This document shows positions 1 through 64,000 of a stretch of DNA of 64,000 bases, one piece after another. The DNA comes from Streptomyces albireticuli. GTDB lineage: Bacteria; Actinomycetota; Actinomycetes; Streptomycetales; Streptomycetaceae. A program made the position numbers and the translations under genes. The stretch covers positions 2,696,001-2,760,000 of the forward strand of contig NZ_CP021744.1 of NCBI RefSeq assembly GCF_002192455.1. Direction: 5' to 3'. Positions within the stretch are counted from its first letter, which is position 1. Every line of letters starts with the position of its first letter. Below the pieces are notes generated by a model, which made no database searches, had not been told where the DNA came from, and saw only the letters and a list, made by a program, of their open reading frames with translations.

Positions 1-296
1 GCGACGTTCTCCGCGCGGTGATCGCCGAGAAGCGGCTGCCACCCGTCCGCTGGGCGGACACCGACGGCAACGTCCACTTCTACGGCTTCGAGTGCGTCAA
101 CCTCGGGAACGGCGAGGACCCGTGGCCGGCCGAGCAGCTGCTGGCCGCCGAGCAGGTGGCGGCCGCGATCTGCCGGCACCACGGCTGGACCGAGCGGTCC
201 GTGATCGGCCATCTGGAATGGCGGCCGGGGAAGAGCGACCCGGTCGGCTTCTCCATGGAACGGCTGCGCGAACGGGTCCGTGAGCGACTCAAGTGA
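1..296 (+). CDS. N-acetylmuramoyl-L-alanine amidase, C-terminal end (partial)
   Basis: Only the C-terminal part of this gene is in the window; the frame (codons from base 3) is open to the left edge. The segment GHLEWRPGKSDP matches the Amidase_2/PGRP motif, in which the histidine is a zinc ligand and the lysine and Asp-Pro lie at the active site. The product would cleave the bond between N-acetylmuramic acid and L-alanine in peptidoglycan, in a cell wall or phage-lysin-like role. An internal GTG at 18 is not taken as the start, because the fold needs more N-terminal sequence. The stop is TGA at 294-296, followed within about 10 bases by the next gene. Confidence 0.7.
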   Translation, partial: DVLRAVIAEKRLPPVRWADTDGNVHFYGFECVNLGNGEDPWPAEQLLAAEQVAAAICRHHGWTERSVIGHLEWRPGKSDPVGFSMERLRERVRERLK

Positions 297-306
297 CAAT
301 AGGCGG

Positions 307-1344
307 ATGACCAGCGACCTCCCCGCCGAGCGCGAGCCTGATGCCGTCGGTGCCGCCGGTGGCGCCGGTACCGCCGACGCCGGCGGCGCGTCCGGGCTCG
401 CCGCGCTGCGGCCGCGGCTGCCGTCCCCGCTCGTGGAGCTGGCGGACGAGCGGTTCGCGCGGCGCGGCGTACGGCTGCTGCTCAAGCGGGACGACCTGAT
501 ACATCCGGACCTGCCGGGCAACAAATGGCGCAAGCTGGCGCCGAACCTGCGGGCCGCGGCGGCGTCCGGTCACCGCACGCTGCTGACCTTCGGCGGCGCG
601 TACTCCAACCACCTGCGGGCCACCGCCGCCGCCGGCCGGCTGCTCGGCTTCGCGACCGTCGGCGTCGTGCGCGGCGACGAGCTCGCGGACCGGCCGCTCA
701 ACCCCTCGCTGGCGCGCTGCGCGGCGGACGGCATGCGGCTGGTCTTCGTCAGCCGCGCGACGTACCGGCGCAAGACGGAACCGGAGGTGCTGGCCGCCCT
801 GCTCGCGGAGGCCGGCGGCCCCTGCTTCGTCGTGCCCGAGGGCGGTTCCAACGCCGCCGCCGCGCAGGGCTGCGCCGAGCTCGGCCTCGAACTGCGCGGG
901 ATGGCGGACGTCGTGGGCGTGGCCTGCGGCACCGGCGGCACGCTCGCCGGACTCGCGGCCGGGCTGGGCGAGGGCCAGCGGGCACTCGGCTTCCCCGTGC
1001 TCAAGGGCGGCTTCCTCGGCCAGGAGGTCGAACGCCTCCAGACCGAGGCGTTCGGCGGCCGGCGCGGCGACTGGCGGCTGGACGAGCGCTTCCACGCGGG
1101 CGGCTACGCCCGGACCACGCCCGAGCTGGACGCCTTCGCGGACGACTTCACGGCCCGGCACGGGTTGCCGCTGGAGCGGCTGTACGTGGCGAAGGCGCTG
1201 CACGGCCTGACGACGCTGACGGAGGCGGGGGCGTTCGCGAGGGGTACGACGGTGGCGGCGGTGGTGACGGGGGCGGCGGAGCCGGCGGAGCCGCCGGGGC
1301 GGACGCCCGCGGCGGGCTCTTCCCCCACCCCGCCCCTTCCCTGA
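307..1344 (+). CDS. 1-aminocyclopropane-1-carboxylate deaminase / D-cysteine desulfhydrase family
   Basis: PLP-dependent enzyme of fold type II (tryptophan synthase beta family). GNKWRKL near residue 71 supplies the Schiff-base lysine (about K73). It is followed by GGAYSNHLRA, EGGSN and the glycine-rich phosphate loop ACGTGGTLAG. Family members deaminate ACC or desulfurate D-cysteine; which substrate applies cannot be read here. ATG at 307 is preferred over a GTG at 280 that overlaps the preceding gene. The recognisable fold ends near residue 325. The last 20 or so residues (Pro/Ala-rich, ending SSPTPPLP) are encoded by low-complexity DNA and by the first arm of the intergenic repeat that follows. 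Confidence 0.82.
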   Translation: MTSDLPAEREPDAVGAAGGAGTADAGGASGLAALRPRLPSPLVELADERFARRGVRLLLKRDDLIHPDLPGNKWRKLAPNLRAAAASGHRTLLTFGGAYSNHLRATAAAGRLLGFATVGVVRGDELADRPLNPSLARCAADGMRLVFVSRATYRRKTEPEVLAALLAEAGGPCFVVPEGGSNAAAAQGCAELGLELRGMADVVGVACGTGGTLAGLAAGLGEGQRALGFPVLKGGFLGQEVERLQTEAFGGRRGDWRLDERFHAGGYARTTPELDAFADDFTARHGLPLERLYVAKALHGLTTLTEAGAFARGTTVAAVVTGAAEPAEPPGRTPAAGSSPTPPLP

Positions 1345-1566
1345 ACCGGGGGCAAGCCCCCGGGCCCCCGGCCGCGCTGACGCGCGGTGGCCTCAAACGC
1401 CGGCCGGGCTGAATTTCAGCCCGTCTGGGGGCACCTCCCAGCGGTAGCCGGGGGAGTTCGAGGACCGGGGTCCGGGGCGGAGCCCCGGTTCGGGAAGGGG
1501 CGGGGCTGGGGAAAGGCCCCGCGCAGCGGCACCCCCACCCGCACCCGCACCCGCACCCGCACCCAC
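1322..1566. repeat. Composite palindromic intergenic element A, probable bidirectional terminator
   Basis: Lies between two convergent genes. The outer arms are inverted: CCCCGCCCCTTCC near 1329 against GGAAGGGGCGGGG near 1494. An inner palindrome at about 1392-1425 (CCGGCCGGGCTGA / TCAGCCCG) has terminator form. A nested hairpin module (CCCAGCGGTAGC region, 1426-1456) is inserted on the right side. A CACCCG hexanucleotide repeat runs from about 1536 to 1565, next to the stop codon of the antiporter gene. The same modules recur at 8211, 10372 and 40264. Confidence 0.75.
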
Positions 1567-1568
1567 CC

Positions 1569-3167
1569 TCACTCCTCCTCCCGGTACGCCGCCGCCTCCT
1601 CCAGATCCAGCCGCCGCAACAACGTCCGCAGCATCTCGTCGTCGATCCGCCGCGCGTCCCGCAGCGACACGAACACCTCCCGCTCCGCCCCGATCATCTC
1701 CCTCGCCAGCCGCCGGTACGTGTCGTCCGCCGACTCCCCCGTCGTCTCGTCGACCGCCCCGAGCCGCTCCCACACCGCGTTGCGGCGCCGTTCCATGACC
1801 GTGCGGAGGCGGTCGGCCAGGGGCTGCGGCAGGGACGCGCTCCCGTCGGCGAGGAGTTCGTCGAGGCGGCGCTCGGCGGCGACGGACGCCTCGCTCTGGG
1901 CCTGCGCCTCGGCGAGGGTCTCGGCGGCCCGGTCGCGGGCGGGCAGCCGCAGCCGGCGGATCAGCGGCGGCAGGGTGAGCCCCTGGACGACCAGCGTGCC
2001 GATCACGGTGCTGAAGGTGAGGAAGAGGACCAGGTTGCGCGCGGGGAACGGCTCGCCGCTGTGCGTGGTGACGGGGATGGAGAAGGCGATGGCGAGCGAG
2101 ACGACACCGCGCATGCCCGCCCAGCCAACGACGAACACGCCCTGCCACGTCGTGTCGGTCTCCCGCTCACGGATCCGCGGCGAGAACACGCGCGGCAGGA
2201 AGGTCGCGGGATAGACCCAGACGAAACGGGCGGCCACGACGGCGGCGAAGACCGCGGAGGCGTACCAGAGGGCGGTCTCCCCCAGCCCGTACTGGCCCAG
2301 GCCCCGCAGCACCACCGGCAGTTGCAGCCCGATGAGCGCGAAGACCGCGGATTCCAGGACGAAGGCGACCATCCGCCACACGGCCGCCTCCTGGAGCCGG
2401 GTGGCGAAGTCGACCTGCCAGGCGTGGTGCCCGAGGAAGAGGCCGACGACCACGACGGCGAGCACGCCGGAGGCCTCGACCTGCTCGGCGGCGGCGTAGG
2501 CGAAGAAGGGGATGAGGAGCGAGAGGGTGTTCTGGAGGAGCGGCTCGCGCAGCCGCTTGCGCAGCCAGTGCAGCGGCACCATGAGGACCAGCCCGACGGC
2601 GATCCCGCCGACCGAGGCGACCGCGAACTCCCGCAGGCCCTCGCCCCAGGTCGCGCCCTCGCCCACGGCCGCGGCGAGCGCGACCTTGAAGGCGGTGATG
2701 GCGGTCGCGTCGTTCACCAGCGACTCGCCCTGGAGGATCGTGGTGATCCGGGAGGGCAGCCCGAGGCGGCGCGCGATGGCCGTGGCGGCGACGGCGTCCG
2801 GCGGCGCGACCACGGCGCCGAGCACCAGCGCGGCGGTCAGCGGCAGGCCGGGCACCACCAGATAGGCGACATAGCCGACGGCGAGCGTCGCGAAGAGGAC
2901 GTAGCCGACGGAGAGCAGGGCGACCGGCCGGAGGTTGGCCCGGAGGTCGAGGTACGAGCTGTCGAGCGCGGCCGTGTGCAGCAGGGGCGGCAGCAGCAGG
3001 GGGAGCACGATGGCCGGGTCGAGGGTGTAGTCCGGCACCCCCGGCACGTAGGAGGCGACGAGCCCGGCGGCGACCAGCAGCAGGGGCGCGGGCACGGGGG
3101 TGCGCCGCGCCGCGCCGGCGATCGCGGCACTGACCGCGACCAGCATCAGCAGTGGCATTACGTCCAT
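1569..3167 (-). CDS. Na+/H+ antiporter, CPA1 family
   Basis: About 532 residues. The N-terminal 400 or so residues hold roughly 11-12 hydrophobic segments. GAVVAPPDAVAATAIAR and GESLVNDATA match the ion-binding core of NhaP/NHE-type monovalent cation/proton antiporters. The C-terminal 120 residues are a charged, helical cytoplasmic tail rich in Arg and Glu. The protein would exchange Na+ (or K+) for H+ at the plasma membrane. ATG at 3167 (MDVMPLLML) is chosen because the first membrane helix begins immediately after it; upstream in-frame sequence is not hydrophobic and overlaps the divergent gene. The two genes share a 40-bp divergent promoter region. Confidence 0.85.
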   Translation of the reverse strand: MDVMPLLMLVAVSAAIAGAARRTPVPAPLLLVAAGLVASYVPGVPDYTLDPAIVLPLLLPPLLHTAALDSSYLDLRANLRPVALLSVGYVLFATLAVGYVAYLVVPGLPLTAALVLGAVVAPPDAVAATAIARRLGLPSRITTILQGESLVNDATAITAFKVALAAAVGEGATWGEGLREFAVASVGGIAVGLVLMVPLHWLRKRLREPLLQNTLSLLIPFFAYAAAEQVEASGVLAVVVVGLFLGHHAWQVDFATRLQEAAVWRMVAFVLESAVFALIGLQLPVVLRGLGQYGLGETALWYASAVFAAVVAARFVWVYPATFLPRVFSPRIRERETDTTWQGVFVVGWAGMRGVVSLAIAFSIPVTTHSGEPFPARNLVLFLTFSTVIGTLVVQGLTLPPLIRRLRLPARDRAAETLAEAQAQSEASVAAERRLDELLADGSASLPQPLADRLRTVMERRRNAVWERLGAVDETTGESADDTYRRLAREMIGAEREVFVSLRDARRIDDEMLRTLLRRLDLEEAAAYREEE

Positions 3168-3207
3168 GGGTCCCCACCCGTCTCGGTTCAGTTCTAATCT
3201 GGCAATC

Positions 3208-3468
3208 ATGAGCGAATGCCCCCACGTTCCCGAGCTGCCGCGCCCCGAGCCGGTGGCGCTGCACGCCACCTGCCCCGAGTGCGAGGCGGCGGGCAGCCAC
3301 CCGGTGCAGCTGCGGCTGTGCCTGGTGTGCGGGCACGTGGGGTGCTGCGACTCCTCGCCCTTCCGGCACGCCACGGGGCACTTCGAGGAGTCGGGGCACG
3401 CGGTGATGCGCAGCTACGAGCCGGGGCAGAGCTGGCGCTGGTGCTACGTGGACCGGCGGATCGTCTGA
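3208..3468 (+). CDS. UBP-type zinc finger domain protein
   Basis: Small protein (86 aa) made almost entirely of one UBP/ZnF domain. Cysteine pairs CPEC, CLVC and a GCC, with histidines in the HATGHFEESGHAV stretch, form the zinc-binding set of the family. In eukaryotes this domain binds ubiquitin C-termini; stand-alone bacterial copies are common in actinobacteria with no settled function. It diverges from the antiporter gene, so the two may share a promoter region. Whether they act together is not shown by the sequence. Confidence 0.75.
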   Translation: MSECPHVPELPRPEPVALHATCPECEAAGSHPVQLRLCLVCGHVGCCDSSPFRHATGHFEESGHAVMRSYEPGQSWRWCYVDRRIV

Positions 3469-3600
3469 GCGGCCGCCCGACCGGCCGCCTGACCTGCCGT
3501 CGGACCGGTCGCCCGGCCGGCGCCCGGACGCCCGGCCCGGCGGCGGGGGTGGCCCCTCGGCCGCCGGGGTACTGTCACCGGTGACCGCTAGCATGCAGAC

Positions 3601-4146
3601 ATGATCCGACCCGCCACGCCCGACGACGTCCCCGAGATCCATGTGATGATCCGCGAACTGGCGGACTACGAACGGGCGCTGGAGGACGTGCGGACGACCG
3701 AGGAGCAGCTGCGCGAAGCGCTGTTCGGCGAGCACCCGGCGATCTTCGCCCTGATAGCGGAGAGTGACGGATCCGCCGGTGACGGCGGTGCGGCGGCGGG
3801 TGAACCACTCGGCTTCGCGCTCTGGTTCCGCAACTTCTCCACCTGGACGGGTACGCACGGTATCTATCTGGAGGACCTCTACGTCCGGCCGCGGGCCCGC
3901 GGCACCGGGCTCGGCAAGGCGCTCCTCGCCGAGCTCGCCAGGATCTGCGTCGACCGTGGCTATCAGCGTTTCGAATGGTCAGTGCTGGACTGGAACGCCC
4001 CCTCGATCGCGTTCTACAAGTCGCTCGGTGCCGAGCCGATGAACGAATGGACGGTGCAACGGATGTCCGGAGAACCGCTCCGCACTCTTGCGGCGCTCGC
4101 GCAGAGTGACGAAAATCCCAACAGGGCGACCGCTCTTTCGAATTGA
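3601..4146 (+). CDS. GNAT N-acetyltransferase, SSAT-like
   Basis: 181 residues with a GNAT fold. The N-terminal MIRPATPDDVPEIHVMIRELADYE matches the diamine/thialysine acetyltransferase subgroup in its first 20 or so residues. The acetyl-CoA loop is RPRARGTGLGKALL near residue 100, followed by the WNAPSIAFYKSLGA segment typical of the family. Likely substrate: a small polyamine-like or amino-acid-like amine, by resemblance only. ATG at 3601 directly follows a unique intergenic stretch. The C-terminal 20 residues are outside the fold. Confidence 0.8.
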   Translation: MIRPATPDDVPEIHVMIRELADYERALEDVRTTEEQLREALFGEHPAIFALIAESDGSAGDGGAAAGEPLGFALWFRNFSTWTGTHGIYLEDLYVRPRARGTGLGKALLAELARICVDRGYQRFEWSVLDWNAPSIAFYKSLGAEPMNEWTVQRMSGEPLRTLAALAQSDENPNRATALSN

Positions 4147-4174
4147 GACCGCAAGGCCCTAGGCACTGTCCGTG

Positions 4175-4193
4175 CTCATGGGTTTACCATGAG
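4175..4193. promoter_or_regulatory. Perfect inverted repeat upstream of the anti-sigma/sigma-H genes
   Basis: CTCATGGGTTTACCATGAG is a perfect 7-bp inverted repeat with a 5-base centre, in the 208-bp gap before the anti-sigma gene. AGTGA follows at once (4192-4196), which resembles half of a BldD-type site. It may be an operator or part of a developmentally controlled promoter. The assignment is inference. Confidence 0.4.
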
Positions 4194-4354
4194 TGACAGT
4201 GGCGGTGCTGCTCCACGGAACCTCGGATCGCGATAGCGTCGCAGCCGAACCATGTGCCGCACCGGACCGCGCCGCCCTCCGCCGGAGGGCACCCAGAAGC
4301 ACGGTGCCGGTGCTCGTAACAGCTCAAGAAGCTTGTGCCACCTTGGAGGTGAGG

Positions 4355-4768
4355 GTGTCCCCAATCGCAGGCGAGCCCGGGACCCAGGACTTCGTGGAAG
4401 TCCGGCTGCCCGCTGCGGGTGCCTACCTGTCGGTGCTGCGGACGGCGACTGCCGGCCTCGCGGCCCGCTTGGACTTCACCCTCGACGAGATCGAGGACTT
4501 GCGCATCGCCGTGGACGAGGCGTGCGCGATCCTTCTGCAACAGGCCGTGCCCGGCTCCGTCCTCAGCTGCGTCTTCCGCCTGGTGGGCGACGCGCTCCGG
4601 GTGACCGTCTCGGCGCCCACCACGGACGGCCGCGCACCCGAGCGCGACACCTTCGCCTGGACGGTGCTCTCCGCCCTGGCCGGTGAGGTCGACTCGACCG
4701 TCGCGGACGACCGCACGGTCAGCATCAGCCTGCACAAGAAGCGCGGCGCCGGCCCCGGACAGCCGTGA
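4355..4768 (+). CDS. Anti-sigma factor of the RsbW/SpoIIAB kinase-like family, partner of sigma-H
   Basis: 137 residues with a GHKL-type ATP-binding fold. LDEIEDLRIAVDEACAILL carries the N-box equivalent, and the C-terminal part (DTFAWTVLSALAGEV...) matches actinobacterial SigH anti-sigma proteins (called UshX/PrsH/RshA in Streptomyces). It would bind the sigma factor encoded next and release it after partner switching with an anti-anti-sigma protein. GTG at 4355 is selected because GGAGG at 4345-4349 sits at proper spacing. An in-frame GTG at 4193 would add a non-conserved leader. The sigma gene follows after 16 bases, which fits an operon. Confidence 0.82.
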   Translation: MSPIAGEPGTQDFVEVRLPAAGAYLSVLRTATAGLAARLDFTLDEIEDLRIAVDEACAILLQQAVPGSVLSCVFRLVGDALRVTVSAPTTDGRAPERDTFAWTVLSALAGEVDSTVADDRTVSISLHKKRGAGPGQP

Positions 4769-4784
4769 CGGAAGAGGGGGCTCC

Positions 4785-5720
4785 GTGAGTACTGCATCGT
4801 CGCGGGGAGTGCGTACCCCGGCCATCCCGCAGCAGCCTGCCCGGCCGCGCCCGGAGGATCCGGGTGATCCGGTGAACCCGGAGCCGGGCGAGGCGAGCGA
4901 CCCACCAGAGCGGGCGGACCACATGGATCAGCACCAGCAACAACAGTGGCACCAGCACCCCCATGCGAACGACCGCAGTGGTGCCCGGGCCCTGTTCATC
5001 GAGCTGCGGACGCTTCCGGACGGCTCGCCCGAGCGCGCCGAGCTGCGCAACCACCTGGTGCGGATGCACCTGCCCCTGGTGGAGCACCTCGCGCGCCGCT
5101 TCCGCAACCGCGGTGAGCCGCTGGACGACCTCACCCAGGTCGCCACCATCGGCCTGATCAAGTCGGTGGACCGGTTCGACCCGGACCGCGGCGTGGAGTT
5201 CTCCACCTACGCCACGCCGACGGTGGTCGGGGAGATCAAGCGGCACTTCCGCGACAAGGGCTGGGCGGTGCGGGTGCCGCGCCGCCTCCAGGAGCTGCGG
5301 CTGGCGCTGACCACGGCCACCGCCGAGCTCTCCCAGCGGCACGGCCGGGCGCCCACCGTCCATGAGCTGGCCGAGCAGCTGGGGATCTCGGAGGAGGAGG
5401 TCCTGGAGGGCCTGGAGTCCGCCAACGCCTACAGCACCCTCTCGCTGGACGTGCCCGACACGGACGACGAGTCCCCCGCCGTCGCGGACACCCTCGGCGC
5501 CGAGGACGAGGCGCTGGAGGGCGTGGAGTACCGCGAGTCCCTCAAGCCTCTGCTGGAGGACCTCCCGCCGCGCGAGAAGAAGATCCTGCTGCTCCGCTTC
5601 TTCGGCAACATGACCCAGTCGCAGATCGCCCAGGAGGTCGGCATCTCCCAGATGCACGTCTCCCGGCTGCTCGCCCGCACCCTCGCCCAGCTGCGGGACC
5701 GGCTGCTCATCGAGGAGTGA
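4785..5720 (+). CDS. sigH: RNA polymerase sigma factor, SigB/SigF group (SigH)
   Basis: 311 residues. A 60-residue Pro/Gln/His-rich N-terminal extension is followed by region 2 (RNHLVRMHLPLVEHLARRFR, DLTQVATIGLIKSVDRFD), region 3 and region 4 (REKKILLLRFFGNMTQSQIA, ISQMHVSRLL). It belongs to the sigma-B/F family that controls stress and differentiation genes. The long N-terminus and the neighbouring anti-sigma gene match Streptomyces SigH, which is known to exist as several isoforms and to act in osmotic stress and septation. GTG at 4785 has a purine-rich site (GAAGAGGGGG) just upstream. An internal ATG at 4923 could give a shorter isoform. Confidence 0.88.
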   Translation: MSTASSRGVRTPAIPQQPARPRPEDPGDPVNPEPGEASDPPERADHMDQHQQQQWHQHPHANDRSGARALFIELRTLPDGSPERAELRNHLVRMHLPLVEHLARRFRNRGEPLDDLTQVATIGLIKSVDRFDPDRGVEFSTYATPTVVGEIKRHFRDKGWAVRVPRRLQELRLALTTATAELSQRHGRAPTVHELAEQLGISEEEVLEGLESANAYSTLSLDVPDTDDESPAVADTLGAEDEALEGVEYRESLKPLLEDLPPREKKILLLRFFGNMTQSQIAQEVGISQMHVSRLLARTLAQLRDRLLIEE

Positions 5721-5763
5721 CCGCGGGGGCGCGTACGGATCCCGCGGTGCGTACGGTCCCCGG

Positions 5764-5798
5764 CGCGGGAGCATCCCGCGACGCCCCGCGTCGCGGGG
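5764..5798. terminator. Paired GC-rich hairpins between convergent genes
   Basis: CGCGGGA-GCA-TCCCGCG (5764-5780) is followed at once by CCCCGCG-T-CGCGGGG (5784-5798). Both arms are perfect. They lie between the sigma-H gene and the convergent membrane protein gene, where a bidirectional terminator is expected. Confidence 0.55.
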
Positions 5799-5860
5799 CC
5801 GCGCGGCCCCGGCTCCCGCGGAGGTGTGCCGCGGCCCCGCCCGGCAGGGGCGCCGCGGGG

Positions 5861-6376
5861 TCAGACGTCGCGCGGTGTGATGCCGAGCGCCTCGGTCGCC
5901 GTCGGGTTCACCACCAGCGCCAGGGCGCCCATGGCCACCAGCGCGAGCGTCACACCCGCCGTGATCATCAGCGCGCCCCCGGCGTTGGCCAGCGTCCAGG
6001 CGACCGGCAGCGCCATGATCTGGGTGACCATCGCGGGCCCTCGGCTCCAGCGCCGCCGCAGCCACAGGCCGCGCGCCGCCACCAGCGGCAGCACGGCCAG
6101 CGCCAGCACGGTCAGGCCGCCCGTCTCCGCCTGCTGCGGGCTGTCGGGCTTCCCCAGCAGCCCCATCACCAGCAGGTAGATCCCGGATGCGACGAGCGCC
6201 ACACCCTCCAGGCCGGACAGCGCCGCCGCCACCGTCAGCCGGGTGGGGCGCGGGCCCTCGGGCCCGGCCTGCCCGGCGGGCGCGCCCTGGCCCGCGGGGC
6301 GGCCGGTGCCTGCGCCGGCACCCTTCCGGGCGGCGCTCTTACGGGGGGTCTTCGACGCGGACTGCTTGCTGCTCAC
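5861..6376 (-). CDS. Integral membrane protein, uncharacterised
   Basis: 171 residues. The first 50 are basic and Gly/Ala/Pro-rich (SSKQSASKTPRKSAARKG), with no signal peptide. About four hydrophobic helices follow (near LSGLEGVALVASGIYLLVMG, LTVLALAVLPLVAARGLWL, IMALPVAWTLANAGGALMIT and ALVAMGALALVV). The C-terminus carries NPTATEALGITPRDV. GTG at 6376 is taken as start because upstream in-frame sequence runs into the next gene's promoter. It converges with the sigma-H gene and diverges from the lipid kinase gene. Function unknown. Confidence 0.75.
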   Translation of the reverse strand: MSSKQSASKTPRKSAARKGAGAGTGRPAGQGAPAGQAGPEGPRPTRLTVAAALSGLEGVALVASGIYLLVMGLLGKPDSPQQAETGGLTVLALAVLPLVAARGLWLRRRWSRGPAMVTQIMALPVAWTLANAGGALMITAGVTLALVAMGALALVVNPTATEALGITPRDV

Positions 6377-6524
6377 CCCAGCAGGGTAGCCGCAGGGGGA
6401 ACGCCGGGGGCCGGTCGCGAGAGGCCCGGCGGGCGTCGGCGGCCCCTCGGCGGGGGCCGGGGAAGGCGGCGGGAAGGCGGGCCGGGGATGGGTCGTGTAC
6501 CGACAGGTAGGTAGGCTGGCGCGC

Positions 6525-7493
6525 ATGCGTGCGCTTCTCGTGGTCAATCCTTCGGCCACCACCACCAGTGCCCGTACCCGTGATGTCCTGGCGCACGCCC
6601 TCGCCAGCGACCTGAAGCTGGAGGTCGCCACCACCGAGTACCGGGGTCACGCCCGGGACATCGCCCGGCGGGCGGCCGAGGACGGCAACACCGAGCTCGT
6701 GGTCGCGCTCGGCGGGGACGGCACCGTCAACGAGGTCGTCAACGGCCTGCTGCACGCCGGCCCCGATCCGGAGGGCCTGCCCCGGCTGGCCGTGGTGCCC
6801 GGCGGCTCCACCAATGTCTTCGCCCGCGCCCTGGGCCTGCCCAACGATGTGGTGGAGGCCACGGGCGCGCTGCTCGACGCGCTGCGCGACGGCACCGAGC
6901 GCACGGTGGGCCTCGGGCTCGCCGCCGGCTCGCCCGGCACGGAGGACGAGGGCGTTCCGTCCCGCTGGTTCACGTTCTGCGCGGGCTTCGGATTCGACGC
7001 GAGCGTGATCGGCCGGGTGGAGCAGCAGCGCGAGCGCGGCAAGCGTTCGACGCACGCTCTGTATGTGCGACAGGTGATGCGCCAATTCTTCAAGGAATCG
7101 CACCGCCGGCACGGCACGATCACCCTCGAACGACCGGGCGACGAGCCACTCGAGAATCTCGTCATGTCGATAATCTGCAACACCGCGCCGTGGACGTACC
7201 TGGGCAACCGCCCGGTCTACGCCTCACCGCAGGCATCCTTCGACACCGCCCTTGACGTGCTGGGATTCACCAAGCTGTCCACGGCGACGGCGAGCCGGCA
7301 CGTCACCCAGCTGTTGACGTCCACACCCGAGCGCGGACCCCGTGGAAAGCACGTCGTGTCGCTGCACGACCAGACTGCCTTCACCTTGCATTCGCAGGCT
7401 CCTTTGCCCTTCCAGATGGACGGCGACCACCTCGGGCTGCGTACGAGCGTGACGTTCACAGGCGTACGCCGTGCACTGCGTGTGATTGTGTGA
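6525..7493 (+). CDS. Diacylglycerol/lipid kinase family protein
   Basis: 322 residues. The DAGK catalytic signature GGDGTVNEVVNG is near residue 65, and PGGSTNVFARALGLP near residue 95 is the second conserved loop. FCAGFGFDASVI lies in the C-terminal beta-sandwich domain. Such enzymes phosphorylate diacylglycerol or related lipids (DgkB/YegS group) at the membrane. ATG at 6525 opens directly into RALLVVNPSA, the typical first strand, so no longer N-terminus is needed. The gene lies upstream of wblE in the same direction but with a 320-bp gap, so it is probably a separate unit. Confidence 0.85.
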   Translation: MRALLVVNPSATTTSARTRDVLAHALASDLKLEVATTEYRGHARDIARRAAEDGNTELVVALGGDGTVNEVVNGLLHAGPDPEGLPRLAVVPGGSTNVFARALGLPNDVVEATGALLDALRDGTERTVGLGLAAGSPGTEDEGVPSRWFTFCAGFGFDASVIGRVEQQRERGKRSTHALYVRQVMRQFFKESHRRHGTITLERPGDEPLENLVMSIICNTAPWTYLGNRPVYASPQASFDTALDVLGFTKLSTATASRHVTQLLTSTPERGPRGKHVVSLHDQTAFTLHSQAPLPFQMDGDHLGLRTSVTFTGVRRALRVIV

Positions 7494-7520
7494 GTGGTAG
7501 GGGCTAAAGTCCTTCCACTC
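7492..7520 (+). terminator. Hairpin at the end of the lipid kinase gene
   Basis: GAGTGG (7492-7497) pairs with CCACTC (7515-7520), extended inward by AGG/CCT pairs. It starts over the last codon and stop of the kinase gene. Stem quality is moderate and there is no long T tract. Confidence 0.4.
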
Positions 7521-7815
7521 GAACGTTTAGACTGGGTTGCACCCCCTGGAAGTACGGCTGTGACCTAGCCGACACCGAGGAATCAAAAAAAACTTTCCAG
7601 AAGGGGTTGTATCCGCAGCCGAGGTTTGCGAGTCTCTTCATGGCGATCGGGACGGCCGCCTATCCGGCCCACCGACTCAGCCCGAACCCCCTCCCTTTTT
7701 CTCTGGACCGCACCAGTTTCCTGACTGGGCGTCGGCCCTTCCCTTGCGGGGGGATTCGTGAAAGCGTTCACATTCACAAGCAACGTAGCCGCAATAACGA
7801 GGAGATGGAGCAGCC
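7521..7815. other. Gene-free leader/promoter region of wblE
   Basis: 295 bases with no convincing gene and noticeably lower GC than the flanks, including an eight-A run at 7585-7592. This much upstream DNA suggests multiple promoters or a long 5' leader for wblE. GGAAT at 7579 and GTTG at 7606 resemble sigma-R elements, but the 22-base spacing is too long. Confidence 0.5.
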
Positions 7816-8073
7816 ATGGACTGGCGTCACAACGCCGTTTGCCGCGAGGAAGACCCCGAGCTGTTCTTCCCCATCGGCAACACCGGTCCTGCGCTGCTGC
7901 AGATCGAGGAAGCCAAGGCCGTCTGCCGTCGCTGCCCCGTGATGGAGCAGTGCCTGCAGTGGGCGCTCGAGTCCGGCCAGGACTCCGGCGTCTGGGGTGG
8001 CCTCAGCGAGGACGAGCGCCGCGCCATGAAGCGCCGCGCCGCTCGCAACCGGGCGCGCAACGCCAGCGCCTGA
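7816..8073 (+). CDS. wblE: WhiB-family iron-sulfur transcription factor (WblE)
   Basis: 85 residues with the complete WhiB layout: C9, C37, C40 and C46 (CRRCPVMEQC), which hold the [4Fe-4S] cluster, then the turn motif GVWGGLSEDERR, then a basic C-terminal tail (KRRAARNRARN) for DNA contact. Family members respond to nitric oxide/oxygen and act with the principal sigma factor. Short length and sequence place it with WblE/WhiB1. GGAG at about 7799-7803 precedes the ATG. The PdtaS-type kinase lies next door, the same pairing as whiB1 and pdtaS in mycobacteria. A strong terminator follows. Confidence 0.93.
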   Translation: MDWRHNAVCREEDPELFFPIGNTGPALLQIEEAKAVCRRCPVMEQCLQWALESGQDSGVWGGLSEDERRAMKRRAARNRARNASA

Positions 8074-8160
8074 TCGACGCCCCTCGGCCCCCGAGCCGCA
8101 GCGCGCAGTACCCCCGGACGCGCTCCCAGGTCACACTGGGTTGTGCCCCATACATGCTTT

Positions 8161-8190
8161 GAGCCCCGGATCCGGATGGGTCCGGGGCTC
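8161..8190 (+). terminator. Intrinsic terminator after wblE
   Basis: GAGCCCCGGATCC pairs with GGTCCGGGGCTC across a short loop, an almost perfect 12-bp stem. It lies 88 bases after the wblE stop and before the repeat element. Confidence 0.75.
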
Positions 8191-8210
8191 AGTGCGTCCG
8201 GGGGTGACGG

Positions 8211-8545
8211 TGGGGGCTTTTTCCCCAGCCCCGCCCCTTCCCTCTGCATCCGATGTACGGCTCCGCCGCGTGGCGGGGGCAAGCCCCCGGTTCCGCGCTG
8301 ACGCGCGGTGGCCTCACACTCCCCCAGCTACCGCTGGGAGGTGCCCCCAGCCGGGCTGGATTGCCCCTGCCCGAGGCCGGCTTTCCGCTGTGCCGGGGCG
8401 GCTTTCTTGCCCGGTTCCGGGCAACCACTCAGCCCGTCCGGCGTTTGAGGACCGGGGTCCGGGGCGGAGCCCCGGTTCGGGAAGGGGCGGGGTGGGGAAA
8501 GGCCCGCCGCAGGCGCACCACCGCACCCGCACCCGCACCCGCACC
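8211..8545. repeat. Composite palindromic intergenic element B
   Basis: Between convergent wblE and the sensor kinase gene. Outer arms: CCCCGCCCCTTCC near 8229 against GGAAGGGGCGGGG near 8480. The nested hairpin CCCAGCTACCGCTGGG is at about 8323-8338, and a central module containing TTGCCCGGTTCCGGGCAA is near 8408-8425. An AGCCCGTCCGGCG half-palindrome is at 8431-8443. CACCCG hexanucleotide units run at about 8523-8550, ending by the stop codon of the kinase gene. Confidence 0.75.
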
Positions 8546-8556
8546 CACCCCGAACC

Positions 8557-10035
8557 TCACCCCTTCTCCGCCCGCACCGGGATGTCCAACACCACCCGCG
8601 TACCCCGCCCAGCCGCCGGCACCATGTCGAACGTCCCGCCCATCTCCCCCTCCACCAACGTCCGGACGATCTGAAGCCCCAGATTGCCCGCACGCTGCGG
8701 GTCGAAGCCCTCCGGCAGCCCGCGGCCGTCGTCCTGCACGGAGATCAGCAGCCGGGACTCGGCCCGGGTGCCGCTGCGCACCGCGGTGACCTCGACCGTG
8801 CCCTGCTCCCCCGGGCCGAAGCCGTGTTCCATGGCGTTCTGGAGCAGCTCGGTCAGGACCATCGACAGCGGTGTCGCCACCTCGGCGTCCAGGATGCCGA
8901 AGCGGCCCGTACGCCGGCCGGCCACCCGGCCGGGGGAGATCTCGGCGACCATGGCGAGCACCCGGTCGGCGATCTCGTCGAATTCGACCCGCTCGTCCAG
9001 ATTCTGCGAGAGCGTCTCATGGACGATCGCGATCGAGCCGACCCGGCGGACCGCCTCCTCCAGCGCCTCGCGGCCCTCGGCCGAACCGATCCTGCGGGCC
9101 TGGAGGCGCAGCAGGGCGGCCACCGTCTGGAGATTGTTCTTCACCCGGTGGTGGATCTCCCGGATGGTGGCGTCCTTGGTGATCAACTCTCGCTCGCGGC
9201 GACGCAGTTCGGTGACGTCGCGCAGCAGTACGAGCGAACCGATGTGGTTTCCCTTGGGTTTGAGGGGAATCGCCCGGAGCTGGATGACCCCGTCACTGGC
9301 CTCGACCTCGAACTCCCGGGGCGCCCAGCCGCTGGCGAGCTTGGCCAGCGACTCGTCCACGGGTCCGCGCGAGGGCGCCAACTGAGCGGTGGTCTCGCCC
9401 AGATGATGCCCGACGAGGTCGGCGGCGAGGCCGAGACGGTGGTAGGCCGAGAGCGCGTTGGGGCTGGCGTACTGGACGATGCCGTCCGCGTCGAGCCTGA
9501 TCAGGCCGTCGCCGGCGCGCGGCGACGCGTCCATGTCGACTTGTTGACCGGGGAACGGGAAGGCGCCGTTGGCGATCATCTGGGCGAGGTCGGAGGCGCT
9601 CTGGAGGTAGGTGAGCTCCAGCCGGCTGGGCGTCCGGACGGTCAGCAGGTTGGTGTTGCGGGCGATCACGCCGAGCACCCGGCCCTCCCGGCGCACGGGG
9701 ATCGACTCCACCCTGACCGGGACCTCCTCCCGCCACTCGGGGTCGCCCTCCCGGACGATCCGGCCCTCGTCGAGGGCGGCGTCGAGCATCGGCCGGCGGC
9801 CGCGCGGCACGAGGTGGCCGACCATGTCGTCCTGATAGGACGTCGGGCCCGTGTTCGGACGCATCTGGGCGACCGAGACATAGCGGGTGCCGTCGAGGGT
9901 GGGCACCCACAGGACGAGGTCGGCGAAGGACAGGTCGGAGAGCAACTGCCACTCCGAGACCAGCAGGTGCAGCCACTCCAGGTCGGAGTCGCCCAGGGCG
10001 GTGTGCTGGCGTACGAGGTCGTTCATGGAGGGCAC
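8557..10035 (-). CDS. PdtaS-type cytosolic sensor histidine kinase
   Basis: 492 residues, no membrane segments. The N-terminal GAF-like domain (about 1-150, opening with DLVRQHTALGDSDLEWLHLL) is typical of PdtaS relatives. A PAS domain follows (about 175-285). The dimerisation/phosphoacceptor helix reads IHHRVKNNLQTVAALLRLQ, HisKA_2 type with the phosphorylated His in EIHHRVKNN. The ATPase domain has ELLQNAMEHGF (N box) and DDGRGLPEGF (G1 box). Such kinases phosphorylate ANTAR-type RNA-binding response regulators; none is encoded next to it here. Start GTG 10035, alternative ATG 10026. A DasR-like operator lies 83 bases upstream. Confidence 0.88.
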   Translation of the reverse strand: MPSMNDLVRQHTALGDSDLEWLHLLVSEWQLLSDLSFADLVLWVPTLDGTRYVSVAQMRPNTGPTSYQDDMVGHLVPRGRRPMLDAALDEGRIVREGDPEWREEVPVRVESIPVRREGRVLGVIARNTNLLTVRTPSRLELTYLQSASDLAQMIANGAFPFPGQQVDMDASPRAGDGLIRLDADGIVQYASPNALSAYHRLGLAADLVGHHLGETTAQLAPSRGPVDESLAKLASGWAPREFEVEASDGVIQLRAIPLKPKGNHIGSLVLLRDVTELRRRERELITKDATIREIHHRVKNNLQTVAALLRLQARRIGSAEGREALEEAVRRVGSIAIVHETLSQNLDERVEFDEIADRVLAMVAEISPGRVAGRRTGRFGILDAEVATPLSMVLTELLQNAMEHGFGPGEQGTVEVTAVRSGTRAESRLLISVQDDGRGLPEGFDPQRAGNLGLQIVRTLVEGEMGGTFDMVPAAGRGTRVVLDIPVRAEKG

Positions 10036-10117
10036 GCTGTGAGCCTACCCGTGGCCGCCGGCCGGGCGACGGCGGCATTTCGTCCACCTGCCGGCCGCAC
10101 AGGCATGGACAGAGCCA

Positions 10118-10133
10118 AATGGTCTAGTCCACA
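10118..10133. promoter_or_regulatory. Candidate DasR-responsive element (dre)
   Basis: AATGGTCTAGTCCACA matches the palindromic dre core TGGTCTAGACCA at 11 of 12 positions. It lies 83 bases upstream of the sensor kinase start in a region with no other nearby start. If bound, DasR would link aminosugar status to this kinase. Assigned from similarity to the sites at 11927 and 17649. Confidence 0.5.
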
Positions 10134-10371
10134 ATGAAAGAGCAAAGCGTCCGCCTTCCCCGCACAGGAGGGCGGAGCGGGGCCCGGCGCTCTCTGCCCT
10201 GATCGCGCCCGGCCTCAGGTCGGCCTCTCCGGCCGCGGGGTCCGCACACCCCACGGTCCCGGCGGGCCGATGGCGGCTCCGGGCTGCGGTGCCGAACCGG
10301 GTCGAGGGTCCCGGGTCTGGCGCCGCGGCCCGAAGTGGCCGCGCGCTTCGGGCCGGCTTCGAGTTGCCCTT
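10134..10371. other. Gene-free spacer
   Basis: Between the candidate operator and repeat element C I see no credible coding sequence. The stretch around 10200-10330 is GC-rich with short complementary runs (GGCCGCGGGG, CCGCGGCCC). Confidence 0.4.
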
Positions 10372-10735
10372 CTCTCCCTGATCGGGGCTCCGCCCCGGAC
10401 CCCGGTCCTCAATCTCCCCCAGCTATCGCTGGGAGGTGCCCCCAGACGGGCTGAGTTGTCGCCCGGAACCGGGCAGGAAAACCCGACCATGGGCAAGGGA
10501 CGCGGTCTCCGGCGCAGCGGAAAGCCGGCCTCGGACAGGGGCAAGATCCAGCCCGGCTGGGGGCACCTCCCAGCGGTAGCTGGGGGGAGCTTGAGACCAC
10601 CGCGCGGCAGCACGGAAAAGGGGGCCGGGGGCCCGCCCCCGCCACGCGGCGGAGCCGCACATCGGATGCAGTGGGAAGGGGCGGGCAGGGGACAAAGCCC
10701 CGCGCACCGGCACCCGCACCGCACCCGCACCGTCA
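10372..10735. repeat. Composite palindromic intergenic element C
   Basis: Contains two inverted copies of the nested hairpin module, CCCAGCTATCGCTGGG (about 10417-10432) and CCCAGCGGTAGCTGGG (about 10569-10584). They flank a central module with CGCCCGGAACCGGGC and GGCCTCGGACAGGGGC that is shared with the elements at 8211 and 40264. The left outer arm is GGGGCTCCGCCCC (10384-10396) and the right outer side GGAAGGGGCGGGC near 10675. A degenerate hexanucleotide tract (GCACCCGCACCG) abuts the stop codon of the SIS gene. Confidence 0.72.
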
Positions 10736-11782
10736 CCGCGTCTCCGTCACCTTCGCCAGAGCCCGCGGCGCGTCCGGATCCTGCCCCCGCGCGATCGCGA
10801 CCTCGTACGCCAGCATCTGGAGCGGCAGGATCTCCAGCACCGGCTGGAGATCCTCCGGCACCCCCGCCGTCGGCAGCGCGAACCCCGCCGACGCCCCCGC
10901 CACCTCCCCCTCGCTCCCCACCACGCAGAGATCCGCGCCCCGGCCGCGCAGCCGTTCCAGCACCGGCTGGAGCGCCTCCCCGCCGCGCCCGTCGGGGACG
11001 ATCGCGATGACGGGCGAGATGTTGTCGACCATGGCGAGCGGCCCGTGCAGCAGGTCCGCGCCGGAGTAGGAGAGGGCGGGGATGTAGCTCGTCTCCATCA
11101 GCTTCAGCGCCGCCTCCTGGGCCGTCGGGAAGCCGTAGCCGCGCGAGGTGAGGACCATGCGCTCGGCGAAGCGGTAGCGCGCGGCGAGCCGCTTGACCTC
11201 GGCGCCGCGCGCGAGGATCCGTTCGGCGAGGCCGGGCAGCTCGCGCGCCTCGGCGCCGTCGCCTCCGGCCAGCCCCATGACGAAGAGGTGGAGGGTCAGC
11301 AGCGAGGCGGTGTACGTCTTGGTCGCCGGGAGCGCCTTCTCCGGGCCGGCGAGCATGTCGATGTGGTGCTCGGCGACCGCCGCGAGCGGGGAGTCCGCGT
11401 TGTTGGTGACCGCGACGGTGATCGCGCCGGCCTCGCGGGCGGCCCGGGTGGAGGCGACCAGGTCGGGCGAGCCGCCGGACTGGCTGACGGTGATCGCCAG
11501 CACGTCGGTGAGGTCCGGCCGGGCCCCGTAGGCGGTGATGGTGGACATGGACGCCATGCCGCAGGGCTTGCCGAGCCGCACTTCCAGGAGGTATTTGGCG
11601 TAGAGGGCGGCGTTGTCGGAGCTGCCCCGGGCGGTCAGCAGGACGAAGCGGGGGTGCCGCGCGGCGATCCGTCCGGCGGTCCGGCGGACCGCCGGGGCGC
11701 CCTCGTCGAGGATCCGGCGCAGCACGGCGGGCTGCTCGGCCATCTCGCCGGACATCATCCGGCCCGGCTTCTCGCGAGTCAT
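10733..11782 (-). CDS. SIS-domain sugar isomerase/deaminase-like protein (GlmS C-terminal type)
   Basis: 349 residues with two SIS domains and no glutaminase domain. ARGSSDNAALYAKYLLE is the phosphosugar-binding loop of domain 1, VSQSGGSPDLVASTRAA follows, and the second domain has LTSRGYGFPTAQEAALKLMET. The resemblance is to the isomerase half of glucosamine-6-phosphate synthase and to AgaS/NagB-II type deaminases, so the likely substrate is an aminosugar phosphate. It diverges from nagB across about 200 bases that hold a DasR site, which supports membership of the aminosugar regulon. The exact reaction is not determined by sequence. Confidence 0.8.
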   Translation of the reverse strand: MTREKPGRMMSGEMAEQPAVLRRILDEGAPAVRRTAGRIAARHPRFVLLTARGSSDNAALYAKYLLEVRLGKPCGMASMSTITAYGARPDLTDVLAITVSQSGGSPDLVASTRAAREAGAITVAVTNNADSPLAAVAEHHIDMLAGPEKALPATKTYTASLLTLHLFVMGLAGGDGAEARELPGLAERILARGAEVKRLAARYRFAERMVLTSRGYGFPTAQEAALKLMETSYIPALSYSGADLLHGPLAMVDNISPVIAIVPDGRGGEALQPVLERLRGRGADLCVVGSEGEVAGASAGFALPTAGVPEDLQPVLEILPLQMLAYEVAIARGQDPDAPRALAKVTETR

Positions 11783-11926
11783 CCTGCGTGCCTCCCGCCG
11801 GCGGGTCTCGCGGAACGGGCCGGGCGGCGCCCGTCCCCGGCCGCGTGGAGCCCTTTCAGTCGACCACGGGTTCCCGCGGGCCCGCCAGCCGGCGGCCCGC
11901 CGTGCCCGCGGCGCCCCCTCTGCTAG

Positions 11927-11942
11927 ATTGGTCTATACCACC
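11927..11942. promoter_or_regulatory. DasR-responsive element upstream of nagB
   Basis: ATTGGTCTATACCACC fits the dre consensus around TGGTCTAGACCA with one central change. It lies 41 bases upstream of the nagB start, where nagB of Streptomyces is known to be controlled by DasR. The divergent SIS gene could share it. Confidence 0.82.
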
Positions 11943-11982
11943 CATAAGAGTTTCCTCCACTCTCCAGATCGGCAGGCCCGTC

Positions 11983-12768
11983 GTGGAAGTTGTCATCGTC
12001 CCGGACGCCAAGGCAGGCGGCGAGCTCATCGCGGAGGCCATGGCCGCCTTGCTGCGCCGCAAGCCCGACGCCCTGCTGGGCGTGGCCACCGGCTCTACCC
12101 CGCTGCCCATCTACGAGGCGCTGACCGCCAAGGTCCGCGCGGGCGCCGTGGACGCCTCGCGCGCCCGCATCTGCCAGCTCGACGAGTACGTCGGCCTGCC
12201 CGCCGACCACCCGGAGTCCTACCGCTCGGTGGTGCTGCGCGAGGTCGTCGAGCCGCTCGGCCTGACCGAGTCCTCCTTCATGGGCCCCGACGGCACCGCC
12301 GAGGACGTCCAGGCCGCGTGCGAGGCGTACGACCGCGCGCTGCCGGAGGCCGGCGGCGTGGACCTCCAGCTGCTGGGCATCGGCACCGACGGGCACATCG
12401 GCTTCAACGAGCCGTGCTCCTCGCTCGCCTCCCGCACCCGGATCAAGACGCTGACCGAGCAGACCCGCGTCGACAACGCCCGCTTCTTCGAGGGCGACAT
12501 CGACCAGGTGCCGCACCACGTCATCACCCAGGGCATCGGCACCATCCTGGAGGCCCGCCACCTGGTGCTGCTGGCCACCGGCGAGGGCAAGGCCGACGCC
12601 GTGGCGCAGACGGTCGAGGGCCCGGTCTCCGCGCTGGTGCCCGCGTCGGCGCTCCAGCTCCACCCGCACGCGACGGTCGTGGTGGACGAGGCGGCGGCGT
12701 CCAAGCTGAAGCTGGCGGACTACTTCCGCCACACCTACGCGAACAAGCCGGCCTGGCAGGGGCTGTAG
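11983..12768 (+). CDS. nagB: Glucosamine-6-phosphate deaminase
   Basis: 261 residues, the usual NagB length. LGVATGSTPLPIYEAL is the phosphate loop, QLDEYVGLP holds the general-base Asp region, and GIGTDGHIGFNEP holds the ring-opening histidine motif. The enzyme converts glucosamine-6-phosphate to fructose-6-phosphate and ammonia, which joins GlcNAc use to glycolysis. GTG at 11983 gives the family N-terminus (VEVVIVPDAKAGGELIA); the open frame continues upstream but without homology. Control by DasR is expected from the operator at 11927. Confidence 0.95.
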   Translation: MEVVIVPDAKAGGELIAEAMAALLRRKPDALLGVATGSTPLPIYEALTAKVRAGAVDASRARICQLDEYVGLPADHPESYRSVVLREVVEPLGLTESSFMGPDGTAEDVQAACEAYDRALPEAGGVDLQLLGIGTDGHIGFNEPCSSLASRTRIKTLTEQTRVDNARFFEGDIDQVPHHVITQGIGTILEARHLVLLATGEGKADAVAQTVEGPVSALVPASALQLHPHATVVVDEAAASKLKLADYFRHTYANKPAWQGL

Positions 12769-12850
12769 GCGCCCGCTGCCAGGAGTTCGTCGCTCCCCGG
12801 GCGCGGGCCGGTTCGCCGCCTGCGGCGGGAGCGCCCTCCGGGCGCGTCCT

Positions 12851-12893
12851 CGAACGCCGGACGGGCTGGATCTTCCAGCCCGTCCGGCGTTCG
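12851..12893. terminator. Bidirectional terminator, reduced form of the repeat palindrome
   Basis: A perfect 20-bp stem (CGAACGCCGGACGGGCTGGA and its complement) with a 3-base loop TCT lies between convergent nagB and the GH3 gene. The stem core CGCCGGACGGGCTG is the inner palindrome of the larger intergenic elements. Confidence 0.85.
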
Positions 12894-12909
12894 CGTACCC
12901 AAGGGGAAA

Positions 12910-14394
12910 CTACGCCCCCGCTATGACCTCCGCCGCGGCCACGCCGCAAACCCGGGCCGCCCCATGGGTAGCCACATGCAGCGCCCCCGCCGGAGGCGCG
13001 ACGTTCAGGCCCATCTCGACCACCACCGTGTCCGGCCGGGCGGCCAGCAGCGCGTCGAGCGCCTTGGCCATCCACGGGTGGCGGTGCGCGTCGCGGACGA
13101 CCGCGACGACCCGGCGGTCCGCCGCGTCCCGGAGCACCCGCTCGGCGCCGGCCTCGTCGCTGCCGTACGTACCGGTCGTGGTGCCCGGCAGCAGCCGGGC
13201 CAGCTCGGCCCCGACGCCCCACGGGGTCTCGTCGCCGACGGCGATGTTGGCGACGGGCGTGAAGGCGGCCACGTGCACGGGGCGCGTGGGCGGCTCGTAG
13301 GGCACGGCGGCCGTGATCCGCAGGGCTCGGCGGGCCGCGGCGAGTCCCACCTCGGGGGCGGGCGCGGTCCCCTCCTGCGCCGCGCCCGCCTCCGAGGTCC
13401 AGCGCGCCAGGGCGCGCACCCGCTCGGCCGCGTCGGCGAGCCGCTCCTCGGCGAGCTCGCCCGCGCGGACGGCGGAGACCAGTGCGTCCCGCAGCCCCAG
13501 CACGGTCTCCGCGTCGGCCAGTCCGCCGCCGACGCAGATGGCGTCGGCGCCCGCGGCCAGGGCCATGACGCTGCCGCGCTCGATCCCGTAGGTGCCCGCG
13601 ATGGCCCGCATCTCCATGCCGTCGGTGACGATCAGGCCGTCGAAGCCGAGGCCGCCCTCGGTGACGGGGGCGCGCAGCAGCCCGTGCAGGGCGGTCGGGC
13701 TGAGGGTCGCGGGCAGGGCCGGGTCCAGGGCGGGCAGCAGGATGTGCGCGCTCATCACGGCCCGGGTGCCGGCCGCCACGGCGGCGCGGAAGGGCACCAG
13801 CTCGCGGGCGTGCAGCGTGGCGAGGTCCGCGTCGATGCGCGGCATGTCGTGGTGGGAGTCGACGGCGGTGTCGCCGTGCCCGGGGAAGTGCTTGGTGCAG
13901 GCGGCGACGCCGGCGGACTGGAGGCCCTCGACATAGGCGGCGGTGTGCCGGGCGACCAGGCGCGGGTCGGCGCCGAAGGACCGTACGCCGATGACCGGGT
14001 TGTCCGGGTCGGAGTTGACGTCGGCGGAGGGCGCCCAGTTGAGGTTGACGCCGCAGGCGGCGAGGCGGCGGCCGAGCTCCCGGGCGACGGCGCGGGTCAG
14101 CTCGGTGTCGTCGACCGTGCCGAGGGCGAGGTTGCCGGGGAAGGAGGAGCCGGTGCGGACCTCCAGGCGGGTGACGTCACCGCCCTCCTCGTCGATGGCC
14201 ACGAGGACGTCCGGCCGCTCGGCGCGCAGCCGCGCCGTGAGCGCGGCGAGCTGCTCGGGTGAGGCGATGTTCCGGCCGAAGAGGCCGACGGAGGCGAGCC
14301 CTTCGCCGACCCTCCTCAGCAGCCAGTCGGGGGCGTCGGTGCCCTCGAAGCCGGGCTGGAGGACCGTCAGGGCGTCCCGGGTGAGCGTGTCCAT
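12910..14394 (-). CDS. GH3 beta-N-acetylglucosaminidase (NagZ-like)
   Basis: 494 residues. The GH3 catalytic barrel has the NagZ-type loop KHFPGHGDTAVDSHHDMP, where the His/Asp pair is the acid-base, and the nucleophile Asp lies in LIVTDGMEMRA. A C-terminal alpha/beta domain follows. There is no signal peptide, so it should act in the cytoplasm on imported chitobiose or on muropeptide sugars. The start is only 7 bases after the dasC stop, so it is probably the last gene of a dasB-dasC-glycosidase operon, consistent with hydrolysis of sugars brought in by DasABC. Confidence 0.88.
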   Translation of the reverse strand: MDTLTRDALTVLQPGFEGTDAPDWLLRRVGEGLASVGLFGRNIASPEQLAALTARLRAERPDVLVAIDEEGGDVTRLEVRTGSSFPGNLALGTVDDTELTRAVARELGRRLAACGVNLNWAPSADVNSDPDNPVIGVRSFGADPRLVARHTAAYVEGLQSAGVAACTKHFPGHGDTAVDSHHDMPRIDADLATLHARELVPFRAAVAAGTRAVMSAHILLPALDPALPATLSPTALHGLLRAPVTEGGLGFDGLIVTDGMEMRAIAGTYGIERGSVMALAAGADAICVGGGLADAETVLGLRDALVSAVRAGELAEERLADAAERVRALARWTSEAGAAQEGTAPAPEVGLAAARRALRITAAVPYEPPTRPVHVAAFTPVANIAVGDETPWGVGAELARLLPGTTTGTYGSDEAGAERVLRDAADRRVVAVVRDAHRHPWMAKALDALLAARPDTVVVEMGLNVAPPAGALHVATHGAARVCGVAAAEVIAGA

Positions 14395-14400
14395 GGAGTA

Positions 14401-15231
14401 TTAGCCCTTCACCGCGCCGGACGTGAGACCGCCGACCGCCTTGCGCTGGAGGATGACGAAGAGGATCAGGATGGGCACGGCGAAGAGCGAGGAGGCGGCC
14501 ATCGTGGCGCCCCAGTCGTCGCCGAAGGTGGTGCGGAAGCTGGTGAGCCAGAGCGGCAGCGTCTGCGAGGCGGGGTCCTTGTTGAGGATCAGGACCATCG
14601 GGAACTCGTTCCAGACGGTGATGAAGCCGAAGAGCGAGGTGGCCATCAGGCCGGGCGCCAGCAGCGGGAAGATCACCTTGATGAAGGCCTGGGTGCGGGT
14701 GCACCCGTCGACCATCGCGGACTCCTCCAGCTCCTTCGGCACGGCGGCGACGTAGCCGCGCAGCGTCAGGACGGTGAAGGGCAGCACCATCACGGTGTAG
14801 ATGGCGATGAGCGGCAGGAGGCTGTTCAGCATCTCGGCGTCGCGCACGATCATGTAGTACGCGATGACCATGACCTCCCAGGGGGCCATCTGGGCCATCA
14901 TCATCACGAGGATGAAGCTCTTGCGGCCCTTGAAGCGCATGCGGGCGACGGCGAAGGACGCGAGGAGCGCGATGACGAGCGACAGGGCGACGGCGACCAG
15001 CGTGACGGTGAGGGAGTTGCCCACCAGGGTCCAGAAGCCGTCGGCGTCCACGGCCTTGGAGAAGTGCTCGAAGGTGGGGCTCGTGGGGAACCAGGTGGGG
15101 GTGTCGCTGACGATGTCCTTGTTGGCCTTGAAGGCCGTGGCGAACATCCAGTAGACGGGGAAGGCGAAGACGGCGAAGAGAACGACCGCGGCCGTTCCGG
15201 GCCAGGCACGGCCGAGCAAGGAGCGCTTCAC
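14401..15231 (-). CDS. dasC: Chitobiose ABC transporter permease DasC
   Basis: 276 residues, six predicted membrane helices. The MalG-type EAA loop (EESAMVDGCTRTQAFIKVIF) contacts the ATPase. It is the second permease of the N,N'-diacetylchitobiose importer; the energising ATPase is not encoded here and in Streptomyces is MsiK, encoded elsewhere. GTG at 15231 overlaps the dasB stop by four bases, which indicates translational coupling. The frame continues upstream only inside dasB. Confidence 0.9.
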   Translation of the reverse strand: MKRSLLGRAWPGTAAVVLFAVFAFPVYWMFATAFKANKDIVSDTPTWFPTSPTFEHFSKAVDADGFWTLVGNSLTVTLVAVALSLVIALLASFAVARMRFKGRKSFILVMMMAQMAPWEVMVIAYYMIVRDAEMLNSLLPLIAIYTVMVLPFTVLTLRGYVAAVPKELEESAMVDGCTRTQAFIKVIFPLLAPGLMATSLFGFITVWNEFPMVLILNKDPASQTLPLWLTSFRTTFGDDWGATMAASSLFAVPILILFVILQRKAVGGLTSGAVKG

Positions 15232-16205
15232 AGCTCGTCCTCCTCTTGCTTGAGGACAAGGCGCAGGTAGTACGCCGTCAGGGCCAGCAGGATGACAATG
15301 GTGAGGATGGAGATCGCGGCGCCCATGCCGAAGTGCTGGTTGCCCATGCCCTCGACGAACGCGTAGACGGGCAGCGTCTCGGTGAGCCGGTCGGGCCCGC
15401 CCTCGTTGATCGCGAAGACCTGGGTGAACGACTTGAAGACCCAGATGACTTCGAGGAACGTCGTGGCGAGGAAGAACGGCTTGAGGAAGGGGAAGGTCAC
15501 CGAGGTGAACTGCTTCCAGGGGCCGGCGCCGTCCAGCGAGGCGGCCTCGTAGAGCTCCTTGGGGATCGTGGTCGTGGCCGCGTAGAGGTTGATCGCCACG
15601 AAGGGGACCGACTGCCACACGATCAGCACGGTGATCACGAAGAAGGTGGAGAACTGCCCGCTGGTCCAGTTGTAGTCGGCCATCGAGTGCCAGCCGAGCG
15701 AGTCCAGCAGGTAGTTGACGACGCCGAACCGCTGGGCGAAGAGCCACTGGAAGACAGTGGTCGCGGCGACGACGGGCATGGCCCAGGCGAGGACGAGGCC
15801 GAGCAGGAGCAGCAGCCGCGTCTTGCTGCCGAGACGGGCGAGCAGCAGGCCGATCAGACAGCCGGCCGTCATGATCAGGACGACGTTGGCGGCGGTGAAG
15901 ACGACCGACCGGCCGGCGACGCTCCAGAAGTCGGAACTGCCGAGCGCCTCGGTGTAGTTGTCGACGCCGTTCCACTCGGTGACGTGCTGGATCAGCTGGC
16001 GCGGGTTGAGGTTCTGGAACGACAGCATGCCGTTCTTCACCAGCGTCCAGCCGAGCAGCAGCACCGTGGCCGCGGCGGCGGGGAGGATCAGGAGGTACGG
16101 AACGCCCTGGGAGACCCGCCCCTTGGCGTCGCGGGGCGGCGGGGCGCCGCCTTTGCCGATCCGGGGGGCGGGATCCGCCGCCACCTCTTCGATCTGCGCT
16201 GACAT
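15228..16205 (-). CDS. dasB: Chitobiose ABC transporter permease DasB
   Basis: 325 residues. A roughly 40-residue charged N-terminal arm (SAQIEEVAADPAPRIGKGG) precedes six membrane helices. The EAA loop is EAASLDGAGPWKQFTSVTFP. It is the MalF-type partner of DasC in chitooligosaccharide uptake. ATG at 16205 follows the 139-bp dasA-dasB gap, which contains a stable hairpin. This arrangement allows more binding protein than permease to be made. Confidence 0.9.
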   Translation of the reverse strand: MSAQIEEVAADPAPRIGKGGAPPPRDAKGRVSQGVPYLLILPAAAATVLLLGWTLVKNGMLSFQNLNPRQLIQHVTEWNGVDNYTEALGSSDFWSVAGRSVVFTAANVVLIMTAGCLIGLLLARLGSKTRLLLLLGLVLAWAMPVVAATTVFQWLFAQRFGVVNYLLDSLGWHSMADYNWTSGQFSTFFVITVLIVWQSVPFVAINLYAATTTIPKELYEAASLDGAGPWKQFTSVTFPFLKPFFLATTFLEVIWVFKSFTQVFAINEGGPDRLTETLPVYAFVEGMGNQHFGMGAAISILTIVILLALTAYYLRLVLKQEEDEL

Positions 16206-16278
16206 CGTCGTCCGCCTTCTCCCCTGTCGAACGGTATTGCTGTGGTACGCGGTGGTGCGCGGTGGTGACGCGCCGAGC

Positions 16279-16305
16279 GACGGGGCCGGGTCGTACGGCC
16301 CCGTC
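16279..16305 (-). terminator. Intercistronic hairpin between dasA and dasB
   Basis: GACGGGGCC (16279-16287) pairs perfectly with GGCCCCGTC (16297-16305) across 9 bases. Two copies of the palindrome CACCGGTG (16320-16327 and 16334-16341) lie between it and the dasA stop. Together they fit a partial terminator or mRNA-stabilising 3' end that raises dasA over dasBC. Confidence 0.55.
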
Positions 16306-16344
16306 GGTCACCGATCGGTCACCGGTGGGCTGTCACCGGTGGGT

Positions 16345-17616
16345 TCACTGCTTCTGGCTGAGGCGCTTGTTCATGTCGCCCTCGACCTGCTTGGCGGCTT
16401 CCTCCGGGGACTTCCCGTTGAGGACGGCCGTCATGTACGCCTTGATCGGGTTCGGCGCGTTCTCGACCGGGGCCCACTCGGGGATCAGCGGCGTGGTGCC
16501 ACCGCCCTTGGCGGCCGGGGCCGCGGCCTCGGCGGCCGGGTTGCCCTTGACGCTGGCGAGCAGGGACTCCTTGTTGGGCAGCGAGCCGACCTCCTTGGCC
16601 AGCGCGCTCTCGTTCTTGTCGGACAGCGCGATCTTCAGGAACTCCTTGGCGAGTTCCTGCTTCTTGCTGCCCGTCGCGACGGCGAGGTTGGAGCCGCCGA
16701 GGAAGACACCCTCGGGCTTGCCGGCGGTCTCACCGGGGATGGTGAAGTAGCCGATCTCCTTCTCGATGGCCGGGTTCGCCTTGATCGCGGTGGCGGCCTC
16801 CCAGCCCATGCCGATGAAGGCGCCGGTCTTGCCCTTGGCGAAGACGTCGGCCTGCTGCGGGGTGGCCTCGTCCTTGTCCTTGGGCGCCTTGCTGAAGGCC
16901 TGGTACTGCTTGTAGATGTCCATGGCCTTGGCGACCTTGGGGTCGGCGAGGTTGGAGACGTACTTCTTGCCGTCCTTCTTCACCAGGTCGGCACCGGTGC
17001 CGATGGTGAGTCCGTCGAAGAAGTACCAGTTCTGGCCGGGCAGGTAGAGCGGCTCGGCCTCGCCCTTCTTCTCGATGGCCTCAAGGGCCTTGAAGAATTC
17101 GGCGCGGGTCTTGGGCGTCTCCTTGACGCCGGCGTCCGCCCAGACCTTCTTGTTGTAGATGACGACGCGGCTGGCGGCGTACCAGGGGGCGGCGTACTGC
17201 TTGCTCTCGAAGACGGCCGGCTTGTTGAGGGATTCGGTCCAGTCCCCGCCGATCTCCTTCTTGAGGTCGCCGAGCTCGGCGAGGCCGCCGGTCTGGGCGT
17301 AGGAGGGGGTCTGGGTGTTGCCGACCTCGATGACGTCCGGCGGGTTGGACTCGGAAAGCGCGGTGGTGAGCTTCTGCTGAATTCCGTCCCATTTCTGGAC
17401 CTGGATATTCAGCTTCGCGCCGGTCTTCTGTTCGAACTCGGCCTGCACCGATTTCGTCCAGCCCGCCGGGTTCGAGCCGTCCATGAACCAGACCGTGAGG
17501 CTCTTGGCCTTGTCGCCGGAGTCGCCCGATCCCTTGTCACTGTCGCTGGACCCACAGGCAGCAACACTCACCAACATGGCCGCGACACCCGTCGCCGCTA
17601 TGAGCCCTCGCTTCAC
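16345..17616 (-). CDS. dasA: Chitobiose-binding lipoprotein DasA
   Basis: 423 residues. It has a lipoprotein signal peptide with lipobox VAAC (Cys21 as acylation site), then a Ser/Asp/Gly linker and an extracellular solute-binding domain of family 1 (LTVWFMDGSNPAGWTKSV onward). It captures N,N'-diacetylchitobiose outside the membrane and delivers it to DasBC. In S. coelicolor, DasA loss also affects sporulation. Two DasR operators lie 33-72 bases upstream. The gene is divergent from dasR, which is typical of the locus. Confidence 0.93.
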   Translation of the reverse strand: MKRGLIAATGVAAMLVSVAACGSSDSDKGSGDSGDKAKSLTVWFMDGSNPAGWTKSVQAEFEQKTGAKLNIQVQKWDGIQQKLTTALSESNPPDVIEVGNTQTPSYAQTGGLAELGDLKKEIGGDWTESLNKPAVFESKQYAAPWYAASRVVIYNKKVWADAGVKETPKTRAEFFKALEAIEKKGEAEPLYLPGQNWYFFDGLTIGTGADLVKKDGKKYVSNLADPKVAKAMDIYKQYQAFSKAPKDKDEATPQQADVFAKGKTGAFIGMGWEAATAIKANPAIEKEIGYFTIPGETAGKPEGVFLGGSNLAVATGSKKQELAKEFLKIALSDKNESALAKEVGSLPNKESLLASVKGNPAAEAAAPAAKGGGTTPLIPEWAPVENAPNPIKAYMTAVLNGKSPEEAAKQVEGDMNKRLSQKQ

Positions 17617-17648
17617 AGCACTCTCCTCAAGGACCGAATGTGGTCTTT

Positions 17649-17664
17649 AATGGTTTAGACCAGT
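17649..17664. promoter_or_regulatory. dre site 1 in the dasA promoter
   Basis: AATGGTTTAGACCAGT matches the DasR consensus closely (TGGTYTAGACCA). It lies 33 bases upstream of the dasA start and within the dasA/dasR divergent region, so it could also influence dasR. Confidence 0.85.
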
Positions 17665-17672
17665 GCCCGCAG

Positions 17673-17688
17673 CTTGGCCTAGACCTTT
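17673..17688. promoter_or_regulatory. dre site 2 in the dasA promoter
   Basis: CTTGGCCTAGACCTTT is a second, weaker dre match centred 24 bases from site 1. Paired dre sites are known ahead of dasA. Confidence 0.65.
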
Positions 17689-17800
17689 TGGGGTGTCAAG
17701 GGTGTATAAGAGTCGCTGTCGGCTCCGTTACCGGACCGACACCTCAAGCTCGACCTGGGCATCTCCGGGCCCCTCGGGCTCTGCCCGTGCCACCATGTGA

Positions 17801-18625
<825 letters not shown>

Positions 18626-18709
18626 CGTAACCGCGCTGCGCGCGGTGTCCTCGATCACCGGCAGGACCCCGCACGTCCGGCGTCCGAAAGCCGGGCCCGG
18701 GTCAGGAAC

Positions 18710-18736
18710 GGGCGGGCAGGAGAGAAGCGCCCGCCC
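18710..18736 (+). terminator. Hairpin after dasR
   Basis: GGGCGGGC (18710-18717) pairs with GCCCGCCC (18729-18736) across 11 bases, 85 bases after the dasR stop. It is next to a degenerate CCCGCCCCTTCCC arm reminiscent of the intergenic repeats. Confidence 0.5.
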
Positions 18737-18766
18737 CTTCCCACCCCCATAGGGGACAATCGTCCG

Positions 18767-20191
18767 ATGCCCGACGAAACACCCCGCACGGCCGCTACGA
18801 CCAGCACTCTCACCCTCCGCCTCCTCGTCCCCGACCGGAACGACCCCCGCTTCAGGGACCACCCCAAGGAGGTCCGCCCGCTGATCGACGGCCAGGACGT
18901 GCTGGAGCGGGTGTTCCCGGACGGCTTCGCGGGCAGCCCCCGCGCATGGCTGGACACCGAGGGCCCGCTGACGGCCACGGAGGTGCCGCGTGAGGTCCGT
19001 CTGGCCGAGCCCGAGTGCGGGGCACCCTGCTGCGGTGCCGTCACCGTGACCGTCCGGCGCGAGGGGGACCAGGTGGTCTGGGCGGACTGGCGGAACACCG
19101 GTGACGGCGGCGAGACCGTTCCGGACATCCGCTTCGACGCCGCACAGTACGACGCGGAACTCGCCCGTGCGGCGGCCGACCGCAGCTGGGAAAGCCGGTC
19201 CGAGGCGGTGGCGCGACTCCTGGAGAAGGAGCTCAGGAGTCACCCCGACTGGTTCGACCGCTGGGACTGCGACCTGGACCGGGTGACCCTCACGCCGGAC
19301 ACGCGTGACGAGTTGTGCGTGTACTTCTACCACCCGCGCCGCGCCCGGGTCGACGGTGACTATTTCTGGCTCCAGCACGGGGACGAGCCGTGGCTCCAGT
19401 TCACCATGCCGTTGCACATCTCCCTGGAACCGTCCCCGGAGGAGGCCCCGGAGCGGCAGGCCGAGCGGCTCACGGCGCAGGTCATGTCGGGGGATCCGCG
19501 GGAACGGGCGGAGGTGTGCGGCGGGGCGGCGGAGTTCGCGAGGAAGCTGGGCTACCCGTGGCTGAGGGATGAGGGCAAGGACGCCCGGAGCCGACAAGAA
19601 CGTCCGGACCGGACGTGGGCCGGAGCCGGTCACCCCTGCCCTCGAAGACCGTGTTTCCATGCCCGGATGACCGAAGAGAACGCCCGCGTCCGTGTCCGCC
19701 CCCGCCTCGCCTCCGATCTCGACGGCTGCGTGGACGCGCTCGCCCGGGTCCACGCGCGGGACGCCTATCCCCTGGACTGGCCGGCCGACCCGGCGGCCTG
19801 GCTGTCCCCTTCCTCCCTGTTCGCGGCCTGGGTGGCCGAGCTGGACGGGCGGGTCTCCGGACACATCGGCCTGTCCCGCGCCGAGGCCGGGGACACCGCC
19901 GCGGCGGTGTGGAGCGCGCGCCGGGGCGTCGCCCCCGGGGCGGCCGCGGTGGTCGGCCGGCTGTTCGTGGCCCCGGCGGCCCGGGGCCACGGCGCGGGCG
20001 CCCTTCTCCTGGCCGCGGCCACGGAGGAGGCCCGGCGGCGGGCCCTGCACCCGGTCCTCGACGTCGCCGCGTCCGACACGGCGGCGACGGCGCTGTACGA
20101 ACGCGCGGGCTGGACCCGCCTCACCACGGCCGAGCAGCGCTGGAGCCCGGACCGGACGGTGACCGTCCACTGCTACGCGGCGGGGGCGTGA
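18767..20191 (+). CDS. Hypothetical protein fused in frame to a GNAT acetyltransferase
   Basis: 474 residues. Residues 1 to about 270 belong to an unrecognised protein with a CGAPCC motif near residue 84 and aromatic-rich middle and C-terminal parts. Residues 301-474 (from MTEENARVRVRPRLASD, ATG at 19667) are a complete GNAT domain with acetyl-CoA loop APAARGHGAGALLL. The 27 or so linker residues read like translated intergenic DNA (Arg/Pro/Cys-rich). Two originally separate genes probably became one frame by loss of a stop. Alternatively the second gene starts at 19667 and the first simply runs through. Acetylation target unknown. Confidence 0.6.
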   Translation: MPDETPRTAATTSTLTLRLLVPDRNDPRFRDHPKEVRPLIDGQDVLERVFPDGFAGSPRAWLDTEGPLTATEVPREVRLAEPECGAPCCGAVTVTVRREGDQVVWADWRNTGDGGETVPDIRFDAAQYDAELARAAADRSWESRSEAVARLLEKELRSHPDWFDRWDCDLDRVTLTPDTRDELCVYFYHPRRARVDGDYFWLQHGDEPWLQFTMPLHISLEPSPEEAPERQAERLTAQVMSGDPRERAEVCGGAAEFARKLGYPWLRDEGKDARSRQERPDRTWAGAGHPCPRRPCFHARMTEENARVRVRPRLASDLDGCVDALARVHARDAYPLDWPADPAAWLSPSSLFAAWVAELDGRVSGHIGLSRAEAGDTAAAVWSARRGVAPGAAAVVGRLFVAPAARGHGAGALLLAAATEEARRRALHPVLDVAASDTAATALYERAGWTRLTTAEQRWSPDRTVTVHCYAAGA

Positions 20192-20210
20192 CGCGGGGCG
20201 GCCGCGGGGC

Positions 20211-20645
20211 TCACCGCACGACGACGGTCACCTTCCAGGGAAGGATGACGGCGGGGCAGAACCAGTCCGGTGCCGGGTAGCACTGCTGGGTGGAGTTGAT
20301 CTCGGCGGTCCCGTTGTCCTGGGCCAGGAAGGTGCCCGAGGCGTTGCCGTTCCCGTCCTTGCCGCGGCCGGTGTGTCTGAGGACCTGGAAGTCGGAGGAG
20401 ACCGGGTAGTCCCAGGCCCAGACGCCCCCGGCCGACCGGGAACCCTTCAGCTCGACCTGGATCACGTCCCCGCTCCGCACGGCGACCGTGCGGTTGTGGT
20501 CCTGGTTGCCCAGGACGATCTCGGCGGGGGCGGCGCTCCGCTGGTGCGTACGGGGTGCGGTGGCCGCCGAGGCGGGGGCGACGGCCGCGGCCGTCAGCGC
20601 CAGGCCGACGGCGAGGGGGACGGCGAGCGATGTCGTGGTCTTCAT
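20211..20645 (-). CDS. Secreted protein, possible chagasin/I42-type protease inhibitor
   Basis: 144 residues. A clear Sec signal peptide ends near ASA, about residue 28. The mature part holds a beta-rich domain with VRSGDVIQVELKGSRSAGGVWAW in its first 20 or so positions, then F..A..NGTAEI and an IVLPW..V-like end. The pattern (G-D-x-x-x-x-x-L, small-G-x-W loop, final beta strand) resembles chagasin-family cysteine protease inhibitors. Two cysteines (CYPAPDWFC) may form a disulfide. ATG 20645 has GAGG at good spacing; two upstream in-frame starts exist. The inhibitor assignment is tentative. Confidence 0.6.
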   Translation of the reverse strand: MKTTTSLAVPLAVGLALTAAAVAPASAATAPRTHQRSAAPAEIVLGNQDHNRTVAVRSGDVIQVELKGSRSAGGVWAWDYPVSSDFQVLRHTGRGKDGNGNASGTFLAQDNGTAEINSTQQCYPAPDWFCPAVILPWKVTVVVR

Positions 20646-20849
20646 CATCACCTCGGTACGGGGTGGAATGGATGCGTCGGGCATCCGTCTACACCCGCGT
20701 GGGTCGCCGCGTCCCCCTCGATTCACGCCACGTGGCGCCGGAGCCGGCCGGCCGGCCGCCGATACGGCGGTGAAGCTCCGCGCACGGGACCGAGTGATAC
20801 CCAGCAGGTTCTGACGCGCCGCTTCCGCAATCCGCCTGAAACGTAGGGT

Positions 20850-21371
20850 ATGGGCGTGCAAACGATCGAATTTCGTGCCGTGTCCCGCCGGTGGCAGTGG
20901 TTGGCCTTCGCCCTCTTTCTCCTCAGCGGCGTGCTCTTCCCGTGCTTCATCACCTTCGGCATGGGCTGGGACGAGTTCGGCCGGCGCTGCGCGGAGTCAC
21001 CGCGCGGCGGGGGAACGCGCTTCTGGTCCATCGGGGTCTTCATGATCGCGGCCCTCTCCCTGGCCGGGTGCTACTACTACTCCGGGCGCACGTTCGTCGA
21101 GGCCGACGGCATACGCACCAGGACCCCGCTGAGGCGCCGGTTCATCCCCTGGGACGACATCAAGTACGTCGACGTGGACAAGGGGATCGACGAGCTCCTC
21201 GGCCGCAAGGCAGGCCCTCTGTACCGGATCAGGCTGGACCTGGTGAACGGTAAGAGCCTCTGCCTGCCCGCACCGATGAACCATGAGTTCGACTCCGCCA
21301 TGGAGGCGGCCAAGACCGCGATCAAGCGTCGCCGGAAGGCCTGGGCCGAACGGTCCGAGCCCGCGAGTTGA
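20850..21371 (+). CDS. Membrane protein with a bacterial PH-like domain
   Basis: 173 residues. Two hydrophobic helices (about 18-40 and 62-78) are followed by a soluble domain (FVEADGIRTRTPLRRRFIPW, DDIKYVDVDKG) of the bPH_6 type, predicted to lie in the cytoplasm. The C-terminus is basic. Function unknown; related proteins are common in Streptomyces. Its 3' half lies antisense to the extended reading frame of the convergent HD-domain gene. Confidence 0.7.
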   Translation: MGVQTIEFRAVSRRWQWLAFALFLLSGVLFPCFITFGMGWDEFGRRCAESPRGGGTRFWSIGVFMIAALSLAGCYYYSGRTFVEADGIRTRTPLRRRFIPWDDIKYVDVDKGIDELLGRKAGPLYRIRLDLVNGKSLCLPAPMNHEFDSAMEAAKTAIKRRRKAWAERSEPAS

Positions 21372-22054
21372 CGCGTCGGAGCGTGCCGCCCCTCGTAGGC
21401 CGGCCCGCTGAAGGCCCGGACTCCGAGAAGAGGCGGCACTCGACTCCACCGTGGCCGCTCAGGCGTCCAGGGGTTGGCGGCGACGCGCGCGGCGATCCCG
21501 TTGCGCACCGCGGCCGCCGCGGAGCTGTCCGGCTTGCGCTCGGCCTGGCTCTCGAAGCACGCGACGAACTCGTCCTTGAGGCCGAGCCGCGGATAGCGGT
21601 CCAGCACCTCCGCGCGGAGGCCGGCGGGGATGGCGTCGATACCGCGCCCGGAGATGTCCACGGAGGTGGAGTACTCCAGTAGGTGCCCCTCCGGGTCCTC
21701 CGCCACGTCCACCCGGCTCCACATGTGCCGCACGATCACCTCGGCCACCCGCACCCGCCGCTCCACGGGCCACCCGGCCCCCGCCGCGAACACCCAGGCC
21801 ACATGCCCGCCCGCCTCGTCGAAGGACACGCTGTGGCTGTCGAACTCCTTCACCAGGCCTATGTCGTGCAGCAGCGCCGCCACGTAGAGGAGTTCCGCGT
21901 CGAAGGCGATGCCGGCTTCCTTCGCGTGCGCGGCGGCCCACAGGTAGGACCGGATCGAATGGTTCAGCAGCGCGGGCGAGCAGTAGGCGGTGGCCACTTC
22001 GCGCGCGGCGACACAGGCGGCGGTCTCGGGGATCACAAGGTCGTCGATCTTCAT
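21077..22054 (-). CDS. HD-domain phosphohydrolase, probably frameshifted at the C-terminus
   Basis: The frame encodes 325 residues from ATG 22054. The first 200 form an HD domain: AALLHDIGLVKEFDSHS holds the HD pair, and HSIRSYLW near residue 32 and VIVRHMW supply further metal ligands. Related Streptomyces proteins stop soon after this point. At 21470-21473 the coding strand has AACCCCTGG; one more C would give N-P-L-D-A and a TGA at about 21459. The remaining 125 residues lie antisense to the PH-domain gene and look non-functional. Likely a one-base deletion in a C run, or a sequencing error. Substrate unknown; HD proteins hydrolyse nucleotides or phosphates. Confidence 0.62.
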   Translation of the reverse strand: MKIDDLVIPETAACVAAREVATAYCSPALLNHSIRSYLWAAAHAKEAGIAFDAELLYVAALLHDIGLVKEFDSHSVSFDEAGGHVAWVFAAGAGWPVERRVRVAEVIVRHMWSRVDVAEDPEGHLLEYSTSVDISGRGIDAIPAGLRAEVLDRYPRLGLKDEFVACFESQAERKPDSSAAAAVRNGIAARVAANPWTPERPRWSRVPPLLGVRAFSGPAYEGRHAPTRQLAGSDRSAQAFRRRLIAVLAASMAESNSWFIGAGRQRLLPFTRSSLIRYRGPALRPRSSSIPLSTSTYLMSSQGMNRRLSGVLVRMPSASTNVRPE

Positions 22055-22174
22055 GCCGGTGATTCTCGCCCACGTCCCGGGACGTTCCGGAAGTGGCCGG
22101 GAAACACCGCCGCGGCCCAGGCCGACAGGGCATCCGGCTCCCCTCCCGCACCACCGGCTGAGACCCTGTTCCTC

Positions 22175-22360
22175 ATGAGCACACCACCAGACGGATTGCC
22201 CGTCTACCGGGTCATGACCGGCTCCGACGACGCCGCGTTCTGCCGACGCGTGAGCGAAGCGATCGAGCTCGGCTACGAGCTGCACGGAGGCCCCGCCCTC
22301 ACGTTCAATGGTGAGAACGTCATCGTCGCCCAGGCGTTGATCTGGCGGGGACGGCCGTAG
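22175..22360 (+). CDS. DUF1737-type small protein
   Basis: 61 residues. LPVYRVMTGSDDAAFCRRVS and EAIELGYELHGGPALTFNG match the DUF1737 pattern (a Y-x-L/V-x-TG start, W/Y-x-x-x-GGP in the middle). The end, IVAQALIW, is typical of the family. ATG at 22175 is divergent from the HD gene. Function unknown. Confidence 0.7.
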   Translation: MSTPPDGLPVYRVMTGSDDAAFCRRVSEAIELGYELHGGPALTFNGENVIVAQALIWRGRP

Positions 22361-22377
22361 CGGCCTTCGGATCGGCG

Positions 22378-22550
22378 GTGGCCCGCCACGGCCGGGCCGT
22401 GACGCGAGAAGGCACAGAACCCCGATCCGTCGGACGCCCCGCCCCGCTGATGGTCGCACTGCCCGACGTCTCGGTGGCTGGCACTTCGGTCGACGACTGG
22501 CGAGCGGTGTTCGACCTGGTCCGGTCGCGCGGATGGGCGCGGGGTCCCAG
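22378..22550 (+). pseudogene. Possible remnant of a conserved hypothetical gene
   Basis: A short open stretch reads LPDVSVAGTSVDDWRAVFD and then LVRSRGW. I recognise this as the core of a small Streptomyces family that normally continues beyond it. Here the similarity ends abruptly at about 22540 and the frame runs antisense into the neighbouring GNAT gene. No ribosome-binding site or good start is visible. Recognition is from memory only. Confidence 0.3.
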
Positions 22551-22556
22551 CACGGC

Positions 22557-23111
22557 TCAAGCCCTCAAGGTTCGCAGCATTGTGGCGTACACGGGAGCGT
22601 CCGGAAACGGGCGCTGGTCCCCGATGTCCTCGTATCCCCAGCGCTCGTACAGCGCCTTGACCTTGACGTGCGTGGGTTCGACCAATAGGGTCACCCGCTC
22701 TTCCGGGCGTCCGGTCAGCAGCTCCTCGTGAATGCGCTGTGCGACGCCGGTACCGCGCCAGGGGTGCCGCACCATGAGTTCGAACAGGGCCAGGGTCCGC
22801 GCACCGTCCTCGGCTCTGTCCTCCTCAGGGAGCGGGTTAAGCATTCCGGCCCACCAGCGTGTGCCTTGCGGAAGAGGGGAAGCATAGGCATAACCGACAG
22901 GCTCACCGTCGACATAACCGACGACCGCTTCCCACCCCGGGCGTGACGCATGACCCGCCAGTCGCTTCTCGAATCGTTCCACCGAGTGGAAGGGGATGGC
23001 CAACTGGTCTGCGTATACCTCGGCATAAACTGCCACCAACGTTGACTGGACGGCTGGAAGGTCCGCCAATCCGTGACGGAACAGCTTCACAGCGTCGGCA
23101 TTCGCGGACAT
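22557..23111 (-). CDS. GNAT N-acetyltransferase
   Basis: 184 residues. The GNAT fold shows strand GEPVGYAYASPLP, LFELMVRHPWRGTGVAQRIHEELL as the acetyl-CoA-binding segment (first 20 or so residues), and VEPTHVKVKALYERWGYEDIG at the end. ATG at 23111 has a purine-rich site (GAGGGAGA) upstream. It lies 18 bases after the stop of the XRE regulator gene in the same direction, so the two may be co-transcribed. Substrate unknown. Confidence 0.78.
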   Translation of the reverse strand: MSANADAVKLFRHGLADLPAVQSTLVAVYAEVYADQLAIPFHSVERFEKRLAGHASRPGWEAVVGYVDGEPVGYAYASPLPQGTRWWAGMLNPLPEEDRAEDGARTLALFELMVRHPWRGTGVAQRIHEELLTGRPEERVTLLVEPTHVKVKALYERWGYEDIGDQRPFPDAPVYATMLRTLRA

Positions 23112-23129
23112 ATCGATCTCCCTCGGTAG

Positions 23130-24395
23130 TCAGATAGTGCGAGCACGCTCGTTCCATTCGTTGGCAACCGCCGAACCGGCAGCTCTCATGTTGAGCCCAG
23201 TGGTGAACACTTGGAGCAAATGCGGGGTGCGGCCGGTCCCGACGGAACCACGGGGTGGAACAGCGGCCGCGGCGGTCGTACACGCCTGTTCAAGGTCCCC
23301 TTGCTCCAGCTGCGCCAGCGCCATATGCGCCATGTAGTAGGCCCGGTTGCGATGCTGGTCCGGACGGAGGGCTGTCAGACAGCGATGCATGTAGCACTCA
23401 GCCTGGTCCGGCTGTCGGAGGCGTAGATACGTGATGCCTGTCAGCCCGCTAAGTTCGCCTCGGGTGAAGAAGCCCATGGAGGCGGGGCGGCTTTCAAAGC
23501 CATCCGCACGGCTGAACGCATCGGCAGCCCGATCAAGTGCCCGGAGTGCGCGGCGGTGGTCGCCGGTACCGGGAAGCGACAGGGCCAGTCGCGCATGGCT
23601 GAGACTCGCATAAAGAGCATCGCGCCGATGCGCGCCCGTGGACATCGCCGCCTCGGCAGCAGCCAAGGCATCCGCCGGGCGCCCTCGCTGATCCGCGAGC
23701 ATTGCCGCGTAGCGCCACGTCTGATGCTGTACCTGCCCATCGCCCGAAAGGCCGGCCAACGTGATGGCCGACTCCATGTGCCGCTGGGCTCGATCGAGCC
23801 GACGGGAGTCCACAGCCGCCCACATCGCCGTCGCGGTGAAAGCGGCGGCCAATCCGTAGAGGCGGCCGCGGACGCGCTGGGTCGCGCTTCCGTTGCGCTG
23901 CAAACTCATGGCCTGCTCGCTCAAGGTCAAGGCACGTCCCTCAAGCGCCGGGCCGCCGCCCTCCTGGTCGTCCAGCAGCCACAGGGCGTCCAGCTCGCCG
24001 CGCAGCCGTCGCACGTCCGCGGTACCGACCGTCGGCAGCGCCATACCGGCCAGAGCGGTTCCGGTGGTTGCGGCGATGAAGGTGCGGCGGTGCACGGGCT
24101 CCTCCTGCGGATGCTGCGCGTCTGACGCGACGATCGCCCCACCCTGCGCCCTCTTCGCCCGGGGCGTAAACCCCAGCTCCTCCGCAGTGCACCCGAATAC
24201 GGCTTCCAAGGCCACACGTTGGCGGGACTGCGGCCAACGTGTCTCCCCGCTGACATAGCGGCGCACCGTCCTGTCCGACGCATCGCCGCGTCGCCCCGTG
24301 AGCTGCTCCACCGCATCATTGATCTGCTCGGCCAGCTCGGTCTGGGACATGTCGCGTGCCTGCATCCGCGTGACCAGCCGGACATTTTCCCGCAT
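23130..24395 (-). CDS. XRE-type regulator with C-terminal TPR-like domain
   Basis: 421 residues. The N-terminal helix-turn-helix (MSQTELAEQINDAVE, SDRTVRRYVSGETRWP) binds DNA. A linker with RRTFIAATTGTALAGMALP resembles a twin-arginine-like hydrophobic stretch common in this family. A helical repeat region of about 280 residues (RAQRHMESAITLAGLSG, ADALAAAEAAMSTGAHRRD, ALRALDRAADAFSRADGF) is TPR-like. Such orphan regulators are abundant in Streptomyces and often sit next to DUF6415 genes, as here (divergent, 169 bases apart). ATG 24395 begins at the HTH. Target genes and ligand unknown. Confidence 0.78.
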   Translation of the reverse strand: MRENVRLVTRMQARDMSQTELAEQINDAVEQLTGRRGDASDRTVRRYVSGETRWPQSRQRVALEAVFGCTAEELGFTPRAKRAQGGAIVASDAQHPQEEPVHRRTFIAATTGTALAGMALPTVGTADVRRLRGELDALWLLDDQEGGGPALEGRALTLSEQAMSLQRNGSATQRVRGRLYGLAAAFTATAMWAAVDSRRLDRAQRHMESAITLAGLSGDGQVQHQTWRYAAMLADQRGRPADALAAAEAAMSTGAHRRDALYASLSHARLALSLPGTGDHRRALRALDRAADAFSRADGFESRPASMGFFTRGELSGLTGITYLRLRQPDQAECYMHRCLTALRPDQHRNRAYYMAHMALAQLEQGDLEQACTTAAAAVPPRGSVGTGRTPHLLQVFTTGLNMRAAGSAVANEWNERARTI

Positions 24396-24564
24396 GGACT
24401 CACCGTAGGCGTACGCATCGGGTCCGTAACAGCACGCAAGTAATGCGCAGGCAATTTCGTCCGGTGGAGAACAGGATGCCCACAGCCTTTTCGGCCTCCC
24501 TCCCACCGCCTCACGCTCGGTTACTTGAGTCGTAGGGACACCACGACGAAGAGGACTCCCACAG

Positions 24565-24942
24565 ATGGACCAGCACACCACCCGGCGCCCATCCCGCCTC
24601 ACCACCCTGATGACGGGCGACCTCCCACCCCTCGATCTCGTCACCGTCCGCGCCACCGCTCACCGCGCCTGCCGGGAACGGCTCAACCGCCCCGCCAATG
24701 CCGAGATCGAAGAACTCATCCGCACGCTCCGGGGACAGCTGAACCTGTTGCTCATCCACGCACAGCTGGAAGTCGACCGGCTCGACCGGGGAACCGTGGA
24801 GTGGGACCGCTGGCAAGCGCTCATCGATCAAGTCCGGGCCGATCTCAAGCACGGGAGCGCCGAGGGGCCTGCGGCGGAGGCCGCGTACATGGAAGTTCTC
24901 GGCCGGGGGGCGCGGTTCCTCGCGGAGTGTCTCGAACGGTAG
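24565..24942 (+). CDS. DUF6415 family protein
   Basis: 125 residues, mostly alpha-helical and acidic at the C-terminus. LRGQLNLLLIHAQLEVDRLD and the GRGARFLAEC end are the recognisable parts of the DUF6415 group (annotated as natural-product-associated in databases). No catalytic motif is seen. It is divergent from the XRE regulator and upstream of an HTH gene, and is probably part of the same orphan regulatory group. Function unknown. Confidence 0.65.
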   Translation: MDQHTTRRPSRLTTLMTGDLPPLDLVTVRATAHRACRERLNRPANAEIEELIRTLRGQLNLLLIHAQLEVDRLDRGTVEWDRWQALIDQVRADLKHGSAEGPAAEAAYMEVLGRGARFLAECLER

Positions 24943-25016
24943 GCGGCGAGGAGGACCTCAACTCCGCCGATTCACCGGGTGATTCGCCCCTGCGGGTGAC
25001 GGCTCGTGCGGTCAGT

Positions 25017-25030
25017 TCACGGTACCGTGA
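25017..25030. promoter_or_regulatory. Perfect 14-bp palindrome, candidate operator
   Basis: TCACGGTACCGTGA is a perfect palindrome 106 bases upstream of the HTH gene. A related shorter repeat, TCACCGGGTGA, is at about 24972-24982. Both use TCAC/GTGA half-sites, so they may be paired sites for one of the adjacent regulators. Confidence 0.4.
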
Positions 25031-25136
25031 CCGGGATTCCCTCGCTTCGCGCCTCCGGCGGACGAAGCGACCCCCAACGCCGGCTGCAACCGGCGAAGGG
25101 GGTCTACACCCACCAGGAGAACAGGCCCTCCCTAGG

Positions 25137-26075
25137 ATGCTCCGGCATGTTATCGCCCCTGCGCGCTTCTTCTCGCAGGTGCCCAACGACCTCGTCCGTC
25201 ACCCCCGGTTGTCCGCCAACGCCGTCCGCCTCCTCATCTGGCAGCTCTCGCTGCCCGACGGCGCGGCCTCGCAGCCGCTCTCCGTCACCGGGGAACGGGC
25301 CGGTATCAAGAACGCCGCCTTCACCCGTGCCAAGCGGGAGCTCGCCGCCGAGGGCTATCTGCACGAGTGGCGGTCGCAGGGCGAGGGCGGTCGCTGGGCC
25401 ACGCGGCAGCTCGTCTCGAACGTACCGCTGACCGCCGGGGACGCCTTACGCGTACGGGACGGCGGACAGCCAATCGGCTCGGACGCCCCCGAGCACCCCG
25501 CACCGACTCCACGAAAACCGGCCGTCGGTGAGCCGACCCCCCGGTCCGTCGGTCGTCCCCATAAGAAGACAGGGGAGAACACCTCCCACCCTCCCCACCC
25601 GCTCGCCGAGCGCGGCGCCCGGGCCCTCGCCGCCGTGTCTCACGCCGAGCGGCGGCTGCGGCTGTCCGGGCGGGACGTCGCGCGGCTCGCCCCGCTGGCG
25701 GCGGAATGGCTGCTGCGCGGCGCGACGTCGGCCGATCTCCGGGAGGCGCTCACCCATGGCCTGCCCGAGCGGGTGCACTCCCCCGCCGGGATCGCCCGCG
25801 ACCGGCTGCTGCGGAAGATGCCCGATCCGGTGGCCGTCACCCCGTCCGCGCCCCCGCCCCGCCCCTTGCGGCTCTGCACCGGCGGGTGCGGCCGCATGAT
25901 GCGGCCGGTGTCCGACGAGACCCGCTGCCGGGACTGCCGTACGCACACGGCCGCCACCCCCGACGGCGCCGTCGCCGCCACCCTGCGCGGTGTCGCCGCC
26001 GTACGCGAGTCCTTGCGCGGCCGTCATGCCTTACCGCCCCACCCCTCATCCGGAACGGTAACCGCCGGTTACTGA
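25137..26075 (+). CDS. Helix-turn-helix protein with C-terminal zinc ribbon
   Basis: 312 residues. The N-terminal winged helix (RFFSQVPNDLVRHPRLS, ERAGIKNAAFTRAKRELAAE) is a replication-initiator/phage-regulator-like HTH. A Pro-rich linker (about 110-145) and a helical part follow. The C-terminal CTGGCGRMM..CRDC zinc-binding motif is near residue 245. ATG at 25137 is assumed; no strong ribosome-binding site is seen. Similar proteins occur in Streptomyces accessory regions. It could be a transcriptional regulator or a remnant of an integrative element; neither is shown. Confidence 0.6.
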   Translation: MLRHVIAPARFFSQVPNDLVRHPRLSANAVRLLIWQLSLPDGAASQPLSVTGERAGIKNAAFTRAKRELAAEGYLHEWRSQGEGGRWATRQLVSNVPLTAGDALRVRDGGQPIGSDAPEHPAPTPRKPAVGEPTPRSVGRPHKKTGENTSHPPHPLAERGARALAAVSHAERRLRLSGRDVARLAPLAAEWLLRGATSADLREALTHGLPERVHSPAGIARDRLLRKMPDPVAVTPSAPPPRPLRLCTGGCGRMMRPVSDETRCRDCRTHTAATPDGAVAATLRGVAAVRESLRGRHALPPHPSSGTVTAGY

Positions 26076-26192
26076 AACCCCCTCCCCCGAACTCACCGTC
26101 CGTGCACGGCACTTCCCGGCCAGATGACATTGCCATACCGATATACGGACAGGGGGTGACTCCCACCGGGACGTCGCCTAGATTTCCTGCGC

Positions 26193-26205
26193 ATCACGCA
26201 GTGAT
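26193..26205. promoter_or_regulatory. Inverted repeat in the leader of the DUF3311/symporter operon
   Basis: ATCACGCAGTGAT is a perfect 5-bp inverted repeat just downstream of a possible -10 TAGATT at 26179-26184. This is a position suited to an operator. Confidence 0.35.
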
Positions 26206-26227
26206 CACACAGGGGGGAGTCACCAGC

Positions 26228-26515
26228 ATGACGGAACCACCGACAGGGACACCGGAGGACGGTGGCCGGAAGGCCACCGCCGCCGTGACCGTCCCGATGA
26301 TCGTGGCGGGCATATGCCTGGCCATACCCTTCGTCGCGATGCTGTGGGTCGACTCCTACTCCCGGCTCACGCCCGCCTTCATCGGCATCCCGTTCTTCTA
26401 CTGGTACCAGATGCTGTGGGTGCTGATCTCGACCCTGCTGACGGTCGTCGCGTACACCATCGTCCGGCGCCACGAGCGGCTCGCGCGGGCGCGCAAGGCG
26501 GGTGAGCGGGCATGA
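26228..26515 (+). CDS. DUF3311 small membrane protein, symporter partner
   Basis: 95 residues, two hydrophobic helices (about 23-43 and 62-83) with short charged ends. FIGIPFFYWYQMLWV matches DUF3311. Members of this family are regularly encoded immediately before MctP-type sodium/solute symporters and are thought to be accessory subunits. GGGGGGAG precedes the ATG. The stop overlaps the symporter start by four bases, which indicates translational coupling. Confidence 0.8.
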   Translation: MTEPPTGTPEDGGRKATAAVTVPMIVAGICLAIPFVAMLWVDSYSRLTPAFIGIPFFYWYQMLWVLISTLLTVVAYTIVRRHERLARARKAGERA

Positions 26516-28137
26516 AGGACGGCGTGAACGGCGTGGCACTCGCCGTCTTCATCTTCTTCTTCCTCGTCGTCACCGTCATGGGCTTCGTCGCCTCGAAGTG
26601 GCGCCGCGCCGAGAACGCGGACAGCCTCGACGAGTGGGGGCTCGGCGGCCGGTCCTTCGGGACGTGGGTGACCTGGTTCCTGCTGGGCGGCGACCTCTAT
26701 ACCGCGTATACGTTCGTGGCCGTCCCGGCCGCCATCTACGCGGGCGGCGCGGCCGGCTTCTTCGCGGTGCCGTACACGATCCTGTGTTACCCGCTCGTCT
26801 TCACCTTCCTGCCCCGGCTCTGGTCGGTCTCGCACAAGCACGGCTACGTGACCTCCTCGGACTTCGTCCGCGGCCGGTTCGGGTCCAAGGGCCTGTCGCT
26901 GGCGCTCGCGCTCACCGGCATCCTCGCGACGATGCCCTACATCGCCCTCCAGCTCGTCGGCATCCAGGCGGTGCTGGACGTCCTCGGCGTGGGCGGCGGC
27001 TCGAACTGGTTCATGAAGGACCTGCCGCTGCTGATCGCGTTCGGTGTGCTCGCGGCGTACACCTACTCCTCCGGGCTGCGGGCCCCGGCGCTGATCGCGT
27101 TCGTCAAGGACGCCCTCATCTACATCGTGATCATCGTCGCGATCATCTACATCCCGATCCGGCTGGGCGGCTTCGACCACATCTTCAGCGCGGCGGGCGA
27201 CGCCTTCGCCGTCAAGAACCCGGAGACGGGCAAGCCGCGCGGCTCCCTGGTGAGCGGGCCGGACGCGCAGTGGGCGTACGCGACGCTCGCGCTGGGCTCC
27301 GCGATGGCGCTCTTCCTCTATCCCCACTCGGTGACGGCGGTTCTCTCCAGCAAAGGCCGCAACGTCATCCGCCGGAACACCACGATCCTGCCGCTGTACT
27401 CGCTGATGCTCGGGCTGCTGGCGATGCTCGGCTTCATGGCGATCGCCGCCGGGATCAAGGTCAAGAACGGGCAGCTCGCCATCCCCCAGCTGTTCGAGGA
27501 CATGTTCCCGGACTGGTTCACGGGCGTGGCCTTCGCCGCCATCGGCATCGGCGCCCTGGTGCCGGCCGCGATCATGTCCATCGCGGCGGCGAACCTTTTC
27601 ACCCGCAACATCTACAAGGACTTCATCAAGCCGGACGCCTCGCCCGAGCACGAGGCGAAGGTCTCCAAGCTCGCCTCGCTCCTGGTGAAGGTCGGCGCGC
27701 TGGTGTTCGTCCTGACCATGGACAAGACGGTCGCGATCAATTTCCAGCTGCTGGGTGGCATCTGGATCCTCCAGACCGTGCCCGCCCTCGTGGGCGGCCT
27801 CTTCACCCGCTGGTTCCACCGCTGGGCGCTGCTCGGCGGCTGGGTGGCCGGCATGGCCTACGGCACCTGGCGGGCGTACGACACGCCGAGCGCCACCCAG
27901 GATCATTTCGGCAATACCAACCTCATCCCCCTTATCGGGGAAAAGGGCTATATCGGGCTGACCGCCTTCGTGCTCAATGTGATCGTGGTCATCGTCCTGA
28001 CCTTCGCCCTCAGGGCCCTCGGCGCGCCCGACGGCGTGGACGAGACCAAGGCCGCGGACTACACCGCGGACGCCGGCGACCCGGGCGTCCGGCAGGAGCT
28101 CCCGCCGGCCACCGCGGGTGCCCCGGGCGGCCACTAG
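26512..28137 (+). CDS. Sodium:solute symporter, monocarboxylate (MctP-like) type
   Basis: 541 residues with about 13 membrane helices. The SSS-family features include the first helix followed by GLGGRSFGTWVTWFLLGGDLYT in its first 20 or so residues, and AIMSIAAANLFTRNIYKDF near residue 350. The preceding DUF3311 gene points to the MctP group, which takes up lactate, pyruvate or similar monocarboxylates with Na+ or H+. The substrate is inferred from context only. A strong GC-rich hairpin follows. Confidence 0.83.
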   Translation: MKDGVNGVALAVFIFFFLVVTVMGFVASKWRRAENADSLDEWGLGGRSFGTWVTWFLLGGDLYTAYTFVAVPAAIYAGGAAGFFAVPYTILCYPLVFTFLPRLWSVSHKHGYVTSSDFVRGRFGSKGLSLALALTGILATMPYIALQLVGIQAVLDVLGVGGGSNWFMKDLPLLIAFGVLAAYTYSSGLRAPALIAFVKDALIYIVIIVAIIYIPIRLGGFDHIFSAAGDAFAVKNPETGKPRGSLVSGPDAQWAYATLALGSAMALFLYPHSVTAVLSSKGRNVIRRNTTILPLYSLMLGLLAMLGFMAIAAGIKVKNGQLAIPQLFEDMFPDWFTGVAFAAIGIGALVPAAIMSIAAANLFTRNIYKDFIKPDASPEHEAKVSKLASLLVKVGALVFVLTMDKTVAINFQLLGGIWILQTVPALVGGLFTRWFHRWALLGGWVAGMAYGTWRAYDTPSATQDHFGNTNLIPLIGEKGYIGLTAFVLNVIVVIVLTFALRALGAPDGVDETKAADYTADAGDPGVRQELPPATAGAPGGH

Positions 28138-28197
28138 GAGCCCCCAGGAAGGCCCGCCCGGACCAGGCCGGTCCGGCGCCCCCGGCCGGGGCCCGCA

Positions 28198-28233
28198 GGG
28201 CCGCCGCACCCCCTCGCAGGGGCGCGGCGGCCC
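28198..28233 (+). terminator. Terminator after the symporter operon
   Basis: GGGCCGCCGC pairs with GCGGCGGCCC, continued inward by CCCC/GGGG with single-base bulges. It is followed by TCTCTC. Confidence 0.75.
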
Positions 28234-28307
28234 TCTCTCGTGCCCGGCGCCAAGGCCCGGAATCCTGGGCCCTGTTAGCACATTCCGACCCGCGCGATTA
28301 CCGCGTG

Positions 28308-28323
28308 ACACAAGATGTGGTGG
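28308..28323. promoter_or_regulatory. NrdR box 1
   Basis: ACACAAGATGTGGTGG fits the NrdR-box pattern seen ahead of ribonucleotide reductase operons (ACAC-A-rich centre-GTG). It pairs with a second box exactly 31 bases downstream. Confidence 0.65.
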
Positions 28324-28338
28324 TGCGTGCGACGGCCA

Positions 28339-28354
28339 GCACTAGATGTATGCT
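28339..28354. promoter_or_regulatory. NrdR box 2
   Basis: GCACTAGATGTATGCT shares the AGATGT core with box 1 at a 31-base offset (three helical turns), the usual spacing of paired NrdR sites. NrdR represses nrd operons when dATP/ATP status is sufficient. Confidence 0.6.
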
Positions 28355-28357
28355 CGT

Positions 28358-28465
28358 CCTCGCTGTCGTCGCAGGGGAATCCGGTGGAAATCCGGAACTG
28401 TCCCGCAACGGTGCATGTATGCCGTAATGACGCATGCAGGAGTCCGAGTACCTGCCGACAGCACG
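28358..28465 (+). ncRNA. Cobalamin (B12) riboswitch upstream of nrdA
   Basis: The region contains GGGAATCCGGTGGAAATCCG (28376-28395), then ACTGTCCCGCAACGGT and the B12 box AGTCCGAGTACCTGCC at 28441-28456. These are the conserved core elements of AdoCbl riboswitches. In Streptomyces a B12 riboswitch is known to shut off the class Ia nrd operon when coenzyme B12 allows the class II enzyme to work. The downstream hairpin at 28464-28501 is the likely expression platform. Confidence 0.93.
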
Positions 28466-28501
28466 CCCACCGCCGAGCCCCCGCTCGTCACCGGGCGTTT
28501 T
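28464..28501 (+). terminator. Candidate riboswitch terminator
   Basis: CGCCC (28464-28468) pairs with GGGCG (28493-28497), followed directly by TTTT. The inner part holds GAGC/GCTC pairs. It is placed immediately after the B12 box, as expected for transcription attenuation. Confidence 0.5.
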
Positions 28502-28630
28502 GCATTCGTCCGGGCCTCGCGGGTTGGGTCGATGGACGCTTACGAGCATGCCCTGGTGCTGTCAGGCATGCCCGTACGCGCCCGTCGCGCGCCACCCGCC
28601 CGGCCCCCTGCCGAGCGAGGGAGAGCCTCA

Positions 28631-31009
28631 GTGACCATCGCGCCCGCCGATCCGGTCTCAGCGTCCGCGGAAGCGACCGGCGGCCCCGGGACCGCGCTGC
28701 TGCGCACCCTGACCGACCTCACCGCCGATCTGCCCGCCACCGACCCCGGAAAGGTCGCCGCCGCCGCGCTGCGCGGCCGCCACCCGGGTTCGGACGAGGC
28801 CGAGCTGCGGTCCCTGGCCACCGAGGCCGCGGCCGGCCTGATCTCCGAGGAGCCCCAGTACTCCCGGCTCGCCGCCCGGCTGCTCACCCGCGCGATCGCC
28901 GACGAGGCGGCCGGGCAGGGCGCGACCTCCTTCTCCGCCTCCGTCGAGGTGGGTCACCGCGAGGGCCTGATCGCCGACGAGACGGCCGCCTTCGTGCGCG
29001 CCCACGCCGCGCGCCTGGACGCCCTCGTCGAGCGGGCGATGGCCGACGGCGCGGACGACCGCTTCGGCTACTTCGGCCTGCGCACCCTGCACAGCCGCTA
29101 CCTGCTGCGCCACCCGATCACCCGGCAGGTCGTCGAGACCCCGCAGCACTTCCTGCTGCGCGTGGCCTGCGGCCTGGCCGAGGACCACTCGGAGCGCGCC
29201 CTGGACGACGTGGCCGAGCTGTACGGGCTGACCAGCACCCTCTCGTACCTCCCCTCCTCCCCCACGCTCTTCAACTCCGGCACCCGCCACCCGCAGATGT
29301 CGTCCTGCTACCTGCTGGACTCCCCGCTGGACGAGCTGGACTCGATCTACGACCGCTACCACCAGGTGGCCCGGCTGTCGAAGCACGCCGGCGGCATCGG
29401 CCTGTCGTACTCGCGCATCCGCTCCCGCGGCTCGCTGATCCGCGGCACCAACGGCCACTCCAACGGCATCGTGCCGTTCCTGCGCACGCTCGACGCCTCC
29501 GTCGCCGCGGTCAACCAGGGCGGCCGGCGCAAGGGCGCGGCCTGCGTCTACCTGGAGACCTGGCACGCGGACATCGAGGAGTTCCTGGAGCTCCGCGACA
29601 ACACCGGTGAGGAGGCCCGCCGCACGCACAACCTCAACACCGCGCACTGGATCCCGGACGAGTTCATGCGCCGCGTCGAGGCCGACGCCGACTGGTCGCT
29701 GTTCTCCCCGGCCGACACGCCCGAGCTGGTCGACCTGTGGGGCGACGAGTTCGACGCCGCTTACCGCAAGGCCGAGGCCGACGGCAAGGCCGTCAAGACC
29801 ATCCCGGCCCGCGTGCTGTACTCCCGGATGATGCGCACCCTCGCGCAGACCGGCAACGGCTGGATGACCTTCAAGGACGCGTCCAACCGCACCGCGAACC
29901 AGACGGCCGAGCCCGGCAAGGTCGTACACTCCTCGAACCTCTGCACCGAGATCCTGGAGGTCACCGACGACGGCGAGACCGCCGTCTGCAACCTCGGCTC
30001 GGTCAACCTCGCCGCCCACCTGGGCACCGACGGCGACATGGACTGGGAGAAGCTCGACCGTACGGTCCGTACGGCCGTGACGTTCCTCGACCGCGTCGTG
30101 GACATCAACTTCTACCCGACCGAGCAGGCCGGCAACTCCAACAGCCGCTGGCGCCCGGTGGGCCTGGGCCTCATGGGTCTCCAGGACGTCTTCTTCCGGC
30201 TGCGCCTGCCCTTCGACTCCGCCGAGGCGAAGGAGCTGTCCACCCGGATCTCCGAGCGCATCATGCTCGCGGCGTACGAGGCCTCCGCCGACCTCGCCGA
30301 GCGGCACGGCCCGCACCCGGCCTGGTCCGCGACCCGCACCGCGCGCGGCGTGCTGCACCCGGACCACTACCCGAACGCCGAGCAGCGCTGGGCCGACCGC
30401 TGGGGCGCCCTGCGCGCCCGCATCGCCCAGGTCGGCATGCGCAACTCGCTGCTGCTGGCCATCGCGCCGACGGCCACCATCGCCTCCATCGCGGGCGTGT
30501 ACGAGTGCATCGAGCCGCAGGTCTCCAACCTCTTCAAGCGCGAGACCCTCAGCGGTGAGTTCCTCCAGGTCAACACCTACCTGGTGGAGGACCTGAAGAA
30601 GCTCGGCGTCTGGGACCGCACCACGCGGGACGCGATGACCGACGCCAACGGCTCGATCCAGGACATGAACTGGATCCCGCAGGAGGTGCGCGACCTCTAC
30701 CGCACCGCCTGGGAGATCCCGCAGCGCGCCCTGATCGACATGGCCGCGGCCCGTACGCCGTACCTGGACCAGAGCCAGTCGCTGAACCTCTTCATGGCCT
30801 CGCCGACCATCGGCAAGCTCAGCTCGATGTACGCGTACGCCTGGAAGCAGGGCATCAAGACGACGTACTACCTGCGCTCGCGCCCGGCGACCCGGATCGC
30901 CCGCTCGGCCTCGGCCGCCGCCACCATCCCCGTCCAGCAGGTCACCCCGGACGCCGACGCCGTCGCCTGCTCCCTTGAGAACCCCGAGTCCTGCGAGGCC
31001 TGCCAGTAA
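28631..31009 (+). CDS. nrdA: Class Ia ribonucleoside-diphosphate reductase, alpha subunit
   Basis: 792 residues. Catalytic-site cysteines are visible in MSSCYLLDS and in AVCNLGSVNL. The radical-transfer and substrate region (NLCTEILEV, GNSNSRW) is followed by the conserved end AYAWKQGIKTTYYLRSR. The C-terminal CEAC pair reduces the active site. The enzyme makes deoxyribonucleotides from NDPs together with NrdB. GTG at 28631 has a GAGGGAGAG site; the open frame upstream belongs to the leader. Control by NrdR and by the B12 riboswitch is indicated by the leader. Confidence 0.95.
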   Translation: MTIAPADPVSASAEATGGPGTALLRTLTDLTADLPATDPGKVAAAALRGRHPGSDEAELRSLATEAAAGLISEEPQYSRLAARLLTRAIADEAAGQGATSFSASVEVGHREGLIADETAAFVRAHAARLDALVERAMADGADDRFGYFGLRTLHSRYLLRHPITRQVVETPQHFLLRVACGLAEDHSERALDDVAELYGLTSTLSYLPSSPTLFNSGTRHPQMSSCYLLDSPLDELDSIYDRYHQVARLSKHAGGIGLSYSRIRSRGSLIRGTNGHSNGIVPFLRTLDASVAAVNQGGRRKGAACVYLETWHADIEEFLELRDNTGEEARRTHNLNTAHWIPDEFMRRVEADADWSLFSPADTPELVDLWGDEFDAAYRKAEADGKAVKTIPARVLYSRMMRTLAQTGNGWMTFKDASNRTANQTAEPGKVVHSSNLCTEILEVTDDGETAVCNLGSVNLAAHLGTDGDMDWEKLDRTVRTAVTFLDRVVDINFYPTEQAGNSNSRWRPVGLGLMGLQDVFFRLRLPFDSAEAKELSTRISERIMLAAYEASADLAERHGPHPAWSATRTARGVLHPDHYPNAEQRWADRWGALRARIAQVGMRNSLLLAIAPTATIASIAGVYECIEPQVSNLFKRETLSGEFLQVNTYLVEDLKKLGVWDRTTRDAMTDANGSIQDMNWIPQEVRDLYRTAWEIPQRALIDMAAARTPYLDQSQSLNLFMASPTIGKLSSMYAYAWKQGIKTTYYLRSRPATRIARSASAAATIPVQQVTPDADAVACSLENPESCEACQ

Positions 31010-32022
31010 TGTCGTCCGAACAGAAGAACCTGCTCGACCCGGGCTTCGAGCTGACGCTGCGCCCGATGCGGTACCCGGACTTCTACGACCGCTACCGCGA
31101 CGCGATCAAGAACACCTGGACCGTCGAGGAGGTCGACCTCCACTCGGACGTCGCCGACCTCGCCAAGCTGTCCCCGGGTGAGCAGCACATGATCGGCCGT
31201 CTCGTCGCGTTCTTCGCGACCGGCGACTCGATCGTGGCGAACAACCTCGTGCTGACGCTGTACAAGCACATCAACTCCCCCGAGGCGCGGCTGTACCTGT
31301 CGCGGCAGCTGTTCGAGGAGGCCGTGCACGTCCAGTTCTATCTGACGCTGCTCGACACCTACCTCCCCGACCCGGAGGACCGCGCCGCCGCCTTCGACGC
31401 GGTCGAGAACATCCCCTCGATCCGCGAGAAGGCCCAGTTCTGCTTCAAGTGGATCAACGAGGTCGAGAAGCTGGAGCGGCTGGAGACGAAGGCCGACCGC
31501 CGTCGCTTCCTGCTCAACCTGATCTGCTTCGCGGCCTGCATCGAGGGCCTGTTCTTCTACGGCGCCTTCGCCTACGTGTACTGGTTCCGCAGCCGCGGCC
31601 TGCTGCACGGCCTGGCGACCGGCACCAACTGGGTCTTCCGCGACGAGTCCATGCACATGGACTTCGCGTTCTCCGTCGTGGACACCGTCCGCGAGGAGGA
31701 GCCGGACCTGTTCGACGACGAGCTCCAGCAGCAGGTCACCGACATGCTCAAGGAGGCCGTCGAGTGCGAGCTCCAGTTCGCCCGCGACCTGTGCGGTGAG
31801 GGCCTGCCGGGCATGAACACCGACTCCATGCGCGAGTACCTCCAGTGCGTCGCCGACCAGCGTCTCCAGCGCCTGGGCATCGCCCCGGTGTTCGGCTCGG
31901 AGAACCCTTTCTCCTTCATGGAGCTCCAGAACGTCCAGGAGCTGACCAACTTCTTCGAGCGCCGCGCGTCCGCGTACCAGGTGGCGGTCGAGGGTTCGGT
32001 GGGCTTCGACGAGGAGTTCTAG
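31009..32022 (+). CDS. nrdB: Class Ia ribonucleotide reductase, beta (radical) subunit
   Basis: 337 residues of the ferritin-like fold. Di-iron ligands appear in the EEAVHVQFY and DESMHMDFAF helices, with earlier carboxylates in the SPGEQHMIGRLVAFFATGDS segment. The C-terminus (VEGSVGFDEEF) is the tail that docks to NrdA. It generates the tyrosyl radical needed by NrdA. Its ATG overlaps the nrdA stop by one base (TAATG), so translation is coupled. No third gene equivalent to nrdS of S. coelicolor follows; the next gene is on the opposite strand. Confidence 0.95.
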   Translation: MSSEQKNLLDPGFELTLRPMRYPDFYDRYRDAIKNTWTVEEVDLHSDVADLAKLSPGEQHMIGRLVAFFATGDSIVANNLVLTLYKHINSPEARLYLSRQLFEEAVHVQFYLTLLDTYLPDPEDRAAAFDAVENIPSIREKAQFCFKWINEVEKLERLETKADRRRFLLNLICFAACIEGLFFYGAFAYVYWFRSRGLLHGLATGTNWVFRDESMHMDFAFSVVDTVREEEPDLFDDELQQQVTDMLKEAVECELQFARDLCGEGLPGMNTDSMREYLQCVADQRLQRLGIAPVFGSENPFSFMELQNVQELTNFFERRASAYQVAVEGSVGFDEEF

Positions 32023-32040
32023 ACCTCGCGAGCCCCGGTA

Positions 32041-32076
32041 CCGAGGCCCGTCCCCTTCCCAGGGGGCGGGCCTCGG
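32041..32076 (+). terminator. Terminator after nrdB
   Basis: CCGAGGCCCG (32041-32050) pairs perfectly with CGGGCCTCGG (32067-32076), and the stem continues with CCCC/GGGG. It lies 19 bases after the nrdB stop and before the convergent gene. Confidence 0.8.
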
Positions 32077-32095
32077 CCCGTTTCTCCCGCTCCGG

Positions 32096-32743
32096 TCAGC
32101 GGCCGAGCCTGGCGAGGGCCGTGGCCGTCGTCTTCTTGAAGGCGGGGACGGGCGCGTCGGCCCAGCGGCCCATCCGGCCCCAGTGGACCAGGGTGACCTT
32201 CGTCCCGGAGCGGCCCACGGCGAAGAGGTTGATGTCCCACGACGACTGCGGGTGGACCGACTGCATCCCGAGGACGCGGCCGCCGTCCCCGGCGTTCACC
32301 GCCCCGAAGTCCCGCATCTCGGCCTTGGCCCGCGGCTCCTGCTGGACGACCCGGGCCGCGCAGCCCCTGAGGGACCTCTCGGCCGCGCGGACCAGCGCGG
32401 CGGCCTGCGCCTCGCCGGCCGCGGTGAGCGTCACCTGGTCCGCGCCGGTGTCCAGGTCGGTGAAGAACCGGCGGTGCGCGGCCCGGTCCTCCTGGCCGTC
32501 GAGGACGGCGGCCACGACACAGGGCACCCCGCCCTCGGGCAGCCCCGGCTCGACCGGCCCGGCCCGCCATCCTCCGGGGTGCGGCGGCAGCTCCGACGGC
32601 TCCAGGAAGGCCGGCGCTGCGGCCCGTACGCCCTCTGCCCCGGCGGTGCCGGCGGTCGTCACGGCCAGGGTGACGGCGACGGCGGCGGCCAGGGCACCGG
32701 CGGCGGGTCTGGTGAGGCGGGTGCGGGTGGTACGAGCGGACAT
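32096..32743 (-). CDS. Secreted hypothetical protein
   Basis: 215 residues. The signal peptide has a basic N-region (SARTTRTRLTRP) and a long hydrophobic core ending near TAGA. The mature part has conserved-looking cysteines (VPCVVAAVLDG, LRGCAARVVQQ) and the end FKKTTATALARLGR. The layout resembles secreted actinobacterial sensor-type domains (PknH-like), but the similarity is too weak to assign. GGGAGGA precedes the ATG at 32743. It converges with nrdB. Confidence 0.68.
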   Translation of the reverse strand: MSARTTRTRLTRPAAGALAAAVAVTLAVTTAGTAGAEGVRAAAPAFLEPSELPPHPGGWRAGPVEPGLPEGGVPCVVAAVLDGQEDRAAHRRFFTDLDTGADQVTLTAAGEAQAAALVRAAERSLRGCAARVVQQEPRAKAEMRDFGAVNAGDGGRVLGMQSVHPQSSWDINLFAVGRSGTKVTLVHWGRMGRWADAPVPAFKKTTATALARLGR

Positions 32744-32947
32744 CGGTCCTCCCCTGTCGAACGGGTGATCACGGGAACGGGCTGGACGGCGCGGAAGACG
32801 CTGCTCCCACACTGTTCCACCGCCCTCACGCCCACGTCCCGGAAAGCCGTTCACCCGCTCTGCCCATCCGACGGCGGCCCGTTCGACGCATAGATGAAGA
32901 GTGAGGGCCCGGCCACGGGTCCGTGCGGAACGAACGGGAGGTCCGTC

Positions 32948-33376
32948 ATGGCGCGGTTCATGATGATCGTGAAGGCGAGCGAGGAGTCCGAGGCCGGAGT
33001 GATGCCGGCCAAGGAGGAGATCGCCGAGATGGGGAGGTTCAACGAACGGATGGCGGCGGCCGGGGCGATGCTGGCGGGCGAGGGCCTGCGGGAGTCCGCC
33101 GCGGGGGCCAGGGTGACGTTCTCGGGCGGCAGGCCGGTCGTGACCGAGGGGCCGTTCGCCGGGGCGCGCCAGCTGATCGCCGGCTACTGGGTGATCCGGG
33201 CCGCGGACCTGGACGAGGCCCTGGAGTGGGCCCGGCAGGTGCCCTTCAAGGAAGGGGAGATCGAGGTCCGCCAGATCTTCGAGACCTCGGACTTCCCCGC
33301 CGACGTCCTCCCGCCGGAGGAGGCGGCCCGCGAGGAGGCCCTGCGCGAGGAGCTCCGGAAGAGGGCGGGGGGCTGA
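32948..33376 (+). CDS. YciI/DGPF-domain family protein
   Basis: 142 residues. RFMMIVKASEESEAG opens the DGPF/YCII fold, TEGPFAGARQLIAGYWV is the signature segment, and DEALEWARQVPF closes it. Family members are small alpha-beta-barrel proteins, some encoded with ECF sigma factors; their biochemical role is mostly unknown. GGAGG sits just upstream of ATG 32948. The C-terminal 25 residues are a charged Glu/Arg helix. No sigma factor gene is adjacent here. Confidence 0.82.
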   Translation: MARFMMIVKASEESEAGVMPAKEEIAEMGRFNERMAAAGAMLAGEGLRESAAGARVTFSGGRPVVTEGPFAGARQLIAGYWVIRAADLDEALEWARQVPFKEGEIEVRQIFETSDFPADVLPPEEAAREEALREELRKRAGG

Positions 33377-33478
33377 CCCGGCCCCCGGGGAGCTGACCCG
33401 CCCCCGGCCCCGGATACGCGTGAGCGCGCGCTCCAGCGGGGAGCGCGCGCTCGTACGGGCCCGGGCGGGCGGGGCCGG

Positions 33479-34108
33479 TCAGTCGTTGGCGACGACGGGG
33501 TAGCGGGGCGTGCCCTCGGCCATCTGCTTCAGGGCGTCCTTGCGGTCGCGCTTGGAGAGGCGGTCGATGTAGAGCCGGCCGTAGAGGTGGTCGGTCTCGT
33601 GCTGGAGGCAGCGGGCGAAGTAGCCGGTGCCCTCGACGCGGATGGGGTTGCCCTCGATGTCCTGGCCGCGCACGACGGCGTAGTCGGGGCGGGCCAGGGA
33701 GGCGTAGGCGGTCGGGACCGAGAGGCAGCCCTCGTTGGAGTCGTCGAGCAGGCGGTACTCGGCCGGCAGCTCCTCCAGGACGGGGTTGCAGACGGTGCCG
33801 ACGTGGCGGACGCCCTCGTCGTCCATGCAGTCGTAGACGAAGACCTTCAGGTCGACGCCGATCTGGTTGGCCGCGAGGCCGACGCCCTCCGCCGTGCGCT
33901 GGCTGGCGAACATGTCGTCGACCAGCTGCGCCAGCTCGTCGTCGAAGGAGGTGACGTCCTTGCACTCCCGGTGCAGCACCGGGTTGCCCACGACGGTGAT
34001 CGGGCGGGACGTGCCGCGCTCGCGGTGCGCGAGCTCGCGCTCCTCGCAGTCCTCGGTGTCCACGGTGAACTCGTCGTTCACCGGCTGGTCGGTCTCGTGC
34101 TGCGCCAT
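33479..34108 (-). CDS. def: Peptide deformylase
   Basis: 209 residues. All three deformylase motifs are present: [15 protein letters not shown] and QHETDHL (metal-binding HExxH-type, with the motif-2 cysteine as third ligand). It removes the formyl group from N-terminal Met of new proteins. A 40-residue acidic N-terminal extension precedes the core, as in some Streptomyces paralogs. ATG at 34108 is chosen; an in-frame TTG at 34138 is an alternative. Confidence 0.92.
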
Positions 34109-34178
34109 GTCCGCCGTTATGCCTCTCTCAAAACCCAAAAGGATGCCTATACAGGGTAAGGGCGGCAGCCTCGGACCG

Positions 34179-35165
34179 TCAGCAGACCTCTTCGAGATCG
34201 CGCCACTCGCGCGTATCGGGGCTGTCCGCGACCCAGCCGTCCAGCAGGCCCCGGACCAGCCCGGCGGGCGCCGCGATGCCGCACTCGCGCTCGGGCACCC
34301 ACAGCGAGCCGGAGCCGGCCGTGCGGTGGCCCAGCGGGCCGGGGTGGCCGGGCTCGCTGTGGTCGTGCGGGTCCAGGTGCTCGCCGTCGCCCTCGTCGCT
34401 GGGCATCCGGCTCTCGGAGCACGTGCGGCACAGCAGCCGCACGGACGAGGACCAGTCCTCGGCGGCGAAGCCGGCGTCGGCCGCGAGCCGCTCCAGGGCG
34501 TCCCGGTCCGCCTCGGTCGCCGCCTCCAGCAGGACGACCCAGGTGGGGACGGGTGACGGGGCCCACAGCTCGATCTCGTCGAAGACGGGGTAGGACGGCC
34601 CGGCGGCCGTGACCCGCTCGCCGTGCGGGACGCCGTCGTGCAGCACGACCTCGCCCCAGCGGCGCCCGGAGGACGGCAGCGGGATGGACAGCACCTCCAT
34701 CCGCGCCGGGTCCAGCCTGCGGCCCCAGACGACCTCCGCCTCGCCCTCCGGGGAGAGCCGGACCGCGGCGCTGCCGAGCTCCATGCCCACCGGCTCGCCG
34801 GCCGGGCCGCCCTCGCCGGGCACCCGCAGCCCGTACGCCTGCCAGGCGCGGCGGGCCAGCGGCCAGTCCTGGAGCGCGGTGGCGGCGATGCCGACGTTCC
34901 ACCAGTCCGGGGCGCCGGCCTCGCGGTCCAGCAGGGCCACGGCGCGCAGCCCGGCGGCGCGCGCCTGCTCCCAGTCGTGCCGGAACTTGTGCAGCAGAGC
35001 GAGGTTGAACCACGACTCCGACAGCCATGGCTCCATGTCGGCCGCCCTGGTCAGCAGCGCGCCCGCGTCCTCGTACCGGCCGTCGCCGATCAAAGTGAAA
35101 GCGCGGTCGGTGGCCTGCCGCCACGAGGCGGAAGGCCGATGCCGTACCTTGCCGAAGATCCTCAC
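34179..35165 (-). CDS. Tetratricopeptide repeat protein
   Basis: 328 residues. Residues 15-120 hold about three TPR units ([60 protein letters not shown]). The rest is an unknown domain with [13 protein letters not shown] and a His/Asp-rich loop ([16 protein letters not shown]). No membrane segment or signal is visible. GTG at 35165 follows a GGCGGGA site. A probable cytoplasmic scaffold protein, conserved in streptomycetes by my recollection. Function unknown. Confidence 0.75.
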
Positions 35166-35466
35166 GATTCCCGCCTGCCGGTTTCTGCGTGCGACCACGC
35201 CGGATGTCCCAGGTGACGGCCGCCGTCCTCCCTGACGGACAACCTGCCACATCTCACTCGCTCCGGGAAGCTGCGCCTACCGTTCCTCCTTGCCGACGGT
35301 CGCGCGCCCGACACCCCCCGAAGACCGCGTTCTGCGTTCTGCATGCCGTTTTCTTCGTGCTCTTCGCATCCAACCATGCCCCTTTGGACGCCCGCTCATT
35401 ACCCGTGGGTTCAGCCCCCTACTCCGGTTTTGACCGGGCTCTTACGGGCGGGGCGGCGGGCCGGGC
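35166..35466. other. Gene-free region upstream of the TPR gene
   Basis: 301 bases between two genes on the minus strand. It must contain the TPR gene promoter; GC is lower around 35330-35400 (TTTTCTTCGTGC...). I see no coding sequence, strong hairpin or clear operator. Confidence 0.5.
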
Positions 35467-36750
35467 TCAGGCGTCCGGGCCACGGGCCAGGACCCGGCCG
35501 AGGGCCTCCACCACCTGCGGATCGTGGTCGTGGGCGGTGGCCAGGCGCAGCCGCTCCAGGGCGAGCAGCGGGCCGATCGCCCGGTCGCCGGTCAGGTCGT
35601 CGAAGGCGTTGACGGTGCGGACGATACGGGCGGCGAGCGGCTGCTCACGGTACGGATCGGCCTGACGCTCCACGACGACCGCGACCTCGGCGGGCACCCC
35701 GGTCTGGCGGACCACGGCGCCGCCCAGCAGCGCGATCCGGCGGCGCTCCGCGGGCGGCAGCGGCTCTGTGGCCCCGGCGGGCACCGGGTCGACGAGCGAG
35801 AGCTGGCCGATGTCGTGCATGAGGGCCGCGTACTCCAGAACGGTGAGGTCGGGCGCGCGCAGGCCCAGCTCGCGCCCGGTGGCCCGGCTCAGGACGGCGA
35901 CCCGGCGGGCGTGGCCGGGCGGGGTGTGCCCGGCGATCTCGGTGGAGCGGGCCAGCGAGGCGATCGTCTGGTGGCAGGTGGCGCGCACGGCGGACCAGCG
36001 GCGGAAGGACAGCTGGGTGAGCAGCAGCGGCAGGCAGAAGACGGGCAGGGCCCAGAGGCCGGCGACGGCCACGGCGAGGGCCATCACGGCGCCGGTGGCG
36101 CAGATGGCGCTGCCGATGCCGGGCAGGGCGCGCAGCTCGTCGCGGAGGGCCGGGCCGTAGGGGCCGCCGGTGCGGGCGCGGCCGAGGGCGGCGGCGAGGA
36201 CGGCGTCGCAGAGGGCGGTGAGGGCGAGCAGGAGCAGCAGGAACGGGGCGTAGTAGGGGCCGTGGCCGACCCACCGGTCGAGGGCGCCGGAGTGGTGCAG
36301 GGGCTGGAAGCAGACGGCGGCGAAGCCGGTGGTCAGCAGGCGGCGGGCGAGGTGGTCGCGGGCGGGCGGGCGGCCGAGGGCGCCGGTGAGGGTGGCGGCG
36401 AGGACGACCGCGACGACCTGGGCGGCGCCGTGTGCGGTGGGCGCCCCGGCGACGTCGCCCAGCAGGGCGTAGGCGAGGCCGCCGGCGGCCCCGACGGGCG
36501 CGGTGTCGCGGGCCTCGACGGTGGTGGGGTGGCGGCGCCGGGCCGCCTCGCCGAGGGCGATCAGCGCCCCGAAGGCGAGGGCGACGCGGGGCTGGGCGAG
36601 GCCGTGCCAGGCGGTCCAGCCGAGGCCGGTCAGGGCGACGGCCGCGGCGGCGGCGTGCAGCCGGCGGGCGGTGCGGACGCCGGCGTCCGGGCGGTGCGCC
36701 GCGGGGCCGCGCACGCCGGCCGTGGCCCTCGGGTACGGGGCGGAGGTCAT
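35467..36750 (-). CDS. Membrane HD-domain protein (degenerate HD-GYP type)
   Basis: 427 residues. The first 240 contain about six or seven membrane helices with Ala/Leu-rich spans. The C-terminal domain has GHARRVAVLSRATGRELGL and LMHDIGQLSLV (HD pair) but lacks the HHExxDGxGYP element, so the c-di-GMP-specific half of HD-GYP is missing. It is translationally coupled (four-base overlap) to the complete HD-GYP gene upstream. It may be a regulatory or inactive partner of that enzyme. Confidence 0.78.
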   Translation of the reverse strand: MTSAPYPRATAGVRGPAAHRPDAGVRTARRLHAAAAAVALTGLGWTAWHGLAQPRVALAFGALIALGEAARRRHPTTVEARDTAPVGAAGGLAYALLGDVAGAPTAHGAAQVVAVVLAATLTGALGRPPARDHLARRLLTTGFAAVCFQPLHHSGALDRWVGHGPYYAPFLLLLLALTALCDAVLAAALGRARTGGPYGPALRDELRALPGIGSAICATGAVMALAVAVAGLWALPVFCLPLLLTQLSFRRWSAVRATCHQTIASLARSTEIAGHTPPGHARRVAVLSRATGRELGLRAPDLTVLEYAALMHDIGQLSLVDPVPAGATEPLPPAERRRIALLGGAVVRQTGVPAEVAVVVERQADPYREQPLAARIVRTVNAFDDLTGDRAIGPLLALERLRLATAHDHDPQVVEALGRVLARGPDA

Positions 36751-38093
36751 GCGTCACCGCCGTGGCGGGTCGCTCCGGTGACCGGGTCCCGGGTAGAAGG
36801 GACGTTTCCGCTGGGCAGAATTATGCATTCCGTGAACGTCGAGCCCGTGCCGCTCTCGGCGGTGACGGAGGGGTGCCAGCCGTGCCGGTCGAGCGCCTCC
36901 GCGAGCGCCTCGACCATGCGGGGGTCGAACTGGGTGCCGGCGCAGCGGTCGAGCTCGGCGAGGGCGGCCGGGACCGGGCGGGCCCGGCTGTAACTGCGGG
37001 TGGAGGTCATGGCGTCGAAGGCGTCGGCGACGGCCACGATCCGGGCGAACAACGGGATCTGACGCCCTTTCAGACCGTAGGGATAGCCGCTGCCGTCCAG
37101 CCGTTCGTGGTGGTGCAGGATGGCCGCGCGCGCCTCGTCCAGGAAGCCGATGCCGCGTACCATCTCGTGCCCGTACTCGGGATGGAGCTGGATCACGCGC
37201 CGCTCCTCCGGGGTGAGCGGGCCCTCCTTGCGCAACAGCCGGGTGGGCACGCCGAGTTTGCCGACGTCGTGCAGGATCCCCGCGAACCGCAGCGCCTCCA
37301 GCCGCTCGCCGGCCATGCCGAGCTCGCGGGCGATCAGCACGGACGCGCGGCCCACGCGCTCGCTGTGGCCGCGGGTGTAGCGGTCCTTGAGGTCGACGGC
37401 CTGCACCAGGGCGCGGATGGTGGCCTGGTGGGCGGCGCGCTCGCGTTCGTAGCGCTCCAGGAACCAGGAGGAGACGGAGATCGGCAGCAGCACGAGGAGC
37501 GCGGCGGGCGGCCCGTAGGCGCTGCGCCAGAGGACGGCCGTCATCAGCCCCGTCGGCCCGAAGACCAGCACCGGCAGCAGCGGGCCGGGCAGCAGGCCGC
37601 GCCAGGCGGCGCGCGGGGCACGGCGCTCGGCGGTGACGCGGATCGCGCCGTCGAGTGCGGCCGAGACGAGCGAGAAGGCGAGCGCGGCGGCGAGGGCCGG
37701 CGGCAGCGCGCCGGGGAAGCCGCCGGGGCGGCCGGGGCCGGGCGCGGCGAGGCCGAAGACGTACGAGGCGGCGCAGGCGGCGAGGGAGAGCTGGGCGGCG
37801 TGCCACAGCCGGCGCGCGCCCGCCGGGCGCTGCTCGACCCGCCCGGCGAGCGCGCCGGGCACGGCGACGAGGCCCGCGGCGGCGGGCGGCAGCAGGAACG
37901 CCCCGGCGAGCAGCACGGGGAGCGTCAGGGTGCGGCGCGGCAGCCGCTCGCAGGCCGCGCAGACGGCGGCGAGCAGGACGACCGCGGACCAGGGGACGTC
38001 CGCCGCGGGCGGTGCCGCGGGGGCCACGCAGAGGGCGGCGGCCAGAGCGGCGCACGCGATACAGGCGCGCGCCGACGCCGGAAGTGCCCACAT
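36747..38093 (-). CDS. Membrane HD-GYP domain protein, putative c-di-GMP phosphodiesterase
   Basis: 448 residues. An N-terminal membrane part (about 1-210) is followed by a complete HD-GYP domain: GHSERVGRASVLIARELGM, GILHDVGKLGVP, HPEYGHEM and HHHERLDGSGYPYGLKGRQI (first 20 residues). Final motif: VAVADAFDAMTSTRSY. The residues match active c-di-GMP hydrolases. c-di-GMP controls the vegetative-to-sporulation switch through BldD in Streptomyces, so a developmental role is plausible. ATG 38093; the downstream HD gene overlaps by four bases. Confidence 0.85.
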   Translation of the reverse strand: MWALPASARACIACAALAAALCVAPAAPPAADVPWSAVVLLAAVCAACERLPRRTLTLPVLLAGAFLLPPAAAGLVAVPGALAGRVEQRPAGARRLWHAAQLSLAACAASYVFGLAAPGPGRPGGFPGALPPALAAALAFSLVSAALDGAIRVTAERRAPRAAWRGLLPGPLLPVLVFGPTGLMTAVLWRSAYGPPAALLVLLPISVSSWFLERYERERAAHQATIRALVQAVDLKDRYTRGHSERVGRASVLIARELGMAGERLEALRFAGILHDVGKLGVPTRLLRKEGPLTPEERRVIQLHPEYGHEMVRGIGFLDEARAAILHHHERLDGSGYPYGLKGRQIPLFARIVAVADAFDAMTSTRSYSRARPVPAALAELDRCAGTQFDPRMVEALAEALDRHGWHPSVTAESGTGSTFTECIILPSGNVPSTRDPVTGATRHGGDA

Positions 38094-38295
38094 GGCGCGA
38101 CCTCCCCGTCCCGTCGGGTGCCGACAAGCTTGCCGTCAGGATGGGGAGAATAGGCTCAGGAAAGGCCCGGGAACGGCGCATTCGGGTATTACCCCGCCCG
38201 AGACGTGCGGATGCACACCTTCGGGTGATGTTCCTCGGGGAGGGTGTTTGGCGGGCTCCCGCGGGGCGCCCCGGGGGCCCGCCCCGGGCGCGGGT

Positions 38296-38631
38296 TCAGT
38301 CCTGGACGACCGGCGAACCGGCGGCCTTCTCCGCCGCCCGCGCCTCGGCCACCACGTCCTGCTCGGGCACCGACTGGCCGGACCGGATCAGCTCGATCCG
38401 GCCCATGACCTTGGAGCGGAGGTCGGCGGGCACGTCGTCATGGCCGCAGCAGCGCTTGACGAGCTTCTTCACCGCCTGTTCCAGCCCGTACTTCTCCAGG
38501 CACGGGGAGCACTCGTCGATGTGCACCTCGAACTTGGCGCAGTCGCCGTCGGGCATCTCGTGGTCGAGGAACTCGTAAAGATGATCGAGGACTTCAGAGC
38601 AGTCCGTGTCGTGCGGCTCTCCGCAGCTCAT
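38296..38631 (-). CDS. rsrA: Zinc anti-sigma factor RsrA
   Basis: 111 residues. The ZAS motif HIDECSPC (H-x3-C-x2-C) lies near residue 37-44, with additional cysteines at positions 3 and 11 and the CC pair near residue 61. RsrA binds sigma-R when reduced and releases it on disulfide formation. The ATG overlaps the sigR stop by four bases, so the pair is co-translated in near-equal amounts. Confidence 0.95.
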
Positions 38632-39308
38632 GAGTCCGAGCCTTTCCGATTGTGCGACCCGTCGGAACCATGCGGCACGGGTGCCGTACCGGCCGGGACC
38701 AGACCGCGCTCGCGGGCGTAGTCCTCCAGCATGCCGCGCAGCTGGCGGCGGCCACGGTGCAGCCGGGACATGACCGTGCCGATGGGGGTACCCATGATGT
38801 CCGCGATCTCCTTGTAGGCAAAGCCCTCCACATCCGCGAGATAGACCGCTATGCGGAATTCCTCGGGGATGGCCTGAAGGGCCTCCTTGACATCGGAGTC
38901 GGGCAGGTGGTCCAGAGCCTGGGACTCGGCGGAGCGCAGACCGGTCGACATGTGCGACTCGGCGCGCGCCAGCTGCCAGTCCTCGATCTCCTCCGACGCG
39001 CTGCGCAGCGGCTCGCGCTGCTTCTTGCGGTAGGAGTTGATGAAGGTGTTGGTCAGGATGCGGTACAGCCACGCCTTGAGGTTGGTGCCGTCGCGGAACT
39101 GGTGGAAGGACGCGTACGCCTTGGCGTAGGTCTCCTGCACCAGGTCCTCGGCGTCGGCGGGATTGCGCGTCATCCGCAGGGCGGCCGAGTACATCTGGTC
39201 GAGGAAGGTGAGCGCGTCCCGCTCGAAACGGGCGTTGCGCTCGGCGGCGCTCTCGGCACCGGCGGCGCTGTCCTTGGTCCCCTCGTCGGTCCCGGTGACC
39301 GGACCCAC
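38628..39308 (-). CDS. sigR: ECF sigma factor SigR (thiol-oxidative stress)
   Basis: 226 residues from GTG 39308. Region 2 ([39 protein letters not shown]) and region 4 ([37 protein letters not shown]) are of the SigR type. An in-frame ATG at 39473 ([16 protein letters not shown]) would add exactly 55 residues. This is the size of the unstable sigma-R' isoform described in S. coelicolor, made from the sigma-R-dependent transcript. The rsrA gene follows with a four-base overlap. Targets include the thioredoxin and mycothiol systems. Confidence 0.94.
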
Positions 39309-39555
39309 CTCCTCCAACACCCTGGCGGAACCGGAAACGGATCCGCTCGAATCGGAGAATAGACGACGATCCCGCCCGTCCGCCGCTCCAGCAGGGGCGG
39401 GCTGCGCCACATGCAGCGCGGACCATCCCAGGTCAGCCTGCTGCGGGCGGGACAGGCATGCGATCGAACCCATGCGGCGAGCTCCCATTCCTCTGTCGTG
39501 CCGTTGCGCTCCGGCGGGACGCCGGTATCCAGCGGGTCTGTCGTGACGATGTACA

Positions 39556-39583
39556 CAACAGCCGGGGACCACGACGCATTCCC
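39556..39583 (-). promoter_or_regulatory. Sigma-R-dependent promoter of sigR
   Basis: On the minus strand GGGAAT (39583-39578) is followed by an 18-base spacer and GTTG (39559-39556), a full match to the sigma-R consensus GGGAAT-N18-GTT. Transcription would begin about 75 bases before the long-form start at 39473, which gives positive autoregulation. Confidence 0.9.
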
Positions 39584-39620
39584 GGGTGATCGCAACCGGC
39601 CGAACGGGTGCCGGGGGGAA

Positions 39621-40259
39621 TTACCGGAGGGGTTCCTTCCGGAGTTCGTCGAGCCAGCCGACGACGGCCCGCGTGATCACTTCCAGCGCCTCCTTCTGTC
39701 CGGTGACGGCCTTCTTGGGCACCGCGAAGCCGTGGTCCGCGTCGGGTACGGGCACGAGCGCGGTGCCCGCCGGGAACTCCCCGGGCCGGCCGAAGGGGTC
39801 CTTGGCGCCCTGCACGACGAGCGTGGGCAGGCCGGTGCCGGTCAGCTCGTCCGCCCGCGACTTCTCCGGCTTGCCCGGCGGGTGCAGCGGGAAGCTCAGC
39901 GCGAGGACGGCGGCGGCGCCGAGCTCCGCCGAGGTCCGGCAGGCGACCCGGGCCCCGGCGCTGCGGCCGCCCGCGATCACCGGCAGACCGGGCGCGGCCA
40001 GCGCGGGCCACAGGGCGGTCCAGGCGGTGTCCAGCGTCTTCGGCGCGGGGGCGACCTTGCGGCCGGCGACGCGCCAGGGCTGTTCGACGAGGGCGACGGT
40101 GACGTGGTGGGCGGGCAGCGCGGCGGCGAGGGCCTGGAGGTCCCGGGCCTCGACGCCGCCGCCGGCGCCGTGGCCGAGGGCGAGGACGTGGCGGGGGCGG
40201 GGGGCTTTGTGCCAGTGGATACGGGCGTCGCCGGCGGGGGTGGGAACGATGTCGATCAC
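39621..40259 (-). CDS. Alpha/beta hydrolase, dienelactone hydrolase-like (TEX30/KANL3 type)
   Basis: 212 residues. An early VLALGHGAGGGVEARD strand-loop forms the oxyanion region, the nucleophile elbow GGRSAGARVA carries Ser, and the last histidine is in DADHGFAVPK with Asp in QGAKDPFG. The three catalytic residues are in the order and spacing of the family. Substrate unknown. Start is GTG 40259; it lies upstream of sigR in the same direction but before the sigma-R promoter. Confidence 0.82.
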   Translation of the reverse strand: MIDIVPTPAGDARIHWHKAPRPRHVLALGHGAGGGVEARDLQALAAALPAHHVTVALVEQPWRVAGRKVAPAPKTLDTAWTALWPALAAPGLPVIAGGRSAGARVACRTSAELGAAAVLALSFPLHPPGKPEKSRADELTGTGLPTLVVQGAKDPFGRPGEFPAGTALVPVPDADHGFAVPKKAVTGQKEALEVITRAVVGWLDELRKEPLR

Positions 40260-40263
40260 GGGT

Positions 40264-40489
40264 GCCAGCTTTCCCCACCCCGCCCCTTCCCGTAACCGGG
40301 GCTCCGCCCCGGACCCCGGTCCTCAAGCGCCGGACGGGCTGAGTTGCCGCCCGGAACCGGGCAGGGAAAGCCGGCCTCGGACAGGGGCGAAATTCAGCCC
40401 GTCCGGCGCTTGAGGACACCGCGCGTCAGCGCGGAACGGGGGTCCGGGGGCTTGCCCCCGGACACGGGAAGGGGCGGGGCCGGGGAAAG
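40264..40489. repeat. Composite palindromic intergenic element E
   Basis: Has the clearest structure of the family. Perfect 22-bp inverted arms lie at 40321-40342 and 40394-40415 (core CGCCGGACGGGCTGA), around a 51-base central module with CGCCCGGAACCGGGC and GGCCTCGGACAGGGGC. The outer arms CCCCGCCCCTTCCCG (about 40276) and CGGGAAGGGGCGGGG (about 40466) are inverted. It lies between two genes on the minus strand, not between convergent genes. Confidence 0.8.
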
Positions 40490-41308
40490 TCAGAACAGCG
40501 TCCCCTCCTCCGGTGCCTCCAGCTCCGTCAGAAGCTCCGGCCCGTTCCTACGGACATCGCTGACCGCCGTCGCCACCGGATACGCCCGCACCGACACCGC
40601 GGGCGGCGGCGTCATCAAGGACCGCACGACACCCCCCGGCGTCGACGGATCCAGCCACTCCCCCCACCGCTCCGCCGGCAGCACCAGCGGCATCCGCGGG
40701 TGGATCTCCGCCAGGGACCGCGGCGCCCCCTCCAGGCCCCCGCCGGAGGCGAACGGCTCCCGTTCCGCCTCCGTGGTGATCACCGAGCACGTCACCCACC
40801 ACGCCCGGGGGTCGTCGCCCGGCAGCGTAGGGTCGCGCCAGAACTCGTACAGCCCCGCCATCGCCATGACCGAGCCGTCCACCGGAGTGACGAAGTACGG
40901 CTGCTTACGGGCGCGCTTGCGCCGGCCCTGTTCCTCCAGTTCGCGCTCCGCCGCGCCGGTGACCCACTCGTAGTAGCCGTCGGCGGGTATCAGGCAGCGG
41001 CGCGACTCGAACGCGCTACGGAAGGACGGCTTCTCGTGGACCGTCTCGGCCCGGGCGTTGATCATCTTCGCCGCACCCTCGGACGATTTCGCCCACGAGG
41101 GAACCAATCCCCATCTCAGCGAGCGCAGCTGGCGAACCGGACCCCGGTCCCTGGCGTCTTTCAGAGGACGCTCGAGGACGACGTGGACACTCTTCGTGGG
41201 TGCCACATTCCAGTCGGGAGCGAGCGTCTCCGTCGGTTCCCACTTCTCGACCCCGAAGAACCCCACGAGATCCTCGGGACTCCGGCCCGCCGCATATCGA
41301 CCACACAT
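40490..41308 (-). CDS. SOS response-associated peptidase (HMCES/YedK family)
   Basis: 272 residues. Starts MCGRYA, so Cys2 becomes N-terminal after Met removal, the catalytic residue that crosslinks to abasic sites in single-stranded DNA. MINARAETVHEKPSFRSAF and RRCLIPADGYYEW hold the other conserved residues, and IHPRMPLVL the final motif. The protein protects abasic sites and releases itself by autoproteolysis. ATG 41308 is fixed by the required Cys2. It diverges from the M50 protease gene across 41 bases. Confidence 0.93.
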   Translation of the reverse strand: MCGRYAAGRSPEDLVGFFGVEKWEPTETLAPDWNVAPTKSVHVVLERPLKDARDRGPVRQLRSLRWGLVPSWAKSSEGAAKMINARAETVHEKPSFRSAFESRRCLIPADGYYEWVTGAAERELEEQGRRKRARKQPYFVTPVDGSVMAMAGLYEFWRDPTLPGDDPRAWWVTCSVITTEAEREPFASGGGLEGAPRSLAEIHPRMPLVLPAERWGEWLDPSTPGGVVRSLMTPPPAVSVRAYPVATAVSDVRRNGPELLTELEAPEEGTLF

Positions 41309-41349
41309 GATCGCCACCCTGCCACGGACCCACCAGGAGCCGCGCACAA

Positions 41350-42063
41350 ATGGACAGCACCCACTCCACCGACCTCTGGGACCGCGTCTTCGCGACCCAG
41401 CCCGACCCCGCCCTGTGGCTGGTGGTCGTCACGGGGGTCGTGGCCCTGGCGGCGGTCGTCCCGCGCGGTGTCTGGCTGATCACCCGTAACGCCATCACCA
41501 TCGCCCACGAGGGCGGCCACGGTCTGACGGCCCTGCTGAGCGGGCGCCGGCTGGACGGCATCCGGCTGCACTCCGACACCTCCGGGCTGACCGTCTCCCG
41601 GGGTAAACCGACCGGTATCGGGATGGTCCTCACGGCCGCGGCCGGCTATCCCGCCGCGTCGCTGCTGGGGCTCGCCGGGGCCTGGCTGCTCGCGGCGGGC
41701 CACATCACGGCGCTGCTGTGGGGGGCGACGGGGCTGCTCGCCGCGCTCCTGGTGATGGTCCGCAACGCCTTCGGCGTCCTGACGGTCGTGGTCACCGGGG
41801 CCGCGTTCGTGCTGGTCTCCTGGCTGACCGGCCCGGCCGTGCAGGCGCTGTTCGCCTACGGCGTCGTCTGGTTCCTGCTGCTGGGCGGGGTCCGGCCGGC
41901 CTTCGAGCTCCAGCGCAGGCGGCGGCTGGGCGGGGCGGCGGACTCCGACGCCGACCAGCTCGCCCGGCTCACCCATCTGCCCGCCGTGGTCTGGCTGGGC
42001 TTCTTCCACCTCGTCTCGCTGTGCGCGCTGACCGGAGGCGGGCGCTGGCTGCTCGGTCTGTGA
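41350..42063 (+). CDS. M50-family membrane metallopeptidase-like protein
   Basis: 237 residues with about six membrane helices. HEGGH near residue 55 (IAHEGGHGLTALLSGRR) is the zinc-binding HExxH motif of site-2-type proteases in its B-type variant. A second membrane Asp/Asn motif is not obvious, so peptidase activity is inferred. The gene precedes aroA by 27 bases in the same direction and may be cotranscribed with it. Substrate unknown. Confidence 0.75.
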   Translation: MDSTHSTDLWDRVFATQPDPALWLVVVTGVVALAAVVPRGVWLITRNAITIAHEGGHGLTALLSGRRLDGIRLHSDTSGLTVSRGKPTGIGMVLTAAAGYPAASLLGLAGAWLLAAGHITALLWGATGLLAALLVMVRNAFGVLTVVVTGAAFVLVSWLTGPAVQALFAYGVVWFLLLGGVRPAFELQRRRRLGGAADSDADQLARLTHLPAVVWLGFFHLVSLCALTGGGRWLLGL

Positions 42064-42090
42064 CCCGGTACGAGCCACTAAGGTGAAGGC

Positions 42091-43452
42091 ATGACCGAGA
42101 GCAGCACGCACACCGATCTCTGGCCCGCCCCCCTCGCCACGGGGGCGGTCGACGCGACCGTCACCGTGCCCGGTTCGAAATCGGTCACCAACCGCGCCCT
42201 CGTCCTGGCCGCCCTCGCCGCCGAGCCGGGCTGGGTGCGCCGGCCGCTGCGCTCCCGCGACACGCTGCTGATGGCCGAGGCGCTGCGCGCCATGGGCGTC
42301 GGCATCGAGGAGACGGTGTCCTCCAGCAGCGCGGCGGGCGCCGGCGAGGGCGAGGCCTGGCGGGTCATCCCGGCCCGGCTGCGCGGCCCGGCCACCGTGG
42401 ACGTCGGCAACGCCGGCACGGTCATGCGCTTCCTGCCGCCCGTCGCCGCCCTGGCCGACGGCCCCATCCGCTTCGACGGCGACCCGCGCAGCTACGAGCG
42501 CCCGCTGCACGGCGTGATCGACGCGCTGCGCGCCCTGGGCGCCCGGATCGACGACAACGAGCGCGGGGCGCTGCCGCTGACCGTGCACGGCGGCGGGGCG
42601 CTGGAGGGCGGCACGGTCTCGATCGACGCCTCGTCCTCGTCCCAGTTCGTCAGCGCGTTGCTGCTCTCCGGCCCGCGCTTCAACCAGGGCGTCGAGGTCC
42701 GGCACGTCGGTGCCGTCCTGCCGTCGATGCCGCACATCCGGATGACCGTGGACATGCTGCGGATGGCCGGGGCGCAGGTCGACACCCCGGAGTCCGGCGG
42801 CGAGCCGAACGTCTGGCGGGTCTCCCCCAGCGCCCTGCTCGGCCGCGACATCGTCGTGGAGCCCGACCTGTCCAACGCCGCGCCGTTCCTGGCGGCGGCC
42901 CTGGTCACCGGCGGCCGGGTCACCATCCCGGACTGGCCCGAGCACACCACGCAGCCCGGTGACGCGCTGCGCGACATCTTCACCGCCATGGGCGGCAGCT
43001 GCGAGCTGTCCGAGGCGGGCCTGACCTTCACCGGCACCGGCCGGATCACCGGCATCGACGCCGATCTGCACGAGGTCGGCGAGCTCACCCCGGTGATCGC
43101 CGCGGTGGCCGCGCTCGCCGACTCCGAGTCCGTCCTGCGCGGCATCGCCCACCTGCGGCTGCACGAGACGGACCGGCTGGCCGCGCTGGCCAAGGAGATC
43201 AACGAGCTGGGCGGCGACGTCGTCGAGACCGAGGACGGGCTGCGCATCCGCCCGCGCGCCCTGCACGGCGGGGTCTTCCACACCTACGAGGACCACCGGC
43301 TGGCCACCGCCGCCGCGGTCATCGGCCTGGCTGTCGACGGCGTCCAGGTGGAGAACGTCGCCACCACCGCCAAGACCCTGCCCGACTTCCCGGAGCTGTG
43401 GACCGGGATGCTGGGGCCCGTCGCGGGGGCGACGACGGTGTCGAGAGCCTGA
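42091..43452 (+). CDS. aroA: 3-phosphoshikimate 1-carboxyvinyltransferase (EPSP synthase)
   Basis: 453 residues. [16 protein letters not shown] holds the S3P/PEP-binding Lys and Ser, GNAGTVMRF the second motif, and [16 protein letters not shown] the third. The two-domain inside-out barrel length is normal. It catalyses the sixth step of the shikimate pathway. An 11-residue Ser-Ser-rich insert ([19 protein letters not shown]) near residue 75 is common in actinobacterial forms. Starts at ATG 42091; rsgA follows after 16 bases, so aroA-rsgA is an operon. Confidence 0.95.
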
Positions 43453-43468
43453 GAGAACGAAGAGCACC

Positions 43469-44473
43469 ATGCGCCGCTACGGCAAGAACCCCGACGAGGA
43501 CGACGTCCGCGTCCGCCCCAACCGCAAGGGCAACCGCCCCCGCACCAACATCCGCCCCAAGCACGAGGACGCCGCCGAGGGCTTCGTCCTCACCGTCGAC
43601 CGCGGCCGGCTGCACGTCCTCGTCGAGGACCGCACCATCGTGGCGATGAAGGCGCGCGAGCTGGGCCGCAAGGGCGCCGTCGTCGGTGACCGGGTCGCCG
43701 TCGTGGGCGACCTGAGCGGTGCCAAGGACACCCTGGCGCGGATCGTCCGGGTCGAGGGGCGCTCCTCCGTGCTGCGCCGTACGGCCGACGACGACGACCC
43801 CTACGAGCGGGTCGTCGTCGCCAACGCCGACCAGCTGGCGATCGTCACCGCGCTGGCCGACCCCGAGCCGCGCCCCCGGCTGATCGACCGCTGCCTGGTC
43901 GCGGCCTACGACGCCGGCCTGGAGCCGCTGCTCGTGCTGACCAAGTCCGACCTGGCCTCGGCGGACAAGCTCCTGGAGTCCTACGGGACGCTCGGGGTCC
44001 GCCATGTGGTGACCAGCCGGGAGGAGCTGGCGGACGGCGGGGCCGCGGAGCGGGTCCGCGAGCAGCTGACGGGCCGGGTCACCGCCTTCGTCGGCCACTC
44101 CGGCGTCGGCAAGACCACCCTCGTCAACGCCCTCGTCGAGCGGCAGCGGGCGACCGGGCACGTCAACGCGGTCACCGGCCGGGGCCGGCACACCACGACC
44201 TCGGCGCTGGCCCTGCCGCTGCCGGACGGCTCGGGCTGGGTCATCGACACCCCGGGCGTGCGCTCCTTCGGGCTGCACCACATCGACCCCTCGCGCGTCA
44301 TCAACGCCTTCCCCGACCTGGAGCCGGGCACCGAGGGCTGCCCGCGCGCGTGCAGCCACGACGAGCAGGACTGCGCGCTGGACCAGTGGGTGGCGGACGG
44401 CCACGCCGATCCGCAGCGGCTCTACTCGCTGCGCCGGCTGCTCGCGACCAGGGAGCGGCGCGAAGGCGATTGA
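43469..44473 (+). CDS. rsgA: Ribosome small subunit-dependent GTPase RsgA
   Basis: 334 residues. An N-terminal OB-fold (about 30-100) is followed by a circularly permuted GTPase domain: LTKSDL (G4) precedes GHSGVGKTTLVNAL (G1) and DTPGV (G3). The zinc knuckle CPRACSHDEQDCAL follows. It assists late maturation of the 30S subunit and hydrolyses GTP on the ribosome. The ATG at 43469 directly follows aroA. Confidence 0.93.
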   Translation: MRRYGKNPDEDDVRVRPNRKGNRPRTNIRPKHEDAAEGFVLTVDRGRLHVLVEDRTIVAMKARELGRKGAVVGDRVAVVGDLSGAKDTLARIVRVEGRSSVLRRTADDDDPYERVVVANADQLAIVTALADPEPRPRLIDRCLVAAYDAGLEPLLVLTKSDLASADKLLESYGTLGVRHVVTSREELADGGAAERVREQLTGRVTAFVGHSGVGKTTLVNALVERQRATGHVNAVTGRGRHTTTSALALPLPDGSGWVIDTPGVRSFGLHHIDPSRVINAFPDLEPGTEGCPRACSHDEQDCALDQWVADGHADPQRLYSLRRLLATRERREGD

Positions 44474-44488
44474 TCGCCTACGTTTGCG

Positions 44489-44538
44489 GGTGACCGTCAG
44501 TGGCAAGGGCATCAGCACCGGGACGGACGGCGGTCACC
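44489..44538 (+). other. Leader inverted repeat upstream of the SMR transporter gene
   Basis: GGTGACCG (44489-44496) and CGGTCACC (44531-44538) form a perfect 8-bp stem around 34 bases that can pair further (CCGTC/GACGG). It ends 20 bases before the SMR start, in the 5' leader. It could be an operator or a structured leader RNA; no known guanidine riboswitch consensus was matched. Confidence 0.4.
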
Positions 44539-44558
44539 GAGCAACGGGAGGCAATCTG

Positions 44559-44882
44559 ATGGCGTGGCTGCTGGTCGTGGTCGCCGGTCTGCTGGAAACC
44601 GGCTTCGCCGTCTGTCTCAAGCTCTCGCACGGCTTCACCCGGCTCTGGCCGACCATCGCCTTCGCCTGCTTCGCGCTGGGCAGCTTCGGTCTGCTGACGC
44701 TCTCCCTGAAGAAGCTCGACGTCGGCCCGGCCTACGCGGTGTGGACGGGCATCGGCGCGGCCGGCACCGCCGTCTACGGCATGGTCTTCCTCGGCGACCT
44801 GGTCTCCACCCTCAAGCTCGTCTCGATCGGTCTGGTGATCCTGGGGGTCATGGGGTTGCAGCTGTCGGGTTCGGCGCACTGA
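44559..44882 (+). CDS. Small multidrug resistance (SMR) family transporter, SugE/Gdx-like
   Basis: 107 residues with four membrane helices. The conserved membrane Glu is in AGLLETGFAVCLKLSHGF, and the final helix is GLVILGVMGLQLSGS. The KLSHG signature points toward the SugE/Gdx subgroup (guanidinium or quaternary ammonium export) rather than EmrE. ATG at 44559 has GGGAGG at 44546-44551. The last 35 bases overlap, antisense, the end of the fused ABC ATPase gene. Confidence 0.87.
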   Translation: MAWLLVVVAGLLETGFAVCLKLSHGFTRLWPTIAFACFALGSFGLLTLSLKKLDVGPAYAVWTGIGAAGTAVYGMVFLGDLVSTLKLVSIGLVILGVMGLQLSGSAH

Positions 44883-46950
44883 CGCGCTCCGCGAAGTGGC
44901 AGGCCGCCGTCTGGTCCGGCCCGAACGACCGCTCCGCGGGCCGCTCCCGCTCGCAGCGCGCCCGCTCGTCCGCGGCCAGCCCCGCGTAGACCGGGCACCG
45001 GCCGCGGAAGCGGCAGCCGGGCTCCCGCAGCACCGGGCTCGGCGGGTCGCCGGCGAGGAGGATCCGCTCCCGGTGCCGCTCCCGGGCGGGGTCGGGCACG
45101 GGCACGGCCGAGAGCAGGGCCCGGGTGTAGGGGTGGCGGGGGCGGGAGAAGACCTCCTCGACCGAGCCCGACTCCACGGTCCGGCCGAGGTACATCACGC
45201 TGACGCGGTCGGCGATGTGCCGTACGACGGCGAGGTCGTGGGAGACGAAGAGGTAGGCGAGGCCCAGCTCGTCCTTGAGCCGCCGCAGCAGATTGAGCAC
45301 GCCGGCCTGTACGGACACGTCGAGCGCGGACACCGGCTCGTCCAGGACCAGCAGCTCCGGCTCGACGGCGAGGGCCCGGGCGATCCCGATGCGCTGCCGC
45401 TGGCCGCCGGAGAACTCGTGCGGGAAGCGGCCCGCGTGGGCGGCCTCCAGGCCCACCAGGCGCAGCAGTTCCGGTGTCCGCCGGGCCACGGCGGCGCGGC
45501 TCGTGCCCTGCGCGCGCAGCGGTTCGGCGACGATCTCGCCGACGGGCATCCTGGGGTCGAGGCTGGCCATGGGGTCCTGGAAGACGAGCTGCACGGAGCC
45601 GCGCAGGGCGTGCGCTTGACGCTTCGTCATGTCTCGGGTGGGGCGGCCGAGGAGTTCTACCTCGCCGGCCTCGGGGGCGGCCAGCCGCAGGATCTCCATG
45701 AGCGTGGTCGACTTGCCGGAGCCGGACTCCCCGACCAGGCCGAGGGTCTCGCCGCGCCGGATGTCGAGGTCCACGCCGTCGACGGCGTACACGCTGCCGA
45801 CGCGGCGGCCGAAGGCGCCGCCCTTGCGGACGGGGAAGGTCCGGGCCAGGTCCCGCACCCGGAGCACGGAGGCCAGTCCGTCGCGGGGTACGGCCTCCCG
45901 CGCGGGGGTGTGGTCGGGTACGGGGTACAGGGCGGCGGGGTCGGCGGCGGGCGGCTTGAGGCAGGCCGCGAGGTGGTCCCCGGCGCCGGTGAGGGCGGGT
46001 TCGGCGGCGGCGCAGGCGTCGTCGGCGAGGGGGCAGCGCGGGGCGAAGGCGCAGCCCCGGGGCAGCAGGCGGAGCTCGGGCGGTGCGCCCGGTATCGGGG
46101 TGAGGGGGCGGTCCGCGGTGTCGGGGCGGGGCACGGCGCCGAGGAGTCCGATGGTGTAGGGCATGCGGGGCGTGGCGAAGAGTTCGGTGGCGGGGGCGCT
46201 CTCGACGACCCGGCCGGCGTACATCACGGCGACCCGGTCGGCCATGCCGGCGATCACCCCGAGGTCGTGGCTGACGAGCAGCAGGGCGGCACCGGTCTCA
46301 CGCTGCGCGGTGCGCAGCACGTCGAGGACCTGGGCCTGCACAGTGACGTCGAGGGCCGTGGTGGGTTCGTCGGCGAGGAGCACGTCGGGGTCGTTGGCGA
46401 CGGCCATGGCGATCATGGCGCGCTGGCGCATGCCGCCGGAGAACTCGTGGGGGTAGGCGTCGGCGCGGCGGCCGGGTTCGGGGATGCCGACGAGGTCGAG
46501 GAGTTCGACGGCGCGGCGGCGGGCGTGGGCGCGGGAGACGTCCTGGTGGGCGCGGACGGCCTCGGCGATCTGGTCGCCGACGCGGTGGACGGGCGTGAGC
46601 GCGGAGAGCGGGTCCTGGAAGACCATGGCGATCCGCCGGCCGCGGATCCTGGACAAGGCCCGGTCGCCGAGGCCGAGCAGCTCGGTGCCGGCGGCGCGTA
46701 CGGAGCCGTGGACGCGGGCGGTGCGGGGCAGCAGGCCCATGGCGGCGAGGGCGACGGTGGACTTCCCGGAGCCCGACTCACCGACCAGGCCGAGGACTTC
46801 GCCGCGGCGCAGGGTGAGGTCGACGCCCCGGACGGCGGGCACGGGTCCGGCCGGCCCGTCGAAGTCGACCCTCAGGTCGCGGATGTCGAGCACCGGCGGG
46901 TCTCCGGCGGGGGTGCCGGTGGGGGTGGCGGCGGTGAGCGGGGCGCTCAT
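44848..46950 (-). CDS. Dipeptide/oligopeptide ABC transporter, fused double ATP-binding protein
   Basis: 700 residues, a DppD-DppF fusion. The first ATPase (about 20-300) has GESGSGKSTVALAAMG (Walker A), FSGGMRQRAMIA (signature) and VLLADEPTTALD (Walker B), followed by the peptide-transporter C-terminal cysteine block FAPRCPLADDAC. The second (about 360-660) has GESGSGKSTTLMEIL, FSGGQRQRIGIARAL and LLVLDEPVSALD, followed by RFRGRCPVYAG. Both halves look active. ATG 46950 overlaps the upstream permease stop by four bases. Confidence 0.92.
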   Translation of the reverse strand: MSAPLTAATPTGTPAGDPPVLDIRDLRVDFDGPAGPVPAVRGVDLTLRRGEVLGLVGESGSGKSTVALAAMGLLPRTARVHGSVRAAGTELLGLGDRALSRIRGRRIAMVFQDPLSALTPVHRVGDQIAEAVRAHQDVSRAHARRRAVELLDLVGIPEPGRRADAYPHEFSGGMRQRAMIAMAVANDPDVLLADEPTTALDVTVQAQVLDVLRTAQRETGAALLLVSHDLGVIAGMADRVAVMYAGRVVESAPATELFATPRMPYTIGLLGAVPRPDTADRPLTPIPGAPPELRLLPRGCAFAPRCPLADDACAAAEPALTGAGDHLAACLKPPAADPAALYPVPDHTPAREAVPRDGLASVLRVRDLARTFPVRKGGAFGRRVGSVYAVDGVDLDIRRGETLGLVGESGSGKSTTLMEILRLAAPEAGEVELLGRPTRDMTKRQAHALRGSVQLVFQDPMASLDPRMPVGEIVAEPLRAQGTSRAAVARRTPELLRLVGLEAAHAGRFPHEFSGGQRQRIGIARALAVEPELLVLDEPVSALDVSVQAGVLNLLRRLKDELGLAYLFVSHDLAVVRHIADRVSVMYLGRTVESGSVEEVFSRPRHPYTRALLSAVPVPDPARERHRERILLAGDPPSPVLREPGCRFRGRCPVYAGLAADERARCERERPAERSFGPDQTAACHFAERVSAPNPTAATP

Positions 46951-47918
46951 GGGCGCTCTCCCTTCCGGCGCGCGCGGCGCCTTTTCTTTCCGGACCCCTG
47001 GCCCGAGGTGGGGTCCAGGGCGTCGCGGAGGCCGTCGCCGAGGAAGTTCACGGCGAGGACGAAGAGCACGAGCAGCCCGGCGGCGAAGAAGAACATCCAC
47101 GGGTAGGTGAGGGCGGCGTCGGAGCCGTCGGCGATGAGCGTGCCGAGGGAGACGTCGGGCGGCCGCACGCCGAACCCGAAGTACGACAGGCCGGTCTCGC
47201 TCATCACGGCGCCGCCGACGGCGATGGTGGCGTCGACGATGAGGAAGGAGGAGACGTTGGGCAGGATGTGCCGGAAGACGATGCGCAGCGGGTGTACGCC
47301 CATGAGTTCGGCGGCGCGGACGAAGTCGCGCTCCTTCAGGGAGCGGGTCATCGAGCGGACCACCCGGGCCGTGATCATCCAGCCGAAGACGGCGAGCAGG
47401 CCGACGAGGGCGAGCCAGCCGGTGTCGCGCAGCCGGGGCGAGACGATGGCGATGATCAGGAAGGCGGGGAAGACGAGCAGCAGGTCGATGAAGAAGGTGA
47501 CGAGCCGGTCGGCCCAGCCGCCGAAGTAGCCCGCGCAGGCGCCGACGACGGAGGCCAGGACGGTGGCGAACAGGGCGACGAGCAGCCCGATGAGCAGGGA
47601 TTTCCGCAGCCCGTGCAGGACTTGGGCGTAGACGTCCTGGCCGATGCGGGTGGTGCCCCACCAGTGGTCGGCGGAGGGGCCCTCGCGCAGGGCGGTGTAG
47701 TCGATGTCCGTGTGGTTCCACGGTGTCAGGTACGGGCCGGCGAAGGCGAGCAGGAACAGCAGGAGCAGGACGCCGGCGCCGACGACGGCGTTGGCGTTGC
47801 CGGCGAAGCGGCGCAGGGCGACGCGGGCGCGGCCGGGCGGGGCGGCGGGCCCGGGGAGGTCGTCCCGTCCCGGGGTGTGCTCGGGTACGGCCGAGGGCTG
47901 GGTGGCGGTGGTGGTCAT
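46947..47918 (-). CDS. Peptide ABC transporter permease, DppC type
   Basis: 323 residues. A cytoplasmic N-terminal arm of about 35 residues is followed by six membrane helices. The permease EAA-like loop is RAAELMGVHPLRIVFRHILP. The C-terminus is strongly basic (KKRRRARRKGERP). Forms the second channel subunit of the dipeptide importer and is followed directly by the ATPase gene. The upstream permease gene ends 25 bases before its start. Confidence 0.9.
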   Translation of the reverse strand: MTTTATQPSAVPEHTPGRDDLPGPAAPPGRARVALRRFAGNANAVVGAGVLLLLFLLAFAGPYLTPWNHTDIDYTALREGPSADHWWGTTRIGQDVYAQVLHGLRKSLLIGLLVALFATVLASVVGACAGYFGGWADRLVTFFIDLLLVFPAFLIIAIVSPRLRDTGWLALVGLLAVFGWMITARVVRSMTRSLKERDFVRAAELMGVHPLRIVFRHILPNVSSFLIVDATIAVGGAVMSETGLSYFGFGVRPPDVSLGTLIADGSDAALTYPWMFFFAAGLLVLFVLAVNFLGDGLRDALDPTSGQGSGKKRRRARRKGERP

Positions 47919-47943
47919 GGTGGGGGCCTCACTCGGTCAAGGC

Positions 47944-48972
47944 TCAGCTGGTGCGGACGCGCGGGTCGAGCGCGGCGTGGAGGACGTCGGCCAGGAAGCC
48001 CGAGAGCAGCACCATCACGGCGGCGAACACATTGACCGCGACGACGGAGTTGATGTCGCTCTTGCCGATGGAGTCGATGAACCAGGAGCCCATGCCGTGC
48101 CAGCCGAAGATCTTCTCGGTGAACGCGGCGCCGGTGAACAGCGCCAGGAATCCGTAGGCGAAGAAGGTGGACATGGGCACGAGCGCGGTCCGCAGCCCAT
48201 GGGTGAGGACGGCCCTGCGGTAGGTGAGGCCCTTGGCCCGCGCGGTGCGCAGGAAGTCGGAGCCGAGCACGTCGAGCATGGTGCCGCGCTGGTAGCGGCT
48301 GTACGCGGCGGCGGTGCCCAGCCCGATGGACAGGGTGGGCAGCAGCAGGTGGACGGCGCGGTCGCCGAGCAACGTGCCTACGGAACCGGTGAGTCCGGGG
48401 GTCTTCTCGCCGGTGAAGGAGATGATCTCGGTGCCCGCGCTCTGGTTCACCTTCATCGCGCCGACCTTGAGGAGCACGGCGAGCAGGAAGGTCGGCGTGG
48501 AGAGGAGCAGGAACGCGAAGACGGTGACCGCCCGGTCGGAGAATCGATACTGCCGGAGCGCTCCCCAGGCGCCGGCCAGGATCCCGACGACCGTGCCGAG
48601 CACCGTGCCCGCCACCAGCAGCCGCAGGCTGACGCCGATCCGGCGGCCGAACTCCTCACCCACGCTCCCGCTGTCGATGGTGCGGCCGAAGTCGCCGCGC
48701 GCGGCGTGCGAGAGCCAGGTGGCGAAGCGGTCGAGCAGCGGGGTGTGGTCGTTGATCCCGAGCGCGGTCAGCTGCGCCTCCACCGAGTCGGCGGGCGGCG
48801 GGGGTTGGCGGCCCTCGAAGTAGCCGCGCGGGGACAGCGCGAGCGACGAGAGCACGTAGGACACGAAGACGGCCACGGCCAGGAGCACGGCGTAGTACCC
48901 GAGCCGTTTGGTCAGATAGGCGAGCACGGTGGGTGACGCTATCCGCTGGATGAAGCGGACTGGTTTCTTCAT
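47944..48972 (-). CDS. Peptide ABC transporter permease, DppB type
   Basis: 342 residues with six membrane helices. The loop RTARAKGLTYRRAVLTHGLR is the EAA-type contact with the ATPase, and the periplasmic region after helix 1 is the usual long DppB segment. ATG at 48972 is 123 bases from the divergent binding-protein gene. The permease/ATPase genes are thus on one strand and the binding protein on the other. Confidence 0.9.
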   Translation of the reverse strand: MKKPVRFIQRIASPTVLAYLTKRLGYYAVLLAVAVFVSYVLSSLALSPRGYFEGRQPPPPADSVEAQLTALGINDHTPLLDRFATWLSHAARGDFGRTIDSGSVGEEFGRRIGVSLRLLVAGTVLGTVVGILAGAWGALRQYRFSDRAVTVFAFLLLSTPTFLLAVLLKVGAMKVNQSAGTEIISFTGEKTPGLTGSVGTLLGDRAVHLLLPTLSIGLGTAAAYSRYQRGTMLDVLGSDFLRTARAKGLTYRRAVLTHGLRTALVPMSTFFAYGFLALFTGAAFTEKIFGWHGMGSWFIDSIGKSDINSVVAVNVFAAVMVLLSGFLADVLHAALDPRVRTS

Positions 48973-49095
48973 GTTTCATAGATGTTTCAGGCGTGATAAA
49001 TGCTTCGAACGCCCATTCAACTGACCTGTTGTGACTGGTGTTACGTGCATACGGTGACCGGGCCGTACGTACGCCAGTCGAGAGGAACTCCGCCC

Positions 49096-50796
49096 ATGAT
49101 CAGCGCCGTCAGAGCCGCTGCCGTCGTCGCCGCGACCGTCTCCGCCGCGCTGGTACTCACCGCCTGCGGCGGCGGAGGGAGCGGCTCCGCCGACGACGAC
49201 GCGCAGGGCAAGGCCGCACCGGCGGCGGGCACCCAGGACCTCAACCCGCACCCGGCCGGCGACCTCAAGCAGGGCGGCGTGTACAAGGTGTCGATCCAGC
49301 AGTGGATCAACCAGTACAACCCCAACCAGACGGACGGCACACAGGGCGACGCCTCCGCCATCACGGAGCTGGTGGAGCCGGACCTGTTCACCTTCGACGC
49401 CAAGGGCGTCCCGCACTCCAACCCGGACTTCCTCGCCTCCGCGAAGGTCGTCTCCACCGACCCGCAGGTCGTGTCGTACGAGCTGAACCCGAAGGCCAAG
49501 TGGTCGGACGGCAAGCCGCTGGGCGTCGCCGACTTCGAGGCCCAGTGGAAGGCCCTCAGCGGCAAGGACAAGGGCTACCAGGTCGCGACCACCAGCGGCT
49601 ACGACCAGATAGCCAAGGTCGAGCAGGGCAAGGACGAGCACGAGGTCCGGGTCACCTTCGCCACCCCGTTCGCCGACTGGCAGCGGCTCTTCGACCCGCT
49701 GCTCCCGGCGTCCCTCAACGCCACCCCGGACAGCTTCAACAAGAGCTGGGCCGGGACCGTCCCCGTGACGTCGAACGCCTGGAAGGTCGGGCAGTACGAC
49801 AAGACCGCGAAGACGATCACCCTGGTGCCGGACCCGGCCTGGTGGGGCGAGAAGCCGAAGCTGGACAAGTACATCTTCTGGGCCATGGACAGCACGGCCC
49901 GGACCGACGCGTACCTCAACAAGGAGATCCACGAGACCCCCGCGGTCACCCCCGAGGCGTACAAGCGGCTGAAGGAGGACAAGGACACCGACTTCCGCGT
50001 CGGCGCCCGCTGGGACCAGGTGACGCTCAGCCTCAACGGCGGGCGGGGTCCGCTCCAGGACGTCAGGGTCCGGCAGGCGGTGACGCTGGGCGTGGACCGC
50101 GAGGCGCTGGTGAAGGTGGCCGGAAAGGACCTCCCCTTCCAGCCCAAGGTGGTGAACAACCACTTCTTCATGCCCAACCAGGAGGGCTACCGGGACAACG
50201 CGGGGGCCTTCGCCAAGCGCGACGTCGCCCGGGCGAAGAAGCTGCTGGACGAGGCGGGCTGGAAGGACGAGGGCGCGGGCAAGCCGCGCACCAAGGACGG
50301 CAAGCCGCTGACCCTGGAGTACGTGATGCCCTCCGACGCCGCCGGGCTCGCGGAGGACCAGGCCAAGCTCACCCAGCAGATGCTCGGCGAGATCGGCGTC
50401 AAGACCGAGCTGCGCAAGGTGCCGGGCGACGACTACTTCGACCGGTACGTCCACCGGAGCAACTACGACCTCACCCAGTTCCGCCAGGTCGACCGCGTCT
50501 ACCGCTCCGACTCCTACCAGGACTACCGGCAGCCGGACGGCGACAACTCCTTCGGCAACTACGGCCGCGTCTCCTCGCCCGAGGTCGACAAGCTGATGGT
50601 GGAGGCGTCCCGGACCACGGACCCGCAGAAGCAGATCGCGCTCTACAACGAGGCCGACGCCAAGGTCTGGGAGCTCGGCCACTCCCTGCCGCTCTACCAG
50701 CGCCCGCAGATCCTGGCCGTCCGCAAGGGCCTCGCCAACACCGGCGCCCCGGGGCTCGGCAGCGAGACGAGCGTCCGCATCGGCTGGCTCAAGTGA
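49096..50796 (+). CDS. Peptide ABC transporter solute-binding lipoprotein
   Basis: 566 residues. The signal peptide ends at lipobox LTAC (Cys24), followed by a Gly/Ser/Asp linker. The mature protein is a SBP family 5 (DppA/OppA) domain: LVEPDLFTFDAKGVPHSNPD, LNPKAKWSDGKPLGVADFEA and VRVRQAVTLGVDREAL. It binds peptides outside the membrane for the divergently encoded permeases. ATG 49096 has GAGAGGA upstream. It ends overlapping the convergent TetR gene by eight bases. Confidence 0.92.
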   Translation: MISAVRAAAVVAATVSAALVLTACGGGGSGSADDDAQGKAAPAAGTQDLNPHPAGDLKQGGVYKVSIQQWINQYNPNQTDGTQGDASAITELVEPDLFTFDAKGVPHSNPDFLASAKVVSTDPQVVSYELNPKAKWSDGKPLGVADFEAQWKALSGKDKGYQVATTSGYDQIAKVEQGKDEHEVRVTFATPFADWQRLFDPLLPASLNATPDSFNKSWAGTVPVTSNAWKVGQYDKTAKTITLVPDPAWWGEKPKLDKYIFWAMDSTARTDAYLNKEIHETPAVTPEAYKRLKEDKDTDFRVGARWDQVTLSLNGGRGPLQDVRVRQAVTLGVDREALVKVAGKDLPFQPKVVNNHFFMPNQEGYRDNAGAFAKRDVARAKKLLDEAGWKDEGAGKPRTKDGKPLTLEYVMPSDAAGLAEDQAKLTQQMLGEIGVKTELRKVPGDDYFDRYVHRSNYDLTQFRQVDRVYRSDSYQDYRQPDGDNSFGNYGRVSSPEVDKLMVEASRTTDPQKQIALYNEADAKVWELGHSLPLYQRPQILAVRKGLANTGAPGLGSETSVRIGWLK

Positions 50797-51484
50797 ACCC
50801 GCCGCCGCGGCCGTCGCCCACAAGAGCGCGGACCAGACGGGCGACATCCGCGGCGGCCTCCTCGTCCGGGCCGACCGGCGCGACCACGTAGGAGAGCGTC
50901 AGCCGGACGGCCATCTCACAGGCCCACGGCACCCCGCCCACCGGCCGGCCGGCGTCCCCGGCCGGCCCCGCCACGCGGTCCCCGGCGTCTCCCGCCGGAC
51001 CCTCCGCACCCGCCGTCCCGGCCGTGACCGCCTCGACGACACGGTCCCGGACGCCGTCGGCCAGACCTCCCGGCGTCGGGGTGGCGCGGGCCGCGGCGGA
51101 GCCGGGCGCGGCCCGCCGCGCCGGGTCGGCGGGGGCCGCCGCCGCGGGGACCCGGTCGCCCCGGCAACCGGTCAGCGCGGCCCGCACGAGGGGGTTGACA
51201 CGGGCCGTACGCAGGATCCATACGGCTCCGGCGGCACAGCGGGCCCCCGCGTCCGCGCCGGGACCGGGCCCGGCGAGGGCCCGTACGACACCCGCGAGGA
51301 AGGCCTCCGTCTCGCGCCGCACCAGGGCGCGCGCCAGACCGTCCTTGCTGCCGAATTCGTTGTAGAGCGTCTGCCGGGAGACCCCGGCGGCGGCCGCGAC
51401 GTCGACCATCCGGACCCCGCTCCAGGGCCGGCTGCCGAGCGCCGCGAAGGCCGCGTCCAGCAAAAGCTCTCGTGCCGCGGGCAT
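50789..51484 (-). CDS. TetR-family transcriptional regulator with a low-complexity insert
   Basis: 231 residues. The N-terminal HTH is intact (RELLLDAAFAALGSRPWSGV, VDVAAAAGVSRQTLYNEFGS). The ligand-binding part is interrupted from about residue 110 to 185 by an Ala/Gly/Pro/Asp-rich stretch (GAEGPAGDAGDRVAGPAGDA). The end PDEEAAADVARLVRALVGD is family-like. GGGGAGG precedes ATG 51484. It may regulate the adjacent peptide transporter or itself; no operator is obvious. Confidence 0.8.
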   Translation of the reverse strand: MPAARELLLDAAFAALGSRPWSGVRMVDVAAAAGVSRQTLYNEFGSKDGLARALVRRETEAFLAGVVRALAGPGPGADAGARCAAGAVWILRTARVNPLVRAALTGCRGDRVPAAAAPADPARRAAPGSAAARATPTPGGLADGVRDRVVEAVTAGTAGAEGPAGDAGDRVAGPAGDAGRPVGGVPWACEMAVRLTLSYVVAPVGPDEEAAADVARLVRALVGDGRGGGFT

Positions 51485-51609
51485 CGTCGCCTCCCCGGCC
51501 GTGCGGCCGCACGGCGGTCGTGCGCACAGAATTGACGTACCGCCATACGGTGTCAAGAGTCCTGGCGGGCCTCGGCCGACCGAAGGGCACCCACAGGTAC
51601 TGTTCAGCC

Positions 51610-52404
51610 ATGTCCGACTACCACGATGATCTGCGCCTGGCCCATGTCCTGGCGGACGCCGCCGACGCGGCGACCATGGACCGGTTCAAGGCTCTCGACC
51701 TCAAGGTCGAGACCAAACCGGACATGACTCCGGTGAGCGAGGCGGACAAGGCCGCCGAGGAGCTGATCCGCGGCCATCTCCAGCGGGCCCGTCCGCGCGA
51801 CGCCGTCCTGGGCGAGGAGTTCGGCAGCGACGGCACCGGGCCGCGCCGCTGGGTCATCGACCCGATCGACGGCACGAAGAACTACGTCCGCGGGGTGCCG
51901 GTCTGGGCCACGCTGATCTCGCTGATGGTGCAGGGCGAGGGCGGCTACCAGCCGGTCGTCGGTGTGGTCTCGGCGCCGGCCCTGGGCCGCCGCTGGTGGG
52001 CCGCCAGGGACTCGGGCGCCTACACCGGCCGCAGCCTGACCTCGGCCACCCGGCTCCAGGTCTCGCGGGTCGGCCGGATCTCGGACGCGTCCTTCGCCTA
52101 CTCCTCGCTGAGCGGCTGGGAGGAGCGCGGGATGCTGCCGGGCTTCCTGGACCTGACCCGCGACTGCTGGCGGACGCGCGGCTACGGCGACTTCTGGCCG
52201 TACATGATGGTCGCCGAGGGATCGGTGGACATCTGCGCCGAGCCGGAGCTGTCCCTGTGGGACATGGCGGCCAACGTCGTCATCGTCGAGGAGGCGGGCG
52301 GCCGCTTCACCGGCCTGGACGGGGTGCCCGGCCCGCACAGCGGCAACGCCGCCGCCTCGAACGGCCTGCTCCACGACGAGCTGCTGGGCTACCTCCAGTC
52401 GTAG
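51610..52404 (+). CDS. hisN: Histidinol-phosphatase, inositol monophosphatase type
   Basis: 264 residues. GEEFG, WVIDPIDGTKNYVRG and LSLWDMAANVVIVEEAGG are the three metal/substrate motifs of the inositol monophosphatase fold. Streptomyces uses this type of phosphatase as HisN, which dephosphorylates histidinol phosphate in histidine synthesis. The family assignment is certain; the specific function is inferred from close similarity and conserved location. ATG at 51610 follows the divergent TetR promoter region. Confidence 0.9.
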   Translation: MSDYHDDLRLAHVLADAADAATMDRFKALDLKVETKPDMTPVSEADKAAEELIRGHLQRARPRDAVLGEEFGSDGTGPRRWVIDPIDGTKNYVRGVPVWATLISLMVQGEGGYQPVVGVVSAPALGRRWWAARDSGAYTGRSLTSATRLQVSRVGRISDASFAYSSLSGWEERGMLPGFLDLTRDCWRTRGYGDFWPYMMVAEGSVDICAEPELSLWDMAANVVIVEEAGGRFTGLDGVPGPHSGNAAASNGLLHDELLGYLQS

Positions 52405-52602
52405 GTACCCGGGGCCCGGTCGCGGGCCCCGACGCGCGCCCCCGCTCCGGGGCGTCTCCCCCCGGAGCGCACGGCAGGGATATTCCGGCCCCGCGCGCCC
52501 CTTGTTGTCCCCCCGGGACCGTGTGACGATGAGAACTCCACGCTTGTGAACTTGTGAATTCCTTCTCGGAGTTCACGGTCCGCCAAGGAGGTGGCTCCAG
52601 CC

Positions 52603-53004
52603 ATGCTCGTCCGCGACGCCATGAGCACGGTGGTCCTCACCATCGGTCCCGCACACACCCTCCGACAGGCAGCACGGCTGATGTCCGCGCGCAGGATAGG
52701 CGCCGCGGTCGTCCTGGACCCCGATACGTGCGGGCTCGGCATCCTCACCGAGCGCGACATCCTCAACTCGGTCGGCGCCGGCCAGGACCCCGACCGGGAG
52801 ACGGCCCACGCCCACACCACCACCGACGTGGTCTTCGCGGCCCCCGAGTGGACCCTCGACGAGGCCGCGAACGCCATGTCGCGCGGCGGCTTCCGGCATC
52901 TCGTCGTCCTGGACGGCCAGGGGCCGGTGGGCGTGGTGTCGGTGCGCGACATCATCCGCTCCTGGGTGTCCCAGCGGGCACGGGAGGACGCGCTGTCGGC
53001 CTGA
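52603..53004 (+). CDS. CBS-domain protein
   Basis: 133 residues made of two CBS motifs (MSTVVLTIGPAHTLRQAARL and TTDVVFAAPEWTLDEAANAM), with GILTERDIL and GVVSVRDII as the typical ends of each. CBS pairs bind adenine nucleotides and act as regulatory modules; in this stand-alone form the partner is unknown. ATG 52603 lies 12 bases after AGGAGG. An overlapping GTG at 52591 is directly adjacent to that site and therefore less likely. Confidence 0.87.
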   Translation: MLVRDAMSTVVLTIGPAHTLRQAARLMSARRIGAAVVLDPDTCGLGILTERDILNSVGAGQDPDRETAHAHTTTDVVFAAPEWTLDEAANAMSRGGFRHLVVLDGQGPVGVVSVRDIIRSWVSQRAREDALSA

Positions 53005-53137
53005 GGGCCGGACGCTCCGGACAGGGGTGCCCGCGGGCAGCCGGAGAGGCCGGAGCCCATTGGCGTCCGGCCTCTCCGTTCTTACGGCAAGCGGCTGGTG
53101 GGACAGCCCCCGCGGCGGTTCACCCGCCGCGGGGCGC

Positions 53138-54631
53138 TCAGCCGCGCAGGGCCTGGACCGCGGCTTCGAGCCGCTTGCCGTAGTCGGGGTCCGCCTGGCG
53201 GAAGTTGTTGATCGCGCGCTCGGCGATGTCGTCGCGCGACACCTTGGCGATGAAGCCGGCGAGGTTGGCGATCAGGCGCTCCTTCTCCTCCTCCGACATC
53301 AGCCGGTAGAGGTTGCCCGCCTGGACGAAGTCGTTGTCCTCGGCGTGCGAGGGGGCGGCGGTGTTGCCCGTCGCACCGGTCACGGGGACCGGCTGCCACA
53401 GCGGGCGGCCGGTCTGGGCCGGGCCGCCGAAGCTGTTGGGCTCGTAGTTCTTGGCGCGGCCGTGGCGGCCGTCGTAGGCGTAGCCGTCGCGGCTGTTCGT
53501 CCGGGCCTCGGTGGCGTGCGGACGGTTCACCGGCAGGTGGTCGGCGTTGATGCCGACGCGGTAGCGGTGGGCGTCGCCGTAGGCGAAGAGCCGGCCCTGG
53601 AGCATCTTGTCCGGGGAGGGGCCGATGCCCGGCACGAAGTGCGCCGGCGAGAAGATCGACTGCTCGACCTCGGCGAAGACGTTCTCCGGGTTGCGGTTGA
53701 GCTCCAGCTTGCCGATCTCGATCGGCGGGTAGTCCTCGTGCGGCCACACCTTGGTGAGGTCGAACGGGTTGAAGCGGTACGTGGCCGCGTCGGCCGCCGG
53801 CATGATCTGCACCTGGACGGTCCAGCTCGGGAAGTCGCCGCGCTCGATGGACTCGCGCAGGTCGCGCTGGTGGGAGTCCGGGTCCTCACCGGCGAGCTTG
53901 TTGGCCTCGTCCTGGGTGAGGTTCTCGATGCCCTGGTCGGTCTTGAAGTGGTACTTGACCCAGAAGACCTCGCCGGCCTCGTTGTTCCACTGGTAGGTGT
54001 GCGAGCCGTAGCCGTTCATGTGGCGCAGCGTCGCCGGGATGCCGCGGTCACCGAACAGCCAGGTCACCTGGTGGGTGGACTCCGGCGAGAGACCCCAGAA
54101 GTCCCAGACGTTGTCCGCCTCCTGCGAGCCGGTGTACGGGTCGCGCTTCTGGGTGTGGATGAAGTCGGGGAACTTGATGGCGTCCTTGATGAAGAACACC
54201 GGGGTGTTGTTGCCGACGAGGTCGTAGTTCCCCTCTTCGGTGTAGAACTTCAGCGCGAATCCGCGAGGGTCACGGACGGCGTCGGCCGAACCGAGGTTGC
54301 CGGCGACGGTGGAGAAGCGGAGGAAGGTCTCCGTCTGCTTGCCGACCTCGGAGAGGAAGGCGGCGCGGGTCCACCGGGTGACGTCCGCGGTCACGGTGAA
54401 GGTGCCGTAGGCGCCGGCGCCGCGGGCGTGCACCACGCGCTCCGGGATGCGCTCCCGGTTGAAGTGCGCGAGCTTCTCCATCAGGAGCTGGTCCTGGACC
54501 AGGACGGGGCCACCGATGCCCGCGGTCTCGCTGTTCTGGTTGTCCGCGACCGGAGCTCCGGACTCCGTGGTCAGCGGACCCGTCTGCGTCACGGCCTCGC
54601 TCTGAACCGACACGTCTGCCTCCGTCGTCAT
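53138..54631 (-). CDS. katA: Monofunctional heme catalase
   Basis: 497 residues. The active-site His is in [15 protein letters not shown], the Asn region in [20 protein letters not shown], and the proximal heme tyrosine in [14 protein letters not shown]. It is a small-subunit catalase that decomposes hydrogen peroxide in the cytoplasm. The promoter region holds a palindrome overlapping the -35 (54673-54692), and the divergent gene encodes a Fur/CatR repressor. Control by peroxide is therefore likely. Confidence 0.95.
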
Positions 54632-54672
54632 CTCGCCCTGCCACCTTGGCCTGAACCGAGCTCGATCCTACA

Positions 54673-54692
54673 TTGGACTTTGTCTAAGTCAA
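54673..54692. promoter_or_regulatory. Candidate CatR/PerR-type operator in the katA promoter
   Basis: TTGGACTTTGTCTAAGTCAA is an imperfect palindrome (TTGACTTAGACAAAGTCCAA on the minus strand). On the minus strand TTGACT doubles as the katA -35 with a -10-like TAGGAT 16 bases further, so repressor binding would block the promoter. Confidence 0.65.
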
Positions 54693-54775
54693 GAAGAGGG
54701 AGAGATAAACATCAGGTCCAGTGATGGACAGGGCCCGCTGCTACGCTGGTCCCATCTGACTGATAGGTGAATGGC

Positions 54776-55192
54776 ATGAGTGACCTGCTGGAACGGCTCC
54801 GGGGACGCGGCTGGCGGCTGACCGCGCAGCGACGCGTCGTCGCCGAGGTCCTCGACGGGGACCATGTGCACTACACCGCGGACGAGGTGCACGCCCGGGC
54901 GGCGCATCTGCTGCCGGAGATCTCACGCGCCACGGTGTACAACACCCTCGGGGAGCTGGTCTCCCTGGGCGAGATCATGGAGGTGAGCACGGACGGACGC
55001 GCCAAGCGCTACGACCCGAACGCGCACCACGCCCACCAGCACCTGGTGTGCTCCCAGTGCGGCACGATCCGTGATGTCCACCCGTCGGGCGATCTCCTGG
55101 CGGAGCTGCCGCCGGAGGAGCGCTTCGGCTTCCAGGTCGCGGCGGTCGAGGTGACCTACCGGGGTCTGTGCCCCAACTGCGCGGCGGGCTGA
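54776..55192 (+). CDS. catR: Fur-family peroxide-responsive repressor (CatR-like)
   Basis: 138 residues. A winged-helix DNA-binding domain (WRLTAQRRVVAEVLDGDHVH, ISRATVYNTLGELVSLGEI) is followed by a dimerisation domain with HHAHQHLVCSQCG and the C-terminal CPNC pair. The metal-ligand histidines and two zinc-binding CXXC motifs are complete. Its position next to a catalase gene points to the CatR/PerR function: regulatory-metal binding and release upon H2O2. ATG 54776 has AGGTGA upstream; GTG 54767 is an alternative. Confidence 0.9.
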   Translation: MSDLLERLRGRGWRLTAQRRVVAEVLDGDHVHYTADEVHARAAHLLPEISRATVYNTLGELVSLGEIMEVSTDGRAKRYDPNAHHAHQHLVCSQCGTIRDVHPSGDLLAELPPEERFGFQVAAVEVTYRGLCPNCAAG

Positions 55193-55249
55193 CGGCGGGC
55201 GGCCTCGCGCCGCCCGCTTTTGCACGCGGCCGTCCTACGCACATACGAT

Positions 55250-55280
55250 GAAGGCCCGGATCCTCAGGATCCGGGCCTTC
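55250..55280 (-). terminator. Terminator of initiator tRNA gene 1
   Basis: GAAGGCCCGGATCC pairs perfectly with GGATCCGGGCCTTC around TCA. It lies 9 bases beyond the 3' end of the minus-strand tRNA, and also serves the convergent catR gene. Confidence 0.85.
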
Positions 55281-55289
55281 GTCCGCAAG

Positions 55290-55363
55290 TAGCGGGGACA
55301 GGATTTGAACCTGCGACCTCTGGGTTATGAGCCCAGCGAGCTACCGAGCTGCTCCACCCCGCG
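55290..55363 (-). tRNA. Initiator tRNA-fMet (CAT), copy 1
   Basis: Reading the minus strand, the cloverleaf has acceptor CGCGGGG...CCCCGC with an unpaired C1:T72, anticodon loop CTCATAA with three consecutive G:C pairs in the anticodon stem (GGG/CCC), and T-loop TTCAAAT. The unpaired 1:72 position and the GGG/CCC stem are the marks of initiator rather than elongator methionine tRNA. No CCA is encoded. Identical to the copy at 57569. Confidence 0.95.
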
Positions 55364-55452
55364 TCGGTAACGCCACTCTAACCCGCCGACGACGACCATG
55401 GCAAACGGGTGAGGCCCCCGGGGCCCGGGAGCCTGCTCCCGGGCCCCGGCGA

Positions 55453-57321
55453 TCAGGCCGTCAGCTCCTGCTGCAAGGCGTCGCGCAAGCGCGCCGCCCG
55501 CTCCGAGACCTCCGCCGGGCCCAGCTCCACGGCGCAGTCGCACCAGTGCCTGCCCTCCGTGAGATCACCGCGCCGGGCCGCCAGCAGGGCCAGCCGCAGG
55601 GCGGCGCGGCCGTGGCCCGCCTCGGCCGCGCGGGCCCACCACAAGGCCGCCTCCGGCTCGCTGCCCTCGCGGGCCAGGAGCAGGCCGAGGTTGAAGGCGC
55701 CGTTACGGCTGCCCGCCTCCGCGGCCTCGCGGTACCAGTGCGCGGCCTCCACCACGTCGCCCCGCTCGGCGACGAGCATGCCGAGCCGGACCTGGGCGCG
55801 CCGGTGGCCCTGCCGGGCCGCCTTGCCGTACCACTCCTCGCACTCCTCGCGCGCGTCGTCGTCGCGGTCGAGGAGGGCGCCCAGCCGGAAGGCGGCCTCG
55901 GCGTTGCCGCCGCGCACGGCGACCCGCAGATGGCGCTCGGCGGCCTCCTCGTCGCCGTCCCGCATCAAGGCCATGGCGACCTGGAGGGCGGCGTCGGTGT
56001 GACCCGCGGTGGCGGCGCGCTCGTACCACTGGAAGGCCTGCTGGTCCTCGTCCCGGCCGGCGTAGAGGATGCCCAGGTTGAAGGCGGCGTCGACGCTGCC
56101 GGCCTCCGCGGCCTTGGAGAACCACGGCTCGGCGCCGGCGGCGTCACCGCCCTGGAGCAGCAGCACGGCCAGGGCGTTGGCCGCCTCCTTGTGCCCGGCG
56201 TAGGCCGCGCGGCGGTACCACTGCTCGGCCTGGGCCGTGCGGCCCTGCTCCGCGCAGAGCAGGCCGAGGTTGTAGGCGCCGTTGATGTCACCGGCGTCCA
56301 GGGCCGCGCGGTACCAGCGCTCGGCCTCGCCGGACTCGCCGCGGTCGGCGTGCAGGGCGCCCAGGGCGTTGGCGGCGTTGCCGTCGCCGTCCTGGGCGGC
56401 GCGGCGCCACCAGACGGCGGCGCTGTCGGTGTCACCGGCGTCGCGCAGCAGGAAGCCGAGCGCGCAGGCGGCCCGCGCCTCGCCGTCCTTGGCGGACGTC
56501 AGATACCAGCGGGCGGCCTCCTGGATCTCGCCGCGGCCCTCCAGGAGCGTGCCCAGGTGCAGGGCGGCGCGGCGGTGGCCGCGGGCGGCCGCCTGCCGGT
56601 ACCACTGCTCGGCCTCGCCGGCCGGCCCGCCGTCCCGGCTGTCGGCCGCGGCGGCCCGCAGCTCGCGGACGGAGGTCTCCACGCCGCCGGGGCCGAGGCC
56701 GCCGGAGCGGGCGCGCGGCGCGCGGCCGCCCAGGATGCGTGCCAGGCGGTACGCCGCCTCGCGGTGGCCCCGCTCGGCGGCGGCCCGGAACCAGCGCTCG
56801 GCGCCGACGTCGCTGCGGTGCTCCAGCAGGTCGGCGAGGGCGTACGCGCCGAGGGCGTGCCCGGACTCCGCCGACTGGCGCAGCCAGTACTCGGCGGCGG
56901 GCTCGTCGCCGCGCTCGCGGTGGTAGCGGCCGAGGGCGTGCGCGGCGGCGGCGGAACCGGCGACGGCGGCGATGCGCCACCAGCCGGCGGCCTCGTCGGC
57001 GTAGCCCCGCTGGTGCAGCAGGACGCCCAGGTTGTTGGCGGCCGAGCGGTCGCCGTCGGCGGTCGCGGCCCTCAGGTGACGCTCGGCCCCGTCGAGGTCG
57101 CCACGGCGCAGCAGCAGGGCGCCGAGCATGCTCAGGGCGGCGGGGTCACCGGTCTCCGCGGCACGGCGGCGGGCAGTCTCCAGCTCGAGGTCGGCGGGGT
57201 CGCCCGCGTCGGCCGAATCCGCCGTCCGGGCGTACGGCACTTCCTGTTCGCTCCCGTCACCGGGAGCTTCTACAAGCCGACCTGTCTCCCACAGCCTCGT
57301 CCTGTCCCCCATAAGCTCCAT
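55453..57321 (-). CDS. Sel1/TPR-repeat protein
   Basis: 622 residues. A 50-residue unstructured N-terminus is followed by about 14 helical repeats of 35-37 residues with the Sel1 pattern A-x-x-x-G-x-x-x-A-x-x-x-L-G (AANNLGVLLHQRGYADEAAG, AAYNLGLLCAEQGRTAQAEQ-like). The repeats span almost the entire protein and likely form a scaffold solenoid. There is no signal peptide or membrane helix. ATG 57321, with ATG 57312 as alternative. It lies between two identical initiator tRNA genes. Confidence 0.85.
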   Translation of the reverse strand: MELMGDRTRLWETGRLVEAPGDGSEQEVPYARTADSADAGDPADLELETARRRAAETGDPAALSMLGALLLRRGDLDGAERHLRAATADGDRSAANNLGVLLHQRGYADEAAGWWRIAAVAGSAAAAHALGRYHRERGDEPAAEYWLRQSAESGHALGAYALADLLEHRSDVGAERWFRAAAERGHREAAYRLARILGGRAPRARSGGLGPGGVETSVRELRAAAADSRDGGPAGEAEQWYRQAAARGHRRAALHLGTLLEGRGEIQEAARWYLTSAKDGEARAACALGFLLRDAGDTDSAAVWWRRAAQDGDGNAANALGALHADRGESGEAERWYRAALDAGDINGAYNLGLLCAEQGRTAQAEQWYRRAAYAGHKEAANALAVLLLQGGDAAGAEPWFSKAAEAGSVDAAFNLGILYAGRDEDQQAFQWYERAATAGHTDAALQVAMALMRDGDEEAAERHLRVAVRGGNAEAAFRLGALLDRDDDAREECEEWYGKAARQGHRRAQVRLGMLVAERGDVVEAAHWYREAAEAGSRNGAFNLGLLLAREGSEPEAALWWARAAEAGHGRAALRLALLAARRGDLTEGRHWCDCAVELGPAEVSERAARLRDALQQELTA

Positions 57322-57526
57322 CGTCGCACCACCCGCAACCCGCGTACACCTGGTATGCCGCAGCCAGTGAGGTCACTTCAGCGTTTTGTCGACTTCCCGA
57401 CTTCCCGACACGACGGGGCTCCAAACTCTCCACAGAAGCCCCGCACACAACCCGCACAGTCCGCGCCTCCCGGACACCTCGCGGTCCGGGCACCTCGCGG
57501 TCCGGGCCGCCCGGGTCCGGGCACAC

Positions 57527-57562
57527 GACAAGGCCCGGAGTCCGAGGACTCCGGGCCTTGTC
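57527..57562 (-). terminator. Terminator of initiator tRNA gene 2
   Basis: GACAAGGCCCGGAGTCC pairs with GGACTCCGGGCCTTGTC, 17 bp. It shares the core AAGGCCCGGA/TCCGGGCCTT with the terminator of tRNA copy 1. Confidence 0.85.
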
Positions 57563-57568
57563 TTTGAG

Positions 57569-57642
57569 TAGCGGGGACAGGATTTGAACCTGCGACCTCT
57601 GGGTTATGAGCCCAGCGAGCTACCGAGCTGCTCCACCCCGCG
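57569..57642 (-). tRNA. Initiator tRNA-fMet (CAT), copy 2
   Basis: Sequence identical over all 74 bases to the copy at 55290-55363, with the same initiator features (unpaired 1:72 position, GGG/CCC anticodon stem, CAT anticodon). No CCA is encoded. It lies 53 bases before the end of the UPF0182 gene. Confidence 0.95.
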
Positions 57643-57695
57643 CCGTTGTGGAACAACCGTACCACGGCGCGGAGTGGGGCCTTACCGGCCGCCCG

Positions 57696-60608
57696 TCAGC
57701 TGTTGGGCTTGTCGCCCTTGTCCTGACCCCCGGAACCCCCGGTGCCGCCGGCCTCGGCCTTGGCGATCCGGTCCAGGGCGTCCTTGAGGTCCTTCTGGGC
57801 CTTGCCGTAGGCCGTCCAGTCCTTGGCCTCCAGCGCCTTCTCCCCGGCCTCGTACGCCGTCTGGGCGTCCTTCACGGCCTGCTTGACCGTGGGACTCTCC
57901 GCGGGCGGCTGCGGCGTGCCCTCGGGCGGCTTGGTGCCCTCCGGGGGCTTGGTGCCGCTGTCGGCCTTGCCGCCGAAGATCTCGGCGAGCGCCTCGTCCA
58001 GGGTGTTCTTGAAGGCCGTCCGGTCGCCGTAGGTGACCAGCACCTTCTTCAGCAGCGGGTAGTTCGTGCGGTTGCCGCGCACGTACACCGGCTCCACGTA
58101 CAGCAGTCCGCCGTCCAGGGGAACGGTCAGCAGATTGCCGTACTCGATCTCCGAGTCACCCTTCTTCAGGATGTTGATCTCGTTGGCGATCTCCGTCTCG
58201 CTGTTGAACTTGCTCTGGACCTGCTGGGGACCCAGCACCGGATTCTCGGTCGGCAGTTTCAGAATTCTGATCCTGCCGTAGTCCTTGCTCTTCGCGTCGG
58301 CGTCGATCGCCATGAAGGCGCCCAGGTTCTCCCTGCTCTTGGGGGTGAACGTGGTCGTCAGCGAGAAGGCCTGCTGCGACTGGCCCGGCATCTTCATGCT
58401 CAGGTAGTACGGCGGGACCGCGTTGCCCTTGCTCTTGGTCGGGTCGTCCGGGACCTGCCAGCGCTCACTGCCGGTGTAGAAGGTGCCCGGGTCGGTGACG
58501 TGGTAGCGGGTGAGCAGCTCGCGCTGGACCTTGAAGAGATCCTGCGGGTAGCGCAGGTGGTCCATCAGCGTGCCGCTGATCTCGCTCTTCGCCTTGACCG
58601 TCCCCGGGAAGGCCTTCATCCAGGTCTTGAGGACCGGGTCCTTGGTGTCCCACTGGTAGAGCTTCACGGTGCCGTCGTAGGCGTCCACGGTCGCCTTGAC
58701 GGAATTGCGGATGTAATTGACCTGGTTCTGCTGGGCCACCACGGCCCGCTGCCCCGTGGTCAGGGAATCCGCGGTGGTGTCACCGAGGGTGGTGCGGGAG
58801 GCGTACGGATATCCGTTGCTCGTGGTGTAGGCGTCCACGATCCACTGGATGCGGCCGTCGACCACGGCCGGGTAGGCGTCGCCGTCGATGGTCAGCCAGG
58901 GGGCGACGGATTCGACGCGCTCCTTGGGCGTGCGGTTGTACAGGATCCGCGAGCCCTCGCCGATGGCGCCGGAGTAGAGGATCTGGGGCTCGCCGAAGGC
59001 CACCGCGTACGCGGCGCGGTTGACCGGGTTGGAGAGGCTCACGCCGCTCTTGCCCTGGTACGAATAGCTCTTCTCACCGCTGTCGCTGGAGTAGTCCAGC
59101 TCCTTCTGCGGGCCGCCGACGATGGAGTACTGCGTGGTCTTCTCGCCGTAGTAGACCCGCTGCTCGTACTTCTTGAGCATGCCCTCGGTGGGCAGGTTCT
59201 TGTCGGTGAAGTCCGGGGCGCCGGCGCCGTCGGTCGTTGTGCCCTTGGCGGTGATGGCGCCGTAGCCGTGGGTGTACTTGAAGTGGTCGTTGATCCAATT
59301 GCGCTCGGGAATGCCCTTGATGTTCAGCTCGCGCAGACCGATGACCGTGTCCTGCTCCTTGCCGTCGATCTTGTAGCGGTCGACGTCGAGGGTGGACGGG
59401 AATTGGTAGTAGCCACGGATCTGCTGTTGCTGCTGGAACGTCGGCGAGACGATGTTCGGGTCGAGCAGCCGCAGGCTGGCCGTGGAGTTCGCCGCGGCGC
59501 GCAGCTTCTCCGCGTCCTTGCCCTTGACGTCGCTCGTGCCCTTGTAGTCCTTCACATCGGAGCCGTCGATGTCATAGGCCTCGCGCGTGGCCGTGATGTT
59601 CTTCTTGATGTACGGCGCTTCCTTGGCCTGCTCGTTCGGCTGGACCTGGAATTTCTGCACGATCGCCGGGTAGAGCCCGCCGATCAGCACCGCCGAGAGC
59701 ACCATCAGACCGAAACCGATCACCGGCAGCTGCCAGGTGCGGCGCCAGAGCGTGGCGAAGAACAGCACCGCGCAGATCAGCGCGATGATGAAGAGGATCG
59801 TCTTGGCCGGCAGATAGGCGTTGGCGTCCACATAGCGCAGACCCGTCCAGCCGTCCGTCGACTTCAGCCCGCTGGACTTCACCGCCAGGCCGTACCGGTC
59901 CAGCCAGTACGCGATGGCCTTGAGCGTCACGAAGAGGCCGAGCAGGACCGAGAGGTGCCCGGTGGCCGCCGCGGTGGCCCGCCCGCCGGGGCTGGTCAGC
60001 CGCAGGCCGCCGTAGAGGTAGTGCACCAGGGCGGCGGCGATCAGCGACAGGACCGCCGCCGCGAAGCCGAAGCTCAGCAGGAAGCGGTACCAGGGCAGGT
60101 CGAAGGTGTAGAAGGAGATGTCCTTGTGGAACTGCGGGTCCTTCTGCTGGAAGGAGACGCCGTTGATCCACATGAGCCAGGTGCGCCACTGCCCGGCCGC
60201 GGAGGCGCCCGCGACCAGCCCGACGAGCGCGGAGACCGCGAGCAGCACCCACTTCTTGTACGGGGCGATGCTCATGCGGTAGCGGTCGAGGCTCTGCTGC
60301 TCCATCGACATCGCGCTCAGCGGCGGCCGCAGCCGGTGGGCCAGCCAGATGTTGACGCCCACCACGACGGCCATCAGCAGCCCGAAGACGGCGAACAGGC
60401 CGACCTTGGTACCGAGGGTGGTGGTGAACACCGAGGAGTACTTGACCGAGCGGTACCAGAGCCAGTCCGTCCAGAACCCGGCGAACATGACGAAGAGCAT
60501 GGCCAGTGCGGCCAGCACGCCCAATGTCATCAGCAGGGTCCGGATCCGCCGGGACGGGCGGCCAACTCTGATCCGTGGCCCTGACGGGCCTCCGCCGCGG
60601 TCCGGCAT
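57696..60608 (-). CDS. UPF0182 family large membrane protein
   Basis: 970 residues. Seven predicted membrane helices occupy roughly residues 20-310. A large extracytoplasmic region (about 330-880) of the UPF0182 type and an acidic, Pro-rich tail ([20 protein letters not shown]) follow, with a final coiled-coil-like segment ([20 protein letters not shown]). The family is widespread in actinobacteria and cyanobacteria with unknown function. ATG 60608 ([10 protein letters not shown]) is preferred; GTG 60629 would add seven residues. Confidence 0.9.
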
Positions 60609-60752
60609 CTGGAAAGCCAAGGTGCGCACCTCGAAGTTCGCTGTGAATGGAGCTGTCGATCAGGGCCCAGTGATCCTAGGGCCCACGATGGCAACTTACC
60701 GAGGCTTTACTCAGTTCCCGTTTTTGGTCACTCTCAGGGCACGATATTGAGC

Positions 60753-61346
60753 ATGTCCAGCACTTCCAGCCTTCCCGACCCCCACGACGCCTCCGACGCC
60801 GCCGTGCCGAACACCCCCATGGCGGCCAGCCCGCTGACCCGCGCCGTCCTCGAGATCGACGAGTACGCCTCCACCCTCGGCTGGGACCAGCCGGCCCGGC
60901 TGTTCGCCCTCGTCGACACCGCCAAGCTGCGCGCCCAGGAGCCCGGCCTCGCCGCCCAGCTCGGCCTCGACGCCGACGCCAAGGCCGGCTCGTACACCCC
61001 GATCGAGCAGGACGAGGTGCCCGCCGGCACGCCGCTGGACAAGTTCCTCGGCACGATCGCCTGGCCCGACGCGGTGACCGGGTGCGCCCTGACCGTGGAG
61101 CGCCTGATGCTGCCGCCGTCCGCCGAGGGCACCGTGCCCAACGGCCTGAACGAGAAGCAGCTCGCCAAGTGGGTCGCCGCCCACCCGGACCGCCAGGAGG
61201 TCCGGATGACGGTGGCGGTGCTGCGCGACGGCGCCCGCGAGTCCGCGGTACGGCTGCGCGAGAAGGACACCCCGACCGAGGTGCTGACCGGCGCCGATCT
61301 GGTGCCGGGGCTGGCCGAGGCGCTGTCGGCCACGTTCGCCGACTGA
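60753..61346 (+). CDS. PPA1309 family protein
   Basis: 197 residues, acidic, alpha-beta, no membrane segments or signal. AVLEIDEYASTLGWDQPARL at about 28-47 and IAWPDAVTGCALTVERLMLP at about 95-115 match this actinobacterial family of unknown function. ATG at 60753 follows TTG at 60747, which is less likely as start. It is divergent from the UPF0182 gene across a 144-base promoter region. Confidence 0.85.
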   Translation: MSSTSSLPDPHDASDAAVPNTPMAASPLTRAVLEIDEYASTLGWDQPARLFALVDTAKLRAQEPGLAAQLGLDADAKAGSYTPIEQDEVPAGTPLDKFLGTIAWPDAVTGCALTVERLMLPPSAEGTVPNGLNEKQLAKWVAAHPDRQEVRMTVAVLRDGARESAVRLREKDTPTEVLTGADLVPGLAEALSATFAD

Positions 61347-61387
61347 GCCCGGGCGGGTCCGACACCTACCGATTCGTCCTTGAAATG

Positions 61388-61422
61388 CGCCGGGCGGGCT
61401 GGATCTTCCGGCCCGCCCGGCG
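61388..61422. terminator. Bidirectional terminator, reduced repeat palindrome
   Basis: CGCCGGGCGGGCTGGA pairs with TCCGGCCCGCCCGGCG across TCT, with one G-T pair. TTTTGG follows on the plus strand. It is between the convergent PPA1309 and PDZ-protease genes and has the same loop (TCT) and core as the hairpin at 12851. Confidence 0.85.
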
Positions 61423-61457
61423 TTTTGGCGCATACCGAGCGGTCAGCGCCGAGGGGG

Positions 61458-62546
61458 TCAGCTCCGGGAGCACTGCGGCAGGCCCGCCGCGTCGCCCTTG
61501 CGGATCTTCTCCAGTGACTTCATCGCGTCGTCGATGGTGTCGACCTTGACCAGGGTCAGCCCCGACGGGACGTCCTTCGCGGCCGCGGCGCAGTTGGCCT
61601 TGGGCGTCAGGAAGTACCGGGCGCCCTTGGAGCGCGCGCCGACCGTCTTCATCTCGATGCCGCCGATCGGCCCGACCTTGCCGTTCTCGTCGATCGTGCC
61701 CGTACCGGCGACGAACTTGCCGCCCGTGAGGTCGTCCGGCGTGAGCTTGTCGACTATCCCGAGGGCGAACATCAGGCCCGCGCTCGGGCCGCCGACGTCC
61801 GTCAGCTTGATGTTGATGGTGAACGGGAAGGTGTGGTCGGTGCCCGCCTGGATCCCGACGATCGCCCGCTTGTCGTCGGGCGCCTTGCCGGTGGTCAGGG
61901 TGACGGTCTGCTCGCCCTTGGGCTCCCGCCTCTCCTTCTCCGCCGCGGCCGCCTCCTTGGCGGGCACGATCACGAACGTCACGTTCTCGCCCGGCTTGTG
62001 CCCGGTGACCAGCTTGGCGACGTCGCCCGGCTGCTTGATCTCCTTGCCGTCGACGGACTTGATCACGTCGCCCGCGTGCAGCTTGCCCTCGGCGGGGCTG
62101 CCCTTGACGACGGACGCCACGACGATGCGGGTGCCCACCGGGATGTCCAGCTGCTTGAGCGCCGCGACCTTGGCGCTCTCCTGGGACTGGCTGAACTCCT
62201 CCGCCGTCTCCTGGTTCAGCTGGTCCGGGGTCTTGTCGTCCGGGTAGAGCGTGCTGTGCGGGACGACGAGATTGTCGTGGCCGATCCAGCCGGCGATCGC
62301 CTCGACCAGGTTCATCCGGTACTGGGACCCGGTGACGCGGACGGTCGTCATGTTGAGGTGGCCGGAGGTCGGATACGTCTTACGGCCCGAGATCTGGAGC
62401 ACCGGCTCGCCGTCGTGCTCACCCAGCGTGTTGTACGTCGGCCCCGGCGACATCTCCGAATACGGCACGGGGATCAGCACCCCGGCGCAGAGCAGCGCGA
62501 TCAGCGTCAGGAGGGAGGCGAGCATCGTCGCGGTGCGGCGGGGCAT
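61458..62546 (-). CDS. PDZ and Lon-like (S16) serine protease, YlbL family
   Basis: 362 residues. One N-terminal membrane anchor (about 8-28) is followed by a PDZ domain (VVASVVKGSPAEGKLHAGDV, about 145-205) and a Lon-type protease domain with the catalytic Ser in GGPSAGLMFALG and Lys in IGGIEMKTVGARS. The Ser-Lys dyad is intact. Located outside the cytoplasmic membrane, it would process or degrade membrane-proximal proteins. ATG 62546. Confidence 0.92.
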   Translation of the reverse strand: MPRRTATMLASLLTLIALLCAGVLIPVPYSEMSPGPTYNTLGEHDGEPVLQISGRKTYPTSGHLNMTTVRVTGSQYRMNLVEAIAGWIGHDNLVVPHSTLYPDDKTPDQLNQETAEEFSQSQESAKVAALKQLDIPVGTRIVVASVVKGSPAEGKLHAGDVIKSVDGKEIKQPGDVAKLVTGHKPGENVTFVIVPAKEAAAAEKERREPKGEQTVTLTTGKAPDDKRAIVGIQAGTDHTFPFTINIKLTDVGGPSAGLMFALGIVDKLTPDDLTGGKFVAGTGTIDENGKVGPIGGIEMKTVGARSKGARYFLTPKANCAAAAKDVPSGLTLVKVDTIDDAMKSLEKIRKGDAAGLPQCSRS

Positions 62547-62667
62547 GGAACGACAGTACGGGACCGGTCGGACAGTCCACCCTCGGGGCGGTCCGTCCGG
62601 GGAAGCGGGGGGCGCGCGGTCTCACGCGGGGCGCCCAGGACGGGCCCGGCGCCGCTCCGGACGGCGC

Positions 62668-62847
62668 TCAGGAGACTCCGCTGCCCGTGTCCGAGCGCTC
62701 CATCGCCTCCCGGAAGCGCGCGTAGCCGGCGAGCTCCGAGACGTCCCCGGTCTTCCGGTTGCGGGACGCGTACGCAGCCCAGGTGCCCCACAGCGCCGCG
62801 ACGACAGCCGCGGCGACCGGAATCAGCAACCACACGAGCGCTGTCAT
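62668..62847 (-). CDS. Small single-pass membrane protein
   Basis: 59 residues. One hydrophobic helix (ALVWLLIPVAAAVVAALWGT) is followed by a short cytoplasmic tail with YASRNRKTGDVSELAGYARF. ATG 62847 has GGGAGGG upstream. Function unknown; it lies upstream of the YlbL-like protease on the same strand, across a 121-base gap. Confidence 0.7.
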   Translation of the reverse strand: MTALVWLLIPVAAAVVAALWGTWAAYASRNRKTGDVSELAGYARFREAMERSDTGSGVS

Positions 62848-62905
62848 GCCACCCTCCCGACCCTCGCGCCACCATGACTGACTGATGAGCAGATTAATCT
62901 TCCGC

Positions 62906-63019
62906 CCCCTCAACGCTCACGTCAGGGGGCCGGTTACGCAAGCGGAACGCACCCGTCAGGGGTGAAGGTGGCTTGGGGTGATGGTTTACGCGCCTCGGAG
63001 GGACCGATTCAGGCCCCTA
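62906..63019. other. Gene-free spacer
   Basis: Between the small membrane protein gene and the tandem repeat I see no coding sequence or strong hairpin. It precedes the repeated region downstream of moaE. Confidence 0.4.
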
Positions 63020-63145
63020 CCCTCCCCCAGCTACCGCTGAGAGGTGCCCCCAATTTCCCTGCTCGAGGGCGCTACGCGCCCACCCTCCCCCAGCTACCGC
63101 TGGGAGGTGCCCCCAATTTCCCTGCTCGAGGGCGCTACGCGCCCA
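63020..63145. repeat. Two tandem 63-bp units with the nested hairpin module
   Basis: Units 63020-63082 and 63083-63145 differ at one base (position 20, A/G). Each contains the CCCAGCTACCGCTGGG-type hairpin followed by AGGTGCCCCCA and the segment GAGGGCGCTACGCGCCCAC. The last segment of unit 2 includes the end and stop codon of moaE (63135). Confidence 0.85.
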
Positions 63146-63602
63146 CCCACTCTTCTGTCCCGTCCGAGAACCTCTGGTGCTTCCAGATCGGCACCTCGCT
63201 CTTGAGGTCGTCGATCAGTCTGCGGCAGGCCTCGAACGCCTCCGCCCGGTGCGGGCAGGAGACGGCCACCACCACGGCCAGGTCACCGATGGCCAGGTCG
63301 CCCACCCGGTGGACGGCCGCCAGCGCGCGTACCGGGAAGTCCGCCGCGACCTTCTCCGCGACCCGGCGCAGCTCCGCCTCGGCCGAGGGGTGCGCGGAAT
63401 AGCCGAGCCCGTCGACGCCCGAGCCGCCGTCGTGGTCACGGACCGTGCCCACGAAGAGGGCGGTGCCGCCCGCCGAGGACTCGCCGACCGCCGCGAAGAC
63501 CTCGTCCACGGACAGCGGGGTGTCGCGGATCGCGAGGAGGCGGACGGGGTCCGGGGCGGCGAGCTCGCCGGGGTGGTCATGTGTGCGGGCCATGCGGTCC
63601 AT
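63135..63602 (-). CDS. moaE: Molybdopterin synthase catalytic subunit MoaE
   Basis: 155 residues. FVGTVRDHDGGSGVDGLGYS is the N-terminal MoaE segment. HRVGDLAIGDLAVVVAVSCP is the middle signature. LKSEVPIWKHQRFSDG has the catalytic Lys and the conserved end. It adds sulfur to precursor Z together with MoaD in molybdenum cofactor synthesis. ATG 63602 (or 63593) opens a 20-residue acidic/His extension. The C-terminus is WVGA, and its codons fall in the tandem repeat. Confidence 0.9.
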   Translation of the reverse strand: MDRMARTHDHPGELAAPDPVRLLAIRDTPLSVDEVFAAVGESSAGGTALFVGTVRDHDGGSGVDGLGYSAHPSAEAELRRVAEKVAADFPVRALAAVHRVGDLAIGDLAVVVAVSCPHRAEAFEACRRLIDDLKSEVPIWKHQRFSDGTEEWVGA

Positions 63603-63699
63603 CGTGCCGCACTCCGGAGCGCGGCGGACCGGGGGCGGGCGGTCGGCTGTGCGAGCGCCCGTGCGTGCGGCCCCCGAGGGGGCCGCGCGCCCGGCGTCG

Positions 63700-64000
63700 T
63701 CAGAGCCTGCGGCGCGCCTTACGGGCGCGACGGACCAGGGCGGCGGTGCCGAGCAGTGCCACGGTCGCCCCCGCGGCGCCCGCGGCGGTGGCGTCCTTGC
63801 GCCCGAGGCGGCGGCCCGCGACCGTGTGCCGGCCGGCGACCTCCGCCAGCAGCTCCGCGAGGACCTCCTCGTTGGTCCAGCGGGGCCGCCAGCCGGCGGC
63901 GTGCAGCCTGCTGCCGCTGACCACCCAGGGGTGCATCGTGTATTCCAGGTCGCCCGCGGGCGAGGGGGTCAGGCCCAGGCGGTGCAGCCGGGAGGCGGCG
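63700..64000 (-). CDS. SDR/NAD-dependent epimerase family protein, C-terminal end (partial)
   Basis: Open at the right edge of the window; no stop occurs in frame to base 64000. The visible C-terminal 99 or so residues contain YTMHPWVVSGSRLHAAGWRP, typical of the end of NAD-dependent epimerase/dehydratase proteins (substrate-domain GWRP). AAGAAGATVALLGTAALVRR then forms a hydrophobic helix, and a basic tail KARRRL ends it. The helix suggests membrane attachment. The N-terminal Rossmann domain is not in the window. Confidence 0.65.
   Translation of the reverse strand, partial: AASRLHRLGLTPSPAGDLEYTMHPWVVSGSRLHAAGWRPRWTNEEVLAELLAEVAGRHTVAGRRLGRKDATAAGAAGATVALLGTAALVRRARKARRRL

Follow-up and report, generated by a model that had tools for sequence, protein, structure and literature searches.

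The nrdAB locus and its leader

The stretch of DNA analysed here (hereafter the window) is 64,000 nucleotides long and belongs to a Streptomyces albireticuli genome consisting of one contig of 8,144,417 bases (8.14 Mb). It carries nrdA and nrdB, the genes for the large and small subunits of a class Ia ribonucleotide reductase, preceded by a compact leader. Two NrdR boxes are followed by an AdoCbl-II riboswitch, a hairpin with a TTTT run and a further conserved element, called X here, before nrdAB is reached (Table 1). Among the rows compared in a quick tree, the closest NrdA is that of S. eurocidicus (99% over 153 NrdA positions). A preliminary description of the locus had placed the boxes, the riboswitch and the hairpin at coordinates that proved correct on re-analysis. 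The open reading frames downstream also agree with its view that the operon is nrdAB only, nrdS not being found beside nrdB in the window.

Table 1. Features of the nrdAB leader and genes (positions in the window)
Feature	Position	Strand	Details and evidence
NrdR box 1, ACACAAGATGTGGTGG	28308-28323	+	Consensus score; conserved in relatives
NrdR box 2, GCACTAGATGTATGCT	28339-28354	+	Consensus score; ends in the six-base -10 element
-10 element TATGCT (TAnnnT)	28349-28354	+	80/80 leaders have ATGTATGCT where box 2 ends
AdoCbl-II cobalamin riboswitch aptamer with P1	28362-28462	+	Rfam match 28363-28461; P1 28362-28368 with 28456-28462 by fold
Hairpin behind the aptamer ("P13")	28463-28498	+	Minimum-energy fold; covariation
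TTTT tail	28498-28501	+	3 of 142 leaders: window, L023, L033
Element X	28507-28538	+	Inner stem 28513-28517 with 28526-28530; outer stem 28507-28512 with 28533-28538
CGAGCGAGGGAGAG, conserved, contains the nrdA ribosome-binding site	28612-28625	+	Leader alignment, family comparison
nrdA, class Ia ribonucleotide reductase large subunit	28631-31009	+	792 aa; GTG start; Pfam
nrdB, small subunit	31009-32022	+	337 aa; first base shared with the end of the nrdA stop codon; Pfam

Elsewhere in the window, positions 10148-10323 correspond to the Streptomyces small RNA scr5239 (RF02605, 69.8 bits). Two tRNA genes, at 55290-55363 and 57569-57642 (minus), lie about 2.2 kb apart; their letters are identical in the Rfam alignment and the anticodon, read by eye, is CAU.

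Leader samples

GTDB genomes scanned with nrdB provided 80 named loci, nearly all titled Streptomyces, which together with the window form a first set of 81. Leaders are readable in 80 of these; L070, with 63 bp of upstream sequence only, is left out of all leader counts. Three alignments were made: A1, with 54 distinct of the 80 leaders; A2, with 75 of the 80 (73 distinct; L029, L039, L049, L060 and L069 left out); and A3, with 44 rows, from which no counts were taken. In a larger set of 151 leaders, the T run and the length available for the hairpin were assessed in 142 usable leaders (L070, L170 and L209-L215 left out). Stem pairing in X was counted in 119 of 122 rows, L035, L036 and L170 being missed by the pattern, and the count of the X core over the 151 leaders does not include L216 and L217. 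The loci were placed by a quick tree search. In this tree the nrdA of L024, a record titled Streptosporangium nondiastaticum, groups with Streptomyces, and the record is perhaps misnamed.

NrdR operator and promoter

The box pair of the window scores 26 of 32 against an NrdR consensus. Within the 64 kb, the runner-up pair at a distance of 30-32 bp has a score of 20 and again includes box 1, and the maximum in 20 Markov-resampled windows is 22; the scoring therefore upholds the earlier claim of NrdR-like boxes 31 bases apart directly before the riboswitch. The pair is well conserved in score among the 81 loci, with at least 23 in 78 of them and 22 in two, the short L070 being the other, and the spacing is 31 bp in 44 loci and 32 bp in 34. 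An NrdR operator is reported to require two palindromic boxes whose centres lie about three helix turns apart, with a spacer of 15-16 bp (PMC12051234, in the portion used here). The window, with boxes 31 bp apart and a 15 bp spacer, has this geometry. In operators of the 32-bp type (L043, L050, L053, L085 and others) the boxes and their flanks make up a long inverted repeat, e.g. ACATGTGGGGGG...CCCCCCACATGT, from which the operators of the 31-bp type differ.

Four G/C positions of NrdR boxes are termed highly conserved in a passage of PMC9110341. According to our mapping from that passage, the boxes of the window keep three of the four. The fourth, position 28351, is T, as it is in all 80 readable leaders, because it belongs to the -10 element. 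The presence of all four is a strong tendency rather than an established requirement at nrdAB, and the same passage gives NrdR binding at S. coelicolor nrdAB as somewhat weaker than at nrdRJ.

The -10 element, invariant in the 80 leaders, is of the TAnnnT type described for S. lividans in part of PMC8079986, and helix P1 of the riboswitch starts 7 nt past it in 77 of 80 leaders. Since the -10 element overlaps the boxes and P1 stands so close behind, the transcript should start at about 28360-28362, where the foot of the aptamer lies, rather than at a point beyond the riboswitch. A start at this place is required by the two-layer control of the preliminary description, for which a start downstream of the riboswitch would have been fatal.

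The cobalamin riboswitch

The aptamer is a member of the Rfam AdoCbl-II family RF01689, with 43.3 bits against a gathering score of 36.5 and an E-value of 4.6e-7. This result, above the curated Rfam score, bears out the view that a full cobalamin riboswitch stands just behind the boxes. The aptamer motif is present in all 80 leaders of the first set, as is the whole arrangement of box pair plus riboswitch. A cobalamin riboswitch was also reported by Rfam in each of the 17 fetched leaders with an X match that were submitted to it. The 154-nt segment 28352-28505 folds no more stably than its shuffled versions (z -0.84); the 309-nt leader is more stable than shuffles (z -3.30).

The riboswitch reaches into loci that the X model, described below, did not detect (L188-L217): 18 of the 20 submitted to Rfam carry it, including L209-L215 and L217. 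L189 and L190 have NrdR boxes, X and the CCCGCAACGG aptamer motif but no Rfam riboswitch match that reaches the gathering score; their aptamers have perhaps diverged. L209-L215 constitute an outgroup in which a short leader behind the riboswitch runs straight into the ribosome-binding site, which suggests that control there may be translational.

The P13 hairpin and the T run

The hairpin directly behind the aptamer, called P13 here, covaries strongly. In the 75 leaders of A2, 7 of 10 base pairs covary, and changes on both sides of a pair occupy 74 cells against 27.2 +/- 5.3 in shuffles, none of 500 being as high. Such compensatory change indicates that P13 is a real RNA helix.

Its role as a terminator is another matter. 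A terminator scan of 28130-28700 returned one site, against a mean of 0.1 in shuffles, and the stem of this site (28482-28497) is a smaller alternative to P13 before the same T run. The TTTT ahead of X is found in three of 80 leaders of the first set and in three of 142 in the larger one, the window, L023 and L033 in both cases. Moreover, P13 is gone from 12 leaders, in which the stretch from aptamer to X is too short to hold it (L162, which seemed short through a misplaced motif, is not counted among them). These leaders fall in three groups of the tree: L049, L060 and L069 (support 100); L126, L128, L129, L160, L175 and L176 (support 90); and, elsewhere, L204, L205 and L207, within a group of 13 with support 84. 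X is kept in all 12. A terminator function of P13 is therefore doubtful, because the T run is so rare and the hairpin itself missing from these lineages. The terminator-like platform proposed in the preliminary description thus stands for the window, which has the hairpin, the TTTT and the scan site, and fails as a general description: a hairpin plus T run is not what the relatives share.

Distribution of element X

Element X has the consensus ACGTCCGGGCCTCGCGGnnTGGGCCGGTGGACGC and immediately follows P13 or, in leaders that lack P13, helix P1. Its core pattern occurs in 80/80 leaders of the first set and in 139/151 leaders overall; in L035, L036, L170 and L177 (which contains an N) it was missed by the pattern only and is visible by eye. 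A model of X matches 115 of 121 Streptomyces genomes, the genome of the window counted, a proportion that is no independent test because the model was built from the same genus. All 20 X-model loci that were checked stand before nrdA. Three of the six Streptomyces genomes without a match (G043, G045 and G050, the latter 82% complete) show no class Ia nrdA. The other three (G047, G084 and G105), like G398 of the class sample, have a divergent X that is seen without filters.

In the family sample the model matches 48 of 81 genomes. Forty further matches were fetched, comprising the best of all 33 outside the genus and seven weak ones within it, and 38 of the 40 precede nrdA, L169 and L171 being the exceptions. 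Among the 33 family genomes without a match, three lack a close class Ia gene and the remaining 30 gave L188-L217. The X core is present in all 21 of L188-L208. It is absent from the outgroup L209-L215 and from L217, whose NrdA is 48% identical, all of which have the riboswitch; L216, a broken locus, is counted on neither side. In G043, G045 and G050 of the genus and G411, G422 and G465 of the family, the only match to class Ia nrdA is at 28-29% identity, and X was not detected.

Beyond the family, a search of 296 genomes of the class gave weak matches in 10 genomes of other genera. None of the 10 is beside nrdA, so they were taken as chance. No Rfam family outside the clan of RF01689 matches 28200-28700 at E-values up to 5. 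Four short pieces of X have no occurrence in the literature searched, a scope outside which the key 2006 papers on S. coelicolor fall, and an earlier description of the element is possible.

Structure of element X

The sequence of element X, an inverted repeat, hardly varies, and its conservation across these leaders is clear. Evidence for structure comes from the inner stem. In 119 rows, 268 of 270 cells are paired and three double changes, from C-G to U-A, are observed, each value being equalled in one of 500 shuffles; the patterns that define X fix arm positions to purine or pyrimidine, so that these counts lean towards pairing. Four rows with U-A and two with U-G are present in the wider set, and in the tree the compensatory changes map to about three places: L037, L197, and the clade holding L126, L160, L128 and L129. 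No double change was seen in the outer stem in the 119 rows, and a test of the hairpin restricted to Streptomyces gave no covariation above shuffles. An alternative register of X was also tried; its pairing is no better.

Fold predictions for whole leaders do not favour X. In these folds the inner stem exceeds a probability of 0.5 in 1/78, and in a second run in 1/69. The corresponding figures are 0/69 when P1 is forced, 12/69 in transcripts cut behind X and 29/69 when the transcript is cut and P1 is forced as well. Taken together, the comparisons suggest that X is probably structured in part, as a candidate functional element.

A model with two brakes, and its alternatives

The nrdAB enzyme would be the oxygen-dependent partner of a B12-dependent reductase. 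From the features of the leader we infer two brakes in series. When dNTPs are plentiful, an NrdR tetramer carrying ATP and dATP would occupy both boxes and so cover the -10 element; binding of a tetramer loaded in this way has been demonstrated for S. coelicolor NrdR (PMC9110341, in the part cited). When B12 is present, a transcript beginning at the foot of the aptamer would bind adenosylcobalamin, and the cell would use the class II enzyme NrdJ while nrdAB is held low. A B12-dependent lowering of nrdAB is reported for S. coelicolor in the cited part of PMC4991794. The bound aptamer, often together with P13, may then favour the X hairpin, which would halt or destabilise the transcript as a terminator without U residues, a Rho-dependent stop or a protein site. 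For the window and its small clade, the T run may provide a conventional terminator in addition. This model, with an NrdR brake, a B12 riboswitch brake and X as the constant part of the platform, seems to us a reasonably probable account of the locus. Its last component is proposed with moderate confidence: X, not a U tail, would be what stays constant in the expression platform, because X is kept in every readable leader except the outgroup and L217 and P13 has been lost repeatedly. The stronger proposal, that X is an undescribed regulatory RNA hairpin across Streptomycetaceae, the true platform of the nrdAB riboswitch and a U-less stop or destabiliser of transcripts that has outlived the losses of P13, is put forward as a tentative possibility.

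Several other readings deserve attention. In a classic intrinsic terminator, B12 binding would allow the hairpin before TTTT (28463-28501) to form and transcription would end there, with X as a bystander. The single terminator-like site in the scan, the covariation of P13 and the premature transcript ends reported before nrdAB of Propionibacterium acnes (a passage of PMC3848588) all speak for such a mechanism. However, it would leave most of the family without its T run and 12 leaders without its hairpin, and X persists in the latter; we regard it as somewhat doubtful. It is unlikely that X acts instead at the level of DNA, as an operator for the redox regulator SenR, for example. An inverted repeat of nearly constant sequence is what an operator would look like, and a portion of PMC4991794 reports binding of SenR upstream of nrdA and places a putative site close to the riboswitch. 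Many one-sided changes in X, however, retain pairing only through G-U, which points to RNA; so do the matched changes of the inner stem, which taken alone would also be possible in a DNA palindrome.

The two remaining alternatives involve other partners for the arms of X. It seems quite improbable that the 3' arm of P13 pairs with the 5' arm of X as an antiterminator exclusive with both hairpins. This pairing is kept in 92.1% of cells in Streptomyces, no strand swap is seen in the three lowest P13 pairs and the cut leader of the window folds in this way. Yet its covariation does not rise above shuffles, other genera keep a short match or none (by eye, e.g. in L155 and L165) and the pairing is impossible in the 12 leaders without P13, so that a pairing maintained within Streptomyces finds no support across the genera of the family. 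A block of translation, in which CCUCG of X would pair with CGAGG of the ribosome-binding site, is very unlikely. In its favour, CCUCGC is complementary to GCGAGG in the window, and conservation ahead of the start codon goes beyond what a ribosome-binding site needs. Across the family, however, inspection by eye shows that changes on the two sides fail to match: X reads CCCCG in several leaders while the site keeps its A, and sites with CCAGG or CACAGG occur alongside an unchanged CCUCG. A role of X as an anti-Shine-Dalgarno sequence is thus unsupported.

The reading of X as the constant part of the platform has a parallel in transcript ends that are structured and lack a U tract, which term-seq has revealed in Streptomyces (PMC8269248, PMC8914203). 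By analogy, ends of this kind would suit X. If the proposal is true, X would represent a U-less stop that is under ligand control and serves a single gene pair. The wider interest lies in the riboswitches of GC-rich actinobacteria: to our knowledge, how they stop expression without a U tract is poorly settled. X offers a small and concrete target for this question in front of a single gene. Natural variants are at hand, with P13 lost in three groups, X changed in some leaders and X absent from the outgroup, and X is therefore the part of the locus worth experimental work.

The nrdR, nrdJ and nrdS genes

The preliminary description had left the wider genome to be searched for nrdS and class II nrdJ. 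The class II large subunit gene nrdJ is present at 2.13 Mb as a neighbour of nrdR, which was recognised by an ATP-cone match (E 1.9e-16) in a 175-aa open frame adjoining nrdJ. Between the two genes lies an nrdJ RNA (RF03034, 59.1 bits; L015 5755-5831, minus), and both reductases of this genome thus have a conserved RNA in their leaders. Upstream of nrdR, the highest score of a box-like pair is 22, which does not exceed the best of the resampled windows, and this pair is therefore weak taken alone. A third ribonucleotide reductase large subunit of about 646 aa is encoded at L016 6861-8801 (minus), at about 1.371-1.373 Mb of the genome. The stretch has a lower GC3 and its neighbours look phage-like by eye; this is probably a prophage enzyme.

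No close nrdS was found genome-wide, the three best matches to an NrdS-like protein being 50-51% identical. By comparison, identities of 70-96% are found among the 27 NrdS-like proteins in the nrdB loci of relatives, which were assigned by position and type (DJ-1/PfpI plus AraC-type HTH) and not by means of the S. coelicolor sequence. An NrdS-like gene lies within three open reading frames downstream of nrdB in at least 27 of the 81 loci, the window being among the 81, and directly adjoins nrdB in 11. This figure is a lower bound because some loci end early. Absence of nrdS is common among the relatives.

Comparison with known systems

The locus illustrates the choice of the cell between B12-dependent and oxygen-dependent synthesis of DNA precursors. 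The NrdR boxes of S. coelicolor nrdABS are said to have been described by Grinberg et al. in 2006. That operon is under the control of a cobalamin riboswitch (PMC4991794, citing Borovok 2006), and NrdR binds the boxes of the nrdAB promoter (PMC9110341). In the portions of these two reports used here, S. coelicolor and the window share a class Ia nrdAB, paired NrdR boxes, a cobalamin riboswitch in the leader and an nrdR-nrdJ pair elsewhere in the genome. The S. coelicolor operon differs in having nrdS, whose product is described as "AraC-like" in the part of PMC4991794 cited; the operon of the window is without it. The nrdAB operon of P. acnes also resembles the window, in that an NrdR box covers the promoter, a cobalamin riboswitch is present and transcripts end early, before the first gene; as set out in the cited passage of PMC3848588, its promoter has one NrdR box, in contrast to the two of the window. 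The pairing of NrdR with a B12 riboswitch is thus already known from these systems (PMC4991794, PMC9110341 and PMC3848588, each in part). The two-layer control of nrdAB suggested earlier for this locus is well supported by its boxes, -10 element and aptamer, and the qualifications concern its novelty as a combination and the U-tailed terminator, which is not the general platform.

The nrdJ RNA RF03034, which according to part of PMC8079986 is found in S. lividans as well, resembles the nrdAB leader in being a conserved RNA before the gene of the partner enzyme, nrdJ; it is another RNA at another gene. In the leader described here, the aptamer belongs to RF01689. The match to this family ends at 28461, and P13 and X lie outside it.
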